Under the pieces are notes generated by a model. The model saw only the letters and a program-made list of their open reading frames with translations, ran no database searches and had not been told where the DNA came from. A DNA stretch of 64,000 bases from NCBI GenBank assembly GCA_905221615.1, contig CAJNDT010000602.1, positions 617,444 through 681,443 on the forward strand, read 5' to 3'. The DNA is from Symbiodinium sp. CCMP2592 (taxonomy: Eukaryota > Sar > Dinophyceae > Suessiales > Symbiodiniaceae). The first letter of the stretch is position 1. Each line of letters opens with the position of its first letter. A program made the translations under genes and the position numbers. Positions 1-64,000 of this stretch are shown in pieces.

Positions 1-19
1 GGGAAGGCATGCAAATTAC

Positions 20-284
20 CACAACTAATACTATTTATTACTACTACTACTGCTACTACTATTACTACTACTAATACTACTACTATTACCACAGACCCAG
101 ACCATTTGATTGAGTTTGAGCTTTGCCGAAGCGGGTTAAGAGTTGGTTTTATTCGGACTTGCGCTTTGGGGCAAGGGTCCCTGGCGGTTTAGCGGTGAAT
201 GGGGTTCAGGGAATCTACATTTGCAAGACAAGAGATCTACTGCATTTACGCACTTAGCAGGCTGGGGCTGCTCTAGACAAGTAC

Positions 285-327
<43 letters not shown>

Positions 328-370
328 TGTTGTTGTAGTCGTAGTAGTCGTAGTAGTCGTAGTAGTCGTA

Positions 371-413
<43 letters not shown>

Positions 414-480
414 CATCAGTAGTATCAGTAGTAGCAGTAGTAGCAGTAGTAGTAGTAGTAGTTGTTGTTGTAGTTGTAGC
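20..480. repeat. ACT and TAG trinucleotide microsatellites
   Basis: Two blocks are visible. Positions 20-100 carry degenerate ACT/TAC triplets, and 283-480 carry a long TAG/GTA run broken by TCG, TTG and CAG variants. The run is open in frame and reads as polyvaline, but nothing suggests that it is a gene. The same TAG motif recurs at 2578-3345 and 52195-52620 and, in complement, at 28550-28850. Confidence 0.9.
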
Positions 481-540
481 AGCAGTACTGGCAGCAGCGC
501 CAGCTTCAGATGCTTCAGCCTTCAGCAGCTAAAGCAGAAG

Positions 541-1458
541 CGGTACACCTGACCATGATGACGACTCCTCTTAACTATAATTATTATTGCAACTGTAAGA
601 TTACCTTCGACTCACCAGGCTCAACAAGCATCTAAACTTCAAAAGCCCTACTTCCCAACCCGACACCCTAATTGGCCTTTTAAACCTAAGCTACCCGAAA
701 CCCGATCCAAAGGCCAGCCCTTGTAAACTCCGGTCCTTTCCGGAGCCGAAGACAAACCCTACAAAACCCCTTTGAGGAGCTAAAATCGTTTAAGGAACCC
801 TACAAAACCCCTATGAAACCCTTTCAGGAGCCTTTCTGAATCCTTTCAGGAAACCAAAGACGCCCTCAGCCCTCAAAGAGCAGCAAACCGAACCCTAAGG
901 CCGAAAGCCCAAAACGGAACCCTACATCCCAAAAATTCCAAAACCCGAAAAGGAAGACCATGATCGGCCCATGTGCAGCAGCGCTTCGGGCGATTCATGG
1001 TCCCGGTGACGTGTTCCGCGCCCTCCAGGCTCAAAGACCTCCCGCAAGCTCCAAAGAGAAAGGTTTAGGGTTTAGGCCGCTTAGGGTTTGGGTTTAGGGT
1101 TAAGAGGTGTAGGCAAGGACTTGCGAGTGAACATGTCCGACGGTGCCGTGTGACGCATCGTTTGGGGCTTGGGGCGTTTAGGGTTGAGGGTTTCGGGTGA
1201 TCTATAAGAAAGGGGCCTGAGTGATTGGAAGCGGGTTCCAATGTAAACGGCTCCTTTAACGTTTCTGTCTGGGTTCTACTATTCCTATGGGGGCGTCTGA
1301 AGGATTTGGCACGGGGCCTTAATGGCCTGAATGATTAGAACAAAGCTTTTGGGCATGGTCCTCTATGATTTCAATAGGAAGTAGAAGGGAATACTAGAAT
1401 CGATGACTCCGACCCCTATGTCAAATGGCTCAAGGTTCCTATCAAGTTTTACGGGCTT
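541..1458. other. Gene-free stretch with diluted telomere-like motifs
   Basis: I see no convincing gene. Scattered CCCTAAA/AACCCT words occur at 640-940 and TTTAGGG words near 1065-1110 and 1180-1195. They are separated by non-repeat sequence and are not a true telomere array. Confidence 0.6.
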
Positions 1459-1717
1459 ACTTGGAGGCTCATGGGACGTAGTAACTACGGTTATACATAA
1501 GCTAACTACACCTATATGTACTTATACCCCCAAGTAGGGTACTTATAACTGACCTTACTAAGTCCCATGATCCTCCAAGTACACGGGTGACTATAGGACC
1601 TGCTTGGAGGATCGTGGGACTTAGTAAGTAAGGTTGTAAGTACCTTAATTGGGGTTATAAGTATAGTTACCTTACTTATAACCCCACTTACTAACTCCCA
1701 TGATGCTCTAAGTAGGG
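1459..1717. mobile_element. Two adjacent hairpin (MITE-like) elements
   Basis: The first hairpin spans 1459-1580. Its left arm starts ACTTGGAGGCTCATGGGAC and its right arm is the near-perfect inverse ending CCCATGATCCTCCAAGT, about 26 bases per arm. The second spans about 1602-1717 with related arms (left GCTTGGAGGATCGTGGGAC). Both enclose AT-rich cores with further internal inversions. There is no coding capacity, so they fit non-autonomous foldback elements. No target-site duplication is evident. Confidence 0.65.
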
Positions 1718-1840
1718 TTTCGGAGCCAGAGTCCCATGGTTTAGGAGCTTATCGTTTTAATTCTAAGGCCTCCAAAAGAGGTTACTGGAAGGTCTTCCAT
1801 AAGATGCTGTGAGACATCTGAACGGTTGAGCCGCTATAAC

Positions 1841-1940
1841 GGCGTTTCCAAAAATAGGGATCCTAGTATAGTACCCTAAATACTAGGATCCTTATTTTGA
1901 GGACCCGAAAATAGGGTACCCCTAGTTTTCGGAAACTCCC
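1841..1940. mobile_element. Hairpin element, GGGAGTTTCC family, copy 1
   Basis: The left end GGCGTTTCCAAAAATAGGG faces the inverted right end TTTTCGGAAACTCCC over 100 bp. The interior holds a nested inversion around TACTAGGATCC. A second copy of almost the same length (101 bp) lies at 18380-18480 with the same ends and interior words, so this is a repeat family and not a chance palindrome. Confidence 0.7.
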
Positions 1941-2076
1941 ATAAGAATACTGAAAAAGAGGGTTCGGGGACCTTTTCCCGGGGGACAGGGCCCACAAATC
2001 GACCTCATCACGTCATGCCGTACGCCCTCCTTGCAGGTGGCCGTTAGCCTGGACGCCACTGCGATGAACCGTGATT

Positions 2077-2162
2077 GCCTTCATAATTCGAATAGGGTTG
2101 GGGGTATATATTATACTATGATTATAATAGGAACCCCCAAACCCTATCCTAATTATGAAGGC
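2077..2162. mobile_element. Hairpin element, GGGGCCTTAATAATTA family, copy
   Basis: The left arm GCCTTCATAATTCGAATAGG is inverted at the right end as CCTATCCTAATTATGAAGGC across 86 bp, with a central TATATTATACTATGATTATA core and the family word GGAACCCCCAAA before the right arm. Related copies occur near 26361, 26553, 34793, 59696, 60373 and 63354. Confidence 0.7.
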
Positions 2163-2404
2163 CCCGATTTGGATCTTCATTGATAAGCATAAGGTGTTTA
2201 TGGGGCTATCTTTTTACCAGGGTTCTTCTTGCAGGCTCTGCCTGTGTCCTTTCACCCGTTTGGATTTGAAGTGGTGTTGTTTAGGATTTGGGGTTCAAGC
2301 ATCGCCGATGGCCAGAACTGACGCAAGTATCCAACAGGTCATGCTCATCAATCGCAGGCGGCAGACACATTTACACCGTGAAGTCAACACCAGACCACGA
2401 CCAT

Positions 2405-3560
<1,156 letters not shown>

Positions 3561-3564
3561 TGAG

Positions 3565-5340
3565 CAGGAGGAGGGCAGCGGTAGCAGTAGCTGCAGCTGA
3601 GTGGCAGGAGCAGTGGGAATTAGTAGTACTTGTAGGAGTAGCGCCAATAGCTGGTAATCTGAAACGAACTGTATCCACTCACATGGTCCGCTGGGACTTC
3701 GGCGCCAGCACGGGTGGACTGCCGCCGCCACGGCCCGTGCCACTGAGAGCAGCAAGGACTCGCGACAGCTGGCTGTACTCCTCCTGGCGGCAACTCAGTG
3801 CATCCGTGTGGGATCGTGTGGGGCTTGAAGCAAGCTGAAGTTTCGCGGAGCTCTGCTGTCAAGTGCTGCGCAATGTAACTTCTTTTGTTGCAGCTTCTGC
3901 GGGTCTAGGAGCCTGTGACGCAAATGGCGCAAATGACCCCAACTGGGTTTAGCCCACTTGGGGTCCTACACGTACTCTGGCTGAAGAGATGGGGCGATGG
4001 CGAGCTGAGCTCTCATGCATGTGAGATCCACTCCTTACACTGTAAAGTAGCGAGATTGCCCCAGCTCACTCTATGAACAATCGCCAACGACTCTGGTGCA
4101 TGTGCAGGACACGTCTCTGCCCAACACGTCGCTGCTTTGTCACCAGGAGGTCTCGATTCGAATTAGGCACAGTCTAAGATGACGAATTCCTGGAGATCAA
4201 CACCCTCTGCAACACCAGACCCTTTAAATTCCACCCTAACAGCAGGGTCCCCAAGAGTGACGCCCGACGCAAAGGAACTCATCATAAGCTGCGGCAGTAG
4301 CACTTAGCTACTACCCGGCTGCGCTGCAAGTTCTACGCTCTTGGTGGTTGGAGGTTTCGGTTTAAAAGGCCTTTGGTTACAGGGGCCCGGCTTGATAGGA
4401 ATTTGGGATTTGGGATACTGGGAGCGCTCATTGGATGCTTTTCCGCCGAGAATTGGCGAGCATCCGATCTATCGCCTAAAAGGCGCTCAGGCTCTCTGTC
4501 AAGACCGAGATGCACCGAAGCACATGTACACATACCATGGGCTCATGTAATACATGGGTCTAAACCCTGACGCCTCAAAACGGATGGGCTCTTAGGATGC
4601 CTTGCAACGGTGCATAGGCCATCGTCGGATCCACTTGCGGGCCGTCCACTTGCTCGCCTGTGGAGCAGCTGACTAGAAAGACTATTCAAAAAGTCCCAAA
4701 TGTTGGGGGATTCCCTGGCTGTATCTCAAGACTCTCGAACCATCAACATACACAGCATAAGATTAACTTGATTACGAAATCTCCCCTAAATCCTACTGTC
4801 GATAATTCGGCTGCAATAGTCTCGACATTTTGTATTCCAACTGACATCCTCAACAGATCACGTCTATAGAAGCCCGGAGATGCAATAATTAGTCTTACTC
4901 TAAAGGCCTCCTTATTGTATACTTATACCATAACTCTCTCCGAAACTCTGTACCAATTACTGTAGGCACTATATTACTTCATGGAGTCTCTGGAACCTGG
5001 GGAAGCCCATAGCTCGCTCAATTCAGACAATGCCGTGGTCGATCAAAGTTTGCAGCCTCGGATCAGGCTTCAGGGTGTAGGGTCAGGTTAGGGTTTAGGG
5101 TTTAAGGGTTTAGGGTTTGGGGATTGGGGATTTAGGGTCTATAGGGTTTAGAGTCAAGTAGCTCAAAGACGATTCTAGACACTGATTGCCCTTGATTAAC
5201 AAACAACCCCCTTTCGCAATTTCCTTGGAGGGGAGGAGGGGCACTGATGTTAGGATGTCGTGTATACGTACACACGTAGATATAGATATAGATATACATA
5301 TATATATATATATGTGTGTGTGTGTATGTATATGCACCTA
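3565..5340. other. Gene-free stretch
   Basis: I found no supported gene. Positions 5065-5150 contain telomere-like TTTAGGG words. Positions 5278-5335 contain a TA/TG microsatellite (GATATA then TATATA then TGTGTG). The short open frames around 4333-4870 show no motif and lack exon-like composition. Confidence 0.5.
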
Positions 5341-5490
5341 CTAACTAGTGATTAAATAAAACAAAAACGAATTACCCCATATCAGTGGAGGTGGCCTATT
5401 GATTACCAGGCTTATGGATTTAGGCAACCTGCGAATGAATAGAATTTTCCTGTGTCCGGACATAAGGCCCGAGCAATACGATTAGTATAA

Positions 5491-5520
5491 TAATAATATC
5501 GGGGCCTTAATAATTCAAAG
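5491..5520. repeat. Solo end of a GGGGCCTTAATAATT element
   Basis: The word GGGGCCTTAATAATT at about 5501-5515 matches the terminal arm of the hairpin family, but no inverted partner follows within several hundred bases. It is probably a truncated or eroded copy. Confidence 0.4.
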
Positions 5521-5685
5521 TCAACGTATTTGGCTACATACAGGAATAAATACCAGGATGAGTCCTACGGCAGTATTTGGAGTTATCTATGTCCGCCTAT
5601 TAAGCAGGTCTATACTACACGCCAGTTGGGGTTTAGGTTTTGGGTTGAGTCGACATGACACCCCCATGGTGAGACCTCGCTCCAA

Positions 5686-8600
5686 TTGCTACGGCAAGGA
5701 TCAGTAAGGTCACGAGCAGGGTCATGGGAACCAGGCCGATGGCACTTCCCAGGAAGTAGTGCTGAAACTGTACCTTCAGAATTTTGTCCAGTGTCCCAGA
5801 AACTGAAACGTGTTTCTTTCTGGCTGTTGCCCTCTGGGGTTTGAGTCTTGAGGCCTTTGGGCTCAAGTTTCAGGGTGTTCGGAGTTTGGGTGTTGGGGTT
5901 AGGGAGCTTAGGGTTCAAGGTCTCAATACCCTGCTTCTGTACTGTCTCTATACTCTGTCTAATAATACAAACCCTAACTTCTATAGACTGAGTGATCTCC
6001 ATGATACACCCACTATGAGAACCCTTCACAACCGCTACAATTGAACACGCCCTATCAAACCAGAAACCCTAAACCCCAAGAGCCCTAAGCCCTACTAACG
6101 GATATCGGGATCTCGCTCGCGACAAGCTGCGGCCGAAAACGCTTCAGTTGGGGGGTCTAGGATGGGTTTCGGGTTTAAGGTCTTTGCTTTTTGAGGATGC
6201 TTTCTGCATGACGAACTCGTCGTAGCCTGGCTTCTGGCAACTGCAAGCACTTCTGTCGTAGAGTGGTGGGCTCTTTTTTTGAAAGTCCCGCCCCCCCCCC
6301 CGTTCTCGCGCTGTGGAGATGAGAGCAAGATTTCGTTTGGATTTCAACTTGAGTTTCCATTTCCGAATCAGAACCTTCGGATAGCACACTAAAGCGCAGT
6401 AGATCACGACCAACTTGAAAGACATTACCAGAGAAGAACTTCAGTTTCGGATACCGTGCTTGCATCAAGAGGCAGTAGTAGCCTGTTACTTGCCGTCAAG
6501 GCGCATTGGTAAGGGCCATGGCCTGATTGAAGCTTGGCGCAAGATAGAAGCCTTAGCCAGTGTCCGATAAGGATCTGCAACTTTAACTTCGAGTTCGATT
6601 TAGGCTTAGGGTGTAGGGTCTGCGCAAAAGGCGCAGCTCCACGGATAGATGATTTCGAGATCCTGCCCAGTGGACTTTCTTAAAAAGACTCTGCATGCGA
6701 GTGCTCTCCCTCCCCCGAGCAATTCGAATAGGGTTTCGGCACATACTGTAGCATAATGACGACAAGGAGCCTGAGGGAATGCTGTTGAATTTAGTTAGGC
6801 CCTACATTAAAATTTGTTGCCTAGGATATCATCGGGACCTTCTGGGGCTCCCGGCAAAGACGGAGCATCGCAACCGTGCGCACAGGAGCAATCTCCAAGC
6901 GCATGAGAACACGATCCACCCACCTTTAGGGTTCGGGGTCTCAGGTTTCAGGAGCCACCCACCTGAGAATCCGCGCTTTTTTTACTTCCTTGAAGCACAA
7001 GCCGCCTTTTCCGACCTTACGAAGAGGAGTCACTTAGGTCTAGCTGCTTGGCCGAGCTTGCGGATTTTCGACAAGCTGCATGCGAGCAGAAGTTGAGGGG
7101 TCAAGGTGAGAAGTATTGATCTAGGGACCTTTACAAGTGGACCCGGACATTGTGGCCTAGATCATACTCAAATTCTAGCTGGACATAGCTGGACAATTTC
7201 GGAGATACTCTTCCTAAACCTAAACCCGAAACCCTAAAACCGTAAACCAGCCCTAACACCCGAAACCAACCCTACACCTTCAACCCCAACACCCAAAACC
7301 CTAAACCCCAGCCCCAAAACCCCAAACCCCAAAACCCCAAACCCTAAAACCCCAAACCCTAAAACCCTAAACCCCTAAAACCCTAAACCCCAAACCCTAA
7401 ACCCCGAAACCCCAAAACCCTAAAACCCCAAACCCTAAAACCCTAAACCCCAAAACCCCAAAACCCCAAACCCCTAAACCCCCAAAACCCCAAAACCCTC
7501 AAACCCCAAACCCTAAAACCCTAAACCCCAAAACCCCAAACTACCCTAAAACCCCAAACCGCTAAAACCCCAAAACCTCGAAGTACCCAGACACTCCATA
7601 GTAGCTCCTTTTTGGGATTGCCTTATAGGATTCTATATATGAACCCCCAAAAGGAACTACTTTGGAGCCTTAGGGCAGCTCCCAGCCTGATCTTCAACGT
7701 GTCCAAGGTTGCGCCGCCGCTCAGCGCACGTGTCACCCAAAAACCGGCCGACACGCTCCTAGCTTGCACAAACTAGGGTATTTACGTGTAGGGTTTTGGG
7801 AATAAGGGCTTTGGGGTTGTAGGAATTAGGGCTTAGGGCTTAGGGGTTGTAGGAATTGGGGCTTCAGGGGTTGTAGGAATGAGGGCTTTCAGGGGAGCAA
7901 AAAGACATTCTGCTGTTGCACCCTCTCTTCCTGCTGCCCGGTTAAGGTTAGGAGTCGGCTTGCCCCGTTGGCTTGCATAAAAGGTCTGGGTTTAGGCTGC
8001 AATAGCGCTTTCAGTGTTCAGGGCTTGGAGCTTTTAGGGTTTCAAGGGGTGAACCGTCATAATTCTGCTGCTTCTGAATGGTCACCTTCACATAAAAAAG
8101 GAAAACGCACCGATGTGCTCTGCAGGCCAGGGTCGTGATGCTTCCACAGTAGGCCAGTAAGGCGCCGATGGCACGGCCGTAAGAGAAGACTGCAGCAATG
8201 ACAAAGACGATGCCAGGAATGTGCAGAAGCTCCCCGGCTGAGAAAAGCACGACATAAGCCAACCAACCTGCATTGCCAGCTTTTAGGTAGGAAGTCTCAT
8301 GACATCTCTGACATCTGCTTGCAATGCTGCAGCAAGACTATCGGGCTGAGATCCCTTCATGGCCTAGCGGTCCTGCGTCTTCCATTACGCGAAGGATCTG
8401 CTCACGGTGCAACAGCTTCGTTGCACCTGCATGCGAGGTGCATGTCGTCGTCGAGCTGGACACCATGCAGCCCTCCAACCATCAACATTAATACTGCAAT
8501 GCTCTCCGGTTGACCGCCACCCGCACCGACACCACCGCCCTCATCATCATCCTCATCGTCCGCGTCATCCTCATCATCATGCCCCTCTGCAGGCACCCGG

Positions 8601-8859
8601 TGGCAGCACGTCCCAGGACCAGCATAATCATACTGTTCATGTCCTCATACAACACCTGATCCGCCGTCGTTCTACAAACTGCGAAACTGCGACTATCGAT
8701 ACACAAATTTGCTCGGATGGCCTGACAGCTTCGCAACCACGAAGAGTGTGGCAAGCAGGACGATGGCAACGACAAGTCGAAAACGTCCTGCGCTGAGCTT
8801 GCGATTCGGCTTCCCACGAGTCCGCAATGAAACACAACCTTGGCCTGATTCGGAGTGGA
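5686..8859 (-). CDS. Split gene for a VTT/TVP38 (SNARE-associated Golgi family) membrane protein, partial
   Basis: Five short exon-like blocks on the minus strand read as successive parts of a VTT-domain membrane protein. Block 8705-8859 encodes a basic stretch then a transmembrane helix (RFRLVVAIVLLATLFVVAKL). Block 8111-8267 starts after CAG, ends at GTGCGT, and gives the family core (GELLHIPGIVFVIAAVFSYG, then GALLAYCGS). Block about 7690-7758 follows CTAG and reads FWVTRALSGGATLDTLK, resembling the FxxxRxxGG segment; its phase fits the preceding donor. Block about 6850-6923 reads VLMRLEIAPVRTVAMLRL, like the PVRTxxLLRL segment. Block about 5686-5790 follows TTTCAG and reads LDKILKVQFQHYFLGSAIGL plus a membrane helix, like the C-terminal YLLGSxxGxxP segment. 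The family contains membrane proteins of the endomembrane system, some of them lipid scramblases. Not every junction is resolved; the last exons, start and stop are uncertain. Telomere-like DNA and a hairpin element sit in the third intron. Confidence 0.55.
7205..7580. repeat. Degenerate interstitial telomere-like array (CCCTAAA/CCCCAAA)
   Basis: About 375 bp is made almost only of AACCCT, AAACCCC and AAAACCC words on the plus strand. The unit length drifts between 7 and 10 bases, unlike a working telomere. It lies in an intron of the VTT-like gene. Confidence 0.85.
7594..7667. mobile_element. 74-bp hairpin element, TAGTAGTTCC family, copy 1
   Basis: The left arm CTCCATAGTAGCTCCTTTTT is inverted at the right as AAAAGGAACTACTTTGGAG. 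A second copy of exactly the same length lies at 12178-12251 and shares nearly the whole interior (CCTTATAGGATTCTA, ATATGAACCCCC). This copy begins just downstream of a predicted exon of the VTT-like gene. Confidence 0.75.
7786..7890. repeat. Short G-rich tandem repeat
   Basis: Three imperfect copies of GGGGTTGTAGGAAT with flanking GGGCTT words occur at 33-38 bp spacing. The composition resembles the surrounding degenerate telomere-like DNA. Confidence 0.6.
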
Positions 8860-9352
8860 CTGCACAAAGTTTTTACGGCTTTGTGAGCATAGACATTTAA
8901 GCTACATTCTTCAACCACCCCAGAATGAGGAACAGCAGTACTGACAGTACATGTTACTGACCGGCTGCAGCGGCACCTACAGTAGGTAGTTGGAGAACCG
9001 CTCCATGAATGCGCAGTCGCTGCGGCACACCTGCACATACGAGGACCTCTGAAACGCAAAGTACTGTATGCAGCAGCAGAAGCAGGACACAAAATGTCTT
9101 AGATGGCCTTAGACTCATCTTCGCATAGACGCAAGCTCAGTCTTGACATGAACAGCTCCCGCATGCTCCTGCTACCAAAACCTAGCAGCATTCCCTTCAG
9201 CTGGCAATAGTCGCCTTTTGCAAACGCTCCGCGTCATCATCGTATGCGATGTCCCTCCACATGTACCGGATCGGCAAAAGGAACTGTTCAACAACAAATT
9301 CGTCGCGCAATCACAGGATGGTGCAGAAATCTGCTGAATTCCCAAGATCACG

Positions 9353-9541
9353 TGTTGCAGCTACAGCTAAAGCATGCATGGCTCCTCTTGTCGGGTTCCT
9401 CGGCGGGCTGTGGTCCCTCCTGCTGTCGATGCTGTCCGGACCCTCGCAGTCCGTCACCGAGGATGATGCCAGGGTGGACAGCTCGATGTCCGTGCCTCGC
9501 AACCAGAGTGTTTCATTGCAATCCGGCTCGGCTTCCTCCTC
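9353..9541 (-). CDS. Candidate coding exon, acidic N-terminal type, product unknown
   Basis: On the minus strand a strong acceptor (TTTATCCTTAGCAG) opens directly into a GC-rich frame starting EEEAEPDCNETLWLRG and continuing through ELSTLASSSVTDCEGPDS for about 60 codons. A possible GTGATC donor follows near 9353. The composition is exon-like compared with the flanks. It could encode the cytosolic N-terminus of the VTT-like protein downstream, but no frame-consistent junction was found. No known domain is recognised. Confidence 0.35.
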
Positions 9542-9559
9542 CTGCTAAGGATAAATTCT

Positions 9560-11930
9560 GGAACGACGTCTCCGAAGGGTTGAGAAGCAGCTCACTCTGT
9601 GAACCCCATTTCCAGAACCATCAACCACTTCACCCTCCGTGAACCCGTAGCTCAGTATTCACACACCCCTGGCCCCGAAGTTGCGAGACTTCAAACTCCC
9701 ACTACAAGGGTCATAAATCATCACTGCCAGGACTCCATACTTGGAGCTACCGAAAACCTGCTGTTGCGTGGGGTCATCACAGACTAGATTCTTGTCCGAT
9801 AATGAAACCCTGCCCCTCACCAGCCTGCAACTTAAACACCAGAATGTTCCTTGAAATAGTTTTAGTGTTGGGGGTTAGTTTTCGCATCCTTCTGAACCCT
9901 TTCTTGGGCAGGCCGCAAGCCATGCAGTCCCCAGGCCCCATCCTGTTGCCCTCGAAGGATGCCCCCGCTGCTATTCCCTAGTTGAAATCTCCTCTTGGTA
10001 TTGTGAGACTCCTCTTCGGGCGCTTTCCGGCCCGAATGTTTTCCGGGAGTGTGCTTTTCATATTAGGTGGGGGTTTAGTAATCGGAAAAGGACATTAAAT
10101 ATGACCTACGGTCTGGTAGTTTAATGCACGGGGTCTACAAGTTCTTGTGGAGTCAGCTAGGTTATAAGGGCAAACTCCACTCCCAAAGCTTGCCTGCCTG
10201 AGTCTGGCATAGCATCGACGCAGGAATTTGCAGCCTCGACCTGCCCCAGCGTCTGCGCGGCCTATCTGTATTTGCCTTTGTTTTGGAGTGAGAGGCGCGG
10301 GGGTGTGAAGGTGGGCACGAAGGGTTTTGAGTTCCGGGCCTAAGGCGGGTGTGTGTGTGTAAACAAATAACAAGTATGACTACAGATACATATATACATA
10401 TATAAGATGTATATGACTATGTGTGTGCGTGTAAAAAAGAACAACGCAAACAACAAACGCTCATGTCTGCGCAATTCATTTCTATGTGTATATATATATA
10501 TATGTATACAAACATCTATATATGTACTAGAGGGTTGTGGGAAAAAGGGAAAAGAGGGTTTAGGGTGCACATACATCAGGCTACGTAAGGTTTAGGGTTC
10601 AAGTGTGCGTTCAGGGTTTGGGTTTCGGGGGCTTACGCTATAGTGAAGACTATGGGGTTCAGGGTACAGGGCATCCGGTCGTTCTTGGGTGCCCGCAACC
10701 CTAAACCCGAAACTCTGAGGCAAACGACAAAAGGGGTTCGGTACGGGGCTGCTGGCACAAGGGCTTTGGGCTACAGGTTGCATCGCGCCTGGCGCTAATG
10801 AGTATGTTCATGCAGGGACCTTAACAAGAAGATCATATTCAGTACCCCCGAAGGAACAATATTACTTATGTACTTATTATAGACGCGTGTATATTGTCCG
10901 AGTAGCAAGGATGTGTTCTGGCAGTTATGGATTTAGCGTCCTCTTCCCTAAGCCGTATTCTAGGGGAGTAGAAGCCGAAAGTGAAAACAGGGGAGGCTAC
11001 ATCCTAAGTGTGTGTGTATGTGTGCGTGCGTGCCACTCCTGGCTTGGGACAACATAGGGGCATTCATTAGACAAGGGCCTTGAATAAGGCTGTTGGGCGT
11101 TGCACAAGGACTACCGGGGGATATTGTTGCTGGTTTTTCCGACCCACCCTATAGTTACTGGTACCTCAATCTTGGAAAACCTCGGGCATTTACACCGTCG
11201 AGGGGTTGTTAAAACCAGGGCCCCTAACATATGATCTAAGATGCTTTAAGATGCAACATGGCCGGGCCTTCCCATAGATCGAAGGTCCCTTGCACACGAT
11301 TTGGCGCATGGGACCGGTCATTCACACGTCAGAGCCGCACATGCTGCGGCTGGGAAGGCGGGCGCTTTGTATGCAGTTGACCGATTGGCATCCCCAACAG
11401 CAGCAAGCTATGACTTCCATGTGCCGTATTCGCAAATTGTAAACGAGCAGCCGGGTGCCCGAAAATCGTGGCCCCACTCGGACACGCAGTGAGCCTGCAA
11501 GCAGAAACATTGCAAGGAGCTTGCAGTTGCGCATTCTTTGCATGGTCCTCGCCATGCACACATCGCAATACTGGCGGCAGCTTGAGTCATGCTCATTTAC
11601 ATAGCAGCCTTGACAACTAGGAACTAGTAAGTACTTATCAATAATATCACCTCACAGTCTGTATATACTAGAGTCACTAGAGTATGACAAAGACTTGGTA
11701 GCCTCAGGAGATTGAAGCAGGAATGGCCTCGTCAATTGCCAGCACGCTGATGCGCCCAAGCTGGCCGAGCGTCCTCTTTTCCGCCTAGGTCACGATCTCG
11801 AGTTCAATGGTCGCTGCAAGCTTTCTTTGCTGCGTGGCACTCATGGATGCTTTCAGCCTGCCCGGACAAGCCGTCAACTTGAAACATCCTGCAAATCTGC
11901 GCGTGACAAAAGGTTTTTGAGCATATTATA
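9560..11930. other. Gene-poor stretch
   Basis: I see no supported gene. It contains TA/TG-rich tracts at 10380-10525, GT-rich DNA at 10345-10370 and 11005-11035, and sparse TTTAGGG words at 10555-10640. A minus-strand cysteine-rich open frame at about 11408-11596 (CFCLQAHCVSEWG) has exon-like composition, but no family was recognised and splice signals are weak. Confidence 0.45.
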
Positions 11931-11937
11931 CTATAAG

Positions 11938-11941
11938 TATG

Positions 11942-11989
<48 letters not shown>

Positions 11990-11998
11990 CGCGTGTCT
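11938..11998. repeat. TA then TG microsatellite
   Basis: A run of TATATA from about 11946 passes into TGTGTGTG up to about 11990. The same TA-to-TG layout recurs near 5280 and 15060-15140. Confidence 0.85.
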
Positions 11999-12177
11999 AC
12001 TCTTTTCTTTGCGAAGGGCATACTATTAAAGTTACTGTTACTATTACTCAACAGAAGTCCGGTGGCCTCCTTGACCGCGCGCTCGGGCGACATGAAGATC
12101 AATGCCGCCTTGCAAGGCTACGCCCCGAAGCCGTGGCTTGAGAGACTGACACAGTGGCCTCTATAGCTACCCATAGG

Positions 12178-12251
12178 CCCCGTAGTAGTTCCTGTTTGGG
12201 ATTACCTTATAGGATTCTACATATGAACCCCCAAAAGGAACTACTATGGGG
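12178..12251. mobile_element. 74-bp hairpin element, TAGTAGTTCC family, copy 2
   Basis: The ends CCCCGTAGTAGTTCC and GGAACTACTATGGGG are inverted repeats, and the interior is nearly the same as at 7594-7667. No target-site duplication is obvious. Confidence 0.75.
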
Positions 12252-13496
12252 TTTCTGGCAAGTAAGCACAGAAGCATCCCCTGTTGGACCCCCCAAAAAG
12301 TCCCCTATGAATTTTTCAAGTCTTATCGTGCACGATATCAGGAAACCCAAGTCTATAGGTATTAAGGGCCCCTACTGCTGGCTGGACCGCCCTCATAATT
12401 CGGACAGTGCTTTTTCGGATGTATTAGCCTGCACCTACTTGTTCCGAACCCGATCAACACGGCTATCCTGAGCATCACACAGTGTCTGTACTTAGTCACC
12501 CTCTCAATCAACATCCTCTTGCACTCTCCTTGTTTGAAGCGCAAAAAACCTCGGAGGAACGATTACAAGACAAACCGCTGGCAAACTCATTGAAGGGGAC
12601 CACCACTTTGTCCCGCCATTTCTGTCGAATCCACCTTCGCTGTTGTCACTGTTGCTGCTCTCACACTTGAAGGCGCATGCGCAACTTGTGAGTAGGGTGA
12701 GCATCGAAACTAAGCACTTGGGGTCTATAATAAGCGATTACAGCCGTAGTTACTGACTTCGAAAACTGCTAGTAACTACCCACCAACCGTCCCAAAGTCC
12801 TAAACACCCTCACAGGAGCCTCACAGTTCCCTTTAAAGGACCCAAGCCCAAGCCCTACACTCTCTATATCGCACCCGAATAGTTCCGGTATTAAGAGAAA
12901 CCCCTAAATGAGCCCTCCAAGTTGGACCGAGATCCCCACGGACCTGCCCTCCGCGCACAGCAGCTACGACGTGGTCCCAGCGGCTTTCACCACCTGCCCC
13001 AAGCACTTGGGGTTCAGGGCTTAGGGCTTACAGGGCGTAGAGGGTTTGTAGGGCTTTGGGCTTGTGGGGTTTAGGGATTTAGAGCTTTGGGGGGCTGTGG
13101 AGCCAAGAAAGGAGACACCAATAGATGAGCTTCCTCGGGCTTAAAGGGTTTAATACACCGAATAACCTGAGGATAGATCTGCGTTTAGGGTTTTTAGGCT
13201 TTTGGGTTCTAGGGGTTCAATCTTTGGGGCTTTGCGAGTTTCAGGTTGCAGGGTTTGGGAGACTTGGGTCTTGTGGGGTTCATGGGCTAATTAATCGGGC
13301 CTTACGCGGGTTGAGGGTTTAGGGTTTAGGGCAGGATTTTAAGGATGTCGGCTATGGGGGGTTTACAGAAGCAACTTGACGGATCCAGGGGCACTTGCAG
13401 CCAGGGCAATCAAGGACATTAAATCCCGAGAAACCTCGAGTACTGCAGGCCCTTGCTTTCCTCAAAGCCCGTGCCCTGGTATAGGGTTTAGGGTTT
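12252..13496. other. Gene-free stretch ending in telomere-like DNA
   Basis: Nothing coding is supported between 12252 and 13010. From 13010 to 13335 there are repeated TTTAGGG, TTTGGGG and GGGCTTA words in degenerate form. The short open frames here are by-products of this G-rich strand. Confidence 0.5.
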
Positions 13497-13595
13497 AATG
13501 TAGGAACCTGATTAAGAAACCTTGGGCCTAAGGGTTCCTTTAAAGGGGTCTATGAGGGTTACTATAGGGGGTCTATAAGGGATCTAGAAAGGGTA
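13497..13595. repeat. One-ended copy of the TGTAGGAACCTGATT element
   Basis: The end TGTAGGAACCTGATTAAG at 13499 is followed by the shared core AGGGTTCCTTTAAAGGGG and a TATAAGGGATCTA word. No inverted right end is present. The same core words recur at 14562, 34813 and 63371, inside elements with different ends. Confidence 0.5.
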
Positions 13596-14425
13596 GCATG
13601 CTGTTTTTTTTCATTTTGGCCGCTACGATGCATCTTAACACTTATTTGTGCACAGAGCTACTTGTAGTATGGTATGCTAAGACTTCGGCTCCCTGAAAGC
13701 ACAGGGGTATAACCACTGTCGAAAGCTTTCTATGGTCTCGAAAGGACTCATTGTTCGCCAATCGTTGATCCCTGTCCCTGACCAAAACCGACCCCAAATC
13801 TTGCACACCACGACGCGCAAACCCCTAAACCGCATCGACCCGAAAACACAACGCCGCAAATCAAAAAGAAACCCTGGAAAAGTCTGGCCTTGTGGGGAGC
13901 ACACCAGTGCAGGCACGCCGGACTCGTTCAGGCGCTTTGCCTGCGGGGCCAGACTTACCCTAGAAGGGTTATAATAGCACTTCCCGGCATACCCCTGATC
14001 TGCTTTTTTCAGACGTGTAAGGAGTTTCGGATTTCGTGCTGATGGCGTCTATGCTTAGTTTATGCTTAAGGACGGTTGCTTTAAAGAAGGGGGCCTTTAA
14101 ACTGCTTGAAAATCTGGGTGAAGAGCGGACAACCAGGGTTGTACTGAAAGGATCCGGCTACCTAGCAACCGGGTTGTAAGTCAGGTTAAGTTGCTACACG
14201 TTACCATATAGGGTCAGTTTTTGCCATGGGCTTTCGATACCTTTGTCCGACCTTTATATTACACACCCTAAGCCCTAGACCGTAAACCAGACTGAAGCAC
14301 TTAACCACGAGGCTCGCAGACCCGAGACCTCCAGACATCGTTGAAGATCCCAACAGAAATGCTGATAATACAGGACCCTTATTACATGTTCGGAATGTGA
14401 GGACTAGATTACCCAACCACTTCTT

Positions 14426-14549
14426 CAGACCCCTACATAGAGGAGGCTGAGCTGCAGCGCCTGATCGTGCATAAGCGACACCAGTGGAGAGACGACGAGG
14501 GCCACGGGTCCAAAGCCTGGCAGCTGGTCTCTGGCTTTGGATTCCTAGG
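14426..14549 (+). CDS. Candidate coding exon, unknown protein
   Basis: After a pyrimidine-rich acceptor (CCACTTCTTCAG) the plus strand opens into YIEEAELQRLIVHKRHQWRD, then DDEGHGSKAWQLVSGFG. The amino-acid make-up and GC content are typical of coding DNA and unlike the flanks. I do not recognise the family. No other exon of this gene was found nearby; the element that follows from about 14555 is probably in the next intron. Confidence 0.4.
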
Positions 14550-14554
14550 CCCAC

Positions 14555-14728
14555 GGTCTAGGGTTCCTTTAAAGGGGTCTGTAAGGGTTACTATAAGGGA
14601 TCTATAATAAGGCTACTATAACAGTGTAGGAACCTGATTAAAACATCTTGGGCCTTTATTAGGGTTCCTTATATGAACCCTACTATTTTGGGGTTATAGG
14701 CCCAGGGTTTCCTAATCAGGTTCCTACA
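14555..14728. mobile_element. Hairpin element, TGTAGGAACC family, with flanking core
   Basis: Positions 14625-14728 run from TGTAGGAACCTGATTAAAAC to the inverse CCTAATCAGGTTCCTACA and form a 104-bp foldback. Just left, 14562-14610 carries the AGGGTTCCTTTAAAGGGG core that also occurs inside other hairpin families. Related copies are at 13497 (one-ended) and 27783-27892. Confidence 0.7.
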
Positions 14729-15029
14729 TTAGATACTCTGCTAAAGCTTTCTACCAGGGATAATCATAAGTCATAAGTGGCTGCAGTATGAAGACACAAG
14801 GTCGCAGCCTTCGCCGCCGCTGCTGACATGCCACTGGCGCTCGATAAGCGCCGGCAGCGTAAAGCAGGCACTCTTACCTGGATTATCATGCTGACCAAAT
14901 ACGACAGACGACAGACAAAGTCAAGAGGCTCCTCGCTTCATGCCATAACCCCGCATGCCAAGCTGCCCAACCCCAAAGAGTCCCCTGGAGTGCTGAGGTC
15001 ATCCCCTCAGAATCCCTTCATCTGCAGGG

Positions 15030-15150
15030 TGATACATATGTGTATGTCTATATATATGTACATATTATATAATATGTGTGTGTATATATATATAGACATA
15101 TATGGATCTATATATATATATATATACATATATACACACACACACACGCA
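15030..15150. repeat. TA/CA microsatellite
   Basis: Compound TATATG, TATATA and ACACAC tracts. The open frames across it are artefacts of the repeat. Confidence 0.85.
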
Positions 15151-15269
15151 TTTTTTGGGTTTGCTCACTCTCGAAGCCCCAAACACGTCCGAGCTGCCGC
15201 TCCCAGTGCCCGAGAGCACGAAGCAGCTGCGGCCAACGGCCCAAGCCTCAACGGCCCGGCGCCTGGGAC

Positions 15270-15500
15270 TTCTTAAAGGGGATGTAACAGCAGCTTAGGG
15301 GTTGGGGTTTGGGGTTTGGGGGTTGCAAAGGGGATGTAAAGGCAGCTTATGTAGGAGTTGGGGTTTGGGGGTTTAAGGGTTGCAAAGGGGATGTAAAGGC
15401 AGCTAGGGGGGTGGGGCTTGGGGTTTAGGGGTTTCTTAAAGGGGATGTAAAGGGGGCTTGGGGGGGTGGGGTTTGGGGTTTAGGGAATAGAGATGTTTAG
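15270..15500. repeat. G-rich tandem repeat, about 60 bp unit, four copies
   Basis: The word AAAGGGGATGTAA occurs four times at about 55-70 bp spacing, each followed by a GCAGCTT-like word and a GGGGTTTGGGGTTT tract. The unit looks like a telomere-like G-rich block captured in a short tandem duplication. Confidence 0.7.
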
Positions 15501-15859
15501 GAGGCCCGAGGGCTTGGGGTTTGGGCTTTAGGCCTTGCAACGTTTTCCGTTAGGGTCGATCTGAATGAGTCTTAAGCTCGCATGTCTGCCGAGTCTCTGG
15601 AAGGACCTGAGCTTGGGCCAGCCGAAGTGATGCCGGGCCAGCTCCTGCAGCTCATGAGACTAGGCTGGCCCTTTAAAGCCTCTGAAAAATATTCGTAAGT
15701 AGGGTCCTATTAAGCCCGATAAGGGAAAATATACAATATCCCAAAGGCCTACCTAGGAGAGGATTAGGGTCGTTTTTGAGGACCTGTTTCCAGCTGCAGT
15801 ACAGTTGGAGAGCTCCAATGGAGCAGGATTAAGGGGTTTAGGGTTTAGGGATTTCTGTC

Positions 15860-16110
15860 TCAAGGATTTTGCCGAGTGTTTCAAAGGGCTGTTAGTAAGG
15901 GAGCTCATAAGAGGGCTAGGGTTTACGGTTTAGGGTTTAAGGTTTTGGGATTTGTGTCTAAACGATTTTGTCGCGTGTTTCAAAGGGCTACTAGTAAGGG
16001 AACTCATAAGAGCGCTAGAAGTTTAGGGTTTGGGGATTTGTGTTTAAAGTTTAAAGGCTTTTGTCGGTTGCTTCAAAGGGCCACTATTAAGGCTGACTTG
16101 CACGGTTTCT
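15860..16110. repeat. Tandem repeat, about 90-105 bp unit, three copies
   Basis: TTCAAAGGGCT or TTCAAAGGGCC recurs at about 15879, 15980 and 16073, with shared words GCTCATAAGAG, TTTAGGGTTT and GATTTGTGT between. The copies are diverged by substitutions and small indels. Confidence 0.65.
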
Positions 16111-16768
16111 ATACAGGTTGCTATACTTGAAAAGTGCTGTAAGGGTGTCATGGTTGTTCAAAGAGTTCCTTTTCGGGCTTGTAGAGTTTAAGATGTGTTT
16201 CATTGACTTCACACGTACCTTTTTCAACGGCATTGTCAAATCTTTAATCAAGTTTTTAAGGATCCAATACAGGTTTGAGACGGGTTTCCATGGTGATTTC
16301 ACAAGGTTTTGCAAGGGTCTAAAACCGAAGTTACATTAAGCTGTGGCTACAAGAGAACTATCTACTTGGTATTCTCTGTCGCATAGCTTGCAGCTGAAGT
16401 TGCTTAAGCATGCAACACGGCCCCAGGCAAGCTTCAGGGGAGTTACTGTACTTAGAGCATCAGGGAGCTTTAAGTAGCCTTTAGTTTTCAGGGAGCTTTT
16501 TGAGCACTCCAAAGACAGTGAGCCCAGAACTCACCGGAGCTGGGATCCCTCAGAGCAGCAGGGAACATACCCTAAACCCTGAGTCCTGCACCCTCAGGTC
16601 ATAAGGTTGAGGATGATTTCAAAACAGTTCTAGAGCCGGAATCCCCCAAAATTCAGGGAGGAAGTGGGATGAATGCTCAATACACGCATGTGCTCTGTGC
16701 TCTTGCCCCATCTGCCCAGAGAGATCCGGTCTGAATCTTAAGTCCTGCGGCAAAGAAGCCTAAACCTT
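16110..16768. other. Gene-free stretch
   Basis: I see no supported gene or clear repeat. The frames at 16087-16340 open on both strands lack recognised motifs. Confidence 0.45.
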
Positions 16769-16865
16769 AGAAGCTGCTCCCACCCTGTAATAGTGACTAT
16801 AAGGGTTATATTAGGGCCCTATTATATTCCTATTATACCACTATTACAGGGTGGGGGCAGCTTCT
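16769..16865. mobile_element. 97-bp hairpin element, singleton in this window
   Basis: The left arm AGAAGCTGCTCCCACCCTGT continues to AATAGTG and is inverted at the right end with a single mismatch over 27 bases. The interior is AT-rich with a GGGCCC centre. It is long and well paired, consistent with a recent foldback insertion. Confidence 0.7.
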
Positions 16866-17590
16866 AGCCTAAACCCCAAAGACCTCAAAACAATCCGTCA
16901 TGAAAACACAGAAGAGAGCAATCGTAAGCCATACTACAAACGATGAACCCCACATGAGTCCCAAACAAAACCCCTCAAGCCCAAAACCCTCAACCCTGAA
17001 CCATGTGGGTAGACCTCCGCTCGGTGCAGCGCAGCAGCTTGCAGAAGCTCAGTGGGGTCCTGTCCAAAAAGGGGCGCACCGTGGGGAGTTACTCAAGATG
17101 AAGTTTGTTGGGGGGACGTGTCAGGATAAGGTGTCTTCTTTAAACAGGGTTGCTAAAGATATTTACGAGGGTTTCGAAACGAAGGGGTGTGTATTATTTC
17201 TACTAGAGCTTCAGAACTTAAGAACTTGAGAGTGAGGATGCCAGTGACGGTTCTCCATTCTGCGAGCTGGCTTGCACCACGCTCCATCCCATCATGACGG
17301 CTACGTTGTGCTAAATATCTTATGCCAAGGTCAGATACATGTCCACTGTCCACATATATTTCGGGCTGAACATCCTGAAGATTCCTTGACCCTGAACCCG
17401 TTTGTTTGACCAGTTCTCTGGCTCTGTTCGATGGGCATGCAGATCATTGTCACGCACATGATGTTGGCAAGAAGCATGGAATTGCTTGCATCGCCGTAGC
17501 ATGAAGTCCGAAATCTTTGGCACCGGAGTCCAAGCCACAAACTCCAAACATTACCACACAGCGAGGCCAGTCCAAAGAACAAAGCCTCAG
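16866..17590. other. Gene-poor stretch with a possible minus-strand exon
   Basis: On the minus strand near 17430-17500 a frame reads ASNSMLLANIMCVTMICMP, which looks like a membrane helix, but neither exon boundaries nor a family could be assigned. Nothing else is supported. Confidence 0.3.
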
Positions 17591-17935
17591 ATCGCGTTCC
17601 ATGCAAGATCAAATACCCTAAGCGCCCAAACCCCAAAACCCTGAACCCGGAAACCCCAAACCCAAATCCCAAAGCCCCAAACCGCAAACCTTGAACCCTA
17701 AGTCCTCGGGAGCCGCGACGACGTTCTGGCTCGGGCCGTAGCCGAATTGGGTGCAAGGGCTCATCAGGCTGAGGCCGACACCTCTCAGGGCTTTAAGGTT
17801 TAGGGCTTAGGGTTTAGGGGCTTAGGGGCTTAGGGGTTTAGGGCTTTAGGGTTTGGGATTCAGGGCTTTAGGGCTTTAGGTTTTTTGGGCCTCGAGTTTA
17901 GGCGCGTAGGGTTTGGGGTTTAGGGCTTACTTGTA
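17590..17935. repeat. Telomere-like tracts of both orientations
   Basis: Positions 17600-17705 are CCCTAAA/CCCCAAA type, and 17785-17935 switch to TTTAGGG/CTTAGGG type. The change of strand within about 100 bp gives a diffuse inverted arrangement. Confidence 0.75.
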
Positions 17936-18379
17936 GCTGTAGCCGAAACAACCTGCCATTTTGAGGCGTCCGTTTTTTCGGTTCTATATGCAATTCCACA
18001 ACAAGGTAAGCTTTTGGGGCCACAGGTAGGGTTTAGGGGTGTAGGGTTTCTTTACAGATTAGCGATGCCCCTTTGTGTCGGAATGTGTCCGCATTCTGGC
18101 AACTTATGCCAAGTCCCTTAACACATCCTCAGGAAGGATCCTATAATTGACGGATTCGGCAGGCATTTGCAACCAGATGATGAATAAGGTTCCCAATATC
18201 CCACGAACTAACCTGCCTAAAGCCTATACACCGTACACCCATGTACACCGTCACCACCATAAAGTTTACTTATAACAAATCCTAAACCCTAAGAACCTAC
18301 CTACGGTACTATAATCCTAAACCTAGAGCCTAAATCCTAAATCATAAAATCCTAAAACCTTAAATTCTGAACCCTAAAT
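17936..18379. other. Gene-free stretch grading into AACCCTAAA words
   Basis: There is no gene signal. From about 18270 to 18379 there are spaced CCTAAA words. Confidence 0.5.
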
Positions 18380-18480
18380 GGGAGTTTCAGAATATTAGGA
18401 TACCTAATTTTGGGGTCCTTATAATAAGGATCCTAGTATTCAAGGTACTATGTTAGGGTCCCCTATTTTCGGAAACTCCC
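18380..18480. mobile_element. Hairpin element, GGGAGTTTCC family, copy 2
   Basis: It runs from GGGAGTTTCAGAATATTAGG to the inverse CCTATTTTCGGAAACTCCC. The inner word GGATCCTAGTA matches copy 1 at 1841-1940. Confidence 0.75.
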
Positions 18481-18574
18481 AAATCACCAAGCTCCGGAAT
18501 CCACGAGAGTCAGGCTCCCAGTCCCGGGCTCAGGGAGTCTAGGGTTCCTTGCCGTCGGGACTCGCCCTACAACT

Positions 18575-18905
18575 CTGAATGGGGTTTAATAGGGTTTAGG
18601 GCTTATAGGGTTTAATGGGGTTTAGGGTTTAATAGGGTTTAGGGTTAGGGTTTAGAGGGTTTAGGTTTAATAGGGTTTAGGGTTTCACAGGGTTTAGGGT
18701 TTATATGGTTTAGGGTTTTTAGGGCTGTGGGTTTGTTTGGGTCTCATAGGGCTTAGGGTTTTGGGGCTCATAGTGCTTAGGGTTTTGGGACTCATACGAG
18801 TAGGGCCCTAACTTAGGGCTTTGGGGTTTTTGCATGGCTTAGGGTTTTGGGGGGTTCTGGGCTTAGGGTTCCTAACCCCTCAAACGTTTAGGGTTTGGGC
18901 CCCAT
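18575..18905. repeat. Degenerate TTTAGGG-like array
   Basis: About 330 bp of GGGTTTA, AGGGTTT and GGGCTTA words with AATA and TTGG spacers. The heptamer is often intact but not in register. Confidence 0.8.
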
Positions 18906-20165
18906 GAAGCATGAGCAACTGGTGAGAAACCCACCGCGTACTCAGAGCTCGACTTCCAGAGGCACAAGAGTTCTAGCCGCTAGCCCGATTCGGAAAGCCG
19001 GAATTTGAAGCACTTCTCATTTCTCTCCGACGTGACCTGATGATAACACGGAGATGGTTTCAAAGGATATCCAAAACCCACTCCCATCGTCGGACTAACC
19101 CGAGCTGCCTCCGTCGTTACCCACTGCCGACGCAGTCCCGAAACTCGGAAAACCTTCATCAGGGATCCATCAAGTGCTTAGGATAATAAGATTCAGTTTG
19201 GGGATGTTTAGGGTGTTGGCTGTGAGGGTCTTCAGGTTGCAAGGTGTTTCTATTTTGTGTGCTTTTGTCGAGCGCTTTTTCAGGTTGTTGAGGATAGGGT
19301 TCTGGCTGCATGTGGGGTGTAGATGTTTACGGGTCTCGGCGGCGTGTGGGAAGCATGACTTCCATTGATGCTACTAACTACTACTGCCTCTAAGTGCATA
19401 CACAAACAATGGGACTAGCTTTCATCATGGTAGCGACGAATGTTAAAACCGGAGGAATAGCAGTAGCATCTAACCACACCAGGTTTGGCCAACGAACAGA
19501 GCCTATGCAACTGCATGCAACATGTCAACTTGCGCTATTGGACCGCGTGAGCGGTTCCTTCCGCCAGCAAATGCCTCGGGTTGCCGGGGTTCAGATGCAA
19601 AGACATGGAATCCCGGCCAAGGGTTCAGATGCAAAGACTTTGGAACCCCGGATGGAGAGGCAAATGTTAGCATCGAACTCCCGGCTGCCGCCAGCAAGGC
19701 CTTAAGCTGAGCCAGAACTCGTGCACTAGACCATTTTGGGCCACTGCTCCCATGGCTACCATGCTCACCTCCTTGCTACCACCGTGGTAGTGGAATAAGT
19801 GTTTCTTGCTGCTGTGACCAGGTTTGGCTGGCATGTCTATCTTTGTGCTGTTGTCACATCATGAGATCGTGTGACATACTACGTATTATTCCTATTAGTA
19901 CTAATACTACCATTATTAGTATTACTACTATTGCGATTAATACAAGTATGATTATTACTACTATTACATGCCTCGACTAGCGACTCGTCCTGTTTCACGC
20001 CGCGCGCTGCTTCGTCTTGGAAGTTTTTCTGCCTTACACTCCTGGTAGTCTCGGCTGTTCATGTTCCCCAGAACCCTAAACCCTTACAGCCCTAATCCCT
20101 GGAATGTTGGGTTCCGAATCCCTAATCTTCCAAACTCGAAGCGGCATTCCTTAATTAAGGAGTAT
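18906..20165. other. Gene-free stretch with a small duplication
   Basis: No gene is supported. The 17-mer GGTTCAGATGCAAAGAC occurs twice, 33 bp apart, near 19588 and 19621, a local tandem duplication. Positions 19885-19970 have TACTA/ATTACTA triplet-like DNA. Confidence 0.5.
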
Positions 20166-20177
20166 TGGAACCCTAAA

Positions 20178-20248
20178 CCCTATACCCTATAGATCCCTTA
20201 TAGATCCCTTATAGATCTCTTATAGATCCCTTCTAGATCCCTTATAGA
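20178..20248. repeat. 11-bp tandem repeat TATAGATCCCT, six copies
   Basis: Six consecutive units of TATAGATCCCT occur with single-base variants (TCTAGATCCCT, TATAGATCTCT). The same word, in complement AGGGATCTATA, is part of the cores of several hairpin elements in this window, so the minisatellite may have grown from such a core. Confidence 0.75.
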
Positions 20249-20344
20249 TCCCATGCCTGAGATCTCCTGCGTTTGGGCGCTGAGGAGGGCATGGTCAAAG
20301 TCGGCGAGTTCCGCGAGTCGCCTGTGCTCGAAGTGGTTGCTGGG

Positions 20345-21135
20345 ACGGCTTCGGCTTTATAAGGCGTAGAGTTTGGGGTTTAGAGTTTAGAGTTCAGGGT
20401 TTAAGGTTTAGGGTTTAGACGGGCATGGTTTTGGGGTTTAGAGAGCAGGGTTCAGGCAATTAATAGGCCGGAAGACCTGTCAAGAGGGTTGTAAGTAAGC
20501 TTGTTACCTCAACAAGCCCGAACTAGGTTGAATTCAACCCTTCCGAAACCCCCACCTACGAAGGTATCGATCATGAATCATGCTGTAAACCCTAAAAGCC
20601 CCTAATTTAAGTAGGCTATTGAAGTTCGGCAGATGAGCTTTGGCTTCAGGTTCTGCTGCGTAAGCATGGCCCTCAGGGCAAAGCCCCCAAGCCCCAAAGG
20701 GTACAGGACAGCCTCTGCGTGTCGTCGACTGGTTGACTTACCTGACATGGAGTGAGGGCACATGCTGTTGAACCCAAACTCGTTTCACGGAATGTGGACA
20801 AGGCCTGGGAAAAACAAACTCTTGGTGTGCTTCTGCTGTCTACTTTGCACATACTCAGTAACACTGGCGATACAATTGAATATTTGGACGGATGGAATTG
20901 TTGCGTGCTGCTTGCTCCCGCATGTCGGACACTGGTTGATCGTTGCCCTGCGCATCTAAGATGCTGAGGCTTCTGAGCTGTACAAAACGCAAATTGTGCG
21001 GCACGAGGTCCTTGCAACAAATTAGGGAAAGTGTGACTTCAATGTCTTGCTTGAGTCACCTGTTCCGGTCGTGCTGGAGTTGAGCACGCCAGAGGAAAAA
21101 CATGACTACTGGCTCCCTGGCGCAAGGAAACTGCC
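20345..21135. other. Gene-poor stretch downstream of the secreted-protein gene
   Basis: Telomere-like GGGTTTAGAG words occupy 20365-20430. A plus-strand open frame near 20762-20959 has a hydrophobic run, but no family or splice signals were recognised. No other gene is supported. Confidence 0.4.
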
Positions 21136-21139
21136 TATC

Positions 21140-22284
21140 TCAGCAGAGGTAGCGGCAAGTAAGCAAGCTGAGGATCATGAATCCAACATTCAAGTGCACA
21201 GCTGCTGAAAACCCGTTGGAGCTCGTGCCTCCGGTGCACTCGGGGAAAGCAACGAGCCAAGATGATGTGCCGTTGTCCACTGGGACGCAGGGGCCCTGCT
21301 CATAGACCTGCGTCGTTGCCTCACCGCTGCAGTCATTGGTGCCGTACACGTTGTGAGCGATCGACCCTTCAATGCAAGTGAATTCTTGCGAGCTTGTCGA
21401 GCCGGTCATTGTGCAGGGACCCAGCTGGACGGAGTAAGTCGCATCCAGCACTGAACAAGCTCCGTCCGTATAGATGCTGATGTTCCCTGAAATTCCTGCA
21501 AATGCAGTCGTTGTGGTGGTAGTGCAAAGCTCTGCAACTTCCTCGTCGGAGCCAAGCATAGTGGTCATCGTATATCGCCCCCCGCCGGCTGCAGAGCAGG
21601 ACTTCAAATCGCCAGTTCTGGGGGAGCACATCTGGCTGCCGGTACAGTCGCTGTTGCTGTAGTAGCACTGCAGCCGCTTCTCCCCGTAACACGACGGCAA
21701 ACGACTGAGGAATCCGGCGACGGCATTCGAGGCGACGCAGAGTAAAGGACTCAGGGAAGTACTGACAGGTGTGCCAGAACAGTTCTCATCACCCACATCA
21801 TAGATGAGCGTAAGTGTCCCAGGAGCTGTCACCAACTTCACCTTCTCGTACACAGCCGTGCTGGACTCCACGCACTGGTCGAGCGTCGTGGTTGTATTGA
21901 CGTTGGGTGTATCGGAACACTCGGCAGAAACGTTGTAGTGGGTATACTCTATCAGCCTTGCACCCTCGACGACGTAGTTTTTCCCGGCAGCACCATTGGC
22001 ACCTCCACAACCAAGGCCCAGGGCTACTGTTCCGATCCGCCCCAGCACGGTGTCTTCCGTCCTTGATTGACCAAACCGAAGCAGTTTCTAAAAGTTAAAC
22101 AGTTAAACTAGACCACTACACGCCAAGGGAAATCGAAGACTCACATAAGTGCCTGCCAGAGCGTCAAGTTGTTCGTAGCACAGTCACTGCTAGAGAACTG
22201 CTCTTTGATGGCCCACTGGATGGACGAAGCAGAAGCACCTGCCCTCAGGATGGCTGAAACGAACACCATTCCTCTTGCCAGCAT
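21140..22284 (-). CDS. Cysteine-rich secreted or GPI-anchored-type protein, two exons
   Basis: The proposed model starts at ATG 22284, has exon 1 at 22145-22284, a GTGAGT...AAG intron of 83 bp (22062-22144), and exon 2 at 21140-22061 with a normal stop; about 353 residues. The reading phase joins cleanly. The N-terminus (MLARGMVFVSAILRAGASAS) could be a signal peptide. The body holds repeated motifs of type Y-x(3-4)-C-[ST]-G followed by paired cysteines (DENCSGTPV, SNSDCTGSQMC, YGTNDCSGEAT) and a threonine tract. The C-terminus is a short hydrophobic helix (VGFMILSLLTC) after small residues, as in GPI-anchored proteins. No known domain is recognised; a cell-surface or extracellular role is inferred. 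A spliced-leader relic lies 45 bases upstream of the ATG. The alternative is that the 302-codon exon 2 frame belongs to a different 5' exon. Confidence 0.6.
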
Positions 22285-22329
22285 TTTGTCTGCTAGGTCA
22301 GGTGTCAGATAGCCACAAGGAGCACCTGT

Positions 22330-22341
22330 CTTGAGCCAAAA
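22330..22341 (-). promoter_or_regulatory. Relict spliced-leader sequence (TTTTGGCTCAAG)
   Basis: The minus strand reads TTTTGGCTCAAG, identical to the last 12 bases of the dinoflagellate spliced leader, 45 bases before the proposed ATG at 22284. Genomic SL remnants upstream of start codons are known in dinoflagellates and mark genes that arose by reverse transcription and reintegration of trans-spliced mRNA. Only the 3' part of the leader is preserved here. Confidence 0.65.
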
Positions 22342-22384
22342 GCCTCTGAACGAAAACGACTTGGCCCGCAAGAGATTAAGCACA

Positions 22385-22900
22385 CACTATGCAAAGTTTC
22401 CTGCTTGCTCGTGGTGTCACAGATTTTAGAAACCCGGACAGTGGAGCTCAACAGCAAGCTGAACCAAAGGAAGGTTTAGATCTGAGCAAAGGGCTGGTGC
22501 CACTGCCGTGTGTGGCTCAAAGCGTGGCGGCAAGCCACTCCTCCCGACACCACACCAGATGGATGTGAGGACTTCCGGTATGTTTTGTGCTTGTGGTTTA
22601 AAGGCTTCTAGGCTTTAAGGCTCTAAAGCTTGCAGGTTTTCTGCATGATATTGTAGCAGAGGTTTGAAGCACAGGACATCGTGGCACCACTTCCGCCAAG
22701 GAGCTCGCGAAACAGTGGATCTGATACCGCTGTCAACTAATGCCTATGGGTGACTTCTGGGTGGGCTGCAGCTTCACTCGAGATCCTTCACTCATAAATC
22801 ACCCACTCCACCGCTCAAGACAGCACTTGCAACTTCACAGCATGCAGCGTGCCTTTGAAACCCAGCACCATACCATGCGGCAGGAGCTGTTCCTTCCCCC
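22385..22900. other. Gene-free stretch
   Basis: Nothing recognisable is seen on either strand upstream of the secreted-protein gene. Confidence 0.45.
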
Positions 22901-23008
22901 AAGGGATCCATGTACCCAAATAGTCTATACTTTGGCCCCAAAGTACCAATACAGGGATACTTTAAGGCCTAAGTATATACTAGTGACTAGTGGGGTACAT
23001 GGATCCTT
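22901..23008. mobile_element. 108-bp hairpin element, AAGGGATCCATGTACCC type
   Basis: The left arm AAGGGATCCATGTACCC is inverted at the right end as GGGGTACATGGATCCTT. The interior has a second inversion (TATACTTTGG, then AAGTATATAC). It is a singleton in this window. Confidence 0.65.
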
Positions 23009-23329
23009 AGGGTCAGGAGTTGAACACGCAAGAAGCCAAGCGTTGCTGTTTTTGTACCGCGCGCAAGGGGCTAACACAGTAGCTCTCGGAAATGAGCCCA
23101 GCCGATTAGCTTGAGGGACCGAACGTACTCGAGGGGATGTAAAATTAGAAGAAACTTCTGGCATGTTGTACTAAATTACTAAATTATCATCGGCACGGAA
23201 GAATATTCATGATTACATAGGCTGCTCGAGTAGATGTCTGTGGTGCTTAGAGACGGAGGTGTACTGCCCAAGAGAAAACGTGCAGTAGCTAAGGAAGCGT
23301 GTGCCCAACGCCTTACAAAACCTGAGCCC

Positions 23330-23800
23330 AAACCCTTGAACCCGAAACCCCTAGCACTCAACCCCCGACCCTCAAAAACATAGCCTTAGCCCCCATCCCT
23401 AAACCGTTAAAACCCAACCCCTCTAAACCCCTATAGCCCAACCCCTACATACCCCTATAGCCCAACCCCTATATACCCCTACAGCCCGACCCCTACACAC
23501 CCCTATAACCCAACCCTATATATTCCCCTAACACCCAACTCCTACATACCCCTAAAGCCCTGACCCCCAGACCCCGAAAAAGCAACCCACCGGCAAAAAG
23601 CGCCAAATGCTGGCGGCCTTGAGGCCAGTGGCTCGGCCTCGGAACTCCAAAATTCGCTTTAGGGGTTTAGGAGTTTGGGGGTTTAGGGTTTGGAGGTTTA
23701 GGGTTTTAGTGGTTTAGAGGTTTAGGGGCTTAGGGCTTAAGAGTTTGGAGGTTTAGAGGTTTAGGGGTTTAGAAGCTTGGGGGTTTGGGAGTTCAGGGCA
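23330..23800. repeat. CCCCTATAGCCCAA tandem repeat and flanking telomere-like DNA
   Basis: Positions 23425-23565 hold about six copies of a 24-30 bp unit containing CCCCTATAGCCCAACCCCTA. It is flanked by CCCTAAA words on the left and by TTTAGGGGTTTAG-type DNA of opposite polarity at 23655-23800. Confidence 0.7.
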
Positions 23801-24635
23801 GGGTCTCTACGGGACGAGTCGGGTTACAGCAAGCACTTCATAAGGGCTTCAATGGCCCCGGCGGGAAGCGAACTAAGAGAACTGTTGATGTGTGCACTCG
23901 CATACAAAGCAGTGAAGTACAACTCCAAGTGCATCTGGAGAAGCCGACCTCTCTCAGGCATAGGCAATGGCTGTGCAGAGCCATGGCCAAGAAACATCAC
24001 CGCACCATGGTGCTGACCGTGCACGAAGCACACGCAACCACAAAAGCTAGGAGAGGAAGCAAGGGTTCCCAATACACTCAGATTATTTTGATTTCAATTG
24101 TGTTTATCGGATCTTACTATGTTCTTCAAGACATTAAAACAATTGATTTAGTCTTATATACCGACTGGAAATCAAACGGTCTGGAGTCTGGAGGCCCTGT
24201 CGGACCACACCGCATGCTTGCTCGTGGTCTTGCCATGCTCTCTTGACGGCAACCTCCAGGGCTACAAGCCCCACCTTCGGAACAACTCTTCTCTATCGGG
24301 CCCGAGGCTAAGCCTGTGCAGCGGCGGCCGGGCGATTGGGGCAGAGTCGGGCATGTCGTGGCTTCGGCCAGTAAGGCGCTCCGGCAAGCGTACCTCTTTT
24401 AAGTCCTACGCTGCGGCCTTGCCGGATGAGTCATCAAGCCGTGACAGGATCCTCTGGAAGCTCGCATCAGCCAGTAAATGGTGCAGGGGTCGACAACTTG
24501 CACACCACAAGGAAGTTCTCTGTCTGAACTCCGTCGCAGATGCCGCAGATCTTTTGGGGATTCCACGCACTCTCTGTCCGCCAAGAGCTCCGAGCGTCAC
24601 CAGTCTCAAAGCAGCCCCATACTCTGTGTGCGTAC

Positions 24636-24695
<60 letters not shown>

Positions 24696-25060
24696 TAAAT
24701 GCATACCCGTGCGTATGGGGGAGTAACTGTGTGTGTTCACATATGTCTAATGTCTATGCTACAAATACGAACACGGGGACATTAGATGTACGTTGGTATG
24801 TAGCAGCTAGCCCCGAATCATGGGGAAGAAACCCGCCACGTAGTCCACCTCGAGACTGCTGGAGTGACGTCTCGAATCCAGATGCAGTAAGAGCATGATG
24901 CAATGCCTGGGCTGTTGCTTGAGAGCCTACTTCAAGTTATCACTTGACACTATACATAAATAAAGAAGGAGAAAGAGAAATAGTCAGAGAGAGAGAGAGA
25001 CAGGGAGAGAGAAGAATAAAATGAAGATCTCGCTGTTATAATTCGTTAAACTAGGTTCTT
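23801..25060. other. Gene-poor stretch with microsatellites
   Basis: A TA microsatellite occupies 24637-24697 and a GA-rich tract 24962-25016. Open frames at 23785-24600 on both strands show no recognised motif and compete with one another, so no gene is called. Confidence 0.5.
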
Positions 25061-25062
25061 TT

Positions 25063-28000
25063 TTAACAACCCGGATGCAAGGTCATTGCTATGAGCACGT
25101 GCCACCAGGTGTGCAGCTGCGGGTACGGCAAGCCCCCCGGCAAGTTCCGCAGCGCGCTGCAGAAGTAGTTGTCCAGTAGCCAGGAAACCACCGAGAGAGC
25201 AAACATCAGCAAGGCACAATACAGGATCCCTTCCTGAAGGCTGAGAGTGGCTGCAAGGGGCAAGGCTTCCTCAGGCGCTTTGGGCTGCACAAGTCTCCCA
25301 GTACCCTTATACTTGATTGACGTCCAACAAACCTACTTTAAACACTTCGCGCACAGGGTGACTGCTCGGGGGAGTGCCGCAGAGGCATCAAGACCCGACA
25401 ATGCTGCGTTACAGTTCACAGCCTGAGACTCATGGAGCACCGATCAAGAAATGCACATCTTGGCAAGCCCTGTCGACCTGACTTAGTAAGATTCGAGCTG
25501 CTGCCCGGAACCCTAAACTTCAACCTCACTCCTGCTGACCCTCCTAAACCCTAAAACCGATTAAATGGTGCTTCCCAGCTTCCGCAGCAGCGGCAGCTCG
25601 ACGCTGCTTGTCGGAGACTTCTCGCTTGATCCTGGGGTTTAGGATTTTTGTTGCAAGGGTTCTAGTTCTAGCCTACATCGGGTCCCGCATGATCAGAAAC
25701 TCGCAAGTAAGATCCCCACCCGGAACTCTCAACTCAACCCTCAACCCTAGCCCCTGCGCCCTGAAGCAGTAATAGTACACATAATTTCTAACAGTCAGAA
25801 AATAATCCGAAGTTTAACAATAATGACAACAGGAACTGGGAAACTCTTACGAACACCAGAAACCGTTTTGACGACCCTCAGCCCTGCCTCGCAACCAGTG
25901 CAGAGGCACCCCACCCTGGCCGTGTGGGCAAGGCCCACATTTTTTGAAGCACAATTACCAATTTTCTGGCAGGGTGCATTGTGAATTCGAGAAAAGGGTC
26001 ACGAGGAAGCTCCTATAACAGTATACTTTAGGTTGTCAGGAGCTTCAGGGCTTCGGCTGACTACACAAGCGAGTGTTTGGTTTCAGCGGTCAGGTTGGAG
26101 GGCCGCACCGACCACCAGGAGACATGGCCATGGGGGTCGAAGGAAAACATGCAGGGGCCTTGAGTTTTTGGGTGGATGCCCATACGGGAATCCTTATCAC
26201 TCCATATTCTGTACTAGAGCCCTCTCCCGAGCGCCTATCACGACAAGGCCTGTGCTGAAGGACAGGGTCATGAGGCCACGAAAAATCCTGGAGCGAGAGC
26301 TCAGAGGTGTGTATTCGTGTTGATGTTACTGTTTAAGCTTTAGGGTTTTAAGGCAATGAAGGGGCTTTAAACTTGGAATAGGGTTTTGGGGTATGCTATA
26401 CTATAGTTATAATAAGGAACCCCCAAAATAGTATAGGTAATCATTTGGGCCCCTATAGTCTATGCTCAAGGGGCTTAGGCCGGCGCTCAAGACCCCGACG
26501 AGAGCCCACACAGGCATGGATCCCTGAAAAAAGGAATATGGATTATAATTGTAGGAGCATTAATAATTAGAATAAGGTTTTGGGCGCATTATGCTCTCGT
26601 TATTTAAGCCCCTTTATTATAGGGTCTTGGGGCGGTGAGGGGGTTAGTGCTTGCGGGTTTCAGGATTTCGAGGTCTTCGGGTATCTTCGGCGTTGCCGTT
26701 GCAGTCAGTTGTGCGGCAGCTAAAACGTGCTGCGACCCAGCGTCTCATGGATGAAGGAGTGCTGCTCTGTAACCTTGGAGAATGAACGCCATGGTACAGT
26801 AAGGGTCCCCTGCTGCATCAGTGCTGCATCTCTCTCAGCCTGCATGTCAGCAGTGTTGTTCAGCTGGCGAAAATGCCGCTGGGCACAAAGCCCGTCCATT
26901 CCCAATAGCAACCACAGCATCAACACTAGCCATGGTGTGTGAAGTAGACTTGCCACTGCAATCTACCACAGAAGCAAACTAACACAAAAACAAAACTCAT
27001 GCCCCTCACTCATGTGCACATATATCTAAGTATATGCATGCACGTGAGTGAACTGACAAAGTTCTGAGCATCCTCACCACAGCAAGTCTTCGGAGTGGGA
27101 AAATGGTAGACGACAGCCACAAGACCAATGATTGTCACGACGGTGAAGGTCACTGTTGCGATCTGTGACGCCACAGCCTGTAGCCACTGTAGTCACTCGT
27201 CACAGCAGAATCACAGGGATAAAGCACAGCAGCCATCATCACCACCATCTCGATCGGATCCACCGTGATAACCCTGGCTCAAAGCTGACAGCACAATGAA
27301 ACGTTACGAAGTACCAACGACCAATGGCAATGCTCAGGCCCAGGCCAGGATTGTCCCCGTGACAACCGCCACCCACCCGGTAGTCAAGTACGAGACATCG
27401 ATGTCTCGCAGCCGCCACAAGCAGCTGGAGTCCACGGCAGCCACATACCTGTGATTTGCGACTTGGGTTTCGTACTTTTCGGTCTCGCGACAAGCGACGA
27501 GGGATGGTTTCTTGAGAAGTTTAGACCGGACGGCTCACCTGGGATGCTGTTTGCCGGCACGACAATACAGACCTGATCGACCTGAAATTGCTCTGGCTTG
27601 CATTGCATGCTGCCACAGCATCGGGATCTCGTCAGCAAGCTGCATCGGATATCTCAGCGTCGCATGGAAGAGGATGCTACCCACAGCAATGGCGACTTCG
27701 AGCCATCCGATGACCGTGTTGTCTAAGGTTGCCTGGTGCGGAAGCATCAGGCTTGAGTTATGCTGCCTCAAGTCAAGGATACTATATCAACCTGACTAAG
27801 AAACCCTGGGCCTATAACCCCGAAATAGTAGGATTCGTATAATGAACCCTGGTGAAGGCCCAAGGTTTCTTAATCAGGTTCCTGCATCATAATTGATGCG
27901 AGCATGGGTCCCAACAACATGACGGGACGGAGCTCTCTCTTCGATGCGAGCCTCGTGCGTTGCAAGGAACATGAGTGGCAGAGCGACCATGACCAAGCAA

Positions 28001-28390
28001 GAGGCCGTGTTCACAGGCTCTGCGATCCAGTCCACGAGCTGATAGTCCTGCGAGCTGAGTGCAAGACAAGTACCTTTTGCGAGGTTGCACGGCGCAGAAG
28101 ATCTGACCAGACGTCACAGCTCCAGGTGCCAACCGTCAGCTGAAGACTACTGTCACCCCAATGAACAAAAGTGGCATGAAAACTCGATGGTTCGATTACG
28201 GACATACGCCACTCCATGGTATCATGCAATGGCGATGGCCACACGTGGAGCCCAACACCTCCCTCACAAAGGCTCCAGCTCGCACCAGTTGAACTCGGCA
28301 TCTGGCTGGCCCCAGTAACCAGCGCGGCTAGTGGGGCTCTTCTTGATTTCTTCTGGGATCCTCGGCGGCGAGCATGGCAAAAGCCTCCTT
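25063..28390 (-). CDS. Alkaline ceramidase (ACER3-like), multi-exon
   Basis: Exons found by motif on the minus strand follow. Exon 1, ending 28268 (donor GTGAGG), reads GYWGQPDAEFNWCELEP, the family's GYWGPxTSxxDWCE start. Exon 2, about 27919-28054, reads DYQLVDWIAEPVNTASCLVM, like YxxxWYIAEFWNTxSNL. Exon 3, 27582-27732, reads EVAIAVGSILFHATLRYPMQ then LADEIPM, carrying the Ser, His and Asp of the zinc site. A membrane exon is at 27078-27162 (TFTVVTIIGLVAVVYHF), the next at 26774-26955, and the last at 25063-25284 (LLDNYFCSALRNLPGG, then QLHTWWHVL with two zinc-site His). The last three join in phase. The family hydrolyses ceramide to sphingosine and fatty acid in ER/Golgi membranes with seven helices. 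The Asp of the calcium-site motif DWCE is Asn here. Unresolved points are the start (the best ATG, near 28369, is out of frame with exon 1) and the segment between exon 3 and the membrane exon. Confidence 0.72.
26361..26612. mobile_element. Two GGGGCCTTAATAATTA hairpin copies in a ceramidase intron
   Basis: Copy 26361-26453 runs from GGGGCTTTAAACTTGGAATA to TAATCATTTGGGCCCC with the family core GGAACCCCCAAAATAGTAT. Copy 26553-26612 is shorter (GGAGCATTAATAATTAGAAT to GTTATTTAAGCCCC). Both lie in the 1.5-kb intron before the last ceramidase exon. Confidence 0.65.
27783..27892. mobile_element. Hairpin element filling ceramidase intron 2
   Basis: The arms AACCTGACTAAGAAACCCTG and its inverse (24 bases, two mismatches) bound a core that matches the element at 14625-14728. 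The proposed intron spans about 27733-27918 (186 bp), so more than half of it is this element. This resembles introner-like insertions. Confidence 0.6.
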
Positions 28391-28539
28391 CCCTTATAGG
28401 GTTTAAGGTTTAAGATGGGAGGTACAAGATGAAGCAAATGTGCAAACCTTCAAAGCGCTCACGAGTTGACCGCCCTACTGACTATGATGAAGCGAAGGAC
28501 GGATCTGGAAATCCGGCCATTGCAACTGCTGCTGCTGCT

Positions 28540-28653
28540 GCTGACCCTACTCCCGCTCCTACCACTGCTACTACTAACACTACTATTACTACTACCCCAA
28601 CCACTACCACCACCACCAGCACCACTACCACCACCACCACGACCACTACCACG

Positions 28654-28701
<48 letters not shown>

Positions 28702-28769
28702 GCTACTACTACTACCACTACTACTACTGCTACTACGACTACGACTACTCTACTTCTTCTACAACTACA

Positions 28770-28829
<60 letters not shown>

Positions 28830-28856
28830 ACTACTACTACTGCCGCTACGCAGTGA
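28540..28856. repeat. ACT/ACC trinucleotide microsatellite
   Basis: A run of ACT, ACC and CTG triplets, the complement of the TAG repeats elsewhere. It lies just beyond the 5' end of the ceramidase gene. The long open frames on both strands are repeat artefacts. Confidence 0.9.
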
Positions 28857-28859
28857 TCA

Positions 28860-29855
28860 CTAGCACTACTGTATCAATGTCACTTCAACTGTTAACACTA
28901 CTGCCACATACATTTTCGGCGGACACTTGGATAAACCCCAGCCGTCTGCAAATCAAGCCACGCAAAGAAGTAGCAAGTTGATGTGAAACACATCAACGTA
29001 GCCAAAGCGGATGCAACGATCCATGGCCGCATGTGGCTCAAGCTCTCGCATCGAACTGCAACCTGCTCTAATCTGTTGACAGTTCCTGCTTGGGCCTCCG
29101 ACCAGAAAGCTCAAAAAAGTGCCTTCATCTGCCACATGCGCGATTCGTACTAGCAGACCAGCAGCACTGGCGGAGCCGGGTGTAACAGCTACAGATCGAC
29201 TGCCACATGGCACGCCTCACCAAGCATGCGCACTCAGGACTTGAACGAAACTGCCGAGGAAAGCCGGAAATCGGGTGTACCAGAACACCCTCGCCCTTTC
29301 TCGGATGGCTTCGTCGGAGCGGGATCAAAACAAGATAGCACAGGAAGCGCTAGATCAGGGCGCCAGGCGCACGATAAGCCCTAAAGTCTAAACCATCGGG
29401 TCGGTGGGTCTTTGAGTCCAGGAAGGTGGCCAGCAGCTGCGTTTCTCCAGAACGGCGCCTGAGCACCATAGCCAGCTCGGAACCTCCGAGGCGTCCGCCA
29501 TTGTAGTGCCCAGAGCCGCATTTGTTTCAGGAGGGCTGCCAGAGCTCCAGCTTGTTCCACTGCAGAAGTAGCCCAATGACGTAGATCTCCCATTGCACTT
29601 CGCCAAGAGCCCAACACCCTAAACCCTAGAAGCCCCGAAGCCGTCAAAAAGAGGCCACCTCAGCCACGCCCCTCGGGCCCTCCCCTTGGGTGGAGATTTC
29701 GGAGCTCCCGCAGCCGTAACAACCAGGGAGCCTCGAACTCCAGGCGCTGGAAGGAAGCCTGCATGCAAGGACGCAGCCCATGACATGGTAGAAGGTACCA
29801 AAAAGTAATGTAGTATAATGCCAGAGGTTATATGATGCAGTGTAACAGACTGCAA
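28860..29855. other. Gene-poor stretch with undecided open frames
   Basis: Minus-strand frames at 28953-29213 (SASAAGLLVRIAHVADEGTF) and 29388-29600 (EQAGALAALLKQMRLWALQW) have coding-like composition but no recognised family or clear splice sites. Nothing further is supported. Confidence 0.3.
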
Positions 29856-29859
29856 TATC

Positions 29860-30175
29860 ATGTGAGGCATTCCAAAACTGACGTTGAAGCAAATGATGCT
29901 GATGATGCGTCAGAAACACAAGGACCGAGTGCAATTCGAAGCTTTGTTGACAAAACGCTCATGGCCAGCAGAATCAATTCTTGAACGCGATTGCGGCACA
30001 GCCTTGGAGCAAATTATGCCGATGATGGGTGGCTGGCGTGGTCTTTCAAAGCATTCCAAAATGACATTGCAACAAAGAATGTGGTGATGGGTGGCTGGTT
30101 TGGTTTAGCAGGCTTTCCAACAAAATCCTTGGAGAAAACGATGCTGACAATGAGTGGGTATGATAGTTCGGTATG
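29860..30175 (+). repeat. Diverged, inverted outlier copies of the 63-bp satellite
   Basis: About four to five units occur in the orientation opposite to the main array. The plus strand reads CTTGGAGCAAATTATGCCGA and translates as LGANYADDGWLAWSFKAFQN. The main array gives the same protein motif only on its minus strand (LGANDADDAWLGSLLKAFQK). These copies are far more diverged from each other than those in the array. Confidence 0.7.
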
Positions 30176-30883
30176 ATATGGGCATGGGAGTAAGTCGAGC
30201 AAATCTTATGCCCCAATTAACTTGCAAGGATCATTCCGTCCTGAAGGAGGGAAGGGAAGTGCAGAGATCTGAAGCAGGAAGGGTTGGAAGTTGGACTAGC
30301 GGATTTAGGGCATACAGTGTTTCACGTGGCTCAGAAATCCCCAAAAGAGTCTGAGCTAAAAGCTTTGAGAAAGTCCTATGAACACAACATGTACCATCAG
30401 ATGTGCATACCGTATCAGAACACTAGATTCACTAGATATGTAACTGTATTATATTGCATACCATGTATGGTACAAGAGCAATCTGCACCAGATAATATGT
30501 ACAAACGAAATGTAACGTTTACCCTAATATTTCCACGGTCTCAGGCAACATAAAATTCACCATACCATATGATACATAAAGTCAAAGGGCGGTACACTAC
30601 AACCCGACGGAATAGCAAGATTTAAAAGTCATACACCAGGCGACAATACAATATATTACAATTAAGATACCCACTGTAGATAAGGCAGCGCAGTGTAGTC
30701 CAAAATCGTCCGATTTCCAACAAAACACTGCAGCATGGCAGAACATGATCAGGTTCTGATGTGATATGGGAGGATATGATATGAGGCAATAGAAGAAAGT
30801 AACATCACAACATAACAGTATGGAATGCAAAGTCAGGTCATGGAATGTACCAATGTACTGCAGTATAGTATATGAACAGGCCA
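30176..30883. other. AT-rich spacer between inverted satellite arms
   Basis: About 700 bp without a gene. GATATG and ATATGATATG words recur at both ends (30165-30185 and 30765-30785). Confidence 0.5.
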
Positions 30884-33800
30884 GCCATGATGCTCTGATT
30901 CGCCCCCAAGGTCTTCCTGGAAAGCCTTCGACAACGAGCCACGTCACGCATCATGAGCATCATTTGCTCCAAGCTGTCTCTGGAAAGCCTTCAACAAGGA
31001 GCCAAGCCACGCATCATCAGCATCATTTGCTCCAAGCTGCTTCTGGAAAGCCTTCAACAAGGAGCCGATCCACGCATCATGAGCATCATTTGCTCCAAGG
31101 TCTTTCTGGAAAGCCTTCAACAAGGAGCTAAGCCAGGCATCATCAGCATCACCTGCTCCAAGCTGCTTCTGGAAAGCCTTCAAAAGCGAGCCAAGCCATG
31201 CATCATGAGCATCATTTGCTCCAATGTCTTTCTGGATGGCCTTCAACAACGAGCCAAGCCATGCATCATCAGTATCACTTGCTCCAAGCTGCTTCTGGAA
31301 AGCCTTCTAAAAAGAGCCAAGCCACGCATCATCAGCATCATTCACTCCAAGGTCCTTCTGAAAAAGCCTTCAACAAGGAGCCAAGCCACGCATCATCAGC
31401 ATCATTCACTCCAAGGTCTTCCTGGAAAACTTTCAACAAGGAGCCAAGCCACGCATCATCAGCATCATTTGCTCCAAGGTCGTCAACAAGGAGCCTAGCC
31501 ACGCATCATCAGCATCATTTGCTCCAAGGTTTTTCTGGAACGCCTTCAACAAGGAGCCAAGCCACTCATCATCAGCATCATTTGCTCCAAGGTCTTTCTG
31601 GAAAGCCTGCAACAAGGACCCAAGCCACGCATTCATCAGCATCATTTGCTCCAACCCGTTTCTGGAAAGTCAAAAGCAGGCCAAGCCATGCATCATCAGC
31701 CTCATTTGCTCCAAGCTGTTTCTGCAAAACCTTCAACGAGGAGCCTATCCACGCATCATCAGCAGCATTTGCTCCAAGGTTTTTCTGGAACGCCTTCAAC
31801 AAGGAGCCAAGCCACTCGTCATCAGCATCATTTGCTCCAAGGTCTTTCTGGAAAGCCTGCAACAAGGACCCAAGCCACGCATTCATCAGCATCATTTGCT
31901 CCAACCCGTTTCTGGAAAGCCTTCAACGAGAAGCCAAGCCACGCATCATCAGCATCACTTGCTCCAAGGTCTTTCTGGAAAAGCCTTCAACAAGGAGCCA
32001 AGCCACGCATCATCAGCATCATTTGCTCCAAGGTCTTTCTAAAAAAAACTTCAACAAGGAGCCAAGCCACGCATCATCAGCATCATTTGCGTCAAGGTTT
32101 TTCTGGAAAGCCTTCAACACCGAGCCAAACCACGCATCATCAGCATCGTTTGCTCCTGGGTCTTTCTGGAAGGCCTTCAAACAGGAACCGAGCCACACAT
32201 CATAAGCATCAGTTGCTCCAAGCTGTTTCTGGAAAGCCTTCGACAAGGAGCCAAGCCACGCATCATCAGCATCATTTGCTCCAAGCTGCTTCTGGAAAGC
32301 CTTCAACAAGGAGCCGAGCCACGCATCATCAGCATCATTTGCTCCAAGGTCTTTCTGGAAAGCCTTCAACAAGGAGCCAACCATGCATCATCAGCATCAC
32401 TTGCTCCAAGGTCTTTCTGGAAAGCCTTCAACGAGGAGCCTAGCCACGCATCATCAGTATCACTTGCTCCAAGCTGCTTCTGGAAAGCCTTCAACAAAGA
32501 GCATTTGCTGCAATGGAAAGCCTTCAACACCGAGCCAAACCACGCATCATCAGCGTTTGCTCCTGGGTCTTTCTGGAAGGCCTTCAGACAGGAACCAAGC
32601 CACACATCATCAGCATCAGTTGCTCCAAGCTGTTTCTGGAAAGCCTTCAACAAGGAGCCAAGCCACGCGTCATTAGCATTATTTGCCAAGGTCTTTCTGG
32701 AAAGCCTTCACCGACGAGCCAAGCCAGGCATTCAGCATCATTTGCTCCGAGGTCTTTCTGGAAAGCCTTCAACATGGAGCCTAGCCACGCATCATCAGCA
32801 TCATTTGCAAAAAAGTCTTTCCGCAAAGCCTTCAAAAACGAGCCAAGCCACGCATCATCAGCATCATTTGATCAAAAAACCTTCCGGAAAGCCTTCAAAA
32901 AGGAGCCAACAAGCCACGCATCATCAGTATCACTAGCTCCAAGGTTTTTGCGGAAAGCCTTCAAAAACGAGCCAAGCCACGCATCACCAGCATCATTTGC
33001 TCCAAGCTGCTTCTGGAAAGCCTTCAACAAGGAGCCAAGCCACGCATCATCAGCATCATTTGCTCCAAGGTCTTCCTGGAAAGCCTTCAACAAAGAGCCA
33101 AGCCACGCATCATCAGCATCATTTGCTCCAAGGTCTTTCCGGAAAGCCTTCAAAAACGAGCCAAGCCACGCATCATCAGCATCACTTGCTCCAAGCTGCT
33201 TCTGGAAAGCCTTCAACAACGAGCCAAGCCACGCATCATCGGCATCATTTGCTCCAAGGTCTTTCTGGAAAGCCTTCAACAAGGAGCCTAGCCACGCATC
33301 ATCAGCATCATTTGCTCAAAAGTCTTTCAGCAAAGCCTTCAAAAACGAGCCAAGCCACGCATCATCAGCATCATTGGTTCAAAAAACCTTCCGGAAAGCC
33401 CTCAAAAAAGAGCCAACAAGCCACGCATCATCAGCATCACTAGCTCCAAGGTTTTTGCGGAAAGCCTTCAAAAACGAGCCAATCCACGCATCACCAGCAT
33501 CATTTGCTCCAAGCTGCTTCTGGAAAGCCTTGAACAAGGAGCCAAGTCCCGCATCATCAGCATCATTTGCTCCAAGGTCTTCCTGGAAAGCCTTCAAAAA
33601 CGAGCCAAGCCACGCATCATCAGCATCATTCACTCCAAGGTCTTTCTGGAAAGCCTTCAACAAGGAGCCAAACCACGCATCATCAGCATCATTTGCTCTA
33701 AGGTCTTTCTGAAAAGCGTTCAACAACGAGCCAAGCCACGCATCATCAGCATCATTTGCTCCAAGGTCTTTCTGGAAAGCCTTCAACTCGCATCATCAGC

Positions 33801-34642
33801 ATCATTTGCTCCAAGGTCTTTCTGGAAAGCCTTCAACAAAGGAGCCAAGCCACGCATCATCAGCATCATTTGCCTCAAGGTCTTTCTGCAAAGCCTTCAA
33901 CAAGGAGCCTAGCCACGCATCATCAGCATCATTCACTCCAAGGTCTTTCTGGAAAGCCTTCAGCAAGGAGCCAAACCACGCATCATCAGCATCGTTTGCT
34001 CCAAGGTCTTTCTGGAAAGCGTTCAACAACGAGCCAAGCCACGCATCATCAGCATCATTTGCTCCAAGGTCTTTCTGGAAAGCCTTCAACAAGGAGCCAA
34101 GTCACGCATCATCAGCATCATTTGCTCCAAGGTCTTTCTGGAAAGCCTTCAACAAAGGAGCCAAGCCATGCATCATCAGCATCATTTGCCTCAAGGTCTT
34201 TCTGCAAAGCCTTCAACAAGGAGCGTAGCCACGCATCATCAGCATCATTTGCTCCAAGGTCTTTCTGGAAAGCCTTCAGCAAGGAGCCAAGCCACGCATC
34301 ATCAGCATCATTTGCTCCAAGGTCGTTCTGAAAAGCCTTCAACAAGGAGCCAAGCCACACATTCACCAGTATCTAGCCGTGTGGGAGGTGCCAAGCCACG
34401 CATCATCAGCATAATTTGCTCCAAAATCTGTCTGGAAAGCCTTCAAAAGCGAGCCAAGCCATGCATCATGAGCATCATTTGCTCCAATGTCTTTCTGGAT
34501 GGCCTTCAAAAACGAGCCAAGCTACGCATCATCAGCATCACTTGCTCCAAGGACTCTCTGGAAAGCTTTCAAAAACCAGACCAGCCGCGCATCATCAGCA
34601 TCATTTGCTCCGGGTCTTTTTTGGAAAGCTTTCAAAAACGCT
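30884..34642 (-). repeat. 63-bp satellite array, about 60 copies
   Basis: The unit is 63 bp (21 codons) and contains GCATCATCAGCATCATTTGC, TCCAAGGTCTTTCTGGAAAG and CCTTCAACAAGGAGCCAAGC. Because 63 is divisible by three, long frames stay open: on the minus strand GSLLKAFQKDLGANDADDAW repeats every 21 residues, and on the plus strand a HQHHLLQGLSGKPSTRSQAT type. Small indels break every frame several times. Higher-order periods are visible, for example about 507 bp (32870 versus 33377), 250 bp (31521 versus 31771) and 316 bp (33831 versus 34147). I treat it as satellite DNA, possibly descended from a repeat-protein exon on the minus strand; no start, stop or splice structure supports a present gene. 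Confidence 0.85.
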
Positions 34643-34668
34643 GAATATATATATATATATATATATAC
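34643..34668. repeat. TA microsatellite at satellite edge
   Basis: A short TATATA run directly abuts the last satellite unit. Confidence 0.8.
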
Positions 34669-34792
34669 AGAGGTATGTATGTTCTTTTGAAATCATAAAG
34701 ACAGACCAAGCCTGAAGGGCTGCCGCCTCTGGGCCCGAAAGGCCCATGGCTGGAAGAAAGCGGGAGACCTGTGGAAGAGACGTGTTACCATA

Positions 34793-34992
34793 GGGGCCCT
34801 AATAATTAGAATAGGGTTCCTTTAAAGGGATCCTTGAAGGGTTCTAAGATTCTATAAGGGATCTAAAGTAAGGTTCTATAGTACAGGGGCCTTCATTCAT
34901 GCCTTAATGATCAGACCAGGGTTTCGAGGGCCCATCAGACTACAAATATACTAAGGAACCCCCAAAAAAGTATAGGTAATTATTAAGGCCCC
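34793..34992. mobile_element. Composite hairpin element, GGGGCCTTAATAATTA family
   Basis: The ends GGGGCCCTAATAATTAGAAT and TAATTATTAAGGCCCC are inverted. The 200-bp interior combines the AGGGTTCCTTTAAAGGGA core with a second internal GGGGCCTTCATTCATGCC end near 34888 and GGAACCCCCAAA near the right arm, suggesting one element inserted in another. Confidence 0.65.
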
Positions 34993-37110
34993 TAAAATAC
35001 TACCATACGATCACCAGGAGCTCTTTCTGACTGCGGATGGTGGGTTGCATGATTTTGGGGCACCGGAAACGATCCTCACCACGGCGAAGACATGTTCTTG
35101 CTCCAAAGTCCCCATGTGTACCGCGTGGTGTGGATACTGATGCACAAGCATGATCCTCCCCGGCATCAGCATTACAGCCAACAAGAACATCATCAACACA
35201 AAACGGCTACCAATTCTTCATACGTTCTTCTGCACAATAAACCTTCTTGCTGACATCATCACGAACAGCTGCAATGCAACCCTAATGTCGCTTGCATTCG
35301 CCCGCTGCTGATGTGCCCCTTGTTGTTGTAGGCGGCCTTGTGCCTACTTTACTGCTCTTGCTCCTGCCTGTGTGGATGTCGCCGCCTTCCTCAGCTACAA
35401 GCATGACTGCGATCATTGCGAACTGAACAACCTCAACCCCTAAACCCTAGGATTGCTGTGTCGCACCTCTCCGAGGAGTGCGTGGTGCTTAAACCGGAAC
35501 TCTGCGAAGGCTCCACACCTCACAAGGCGCATGAAAGCGGTTCAGGGTTCAGAGCACACCGAGTGAGATCTACAGCCGAGCTGGCCAGATAAGGTCAGAA
35601 AGCAGGAGGGACGCGAGTTTCGCCTGTCTGCGATGAGCCAAGCCGCACATCCACGACGTCCTTCCCGCTCATGAACTTTACCTGAGCATGGGACGCTTGG
35701 CAACCGACGGATACCACAGGCTGCATCTGGAGCAAACTTCCCAAACTCCAAAGCTCCAGACTCTAGCCATGACTCCAAAGCCCCGAACTCGCCGCCAACC
35801 CCTCTCGGTGAGTGGCATTTCGTGCCAAGTGGGGCGCAGCCACACCGAAGAGACGCTGGTGGTCGATACCGGCCTCGTCGAAGGGCTTCATATCTATTAC
35901 TCGGGGTTTCTGATTTAATTGGTTGTCGTTCTTCTCGTGATGACGACGACTACGATTCACTATTATCTATGAGTATCGTTCTCATTTGTTGTCCGCATGC
36001 TACGCACCAGGCTGGTAAGGATGTTTCCCGGAAGTGACAATTTACACTACTAGCAATCAAATACTCACATTTGCCAGAAGTACCAATAACAACCAGCATA
36101 ACCACCATTACCACGATTACAATACAGTAGCAGTAACAATGATTGGGTCTAGGGGCTTTAAGCTTGGGTACCTTGAGGGTGCGTCCTAAGTCTTTAGCAC
36201 CAAGTTTAAGCTTGAGCCCTCTCAAGGCCCACAGCAATAAGAGCGCTCCAAAACGCAAAGGGGTTTAGGGGGTTTGGGCTGTTTTAGTGTACAAGGTGTT
36301 CTGCTCCGACTTGTTTCCATTTGCACAGCAGCTTCAACTAGACTGGACCAGATTCAAGCACATCGAGGTTTAGGCAAATCGAAACCCAACCCTGCAACGT
36401 TAAAGCAAAATCAACGACACGGCCAACAGGAAACAAAGCAAAGCCAACCTCTTCTTCCTAACATCGAGTTTTGTCCAAGAGCAAACAACTTGGCTTCGTT
36501 CACTTTAAAGCTGGCCAATCGATGCGGGTGACCCTACAAGAAGCCCTAAATTCTTCCTTCGGTTGGGCCGTGCCTCCGCTGCTGCTGTCACCAGCATCCT
36601 TGCCATGGTTGGCTCTTCGAGTTTCGGGCTTTACTTTGGGAGCTCAAACACTGCCCTCAATGTGATTTTCGGGCCTAAACTAATATGGGTCTCTTGGGGT
36701 TTAGGGCCTACACTATGTAGGGCCTAAGTCTAGGTTGTAGGGTGTGCGTTTAGCACGTGATGTCGGGCTTTGGGACTTTGAAGAGATTATTTAGGCTAAA
36801 AGCGGGCAGAAAAGTTTAAAGACGCAGGGCCAACTGCGGACTCAGCTGCCTTGTCCAAGGCCCAAGCATCCCAGAAAGCCTAGCGCTGCCCCACGTGCCC
36901 TAAACCGTAAACCCTTGGGCCCTGAGTCCAAATCTGAACAACCACTGAAGACCGTTACTCTCAGAAGGAAAATGCCACATCTTGATACATACTTTCCAAG
37001 AGCTTCCAAGTGATGTGTTTTTGGGCCCAGGGACAGAAAACAGGTCATTTCGCACGGAGCACATCTAAGGGATGTCCTATCCTGTATAGTTCATACATAT
37101 GAAACGATGT
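34993..37110. other. Gene-poor stretch left of the LINE
   Basis: No gene is supported. A minus-strand frame at 35011-35199 begins with a hydrophobic stretch (MMFLLAVMLMPGRIMLV), but exon limits and family are unknown. Telomere-like words occur at 36255-36270 and 36690-36745. Confidence 0.4.
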
Positions 37111-37142
37111 ATGTTGTGCTATATATATATATACACACATAT

Positions 37143-37173
<31 letters not shown>

Positions 37174-37332
37174 ATACATGTATACATATGTATATATGTA
37201 TATATATATATATATGTATGTATATTAACATATATATATGTATGCATATATATGTATGTATATGTATATATACGTTTATATGTGTATATGTATATGTATG
37301 TATATATATATATATGTGTATGTATGTGTATA

Positions 37333-37373
<41 letters not shown>

Positions 37374-37432
37374 GTATATGTATATGTATATATATATATA
37401 TATGTATATATGCATATATATATATATATACG
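37111..37432. repeat. TA/TATG microsatellite, about 320 bp
   Basis: Nearly pure TATA, TATG and TACA tetranucleotides. Long Tyr/Ile frames open on both strands are repeat artefacts. Confidence 0.92.
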
Positions 37433-37738
37433 AACAGCTACAGCTGTCTGTGATTCCAGATGGTGATGAGGAGTCTGGGATCGAGGCATGCCACATGATT
37501 ATATATTGGAGTTAAGGCGATATGAAACATGGAAAATTAAAGAGTCATGCTGGAGTGGTCTCCGGTGCAGCAGGCTTAGGCTCCAGGGCGTCTCGGCTTC
37601 GGGCTTCAGACACGCTGTCATTTTTGGTACTCGCAAAGCTCACGGCTCGCAGCTCTCGGACAGCCAGCACACACAGGAATGCCAGGCATACCGCTGAGGA
37701 CAGGTTTTGCCCAGCACAGCAGGGTGACATGTGACGGC

Positions 37739-37754
37739 CAGCCTCGGATCCATG
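37739..37754. repeat. Left target-site duplication of the LINE
   Basis: CAGCCTCGGATCCATG is repeated exactly at 44553-44568, directly after the LINE's (CAA)6 tail. The flanking bases on the outer sides differ, as expected for a duplication made at insertion. Confidence 0.9.
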
Positions 37755-37779
37755 CTGCCAACGAGCTCTTCACCTCCAC

Positions 37780-40700
37780 GTGGGGGCAGCGGGATCCGGC
37801 GACCGGCGCTGGATAGCGAACGAAGAGCTGTGGAGATTTAGGAACTCTGCCCCGAAGTTCCAAGGAGCATCTTATGACTCAGGCAATGGCCCATGCAGGC
37901 CAGATCTTATGATGAGGCGCCCGGCGGCATCTTATGCACAGTGCCATGTTGGGATGCATTTTTCTGTTGTTCAGTGCTGTGAAGCGAGTGATGTTCAGCA
38001 GTGGCGATTGTGGCCACTGATTCAGAGGGCGAGCCACTTTGTGCGAGGGTGTCCGAAGAGACGGCCTCGCTGGGGCTATCGTGGCTGCCGAGTGGGAGAA
38101 GCCAAGCACCCAGGTCCGGCAGGATCGCGCCGTACTGCTAGGGGCCGGCAGGAGCGAATGGAAAGGTTAGTCGGCTTTGCTGGAGTCCGCGTAGGCGAAG
38201 CAAAGCACCCGGGCCCTCTTGAAGGCCCTCAGCTCGCAATGATTATGAGTTTGTTGCAGACTCTTGTGCAATTGCTCGGGCAACTTGCTGGTGGCCAGAC
38301 TAGTGCCATCGATGCTTCATTGTCGGAGGCGAGCAATGCGATCGCAAAACTAGGCCAGCCTCAGAAGGACACTGCCCCGAGCCGGCAGGTGCAACTTGAG
38401 GCCACGGAGGAGGATGAGTGGCAGCAGCCCCGACGGCGTCGTAAGAAACGTGCTGTTGAGGCTCAGGCAGTGGCTGCTTCGACCCCTGCTAGGCCAAGTG
38501 CTCCAGCGGGGAAAGGGATGCATCAGCTGCCTGGCAAGGGCCAAGGCTAGGCATCCGGTCCTGACACGAAGGGCAAGGGCAAAGGCAAGGGCTCCGGGCC
38601 CATGCTTGTTTCAGTGCCCCCTGTCATGGTTGGTGGTGGTGCTCTGCGTGCTGATGATTGGCACGGCAAGCTCCTTTCTTTTGAGGACCTCGGTGACTAC
38701 AGTGCTGCTGGGGAGAGTGTGGTGGTTGGGGTCCGTGACTCGTCACAGGCCTCCATTGCGCAGGCGATGATTCGTGGAGCCGAGCTTAAGTCCTCCTTCC
38801 TGATTGTTCATCCGGACCCTGAGGGCAAGCAGAAGGCTCCTTACTGGCAAGGCGCGACGGTGACCATGCGGCCTGTTGCGAGCTGCCAGGTGCCACATGG
38901 AACAGTGCCCCTCCCGATCTTGAAGGGCAAGAAGGCGGCGAAGACCATCACGACGGAGGCCTCGGTGGTGGTCAGGGTCATTGTTGCAAGGGACTTTTGC
39001 TCACGATCCGAGTGGCTCGCTGCCAAGAAGGGCTACCGTGCTTTTGTGACGGGCAAGTTGGGACTCATGGACGCCTGGGGTGCCGCTGAGGAGGCACGAT
39101 TGGGCGAGACCATTGTGGGGCTGGCGCGGGCCAGGGCCGCCAATCTGGCGGTGCTGCTTGGCAAGTCTGGGCATGATGGGCTCTTCATTGAGCCGGTTGG
39201 CAAGGAGGCGACTGGGCCCAACTACGGCGTCACTTGGATCGACAAGGAGGATGCCGAGGAGGCCGGTGACTACTTCAAGCGGGTCATTGCACTCAAGCCC
39301 AAGCATGGTGTGGTGCTTGGGCGGCGGCAGTTGGGCACCAGAGCGGAGGTGGAGCTCGAGAAGCAGTCCAGAGCTTGGCGGCTTACCGGAGCCCCCAAGC
39401 ATTGGGGCACCGACGCTGTCACTGAGGTGCTGGAGGGTGCGGGCTACAAGGAGATCGCTTTGTCATCGCGGCTTTTCCGACGAGGGCAGTGCATTTGGTT
39501 CTTTCGAGCCATGGCCAAGGATGAGTTCTGTCTCATCCCGGTCCAGGAGGGCAAGGAGGAGCTCGAGCTGTACGTGCTTCCGGCTGCGAGTCCTCGGGGA
39601 CAGGTGGGGCGCAAACCATTGCGCGAAGAGCGCACTCAGCAGTTTGCCAAAGAGCGCTTCAGCACCACGTTGGGTGCTCCTCGTGGCGAGTTGGAGGAGG
39701 GGGCTGACGGCAAGCAGCATCCTGAGGGCAAGCGCCGAGTTCAGGAAGTGCGCGAGCTGCCTCAGGGCACCGTGCTCAAAGAGCAGCCTCGCGACGGAAA
39801 CTGTCTGGCGCACTGCATCGGCGTTGGCCTCACCTGGGCCAAAGGTGATGACAAGCGCCGACCGGCGCGCCTTATCCGCGCCGAGCTGCACAACTATATG
39901 CGGGAGAAGAAAGATCAGTTCGCTGCATGGTGGGATGGCCGCGATTGTGGTGATAAGCCTGCTACTTACACCAGTTTCGAGGAGTACCTGGAGGAGATGA
40001 AGGGCGATGGCAAGTACCTTGGTTGTCTTGAAATTGAGGCTGCTTGCTTGGCTTTCGACTGCACCATCACGGTCATCCCGGTTGCCGCTGAGCAGGTGCC
40101 AACACGACACGGGAGCGGCAGGCATGCCTTCTGCCTTTGGTACTCTGGCAGCCACTACGACCTGTTGCTGCCCACCGCCGCTGCCTACCCGTCGGCCGTG
40201 AACTCTGTGCAGAGCTTTGGCAGCAAAAGCGGAGGCCGAGGAGGAGGTCCCAGTGACGCTGAAGATGATGAGGAGCTCGACGCACTCACCATTTATACGA
40301 ATGCCACTGGTGGAGGACGGAAGCCGCGACCCAAGCGGCCAAGGCTTCAAGAGTTGCCGGCGGCTTCGAGTGCGGCTGGTGACGACACTGCGCCGGACAT
40401 CCGAAAGTGGTTTGGGCCTGCGGGCGGTCGTGTTGGCCCTGACGCTTGCTCGGCGGCTTCGCGTGCCAGGCAGCTTGACAGAGTCGAGGCTGGTGAAGGG
40501 CTCGCTGGCGAGGAGGACACCGAGAAGGGCACGCACGCCTACCTCGACGACGTCGACGACAACCTCGACGAGCTCCACCAGGCCTCCGTCGCCGTTAAGA
40601 AGGGAGCCCGAAACTTTTGGGTTTGTAGGGAGTGCGGCTACGACACCGGCAAGCACCCGCAATGGCACAAGCGGAAACACGCTCACATTGCTGCTTGCCA

Positions 40701-41631
40701 TCCTGAACTTGCCAAACAGATGGATGAGAGAGCCAACCGCAGAGCCACTTTCGTCCCTTACAGTGAGGCTTGCTGTTGGCGGTGTCCTGCGCCGCAGTGT
40801 GGGCTTGGGCTCCTTGCGAACGAGGCCACGCCTAAGCAGAGGCAGACGGCGAGACTGAACCATGGAAAAGAGGCTCACCCTGAGCTCGACCAGTCACTTT
40901 TCCACAACCAGTCCAAATCTGCTGGGAATGCTCGGAAGGCCACCGTCGCGAAGCGCAACTTGGGTGTTGCGCGCCGCATCCAACGCCTCGCTGATGCTGC
41001 TGAGGCTGGTCATGATGCGGTGTGGCTTGCGTGGCCTGCTGCGCCGCCTAAGGGCCCGCGCAAGAAAGATGTCAAGAATGTTCTGGTACACAAGGTCTAC
41101 TGCAAGACCTGCAAGCAGACCGCGAACCAGCCGAGCGAGCTTGCAAAGAAGGAGTGCCAAGAGGGCTTCGAGGGGCCCAAGCGAGGAAAGTTGGTGGCAC
41201 GGCTTCGTGCTGAGGTGGACGCAGGCACACACAACGAGGAGCTGCATGCTGCTGCGCAGAGGACTCTCGAGATCCTCGGGGCTGACCATGAGGCTGCCAA
41301 GCGTGAGCGTGCTGATGGTGGAGAGCACAATGTTGACATGTGGGCTTGGCCTGGTGGCGCGGTTCGCTATGTCTGCAACAAGTGCCGTTTCGTTGCTAAC
41401 AGTGTTGAGGGCTTTAGCAAGAAGTGCGAGGGGCGCGTCGCTGTCCGCAGGCGCACCAAGGAGATCGAGAGCCTCCGGGAGTTCGCCTCTGGCAAGGGCG
41501 CCGCGCATGATCAGAGGGCTGCCGTTCGCATCCTTGACTACCTGGGCCTCGAGGCGCATCCGAAGGAGGACGCTGGCCGTGAGGCTCTCGCCAAGGGCCT
41601 TCAGGGTGGCGTCGCAGACGGGCAGCCATGA
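37780..41631 (+). CDS. LINE ORF1: GEAKHPGP motifs, OTU-type cysteine protease, zinc fingers (one in-frame TAG)
   Basis: One reading frame runs from the element's 5' end to TGA 41631, interrupted only by TAG at 38548-38550. The first ATG in frame is at 37909 and the first after the TAG is 38602 (1009 codons). Order: two copies of RVGEAKHPGP (near 38086 and 38188), a hydrophobic stretch, and a KGKGKG linker around the TAG. Then comes an OTU-like domain with DGNC (Cys codon 39802) and SGSHYDLLL (His codon 40153), the two expected catalytic residues. Then follow a C2H2 finger (C-x2-C-x10-H-x3-H, 40624-40680) and two WxWP...CxxC modules near 41030-41160 and 41341-41435. The family's ORF1 products are RNA-binding partners of ORF2; the protease could process a polyprotein or remove ubiquitin, which is inference. 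Continuous GC-rich coding spans both sides of the TAG, so the stop is a recent mutation or a readthrough site. Confidence 0.85.
38086..38220 (+). other. Duplicated GEAKHPGP motif in ORF1
   Basis: CRVGEAKHPGP and VRVGEAKHPGP occur about 34 residues apart. The PGP ending recalls 2A-type ribosome-skipping peptides, which end NPGP and occur at the N-termini of some LINE proteins. The upstream D-x-E-x-N residues needed by classical 2A are not present, so skipping is a guess. Confidence 0.6.
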
Positions 41632-44374
41632 CTCAGGCTGGCCACGCGCTGCGGGTGGGCACTATGAATGTTCGCACGTGTTCTGGGCGCATGGCTGCAA
41701 TCGTTGATGCGGCCAGAAGGGATGATGTCAACATTCTTTGCATTCAGGAATCTCGCATCATGCCAGATGCTGTCAAGGGCCTGCACTCTACGTGTCGCGC
41801 TCTGGGCTTTCGGTTGGAGGTTGGTCCTCAGGACGAGCATGGTGGCGTTGCTGTGCTATCGGACCATCCGGTCGCACGCGTGGCCATTCCTAGCTTCTTG
41901 GAATTTGGCCGCAGAGTCATGGCGGTCCAAGTGTCTCGTCCGGGCATGCGGCCGCTCATGTTGGTGAATGTCTACGTGCACGCGAACGACAAGCAACTGG
42001 GCACCCACTTGCTGCAGTCCGTCTTTGAGTGGCTTCGTTCTACTGGCGAGGACTACGTGGTCTTGGGCGATTACAACAGAGAACCCGAGGAGTTTCCCCT
42101 GGGTGGCATGATGGCAGTTGGCGCTGTATTTCCCATGAACACCGCCTTTGTTCATGAGAGTGGCACGCATCGTAACGCCGACGGGGAGCTCACCGGTGTC
42201 CACCTGGATTACGGCATCGCTTCTCCTCGCGTTCAGATTGGCTGCAGATACCAAGGCCCTCCCGTCGCTGACCATGATCTGGTGTCCTACGACTTGCCGC
42301 AGGGCCTTCCGACCGAGCAGTGGAGGTGGCAGCCGCGTGTGGGTCTGGACCTTGGGCGCGGCGAGACGTGGCATGATGTGTGGCCCCAGTTCCAGCTCAA
42401 CTTCGAGTCCGCTCTTTCTGAAGACGACACAGAGAGCGCATGGCGTGCATTGTCTGCTTCAGCTGAGGAGGCCTTGCGTGCTGAGGGTGCTCGTGCCGCT
42501 CCTCCTCGGGGCATTCCGGGCAGACCTGTTAGGGAGCAGCCTATCAGGCTCAAGCTGCCGTGCTTCCAGACTTTGCTGGAGCGTCAGCTTCGTCGCCTTG
42601 CTAGGAGGGTCTACGAGTTCACGCGGTTCCCGAACGCCGTTCTAGAGACCAAGTTGGTGAACACCAGGGCTTCGTGGCCTCAAGTTGCTCGTGACACCTG
42701 TGAGGGCAAACCCTGGCCTGAGGTTGCTGCGACACTCACCAATCTCGCCAACGAGGAGGCAGCTCGAGCAAAGGCGACTCGGATCGCTAAGTGGAAGGAG
42801 GAGATTCAAGAGGACCTCCCTCGCATGGCTCGCTGGATTTCGCAGAGGATCGACGACAACCGCATCGAGCTGCAGGACTTCTCCAAGGACCCTGACCCAC
42901 AGTGTCAGGCTGAGAGGTTGGCTGCGTCCCTAAACTCGCTTTGGGACCCTGCCAAGCGGCCTCCGTTGGAGGCTCTCGACCAACTGTTGTCTGAGTTTCA
43001 GGCTCCGGCTGGACCTCAAGGTGCTCTCACTCTCACAGGGCACGCGCTCTTTCGACGTGCTAAGGCTAGCCGCAGGCGGGCTGGTGGTGCAGATGGGTGG
43101 CAAGGCAGCCACTGGGCTGCGCTGCCTGAGCAGTGGTTTGAGCACCTTGCTCAGATCTGGAATCGGGTCTTGGGTGGCGCTTCGCTGCCTGCCGCGTGGG
43201 CCTCTGTTCGAGTTGCGGCCCTGCCCAAAGAAGGTGGTGACTACAGGCCCTTAGCTTTGGCAAGTTTGGCTTGGCGGCTTGGCTCTTCTTGCTTGTTAAG
43301 GCAACTTCGTGCATGGTTCGCTGGCTGGCTCCCTGCGCAGCTGTTGGGTGGTGTACCTGGCCGTTCGGCCGACCAGGGGCACGCTGTCCTTGCCGCTGAA
43401 CTGCGCTGCAAGTCAACTCCGGCTGCTCGGTTGGCTGGCTGCAAAGCGGACGTTCGCAAGTTCTTTGACACTTTGAGTCCCGAGATCGCCATCAGAGTCT
43501 TTGAGCACTGCAATGCTCCGCCGGAGGTGGTTCGCCTGTTGCGCTCCTTTTATTTGCACCAACAGCGGTGGGTTGCTGTCCAGGGCCGCTTTCACAAGGA
43601 AGCGCTGCAGACTGGCTCCTTGCTGCAGGGCTGTCCGTGGAGCCCAGTGTTGGCTAACTGCTGCATGGCTTTGTGGGTGGCACAGGTTACGACCGCTGCA
43701 CCGTCTGTCCAGGTGCAAGTTTTTCTGGACGACCGCACTTTGCTTGCCCGCAGCCGCGATCCTGTCACTGATCTTCTCCGTGCTCACAGGGCGGGCAGTG
43801 TGGTTGACAATGCGCTGGGCCTTTCTTTGCACAAGGGCAAAAGCGAGAGCTTTGGTGGTGACCAGACTGTGCGGGAGGAGTTGCTCGAGTTCGCCGACGA
43901 CATTGGCGTTCCGCAGGTCGAGTTCAAGTTTCTTGGGGTTCGCTACCGTACAGAGGGCGGCCAAGTCTTCACGGAGGCGTTGCTCACTGAAGAGCTTAAG
44001 GAAAGGGGGCGACGCATTCGCTTGCTTTGCCATGGAGTTCGTTCGCGCTGCCGGCTCGCCGCCATCATGATTGTGGCTAAGTTTCGCTACATGCTGGGAT
44101 GGATGAGGTTTAGCAAGGCCACGCTCACTACTTGGACGAGCCTCATCGAGAAAACAGTTTGGGGCAGGGCCACGCCTGTGGGTCGGTCTGCTACACGCGG
44201 CACTTGGTTCGGTTTGCTGGGTGGATCGAGGGCATCAAGTCTCAGCGTGCTCAGGCCATTAAGTGGAGTACCGCGGCGCTGCAGCGACAATTTGATGTGA
44301 CCGCTGATTTTGATGAGTTGCACAAGCAACTTTTGGCTGAGAAACGCCGCGCGAGAGAGGAACTGTCCTCATGA
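41628..44374 (+). CDS. LINE ORF2: APE endonuclease and reverse transcriptase (frameshifted near the end)
   Basis: It starts at ATG 41628, overlapping the ORF1 stop as ATGA. The endonuclease occupies about residues 8-220: GTMNVRT (Asn14), CIQES (Glu41), GDYN (Asp148, Asn150) and ADHD (His216), the catalytic set of this nuclease. A linker of about 300 residues is followed by the reverse transcriptase: ALPKEGGDYRPLAL, motif A ADVRKFFDTL (Asp608), motif B GSLLQGCPWSP, motif C FLDD (Asp701/702), then GLSLHKGKSESFG and FLGVRYR. The enzyme nicks target DNA and primes cDNA from the nick. The uninterrupted frame stops at 44300 (890 codons), but a missing G in the GGG at 44219-44221 would explain the switch to the frame that ends naturally at 44374 (IEGIKSQRAQAIKWSTAALQ). 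The catalytic core is intact. An antisense 471-codon frame at 39463-40878 is a shadow of ORF1. Confidence 0.93.
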
Positions 44375-44534
44375 TTCGCGTGTGAGAAGAGCGGTTTGCG
44401 ATGGTTTTCTGGACCTGCCATGTTCGTGCCATTTTTTTCTGCAATTTTCTGGCCACATGGACGTGAGAGTGCCTTTCGGGGACGTTGATGCGCCTTATCC
44501 GTGCCACTCCGTGCTAGGGTGACATGGTCCTCTT

Positions 44535-44568
44535 CAACAACAACAACAACAACAGCCTCGGATCCATG
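44535..44568. repeat. (CAA)6 LINE tail and right target-site duplication
   Basis: Six CAA units (44535-44552) end the element. They are followed at once by CAGCCTCGGATCCATG (44553-44568), identical to the left duplication at 37739-37754. Confidence 0.88.
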
Positions 44569-44671
44569 GAATGGCTGAAGCTTTCTTGAGTTTATGCTTC
44601 AAGTGGAGCCGGTGGTCTTGAGAGTTGAAGCAACAATGCTGGGATTCGCGGTTTAATCACAATGTAAGCTT

Positions 44672-47600
44672 TCAAGGCTTGAAAAGAGATGCAGCTTCTC
44701 GTCGGAATATCCAGATCGAGCTGTGTTCTCCTTCTACATGCGTCCTGTTGAAGCGCGAGGGCTGCTCATGACCGATAGAGGCAACAACAAATTCATCCGA
44801 AATCGCATCCCCTCCACCAGCGAGGAGGCTTGCAAGTGGCTGGGTTTGGCCTAGGTCGGGCAAAGCTGCAGCCTCGCTTCCCGCATTCTCGTCTGCCAGA
44901 GGTTCCCAGGCTAAGCTGAAATCCTCCAGCTGCAGCACAGCTGGTGGCGCAGCCAACAATGATCGAAGCTGGTGCAGGGCAGACAGCTTGAATTTCATGG
45001 TAATGAACATCCCCCGCTGCACCACCTTTCTCAGATCTTGAAGGGCCAAGCTTTTCCGAAGTGATTCCGATCCTGCAGGCACGTCAACTGGGTCCTGTGC
45101 AATCGGAAGCGCACGCTGCGACACGGACCGTTGTGGCACCGCCACTGGAAGTTCCAGGGAATACTTGCAGTAGGGATCATCGTGGTATATCATCCGGAAT
45201 TCCATATCCTTCTGTTTGCCGGTATCCAATCGCAGCCACCCACTCTTCAACATCATGTCCGCATCAAACCCCAAAGCCTGAGCAGCGGCACGACCATTTG
45301 ACACACCATCCATGATCGATGCCAGCTCCAGTGCATCGTCAGGACGGGCACAAAGGTGCGCCCTGATCTCAAGGAGGCGATGGGACAGGCTCGTATACGC
45401 AGCAGAATGATGAGGAGCATGTTGGGAGGCCTTCTTCGTGCGAGCATGCTGAGCCTCCACTCTCCAGGCTGAGGCGAACATGAGGCGGAGCTCGGCGGCC
45501 TGCACTTTCAGAGGCAGCAAAACATCGCTGTCATCCCAGAGTCCGCCCCCCTCGACGAAAGCATGCAAAGCATCCATGTGGTCCCGGAGCTTCATGATCC
45601 GCGGGTGGCTGCAATTTGAACTGAGGCACTTCTGCAGGCATTTCACACGGACCTTTGGATTACGGTGAGCCAAACCGGCCAGGACATGTGGGGGCTCTTG
45701 CCAAAAGCTCAACTTCAGCACATAGGTGGTCACGATGCGCCTTCTTGCAACCTCAAAATCCTGCATAAGGCCCCGTACCTGGACGTCTGTCAAGCCTCTG
45801 GGTAGCGAGACTTCAAGACGGCTGGCACTTGCATCAACAAGAGACTGGATCAAGTGAAAAGAGTCTCTTGAAGCTAGCTCAGCACACCGTCTACCTCTGA
45901 GCGGACACAAGCACACTAAGGTTTTCAACTCTGGAAGATCCGAGTCCTGCCACTGCTCGTGGCAGGGACACCCACTCACAAACCGCACAGGCACAGCCTG
46001 GCGTTGCACAATGGCCACTTGAAGAAGAACCTTGATGGAGCCCCAGAAAAACGGTGATGATACACCTTCGTCCGCGGCTTTCAAATTGACACCCAAATCA
46101 CCCTCTGCTGTATCACCAGGTCTGGCATTCGGGACCGATTCGTGACTGGCATGCTTGGACCCCAAGAAGCGACCCAGATTCCAATGCATCCTCAATGCAC
46201 CCTCAAGTTCGTGGATCTCTTCTATGGCTGCTGCAACAGTGCTCCATCGTTTCTCGTGAGGAACGACTTCAAAAGACTGAATCATGTCCATGTATGCAAG
46301 CGCCGGTCCATGACTGAAACACGTTTCAATGACCTGTTGCTTAGTCTCTCGCCCTGCAAGCAATGAGCAAATGGCCTTCAAGGAAACCATCATTTCTGAA
46401 TAACAGCTCAGAACATCCTCCAAGTTTGCAGTGACATTGTGAATGACGTGCATCATGCCCGGCCCCTCGAGGCTGTGTGAGAAATCAACAGTCTCAACCT
46501 CGGCAGCAGTCGCATCGGCTAAAGCTGGTTGGTCGGAGACCTGAAAACAATCCTCCTCAGTGGCTGCTGCTGGCACGACAAACATCTCCTCCTGCTCTAG
46601 CCTGGTTTCCATCGCCTTGCAATGTAGGTAGGGGGGCAACATGACCTCCAGACTGACCTTATCCACCCGGGAGAAAGACTTCTCCGTCCCGTAGCCAGTG
46701 TGAATACTGACAATGGAATGGCAAAGTTCTGCTAGGGATGACCGGCTATCCACAAGAAGTGCCAGGGTGTGCAGAAAGACACGCAGCTTCGCAGGAAGAT
46801 TCGTTCGGGAATGTGCCAACATGATGATGGGCGCGACATGCCAGGTGAAAACACTTGACAACGTTCGCAGCATCATCGCACCCTCTGTGTGTCTCTGATC
46901 GGCTCTGTCCTCATCACTCCTGGAGGTGAGGCGGCCCAGCTGCACCAAGTCCTGCAAAAGCAAAGTGATAGCAAGTGAGCTCGCTTGGAAGAAGTTTGAC
47001 TGCTGGCTCTCAGATTCAGATCACGCTCGAAATCATTTTGCGATGAATCTGCACAAGCATCGCCTGTTTTGAGACTGGCCGTTGCAAAATGCACGGCCAG
47101 GCCATGAAGGCTCTGAAGAGCAAGATGAAAGGCAGTCGGCGGCTCGATTGGCCGATTGGCATCAGCAGTGCGATTCAGCAGGCACCCGGTTCCCAGTGAA
47201 CAGGCAACAACACCAGAGTTATGAGTTAAGTAGCTGCTGGTGGCACGGGCCGAATGTTACAGCGTAGCTGTTTGTTTTTTGACACTGACCAAAACAGCCT
47301 GAGACAGCCGCCTTGCTCACTGGGCTCGCGAGGCCAGGAGGCTGAAGCCCTCTCACATCCTTTTGCTGGACTCCAGGAAGTTGCAAGAAGTGGCCAACAC
47401 GCTGGCACTCGTCCCCGTCCTTGCCCGTATCGATGCCAGCCCAGCCGCCTCCGCCTCCGTCTCCACCGCCCGGGCCAGGGCTGGCCAAGCCCCTCCGAGA
47501 GGGAACTCCTGAGGAACCCTGGGCCCCACTGTGACGGCGTTGCTTCTTCAGAGGCGCGGCGGCGGTTGCGGGATCATTCTGCAACGGCTGCTCTCTTGCC

Positions 47601-49847
47601 TCCACCAGGGTCACCTTCTTCCTACGTGGAAGCGGAGACCGCGACGCCTCCGCACCCTCATCCTTCTTGCCATCGGCACCAAAGCCACCGCCATTGCCCT
47701 TGCCGTAGATCTTTTGGCATTGGGATCCTTGGTGTCGCCGGGCTTCTTGAAGTACGGCCCGTACTTACAGGTGTACTTGTGTTGCGACCAGGATATGTCG
47801 CAATCGACGATCCACTTGTGGCACTGCGGGCACGGCTTGCGAAGCCCTCGCACACCTCGCGCCTGCTGGCAGCGCACGCTGTACTGTTGGTGGCTCTTCA
47901 AAGATTCGAGCTGCCCTTGCACGAACTTGTGGCAAAACTCACAAATCATGCCCTCGTCCTCGTCATAGTGGATGGGCTCAAGCTCAAGCTCAGGCACTGA
48001 CAACTGACAACGGCGAGCGTGGCACTGGAGGTGGAGGAGGCGTCGCGGGACCTGGAACCGGTGACCCCTTGCCACGGCCACCATTGCCATCCTCCTCGAT
48101 CGCCACCTCTTCAAGCCGCTCATCCCCCGACTCGCTCAAGGACACTCTCTTGACACCATCAGCGAGCACCTCGTCATCCTTCTTCACATTCTTCTTCTTC
48201 TCAGCTTCAGCTTCGGTCTCGTAGCTGCTGCTTTCGTGCACATGGGCCCCACTCCGGGCCATACGAGAGGCCATGCCAGCTGCCGCCGCGACCACACCGA
48301 TTCCGAGACCCAGCGGGTCCATATGGGCGACAGCTTGAAGGCACACTGCAGCGGCAACAGTATCAGTGACGTTCAAAGGCACACGAAGCACTAACAGCAA
48401 CATGGCAACACTGTCACACATCAAGTCAGCACTGCCGCACAAGGACGCAAAGTAGTGGCAAACAGCAGGCATCTGGTCGGTCCTCGTGCAACTGGACCAA
48501 CTCCTCGGTCTTGACAATGTTGAGCACCGTGACTTGGTACTCTTGCTTCGCCTGCCACGTTGCATCAGTCTGCACATAAAACTGCAACACCAGCCCCACC
48601 ATGCTGCCGCAAGTGGGAGCACACCCACTTACGGAAGAGAAGTGACCAAGAGACATCAATGCGTAACCGACATCTGGAAAGAGTCGCTGCAGATGGAATC
48701 CTCAATCTTGAACCCTCATCTGTGCCGTCAATAAACTCAACTGCATCTTCCTTGGTGCCTTCAGGAAGAGTGACAGCGCATGCATGTCGCAATGTTGCCT
48801 TCAACTCCCTATCATTCTGCAAGAGCCCTGCTACCCAAAAGAATTCCACCAGCCTGCCAGCCGCATACTTGCGACTCCTCCCCAAGGAGCCAGCTTGCCA
48901 TCGGAAAACACGCTTTTCAAGCTCCTGTTTCTGTAATGCCTGAGCTGCTGACACAAGATGTTGCATGAGCTGTGTCCTGTTCCCCTCCCCAGGTGAGGTC
49001 TGCAACAGTCCTGAGCACACGATCTGTAGCATGTCAAGCGGAGCACCCTGGGCATCATCACATCCCTGAATATATTTCCATATATGCAGGTGGTCTGGCA
49101 AACTCTGGAAGGAATCTCGCAACGAAACCAAAGTCTCCAAAATCGGCTTTGCACAACGTGACGTCTGCCAGCCTGCTACCAAGCTCACTGATGGCACAGC
49201 TTCAGGCACTGCAACTCGAGTCCAGTGCTGAGTTGCCAACAGATACATGATAGGCTTGGGCAATCTCAAGACTCAAGACAAGCTCAGGACATTCACTCAC
49301 CACTTGCCAAGTGCTTCCAGCCAGCAAACTCACGGGATCCCACACCAGTAACACGCTTGTCCCACAAGCGTGCTGCCCAAACAGGGTTCAACTGGAAAAA
49401 GGTGTGTTTTCCAGTTTGCGTTTCTTGCAGAGACAAGGGAACTGACAGCATCGCAGCTTTGACTACCCGAAAATAATACAGCGATGACTCCATCAAATCA
49501 TTCTCAAGCGTACTCCACAAATCATACTGAGCTTTCATCTCCGGGCAAAGCTGCAAAAGCGAATGCTGCACAGCTAGTGGCTCGATAAGGGCTAGTCCGA
49601 CGATTTGATGCCCACCTGGCCAAATCGATCGGCAAACAAATCCTACTTCCATGTCATTCTGCTGCTCATACTCTGACAAGCATTCATGAACCCTTGGGCT
49701 AGTTTCTGCTGACATGTTCAGGAAGTCGTACTGCTTGCGGCTCGTTCCGTGCTGCTGATCATGCAATTTACGCTTGCCATCGCTGAAGGTAGCCAGCCAA
49801 ACGACTTTTTGCACAAGATCTGCTGCCATCGGATCTAGCTGGGGCAC
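44672..49847 (-). pseudogene. Broken transposase-like mobile-element gene with C2HC fingers
   Basis: A minus-strand gene in three proposed exons: up to 49301; 49208-47321; and 46951-44672, which is open for 760 codons. The 92-bp intron (49209-49300, GTGAGT...GCAG) and the 369-bp intron (46952-47320, GTGAGC...TTTTGCAG) both keep phase. Features in order: IPSAATLSRCRLRID and QTDATWQAKQEYQV near 48700-48530, an acidic then proline-rich linker, two C2HC fingers (C-x2-C-x13-H-x6-C and C-x2-C-x13-H-x3-C, about 47930-47760), TGYGTEKSF near 46690, MHVIHNVTANLEDVL near 46450, and a GCPCHE...CPLRGRRCAEL segment near 45960-45890. The arrangement resembles abundant dinoflagellate transposase-like ORFs as I recall them, where TDxGTE is expected; here the Asp is Gly. 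Exon 2 is broken by four small indels, so it is probably inactive. The exact family is unverified. Confidence 0.6.
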
Positions 49848-49849
49848 CT

Positions 49850-50265
49850 ATTTATCAAAACAGCTGATATGAGAAAAACTCCATGTCACCATGCGGTTTA
49901 ATCAGCTTGTCACATTGGAACTCGGTTCTGTTCTGTTCCATTAAAACCTGAGCTGCTTTTACACGGCTTAAACTAGAAACTGACTGAACAGACCATTGCC
50001 TCCGTCGGTCTACAACTCTGCTGCGAAAAACTGCGGAATCATCAATCCAGCACTATAAAATTCGTCACACATGCGGCCTGGTTTCCAAAAGACTGGTTCC
50101 AAAAGAAGTGGGCCAATAGCCACCGAACCCCAAACAGCTTTCAATTGCAGCACAAACCCCGGACCGAGCAATTAGCCTCGAATTGTGTCCCCAGAGCCAC
50201 CGGAGCACGTCAGAAGAGACTTAACGAAATTAGCTACCGAATACCTATAAGAAAAAATTCCGAAT
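49850..50265. other. Gene-free stretch upstream of the transposase-like gene
   Basis: There is no motif or repeat. An AG acceptor (CCCCAG) near 49840 leaves open that further 5' exons exist, but none was recognised. Confidence 0.4.
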
Positions 50266-51038
50266 ACAAGGACTCCTTAAGTACAATTCCGAGTTCAAGT
50301 TAATTCGGAATTGTATATATACCCATACATATACATGGGTATATATACAATTCCGAATTCATCCCCGACCCTAGGGGTGGAGTTAGGGCCGAATGGGTGC
50401 ACATGGCGCAAAGGAACCTATACCTAGGGTACCCATATATTGCCAGCGATTCCTCTCAAAGTAATCCCCGAATTCCAGAATGAGCCCGAATACCTACAAG
50501 AACAAATTCCGAACTCATCCCCGACTCTAGGGGTGGAGTTAGGGCTGTATGGGTGCGCATGGCGCCAAGGAACCTATACTAGGATACCCATATAATTAAT
50601 GCTATACAAGGACTCCTTAAGTACAATTCCGAGTTCAAGAAAATTCGGAATTGTATATATACCCAGACATATACAATTCCGAATTCATCCCCAACCCTAG
50701 GGGTGGAGTTAGGGCCGTATGGGTGCGCATGGCGACAAGGAACCTATACTAGGGTAACCATAATTAATGCCAGCACAAGGAATCCCAATGCCAGCACAAG
50801 GAATCCCAAAGTACAATTCCGAATTCAAGAAAATTCGGAATTGTATATATACCCATACATATATATGGGTATATATACAATTCCGAATTCATCCCCAACC
50901 CTAGGGGTGGAGTTAGGGCCGTATGGGTTCGCATGGCGCCAAGGAACCTATACTAGGGTACCCTTATAATTAATGCCAGCACAAGGAATCCCAAAGTACA
51001 ACTCCGAATTCAAGAAAATTCGGAATTGTATATATACC

Positions 51039-51077
<39 letters not shown>

Positions 51078-51190
51078 GTATATATACAAATTCCGAATTC
51101 ATCCCCGACCCTAGGGGTGGAGTTAGGGCCGTATGGGTGCGCATGGCGCAAAGGAACCTTATACCTAGGGTACCCAATAGGGTACCCTTA
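50266..51190. repeat. Palindrome-rich tandem repeat, about five units of 150-215 bp
   Basis: CCCTAGGGGTGGAGTTAGGG recurs near 50370, 50526, 50696, 50901 and 51111. Between copies lie two palindromes: ATTCCGA...TCGGAAT around GTTCAAG or ATTCAAGAAA, and TATATACCCATACATA with its inverse ATATGGGTATATA. Units differ mainly in the AT-rich palindrome, which is expanded to a TA run at 51047-51075. GAATTCCGA words abound. Confidence 0.85.
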
Positions 51191-51560
51191 ATATTAGACC
51201 CCGATCGAAATAACCCCCGGCCTCGAAATGTGCCAGGAGTCGTGGGTCCCATCGATGCCGTGCCCACCTGGGCAGCATCTGGTGTTATAATTCTATAAAT
51301 ATATACATATATATATATATACACATATCTACTAATACCAATTTGGTTATACCCGAGCCGATACCACCCCTATATGTAGGGATCGTATAGGGTTTCCGCT
51401 CCAGCGTTAGGGTCCGGGCTTAGGGTGTGCCGGGGAATAATATTTAAGGTCTTTGAGGTTTACTGGTTTAGGGTGCCAAAAGCACTGCTGGTTTAAGCTT
51501 GGGCCGTACATACGGTTGCGGGCTGGGTCGGGGCAGGGGCTTAGGGAGTATCAGGGCAAT
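51191..51560. other. Gene-free stretch
   Basis: A short TA microsatellite occupies 51297-51330 and a few telomere-like words 51410-51475. Nothing else is seen. Confidence 0.5.
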
Positions 51561-51589
51561 TTGAAATTAATTATACAACCCAACCTGAC

Positions 51590-51870
51590 GACGAGCCGGC
51601 CACGAGGAGGTCGATGTTGTGCAACGGTGTGCCTTTCCAATGGCGCTGGCGACTTCCTCTTCGGAAAGCTTTGCGTCGCTCAGATCCTTCGGTGGCATGT
51701 TTTGCCGTGGTGACTTGGGCTGCCGCTCATTACAACAGTAATGGCATTTCTTGCAGCAGTACCCGCCAAAATCGGTGCAATCGTGCACGATGAAAGCGCA
51801 TGCCGCGGCAGCGCAGCTGTAGCTATAGCTGTGCCAATGGAAGTAGTCAATCAATGATCTCCGGCTCGTG
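51590..51870 (-). CDS. Candidate cysteine-rich exon, unknown
   Basis: A minus-strand frame reads ACAFIVHDCTDFGGYCCKKC then HYCCNERQPKSPRQN and an acidic-basic tail (DLSDAKLSEEEVASAIGKAH). The clustered cysteines and mixed composition look protein-like, but no family, start or splice boundary is clear. Confidence 0.3.
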
Positions 51871-51956
51871 CTGCAGGGGTTGGGTGGGCTTAGAAAATCG
51901 AGCATTGTTCTAGGCCGGAGGGCTGGTATTCCTAAACCTATAAGTCTCGATATCAA

Positions 51957-52000
51957 TCATATATATATATATATATATGTATGTGTATATATATATATGA
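51957..52000. repeat. TA/TG microsatellite
   Basis: A TATATA run with a central TGTATGTG. Confidence 0.85.
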
Positions 52001-52194
52001 GTCGGCGTCAAAATTACTTGTTCATGCTGCTTTTGGTTTTGAATTAGCGCGTCCCCTATCGATCCTCGAGGTTTTTGCCTCGTGCACCTGCAAGGACCAT
52101 ACGACTAAGTAGACTTGTTAAGCTATATGAGATGTACTGGGAGTTACTGCGTTTCCTGAGTGCAAGTGACGAGTTCCAGGAGAGAAGAGAGGAG

Positions 52195-52620
<426 letters not shown>

Positions 52621-53155
52621 TCTTCCCCATGACATGGCCAGACCCTCGCACGCAAGCATACTTTCAAGTGCGACAAGTACCTAAATGAGCCATGGGGTTG
52701 TTTAGCACGTTCTTGACGCGTTTGGGGTATCGACCGGTCATCAATCTGGTTATCGATCCATATCTGACATGAAACCTGAAAACGTGCAGAACGTATGAAG
52801 AACAAGCTTTCAGCGCACAGGTTTACAGCCCTTTCCGAAACAATCCGCACACAAGTTTAAGCTTCGAATCGATGGACGTTCCGTGCACGCATCTGAAAGC
52901 TTCCGTGTCGGTCGCTTTGCCGTAGGCACAGACTGTGAGGCAATACTTTGCATGCTTTTTCCGCTTCGAGGGGTAGCTCAAATCCGAGTACGGCGCATGC
53001 TTCTGCTAGCCTATCTTATCATGGGTTATCGTTTTAGCGCGTCCCCTATCGATCCTCGGGGTTTTGGCACAACAACTACCCTCTACACTAAAATACATAA
53101 ACGATAATTTTGACCATAACTCATATACCGATCTGGCCCGGAGGAAGACCAAGAA
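52621..53155. other. Gene-free stretch
   Basis: The 21-base word GCGTCCCCTATCGATCCTCG plus G occurs at 53040 and, with one difference, at 52049, on either side of the TAG repeat. Nothing coding is supported. Confidence 0.4.
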
Positions 53156-53159
53156 TTTT

Positions 53160-53960
53160 CCTGGCAGGGTTTAGGGTTTCGGGTTTTGGTTTTAGGGTAT
53201 TTCTCCGGCTGAGCTCCACATAGGATTTCGGCTTTAGGGTTTCAGGGTTTTTTGTGGGGTGTAGGGTTTTGAGGGTTTGGGGTTCAGGGTTCAAGTTTCA
53301 GGGTTTGAGTCAAGGGTTTTGGGTTTTAGGACCCCGGAATCATGGCATCCGAAACCCTAAATGCGAACCTCTGACTGAATGCTATTTGACCCTGCACCAG
53401 AATCCAAAAAAAGAAGAGGCTGGGCCCTATCGAAACCCGAGCCCGAACCCTAGACCCTAAACCTCGAAAGCTGTAGGCGCTCAAGGTTCGGGGTTTGGGG
53501 TTTAGGGTTCAAGGGTTTAGGGTTCACGTTAAGGGTTTTAGGTTTTAGGACCCCGGGATAATGGCATCCCGAATCCTAAATCCGAAGCCCTGGCCGGGTA
53601 AAAAACCCTTAACCCTGCACTAGAACCCTAAGCCCTGAACCCTATATTTAGTACAACCCAAGACGAGGCTGGGCCATATCGAAACCCCAGCCCAAACCCT
53701 AAACTCTAAATCTCGAAAACTCGACCCATATCCTAATTCATATAACCTATTCCCCGATATAGCTGGGAGCCCAGGCATCCCAGCGATCATCCACCAGCGA
53801 GCCAGCACCTGCATCGCAGGAAGGCTTAAAGTAGTAGAGGGTTAAGGGTTTTGTGTTCGGGGTTCGGGGGTTCGGTGCACCACCTTCTCCCAGCGATGCA
53901 CCGAACCCCCCAACGCCGATGTAGTCGAGCCAATGCATTAGGGTTTTGGGCTTAGGGATT
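53160..53960. repeat. Telomere-like block with a 220-245 bp tandem duplication
   Basis: TTTAGGG/TTCAGGG words are dense. The segment with GGTTTTAGGACCCCGG and GAGGCTGGGCC...TATCGAAACCC occurs twice (53328 and 53548; 53417 and 53662), so a mixed unit of G-rich and C-rich telomere-like DNA was duplicated. Near 53870-53930 there is a hairpin of GGGGGTTCGGTGCA and its inverse. Confidence 0.7.
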
Positions 53961-54279
53961 TTGCACTAATGACCGGCCTATCTGTATAAACCCAAATGAC
54001 TCCAAAACAAGACCCTCGCCCCTGATCCCGAAAAGAAGCTAGAAAATATCCCTATGCACACCCGACATCCGAAATTCTCAAACCTGCTAAACCCGACAGC
54101 CTAAACCCTAATCTAGGGCAGGGATTAGGGATCTTATATAATTTATGTTATGGGTTGAAGCGGCTTTCGCCACAAGGCAGCGCAGCCGCGCAAGCGCCCC
54201 GCCGCGGATGGAGATGCATCTGCGAAATCTGGATCTGGGCTTTTATAATATATTTACTATATCCGCGGCTTTAGGGCTA

Positions 54280-54600
54280 TTCGGGACATGGGGCTTAGGG
54301 TTGGGCCTCGGGCCCGCGCTTTAAGGATGTGGGGTTTGGGTTGGGTTTGGCATTTACGGTTTAAGATTGGCCTTGAAGGCCGGTATATGGGTTCGGGATT
54401 TGGGCTTGGGGCTGGGCCTCAGGCCTGGTTCTTAAGGATCTAAGGTCTAGGGTTGGGTTTGGGATTTAGGGTTTTACGTTGGGCTTGAAGCCCGAATGGC
54501 TGGGCCTCAGGCGCGGTTATTAAGGATCTAGGGTCTAGGGTTGGGTTTGGGATTTAGGACTTTACGTTGGGTTTGAAGCCCGAATATTTGGGATTTCACA
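54280..54600. repeat. G-rich tandem repeat, about 95 bp unit
   Basis: GCTGGGCCTCAGG, TTAAGGATCTA, GGTTGGGTTTGGGATTTAGG and GAAGCCCGAAT recur in order at 54410-54500 and 54500-54590, with a more diverged copy at 54300-54400. Confidence 0.7.
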
Positions 54601-54699
54601 CCTCAATAGTGGGTGGGGGGTTCGGGTTTGGGATTGAGGGTTTAGATTTGAGCCGGGCGGGGGCCCGGATTTTGAGTAAGTCGGATTGCATGGGGTCCG

Positions 54700-54704
54700 C
54701 CGCG

Positions 54705-54736
<32 letters not shown>

Positions 54737-56160
54737 GGGTTAGGGCTTAGGGCTTAAGACAACCCAAATTGGACTAGGGTACCCCAAATTCGATTCGGGA
54801 ATAGGGCTTAAGGAAAATGGGGGGATCCTATACAGCCCTTCGCGCCTAAAGCCTAGGACCTAGACCTATCCTACCTATCCCCTAGACCCTTGGGCCGTGG
54901 GCCCGCAGACTGATGTGGGTCTGCCTGGCATGTGCTCTGCTGCCATCTGGATAACACCGGAGTTATAGCTAGAGCAAATATATAAAACCTATAAAACCTT
55001 ATATAAACCCGAATTCAAACTATTCAATTTGATTCATATATACTTCGGCCAGCATTTGGCCCTGTGTGTATATATGTAGGGGCTTAAGGTCTCGCCCCAG
55101 GTCAGGGGCTGCCTATTATTCCTGCAATCCAAAACAAGATCTTGAATCCCTATAATAAGAATTCGGCGCCCAACCTGAAACCTAAGACTTTAAACCCGAA
55201 AACCCGGATGCTGAAGCCTAAGAGTTTAAACCCGAAAACCCGGAAGTTCCCATGCGCCACAAACATTAGGGTTTCTCAAAACGCGAGCTGGCATAACAAC
55301 TTAAAACCTCTAAACCTCAGACCACACATGGCATAAGACACTCAGCACCGCGCCTTAACTTATATTATGTCTTTCCTCGAATTAACCCTTAAACCTAAAC
55401 CCAAATCCCGATAACCCTGGGCGAAATCCTCGCTGCCTGGCCCGAGGTTCTGCCGGCAGACCATCGTGTGCTACGCGATTAAAAGTTTGTGCTGCGTGTC
55501 TGCTTTCCTATACTATCAGGTGGAGTTATCTCTTCAAGGGTTAGTGCCCCCGGGGCTAGTTCTATAGCGGGCTGGGCTAAATATAGTTTAGGGTTTGGGG
55601 TTTAGGGTGCCATGTCGTTCACATGAATGCATCTTAATGAGCCACCGCGAGGCACGGGGCGATGTCGTAACCCTAAAACCCGAAACCCTTCATATCAGAT
55701 CCCTGAAAACCCTAAAATCTAAGCCCTGGATCGGTTTAAGAGCACTTGTATCAGCAATGACATATATCTTCAAGCCCAATTATTATGTCACTTCAAGAGC
55801 TGGTGATGTTAGTATAATGTTACTTGCATAGTGGGGCAAAAAACTAGTCACTTCGAGGGGTTTGTGCATCATAAAAGAATGACATCCAGTACTGGTCGTT
55901 TGGAGGGTCCTGGTTAACGATAGAAACATATTTGGGCACAAGGTTTGCCCAACATGTACAGGTTGTATTGTCTCTTGCTTCGCTTTATCATGCTATGGGG
56001 CCAGAAAGAGCGTGTAAGCGGACAAGCTGTGAGCACAAAGTCTTCTCTGACTCCAGTGAACCAGATACATATATATATATATATGTATATGTATATTTAT
56101 ATTTATATTTCCCCACCCTCGGTGTGGGGTTGTTAAATGTTACAGTCAGCTATTACTCCT
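54700..56160. other. Gene-free stretch with sparse repeats
   Basis: TA microsatellites occupy 54711-54735 and 56068-56105. The word TAAACCCGAAAACCCGGA is tandemly duplicated near 55192 and 55228. No gene is supported. Confidence 0.5.
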
Positions 56161-56161
56161 C

Positions 56162-56475
56162 GCCCGCTGAGATTACCTCCTGGAGTACCCAACCCTACCG
56201 TAAGAATCCCTGGAGTGCCCAACCCCACAGACTACCGTGAGAATCCCTGGAGTGCCCAACCCCACACACTACCGTGAGAATCCCTGGAGTGCCCAAGCCC
56301 ACAGACTACCGTGAGAATCCCTGGAGTGCCCAACCCCACAGACCACCGTGAGAATCCCTGGAGTGCCCAACCCCACAGACTACTGTGAGAATCCCTGGTG
56401 TGCCCAACCCCACAGACTATTGTGAGAATCCCTGGAGTGCCCAACTCCACAGACTACTATGAGAATCCCTCGGGT
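56162..56475. repeat. 37-bp minisatellite, eight copies
   Basis: The unit GAGAATCCCTGGAGTGCCC followed by AACCCCACAGACTACCGT repeats at an exact 37-bp period from about 56200 to 56465. Copies differ by one to three substitutions. Its exact period and low divergence indicate recent expansion. Confidence 0.9.
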
Positions 56476-56577
56476 GCTCGGGAACACCAGGGTTTAAGGT
56501 TTAGGCTCGGGTTCTTTAGGTCTTAGGATTTGCGTGTAGGAAGGACAAGGCGCTAGGGTGGGGATGCTCGAAGTAAA

Positions 56578-56677
56578 ATTATATATGTATATATATATAT
56601 ATATATATGTATACGTGTGTACTAAATGAACTAACTAATGAAAGAAGAGCAAATCATAATAAATACGAGTGGTATGT

Positions 56678-56722
<45 letters not shown>

Positions 56723-56735
56723 CACAATACAACAT
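56578..56735. repeat. Two TA microsatellites
   Basis: TA runs lie at about 56580-56610 and 56680-56718. Confidence 0.88.
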
Positions 56736-57059
56736 GAAGATATGCATATTATGCATAGACTTACCTGAGACAAGCGGCCGCCAGGCAGACCACGGCACTG
56801 TCTCCCGCAAGCGCCAGTCGTTTACAGCCTACGACAAAGTTGGAAGGCGGGGAAGTCATGCCAAGCCAAACTATGTGACGCTATATTGCATTATCTTATG
56901 TTGCGTTGTGTTGAATTTAATTGTTTTGTATGTTTTATCACATCGGTACGGTCCTATACTGGGTTATCTCATGTTGTATTGTAATTATACGATGCTACGA
57001 TTCATAATGCTTACCATATGCATTAGCTTCTATACTTATACGGTATAGGCTAACGCAAA

Positions 57060-57265
57060 CAGGAGTTCTCATATCACGACACATGTCGACGATCGGATCC
57101 ACGGAATCGAACTTGCCCGTAGCCATCCCTCCTCCCGGCTCCCTCCGCCAGTGGGCAGTAGGTGCATAGTTGGGTGCAGATTTGGAGGCGCGATGTTGGA
57201 GGTCAGAAATCGGGTCTTCGTCTTCTGCTTTGCCGGAGCACTGCGTGACTCTTGCAGGTTCAAGT
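57060..57265 (-). CDS. Candidate exon, unknown protein
   Basis: A minus-strand frame reads ARVTQCSGKAEDEDPISDLQ and later GKFDSVDPIVDMCRDMRTPV. It follows a possible acceptor (AACCTGCAAG). The composition is coding-like against AT-rich flanks, but no family or second exon was recognised. Confidence 0.3.
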
Positions 57266-57284
57266 TTCCCGGTAAGTTTCAACC

Positions 57285-57660
57285 CCTAAACTCCCAAACC
57301 CCTGAGCCCCGACAGCCCTAAACCCCAAAAACCTCAAGCGCCTCGTCCGCCGCTGCCCGGATGAAATCGTCGCCACCTAGTTTCTGGTTTAGGGCTACGG
57401 TTTACAATTATACGGGTTCGGGCTTCTAGAGTTTAGGGTTTTCGTGTCTATCGGGCTTATGGGGCTTTTATCGGGCTTCGGGCTTCTAGGGTTTAGGATT
57501 GATAAGGTTTTACGGGTCTAGGGTTTGCCCGTATCGGGCTCTCACCGACTCGCAGGATATCCCTGGGCACGCGTTATATGGGGCTTGCATCCCCTTAATG
57601 AGGAAGATTCGGGTTGGGAGGGGTTAGGGTTGCGGTGTTAGTTTACGGTGACAGGGTTTA
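57285..57660. repeat. Degenerate telomere-like DNA
   Basis: CCCTAAA words at 57285-57340 change to TTTAGGG/GGGTTTA words at 57385-57660. There is no gene. Confidence 0.6.
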
Positions 57661-57825
57661 GGTTAGCTGTTGTAGAACGCTGGGATGCTTTATTCCTTCA
57701 AATTAACGGTTTACTTTCCAAAATTTCTGCCTCATTAATTCTGAGGCTACTGCGTCCTGCATCGACACGGATCTTCCCAATTATGACTGAAGTAAGGAGT
57801 CTTACTCAGTTGTTCTGCGAAGCCC

Positions 57826-58220
57826 TCAATTGCCGAAGCCGCCCAGTTCAGTCGGTGTGCCTGACAACCCCGCGCCAGCGAAGCAGAAGTAACTCAGCAC
57901 CGCCGCGAGCTCGAAGGTGTTCAGGTTCTGGTAGTTCTTTTGTACGTACTGCTGGCAATGCTCAGACAGAACCCTGCTCGGGAAGTCCACCTTTTTGAAA
58001 GCCAGGCAGACCTGCGCCAGGTCCCTACCCGGCAGCTTTTGGGGGTCCATGGCAGAGACGTGCTCCGCGGCACGCCGCCAGAAGCGCGCGTCGCGCCAGG
58101 GGTGCAGGGCGGCGCGCCGCACGGCGCGGACCAGGCTGTCTCCACTGAGGTTCTGGAGGTCGACGTAGGGAGGGAGGCACCGGGGTGCCTCAGAGAAAGC
58201 TATGTTCCGGGAAACAGTCT
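57826..58220 (-). CDS. Exon of a probable RAP/OPR-type helical-repeat RNA-binding protein
   Basis: After an acceptor CAG at 58221 the minus strand is open for 131 codons. It reads CLPPYVDLQNLSGDSLVRAV, then ARFWRRAAEHVSAMDPQKLP, GRDLAQVCLAFKKVDFPSRV and NTFELAAVLSYFCFAG. The repeating pattern of L-x-x-R/E-L-A-x-V-x-x-A/S-F at about 35-residue spacing resembles helical repeats of organellar RNA-binding proteins (RAP-domain or octotricopeptide type), which are abundant in dinoflagellates and apicomplexans. The stop at 57826 may be real or lie beyond an unseen donor. Other exons were not found. Confidence 0.45.
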
Positions 58221-58224
58221 CTGA

Positions 58225-59690
58225 AGTGTTGGCAGTTTTTCAACCTTGCGGGCCTTGTCGAAGATATAGAGATGGAGGAAGCGCTCTGTGGGCGCAGCCA
58301 TGTTTGAAGATTCGAAGAGAGCTTCTGTCTACAAAGATTCTATTGTGCTGTTTTTGTGTGCCCGACTTCTGCGGCGTATTATGAATCTTCGCCAGCCCTC
58401 ACATGAAGCCCAGCGACAGTCTGCTTGATCCTTCCCTCGCTGCAGGATCTCAGTGCGCAGCCACTTCCGTGCACGACCTGCCAGGATCCTCGAGCTCTAC
58501 TAGTGCGACCTCATGAGCACTGTTGGAAACGAGTGGTGGGGGATAGGATTGCACCTGGATGCTCTCTGATGTGGGCAAATGGTACCTGGCATACGTCACA
58601 ACAAATCTTCGCACGTGGCCGCTGAAAGCAGGGGCCCCCTCCTGCACATTTCAAGCATTGTCCTGCAGTGATCTTGCAAGCCTGCCTCTGCTGTTAATTT
58701 TCCATGGCGCACTGCCATTAACTGTCTCGTCTACGGCAAGCAAACGCTGCTAGCCCTCCTACGATGCGAGGATGCAAAGAGCAAAAGCTGTCAGGCATGG
58801 TCTTAGCGCCTTGGCGCTGCAGCTTTTGATCTGAACACCGTCTGCGAAGTATGCAAAAGTGGGCACGGGCTTTGATGCTTCTGGATCAAAGCTTCGCCCT
58901 GAACGGATTTGACTTGTCGTGTTCGTACAGCTCGATCTGGAAGAGTGGCGAATCCTTCCTGCCCGATGAGCAGAGCTCGAAACGACCAGCAAAATCACAG
59001 TTTAGGCTTTCCATTACTTTGCCTTCGTTTTCGGATGTTCGCCTTTTCTGGGGGCTTAGGGCTGCAGCACGTCATCCCCAAGGTTCTTTTCCCTGAGCCC
59101 GGTCCTCTGGTATGAAATCTCGAGCCTGCCAGCCGTGCGCCAGTGCACCTGATCGCACGAGACGAAAGACGACATGGGATGGTATGGCCTGTCCGAACCA
59201 AAAGATCAAGCCTAATCATGCGAGTGGGAAATATTTGTAGGAAGACGTAGGTATCTGTCTATCGAGCAACCTAGCTTATATTTACATATGCAAATATGTA
59301 CATGTAAACTTACATGGAGGCACTGATGTGTACATATATATATATACATGAATACAAACAAGTAAATAAACATACAAAGAAATGTACATACATACCTACA
59401 TACCTTCGTACATGCATACCTACATACGTACGTACCGTATGTACACGTGCATATATATATATATGCACATGTATTATTCAATGTATGCTCATGCCACTGC
59501 GTAGATTACCTTTCTTATTGAGCTGGCACAGTACTACAGCAAGGTCTGGGAGCGCTTGACACGAAACCCTGAACCTAGTTCATGATTGGGATCGGAATAA
59601 CAATTTATTTTGTTATTCCTTATTGGGTTTAAGTAACCATAAAAATGTAAAATGTTACCCAACTATGACGAAGGAACCCCGAAGCTACCT
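58225..59690. other. Gene-poor stretch with a weak exon candidate
   Basis: On the minus strand near 58905-58985, after GGGCAG, a short frame reads KDSPLFQIELYEHDKSNPF, which looks protein-like, but no family is clear. Positions 59270-59480 are rich in TACA/CATA microsatellite-like words. No gene is called. Confidence 0.35.
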
Positions 59691-59695
59691 TTGGG

Positions 59696-59793
59696 GGGGC
59701 CTTAACAATTAGAATACGGTTTTGATGACTACCATGCTATAGATATTGTAAGGAACCCCCAAACTAGTATTGGTAATTTATTTCACTAAGCCC
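59696..59793. mobile_element. Hairpin element, GGGGCCTTAATAATTA family
   Basis: The left end GGGGCCTTAACAATTAGAAT pairs with a decayed right end around TGGTAATTTATTTCACTAAG. The core GGAACCCCCAAACTAGTAT matches other copies. Confidence 0.6.
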
Positions 59794-60372
59794 TAATATT
59801 ACGGAAATCTGCTCTACGAAGCGACAACTGCCGGATGCCTCGTCGGGGCCATCTGCCCAACGCAGATTCCGGGCCCTGGAGATCAAAAGTGGGCTTAGGT
59901 TCTGTAAAGCTTGAGGCGTCATGAGCACGCACGAATGAGATGCCAAAGGATCGAATAGCTTCGGCTTTGCAGGCAGTGTGTGGTTGAGGTGTGCTTCCAT
60001 GCCGCACTGCGCCCAAAGGAGTCCGCAGGCTACCGCTCGGCGCTGATAGCCGAAGTATACAAGCACAATCTGGCAGGCTCCGAGAGCATGGCGCCACGAA
60101 GGCCGCAGGCAAGAAGCTGTCTTGGGAGCCTCACAGAGACAGTACAGAGACAGTCTGGCATTATGAGAAACCAGAATTTGGACCTCGAGCTCTCCACCAA
60201 GACTTTAGCGCCTCTAAACATCAAAAACCTAGAAACCGATGCTGGTGAGTCAAAGCCCAAGTGAGCCGCGGCGGACGGAATCAAGTACAAGCGGTGCTCT
60301 CGGACATGCTTTACTTAAAGCTACACCTACCAGTCCTAAATGTGTACGGCTCCTGTGGTTATCAGTAAGATA
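59794..60372. other. Gene-free stretch
   Basis: Frames are open on both strands at 59800-60260, but none has a recognised motif or splice support. Confidence 0.4.
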
Positions 60373-60545
60373 AGGGCCTTAACAATAAGAATCGGGTTTT
60401 GGGGCCCCATTATACTGTAATCATTACTCCTGTAAGGAACCCAAAGTAGTACAGGTAATTATTAAGGCCCCTATACCATTGAACCCTACTCTAGATCCCT
60501 TATAGACCCTTTTCAGGAACCCTTTAAAGAGAGCCCCTATAGTAG
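60373..60545. mobile_element. Hairpin element plus attached core, GGGGCCTTAATAATTA family
   Basis: Positions 60373-60472 run from AGGGCCTTAACAATAAGAAT to GGTAATTATTAAGGCCCC. Positions 60480-60540 carry the core in opposite orientation (TAGATCCCTTATAGACCC, then GGAACCCTTTAAAG). A solo end GGGGCCTTAATAATTGAGAG follows near 60654. Confidence 0.65.
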
Positions 60546-60669
60546 CCATGCATGTCCGAGACGCGCCTCCGAGGCCACCATGAAGCTGCATGGCACGGTC
60601 CACCACGCGCTGCGTCCTTGCCGCACCATGTAAGGCCCTCTACAAATAATGTCGGGGCCTTAATAATTG

Positions 60670-62940
60670 AGAGTGCAACGCCCTGGTGGCGTGTATTTCT
60701 CGGTAATTTAGAGGTTTTCACACGAGTTTATGCACCCAGAATATTAAGCGTTGTGTTGCCTCATCCAGGCATGTACCCTTGATTTTGAGTCTTGGGCATG
60801 TCACGAAGTAGGAGTTTGTTGGGGAAGAGGGAGGAGGTTTGCCATCCAGCATCTCCATTGAAGTTGAGGTGCGTGATCTGGCATATCATGTCAAAATCAT
60901 TAAGAATCCATCACAACCCCTGGGTGTCTATCCACATATGCATCTGGCTTTAATGGATGCGTGTTTATGGAAATGTGTATATTTACATGTGCATACGAAT
61001 GCTGACCTGTAACTTAATGTATATATCATGTCTTCAACTAGGGATTGAAATTGTGGCGTGGGCTGCAGCATAAAAGCGACTATATTGACAGGCAGACCGT
61101 CATCGATGTGTATATACAACCGCATCTGAAGCCGTGGCTACACTTATAAAGCTCTGAGGGGTTTGCCACCTTTGAAGGTTTGCTACCCCGTCATCTACTA
61201 TTGAAGCCTTGGATTGAGAGTGCAATATCTTCTAGTCTGCCTGTATTTGGGAAAACAGTCATCGATTTGAGGATCCAGTTGTGGTTCCGCCACTCATCGA
61301 ACTTCTACGGGGGTTTGGCTCATTACATCCATGCACGGCACTGCATTTCAGCCGAATGTCTTCCAGTAGAGTTTGGATGCTCTGGACACACGTCATCGTT
61401 TTCGGTACTCAGGTTCGCTACACACTATATATCTTTCGTGGATAAGTGTAGCCCGTGATATGTACTAAAGTGTTCAGACTCTGGTTTTTATTCTGGTGGT
61501 CTCCCAGCATCCCCTAATGTGATTTGCATTTCTGGCTGGGTGGGCCACACCTTTTAAGGATTAGCTTACGGTGTAATAGGGCATGTTAATCAGTTATTCT
61601 ATTGAAGACCTGTTGTTCGCCATCATCCACCCACTTCCATGTAAATCCCAAAGACAATGTAATTACCCATTTCCGTGATGCACACAAAGTTATATGTGTG
61701 TGTATGCATGTTTACATGTGTCATCCACCCATAATATGCTTGCAAGGTTCCATTTTACATCGTGTGTGCAACTGCAGCGTGGCCTTGCGGTTACATACCC
61801 AGGTACTTGCATGTATATCGCAAAAAAACCTATCTATATGTGCATATTTATATAGAGATAGATTTATGCATATACATGTGTGTGCGCGTGCATGGGCTTC
61901 CAAAGTTCACGAACTTGTATATGGTTGCATAGGCTTCGAGAGTGCATGAACTTGTATACGTGCATATCTATGCATATATACATATGTACACACACATATA
62001 TTACATGTATATGTAGATGTATATATGTACAGGTGTGGAGGACGTGCTTCCACACAGATTTGAAATTCCGCATCCTGTACCCACCATGCCCTTTCGGGGT
62101 TTGGGATAGGAGCCTGCGGCCCTCCATTTTCCTTTCAGTGCATGGCTGCCTAAATGCCTCATTGTTGCATACACATATGCTCGCTTATTTCAGAAATATT
62201 GCACATGTTTCCGTGATACTTATGTATGTACGTATATACCCGTGTATGTACATATGTATTAAGCATATATGTATGTGTGCATAAGGATGGGAAAAGCATG
62301 AACATGGAAACAGCATGAGCATGTGTGTATGTAAGCTTACACATCCATATGCAGGTGTGTATGCATGCCTTCATGTCATATACCAACATGCATACACAGA
62401 CGTGTATATAGATACATACATATATATGTTGGTACAAACATCTATATACCAAGGTTGGCTTCCAGGTAACTATATATGTTCCGCCTCAAATGTAACAAGG
62501 ATATTGTAGCTTGCAATTTTTACTGCATTGTCTAAGTTTCTGGGTGAGGGTCCAATATCTTCTACAGTCTAAGGTTTTGGGTTCGCCACCCAGCATCTCT
62601 TGAGACGGTTAGGACCATCATATGCATTTGGGTTCGAGGCCCAATAACTCCTTCTGAACTTGGGTCCCGGTACAAGGATCTTATTCCCATCATACTTTTA
62701 CTGTGTAGAATGAATTACCCATCATACTTCTGTCACAGTTTTCAGGTGTTGGAGCCGCTTTCCTAGGTGGTGGACAACAATAGCAAGCGTAAAGTCTTGA
62801 CAGAGGGATGTTTCATTGGACAGGACAGGATTGGTGGCATACTGGAAACCTTGAAATGATTGAGCAACACTGGATTGGGAGTGCCAAAGGCCGAAGGCTC
62901 CAGGCATCCTCTGCTTACAGACATGCGCCCTCCGGATGGC
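60670..62940. other. Gene-free stretch with ATAC/TGTA-rich tracts
   Basis: Positions 61690-62440 are dominated by irregular TGTATG, ATACAT and CATGTA words. No gene, RNA or transposon motif was recognised; the short Tyr/His/Cys-rich frames follow from this composition. Confidence 0.5.
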
Positions 62941-62947
62941 CCCTGGG

Positions 62948-63041
62948 GGCCGGGCGCCAAAAAAAAAAAAAAAAAAAATTGGCCAGAGATTTTGCACACA
63001 AGATTTTTTTTTTTTTTTTTTTTGGCGCCCCCCCCCCCCAG
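62948..63041. repeat. Long A-run/T-run hairpin flanked by GGCGCC
   Basis: GGGCGCC followed by about 20 A, then a spacer of about 25 bases, then about 20 T and GGCGCC with a C-run. The two halves are perfect inverted repeats with a small loop. CTCCAGG repeats follow at 63042-63075. It is possibly two opposed A-tails of retroposed sequence, or a foldback expanded by slippage. Confidence 0.8.
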
Positions 63042-63353
63042 GGCTCCAGGGCTCCAGGCCTCCAGGCCTCCATACTCCAAGGCCTAGAGGCCTAGAGCCA
63101 CACCTTAAGGCCATGCCCTTATGTCCTTGAAAGTTTGTCCCATAACTTTATCTCTCTCGGACCGGTGTTCGGTTATGCCCGAACATTTTCAAATGGTTTG
63201 GTGGAATTTGTTGTCAATTCAGAACACGTCGTAAAATGTTGTATGCTGCTAAAACAATGTTGCGGGAAACGAAGAGCTTGCTGAGCTTGCCATCTGAGAG
63301 TGCAAGTGAAAACACGAACACACGAAAAAGCACGCCACCAGGGCGTGATGTTC

Positions 63354-63495
63354 TGTAATAATTAGAGTAGGCTTCCTGTAAAGGGATCCTTGAAGGGTTC
63401 TATAAGGGATCTATAATGGGGTTCTATAGTAGGGGCCTTAATAATTCGAAGTACAATTCAAGAAGGAGCCCTAAGGGATAACGTTGGTAATTGTT
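63354..63495. mobile_element. Decayed composite hairpin element, GGGGCCTTAATAATTA family
   Basis: It starts at TAATAATTAGAGTAGGC, contains the core AAAGGGATCCTTGAAGGGTT and TATAAGGGATCTATAA, and then an internal AGGGGCCTTAATAATTCGAA near 63431. The layout mirrors the composite at 34793-34992. Confidence 0.55.
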
Positions 63496-64000
63496 GGGCT
63501 TCTATATTCTGTGCCCTCATTAAACGTCCAAATCCATGGCAACATAGACTGGAACATGTCTATGCCTAGGGCCTCGGCTCGATGGTTTAGGATACATGCG
63601 CCATGTGGGTGGTTGTAAAAAAAAATTGGGTCCCATTTTGGGTCCTTATTATTGTACGGCACCTAATATTTAGGGTACCCAAAAAGGGACCTTAATTTTG
63701 ACAATCACCCATATAGGCACTCTAGCAAACCCCGGCAGCCCGCGATGCGAAGGCTCAAACCCCACTCTGGCGCAAAATCTGGCCTCCCTACCTGCACTCC
63801 GAATCTGGCGACGGACAGACCTCAAACCCCAAAACCTTTACTGTAGTCATAGTCATAATGTCACAATGAACCTTCGAGTCATACCAGAACACCGAAAGCC
63901 CTCTAGAGTGACAAGACAAGCGTTCCTAAACAGAATCTTACTGTTTAGTAAACCGTTGCATCCGTTAAAGTTCCATCAGCTTGGGCCCAGGCATGGCTGG
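63496..64000. other. Gene-free stretch to the window edge
   Basis: No gene or clear repeat is seen. Confidence 0.45.

Follow-up and report, generated by a model that had tools for sequence, protein, structure and literature searches.

An APE-type LINE and its insertion site

The feature studied here lies in a 64,000-nucleotide stretch of the genome of Symbiodinium sp. CCMP2592 (the window) and is an APE-type LINE in a dinoflagellate genome, now internally deleted. Its parts are listed in Table 1. The order of an APE endonuclease and then a reverse transcriptase (RT) (PF03372, PF00078), together with a target-site duplication and a 3' tail, identifies it as an APE-type non-LTR retrotransposon, and no LTRs were found by reading of the element. 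The endonuclease and RT motifs, described as intact in a sequence-only reading of this DNA, are so in the Pfam matches and in the FLDD catalytic box. PDB entries give only weak sequence matches. In a sister copy, C4983, the end of ORF1 and the start of ORF2 fall on the same residues as here.

Table 1. Features of the LINE copy and of its insertion site (window positions)
Feature	Positions	Strand	Basis
Left copy of 16-bp target-site duplication	37739..37754	+	exact match; 16-mer at 3 places in genome
LINE copy bounded by the duplication	37755..44552	+	first 340 bp single-copy
First GEAKHPGP (2A-like) peptide, RV before	38095..38118	+	sequence
Second GEAKHPGP peptide, RV before, 99 bp on	38194..38217	+	sequence
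In-frame TAG interrupting ORF1	38548..38550	+	frame reading
ORF1 after the TAG, 1026 codons	38551..41631	+	open reading frame
OTU-like cysteine protease domain in ORF1	39790..40104	+	PF02338, E 5e-11
Cys/His-rich, finger-like segments in ORF1 (approximate limits)	40614..41440	+	by eye; no Pfam match
ATGA overlap of ORF2 start and ORF1 stop	41628..41631	+	sister copy with same layout
ORF2 as present; end out of the sister's frame after deletion	41628..44300	+	frames, sister comparison
APE-type endonuclease domain	41661..42107	+	PF03372, E 1.5e-11
Reverse transcriptase domain	43224..43943	+	PF00078, E 2.8e-17
RT catalytic box FLDD	43722-43733	+	read in RT domain
Stretch with the junction of the ~1.06-kb deletion, which removed knuckle and RNase H	44167..44218	+	alignment to sister; RNase H profile
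3' end common to two other copies (90-92%)	44490..44548	+	sequence match
(CAA)6 tail	44535..44552	+	exact
Right copy of 16-bp target-site duplication	44553..44568	+	exact match

The perfect duplication reported by the sequence-only reading was confirmed: CAGCCTCGGATCCATG is exact at both flanks, and the window contains no further match even with 2 mismatches (0.07 expected). In the whole 1,098-Mb assembly this 16-mer occurs at 3 places only, the two flanks and C4667:151418, and the latter has flanks unrelated to the LINE insertion site; the 16-mer is therefore not a common repeat of the genome, and no exact pre-insertion site (GTGACGGC-CAGCCTCGGATCCATG-GAATGG, as expected from the LINE flanks) is found in the same assembly. 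The tail is indeed CAA and not poly-A, and other copies ending in (CAA)n exist, since (CAA)3 or longer follows ORF2 in 8 of 20 relatives, with three types of 3' end; for the other 12, mostly about 250 bp or less of sequence was available after ORF2. Both ends had been placed at base precision. The duplication is exact on the two sides, but it is the sole marker of the 5' boundary, since the first 340 bp of the LINE, used as a query, matched nothing but the element itself. In the sister copy, comparison of the 3' flank with the first 3.5 kb upstream showed no repeat of more than 9 bp.

Around the insertion, a long microsatellite-like stretch rich in AT is found a short way upstream (window ~37100-37440), and an open frame of 782 codons with no Pfam match (44672-47020, minus strand) ends about 100 bp past the insertion. 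The dinoflagellate spliced-leader 21-mer has 429 exact matches in the genome, and its reversed control has 0, which marks the genome as that of a dinoflagellate.

The missing module and the relatives of the element

The copy cannot be called complete, as it had been, because a module of about 1.06 kb is missing with a change of frame and because ORF1 contains an in-frame TAG. The size of the deletion is deduced from the DNA alignment to the sister copy, in which the segment following the RT (between ~44167 and ~44218 of the window) is present and encodes a CCHC-like zinc knuckle and an RNase H. The RNase H module is visible by eye in 21 of the 22 relatives' frames listed, and a profile of 12 aligned members, picked for a visible module and including the sister, matches solved RNase H (best E 7.8e-6). 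Pfam detects no RNase H in the ORF2 of seven relatives nor in the C-terminal stretch of the sister, and PF00075 matches one of the 12 aligned members. An intact autonomous copy, with a full ORF1 and an ORF2 that includes zinc knuckle and RNase H, is thus not what the window holds; the sister has a lesion of its own, FLGD in place of FLDD. It is very improbable that the locus is a complete, recent LINE and nothing more: the perfect duplication, the clean CAA tail and the open endonuclease and RT frames are in keeping with such a copy, but the loss of the module and the TAG are not.

That the insertion is recent, as also proposed, is unproven, in view of the distance to the nearest copy given below and of the lack of an empty site in the same genome. 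Two unchanged 16-bp copies would limit the divergence since insertion only to less than about 9% (exp(-32d)=0.05), and frames that are still nearly open speak for a young insertion, provided that the lesions came later. Among the 54 matches listed in the ORF2 search (51 of 2215 candidates scored), C4983 comes nearest, with 84% protein identity, and the rest are at 43% or less. At the DNA level, window positions 40396-44167 (3.8 kb) are 81% identical to C4983, with dS 0.73-0.99, so that no recent burst of the subfamily is visible. With dN at 0.027-0.134, these values indicate that both copies descend from elements under purifying selection. The similarity to C4983 rises abruptly at window ~40396: in the N-terminal part of ORF1, over the first 380 codons from the second GEAKHPGP peptide, 37% of residues are common to both and synonymous sites are saturated, which suggests a mosaic origin of the window LINE. 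Distant ORF2 relatives (27% identity) recur on C929, C1449, C2662, C1855 and C2740, mostly ~11.3-11.7 kb apart, as if a LINE were part of a tandemly repeated unit on these contigs.

The GEAKHPGP peptides and related motifs in the genome

Ahead of ORF1, and in frame with it, lies a leader that ends in the two tandem GEAKHPGP peptides. It has at most ~62 residues if the first in-frame Met within the element is taken as its start. Between the two peptides 5 of 8 codons differ and 0 of 8 residues. The viral StopGo (2A) core is described as (D/G/C/N)(V/I)ExNPGP, with His at p16 as an active variant (above 95%) (PMC12846837). Both window peptides have Gly at p12, one of the four residues allowed there (Asp, Gly, Cys or Asn) and the one fixed in our genome search pattern, as well as His at p16 and Pro-Gly-Pro at p17-p19, but Glu-Ala in place of Val/Ile at p13 and Glu at p14.

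The motif is abundant and is conserved as a peptide. A back-translated search for GEAx[N/H]PGP gives 724 genome matches versus 3 for the reversed pattern, and R(V/I) directly precedes it in 532 of the 724 (control 0). Among the 100 matches listed, there are 92 distinct DNA strings, the third base of the first Gly codon is nearly uniform (28/26/24/22), and p16 is His in 51 and Asn in 49. Freeing p16 raises the count by 144 to 868, with 116 for the control, so that residues other than Asn and His are near background at this position. When p19 is freed (831 matches, 724 with Pro; control 38) or p14 is freed (877; control 77), a modest excess of other residues over the control is kept, therefore neither of these positions is absolute.

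The frames are open for 110-753 codons downstream of the motif in the 17 instances examined. Among seven relatives of the LINE with the upstream part examined (L034-L040), the motif stands before ORF1 in five and was not found in L035 and L040. In the first ten genome loci (L041-L050), an endonuclease directly follows it in L042 (by eye), L047 and L048 (Pfam); L041, L043, L044, L045 and L049 gave no Pfam match. On C348, one stop-free frame runs from 160 codons before a GEASNPGP through ORF1 and a GEATHPGP to the endonuclease, while C63 has two GEA motifs 4.3 kb apart, in different frames and with stops between them. The frame upstream of the motif appears hydrophobic in L037, L049 and L086, like N-terminal 2A signal sequences, by qualitative inspection.

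The genome also carries canonical 2A sites, with 91 matches to the pattern (p16 Asn or His) versus 6 for the control. Four loci were examined. In two, L051 and L052, the canonical motif directly precedes a LINE endonuclease; in the other two, L053 (C113:976331) and L054 (C216:264602), DVEPNPGP and DIERNPGP precede a stretch that resembles a tyrosine recombinase by eye (that of L053 has no Pfam match), perhaps in DIRS-like elements. Used as a query, the L051 endonuclease gave 109 matches. Of these, 33 begin next to a canonical motif, and of the 91 canonical motifs, 36 lie at starts of such matches. We read 31 further endonuclease starts, a part of these matches chosen for having no canonical-pattern match beside them: 15 are canonical-type, 14 GEA-type and 2 neither, the first class being wider than the search pattern (His at p14, His or Gln at p16) and the second also (Phe at p12, Leu at p16, in L058, L059 and L069). 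Grouping by identical core and next eight residues leaves 11 canonical-type, 8 GEA-type and 1 neither. One of the 31, L082, belongs to a family in which GEA had been seen before, and nine loci chosen on other grounds (L076, L085-L091, L094) are left out of the count. GEA and canonical motifs thus occupy a common boundary.

Both types also occur in tandem, with two or three copies of the GEA motif in the window and in L058, L059, L085, L086 and L087, and two copies of the canonical motif in L063, L088, L089 and L090; in both, residues are kept while codons have changed. Viral-type upstream hexapeptides are present at the canonical-type sites of L055, L056, L062, L063, L064, L070, L073 and L081. 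At the endonuclease starts of L073, L081 and L090, the canonical-type sequence has Gln at p16 (DVEAQPGP, GIERQPGP).

On an endonuclease tree of 26 rows, each type clusters, with 2 changes each for GEA and canonical, the window family lies beside three GEA rows (100/99), and a single GEA clade is not rejected (p-AU 0.286). Repeated exchange between the two types therefore finds no support in the tree, and the exchange may have occurred only once or twice.

A putative non-canonical StopGo signal

We propose, with a probability of about 0.75, that R(V/I)GEAx(N/H)PGP serves as a StopGo (2A-like) signal of a non-canonical kind. The motif is not classed as canonical 2A because p13 and p14 do not match, though p12 Gly, p16 Asn/His and PGP do; most likely it works like one. 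In the proposed sequence of events, the LINE would have been inserted by target-primed reverse transcription and deleted internally afterwards. During translation of such an element, the motif would act in the ribosome exit tunnel and cause skipping of the last Gly-Pro bond; the leader would be set free, and translation would continue to give an ORF1 protein beginning with Pro. In the window family, termination at the ATGA overlap followed by reinitiation would give access to ORF2. In related families that have ORF1 and endonuclease-RT in one frame, the two would be separated by whichever motif stands at the boundary, GEA or canonical 2A.

The GEA motif resembles canonical StopGo in its p12 Gly, free p15, p16 Asn/His and PGP, in its tandem occurrence, and in its presence at the same endonuclease boundary as the canonical sites of this genome. 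It differs by Glu at p13 and Ala at p14 in place of Val/Ile and Glu, and by an upstream context of R(V/I) instead of the viral hexapeptide classes; skipping by the GEA motif is putative. Upstream hexapeptides such as RDLTxE and DLTxDG are described as important for viral StopGo, and E14 of F2A as stacking on rRNA (PMC12846837). The broken (V/I)E core counts against a StopGo function, as does the absence of any motif at 2 of the 31 endonuclease boundaries and in two of the seven relatives. The same holds for the tolerance of other residues at p14 and p19, for the two C63 motifs lying in separate frames, and for the clustering of the two types on the endonuclease tree.

The same departure at p13 and p14 would suit a linear motif of another use, in binding, localisation or as a structural turn, with PGP at its end by chance, and many copies precede ORF1 and not an endonuclease. 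We consider this doubtful, and the least probable of the functions weighed here, since the motif exchanges with canonical 2A at endonuclease starts, shares its tandem habit and is restricted at p16 in the same way. Scarcely more probable, and still unlikely, is a post-translational processing site cut without ribosome skipping by the OTU-like protease of the element or by a host protease. The OTU-like domain matched by Pfam in ORF1, a similar stretch seen by eye in the C348 ORF1 and a boundary position suited to the cutting of a polyprotein would all fit such a site. However, known OTU proteases cut after Gly-Gly tails, and the near-exclusive Asn or His before PGP and the use of canonical 2A at the same boundary are what a StopGo signal predicts.

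Among transposable elements, the window LINE is like the APE-type LINEs with RNase H in its target-site duplication and short-repeat tail, and its relatives run endonuclease, RT, zinc knuckle and RNase H; it differs by the OTU-like protease in ORF1, the CAA tail and the loss of knuckle and RNase H. A 2A-like sequence at the N-terminus of a non-LTR retrotransposon has a precedent in L1Tc of trypanosomes. PMC4981915 describes such sequences, and N-terminal 2A-like signals, for non-LTR retrotransposons and sea urchin NLR proteins; the GEA motif likewise follows a short leader close to the start of a LINE protein, but unlike the canonical cores described there, its core is different, often in tandem, and present in ~700 copies in this one genome. 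In the papers searched, we found no report with GEAKNPGP, GEASNPGP, GEAKHPGP or GEASHPGP, although an earlier report of the class may exist, and no link between 2A-like or NPGP sequences and dinoflagellate retrotransposons, which the available text of a review (PMC5009743) does not join.

StopGo is described as only rarely used in cellular genes, and its core was defined from RNA viruses (PMC12846837). With 91 canonical and 724 GEA-type matches, and with both types represented at homologous retroelement boundaries, this one dinoflagellate genome amounts to a natural mutagenesis of the signal, which makes the core residues needed by the ribosome directly testable, and GEA peptides may yield new short co-expression linkers. 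StopGo at GEA sites would account for the great length of the fused frames that some LINEs have in this genome. Whether dinoflagellates have a StopGo code of their own, in which GEAx(N/H)PGP, with about 8 times the canonical matches in the genome, is dominant, replaces canonical 2A where ORF1 meets the endonuclease and is efficiently read by dinoflagellate ribosomes, is in our view an evenly balanced question; such a code, if true, would suggest that the exit tunnel is tuned differently, as two positions of the viral core are broken.
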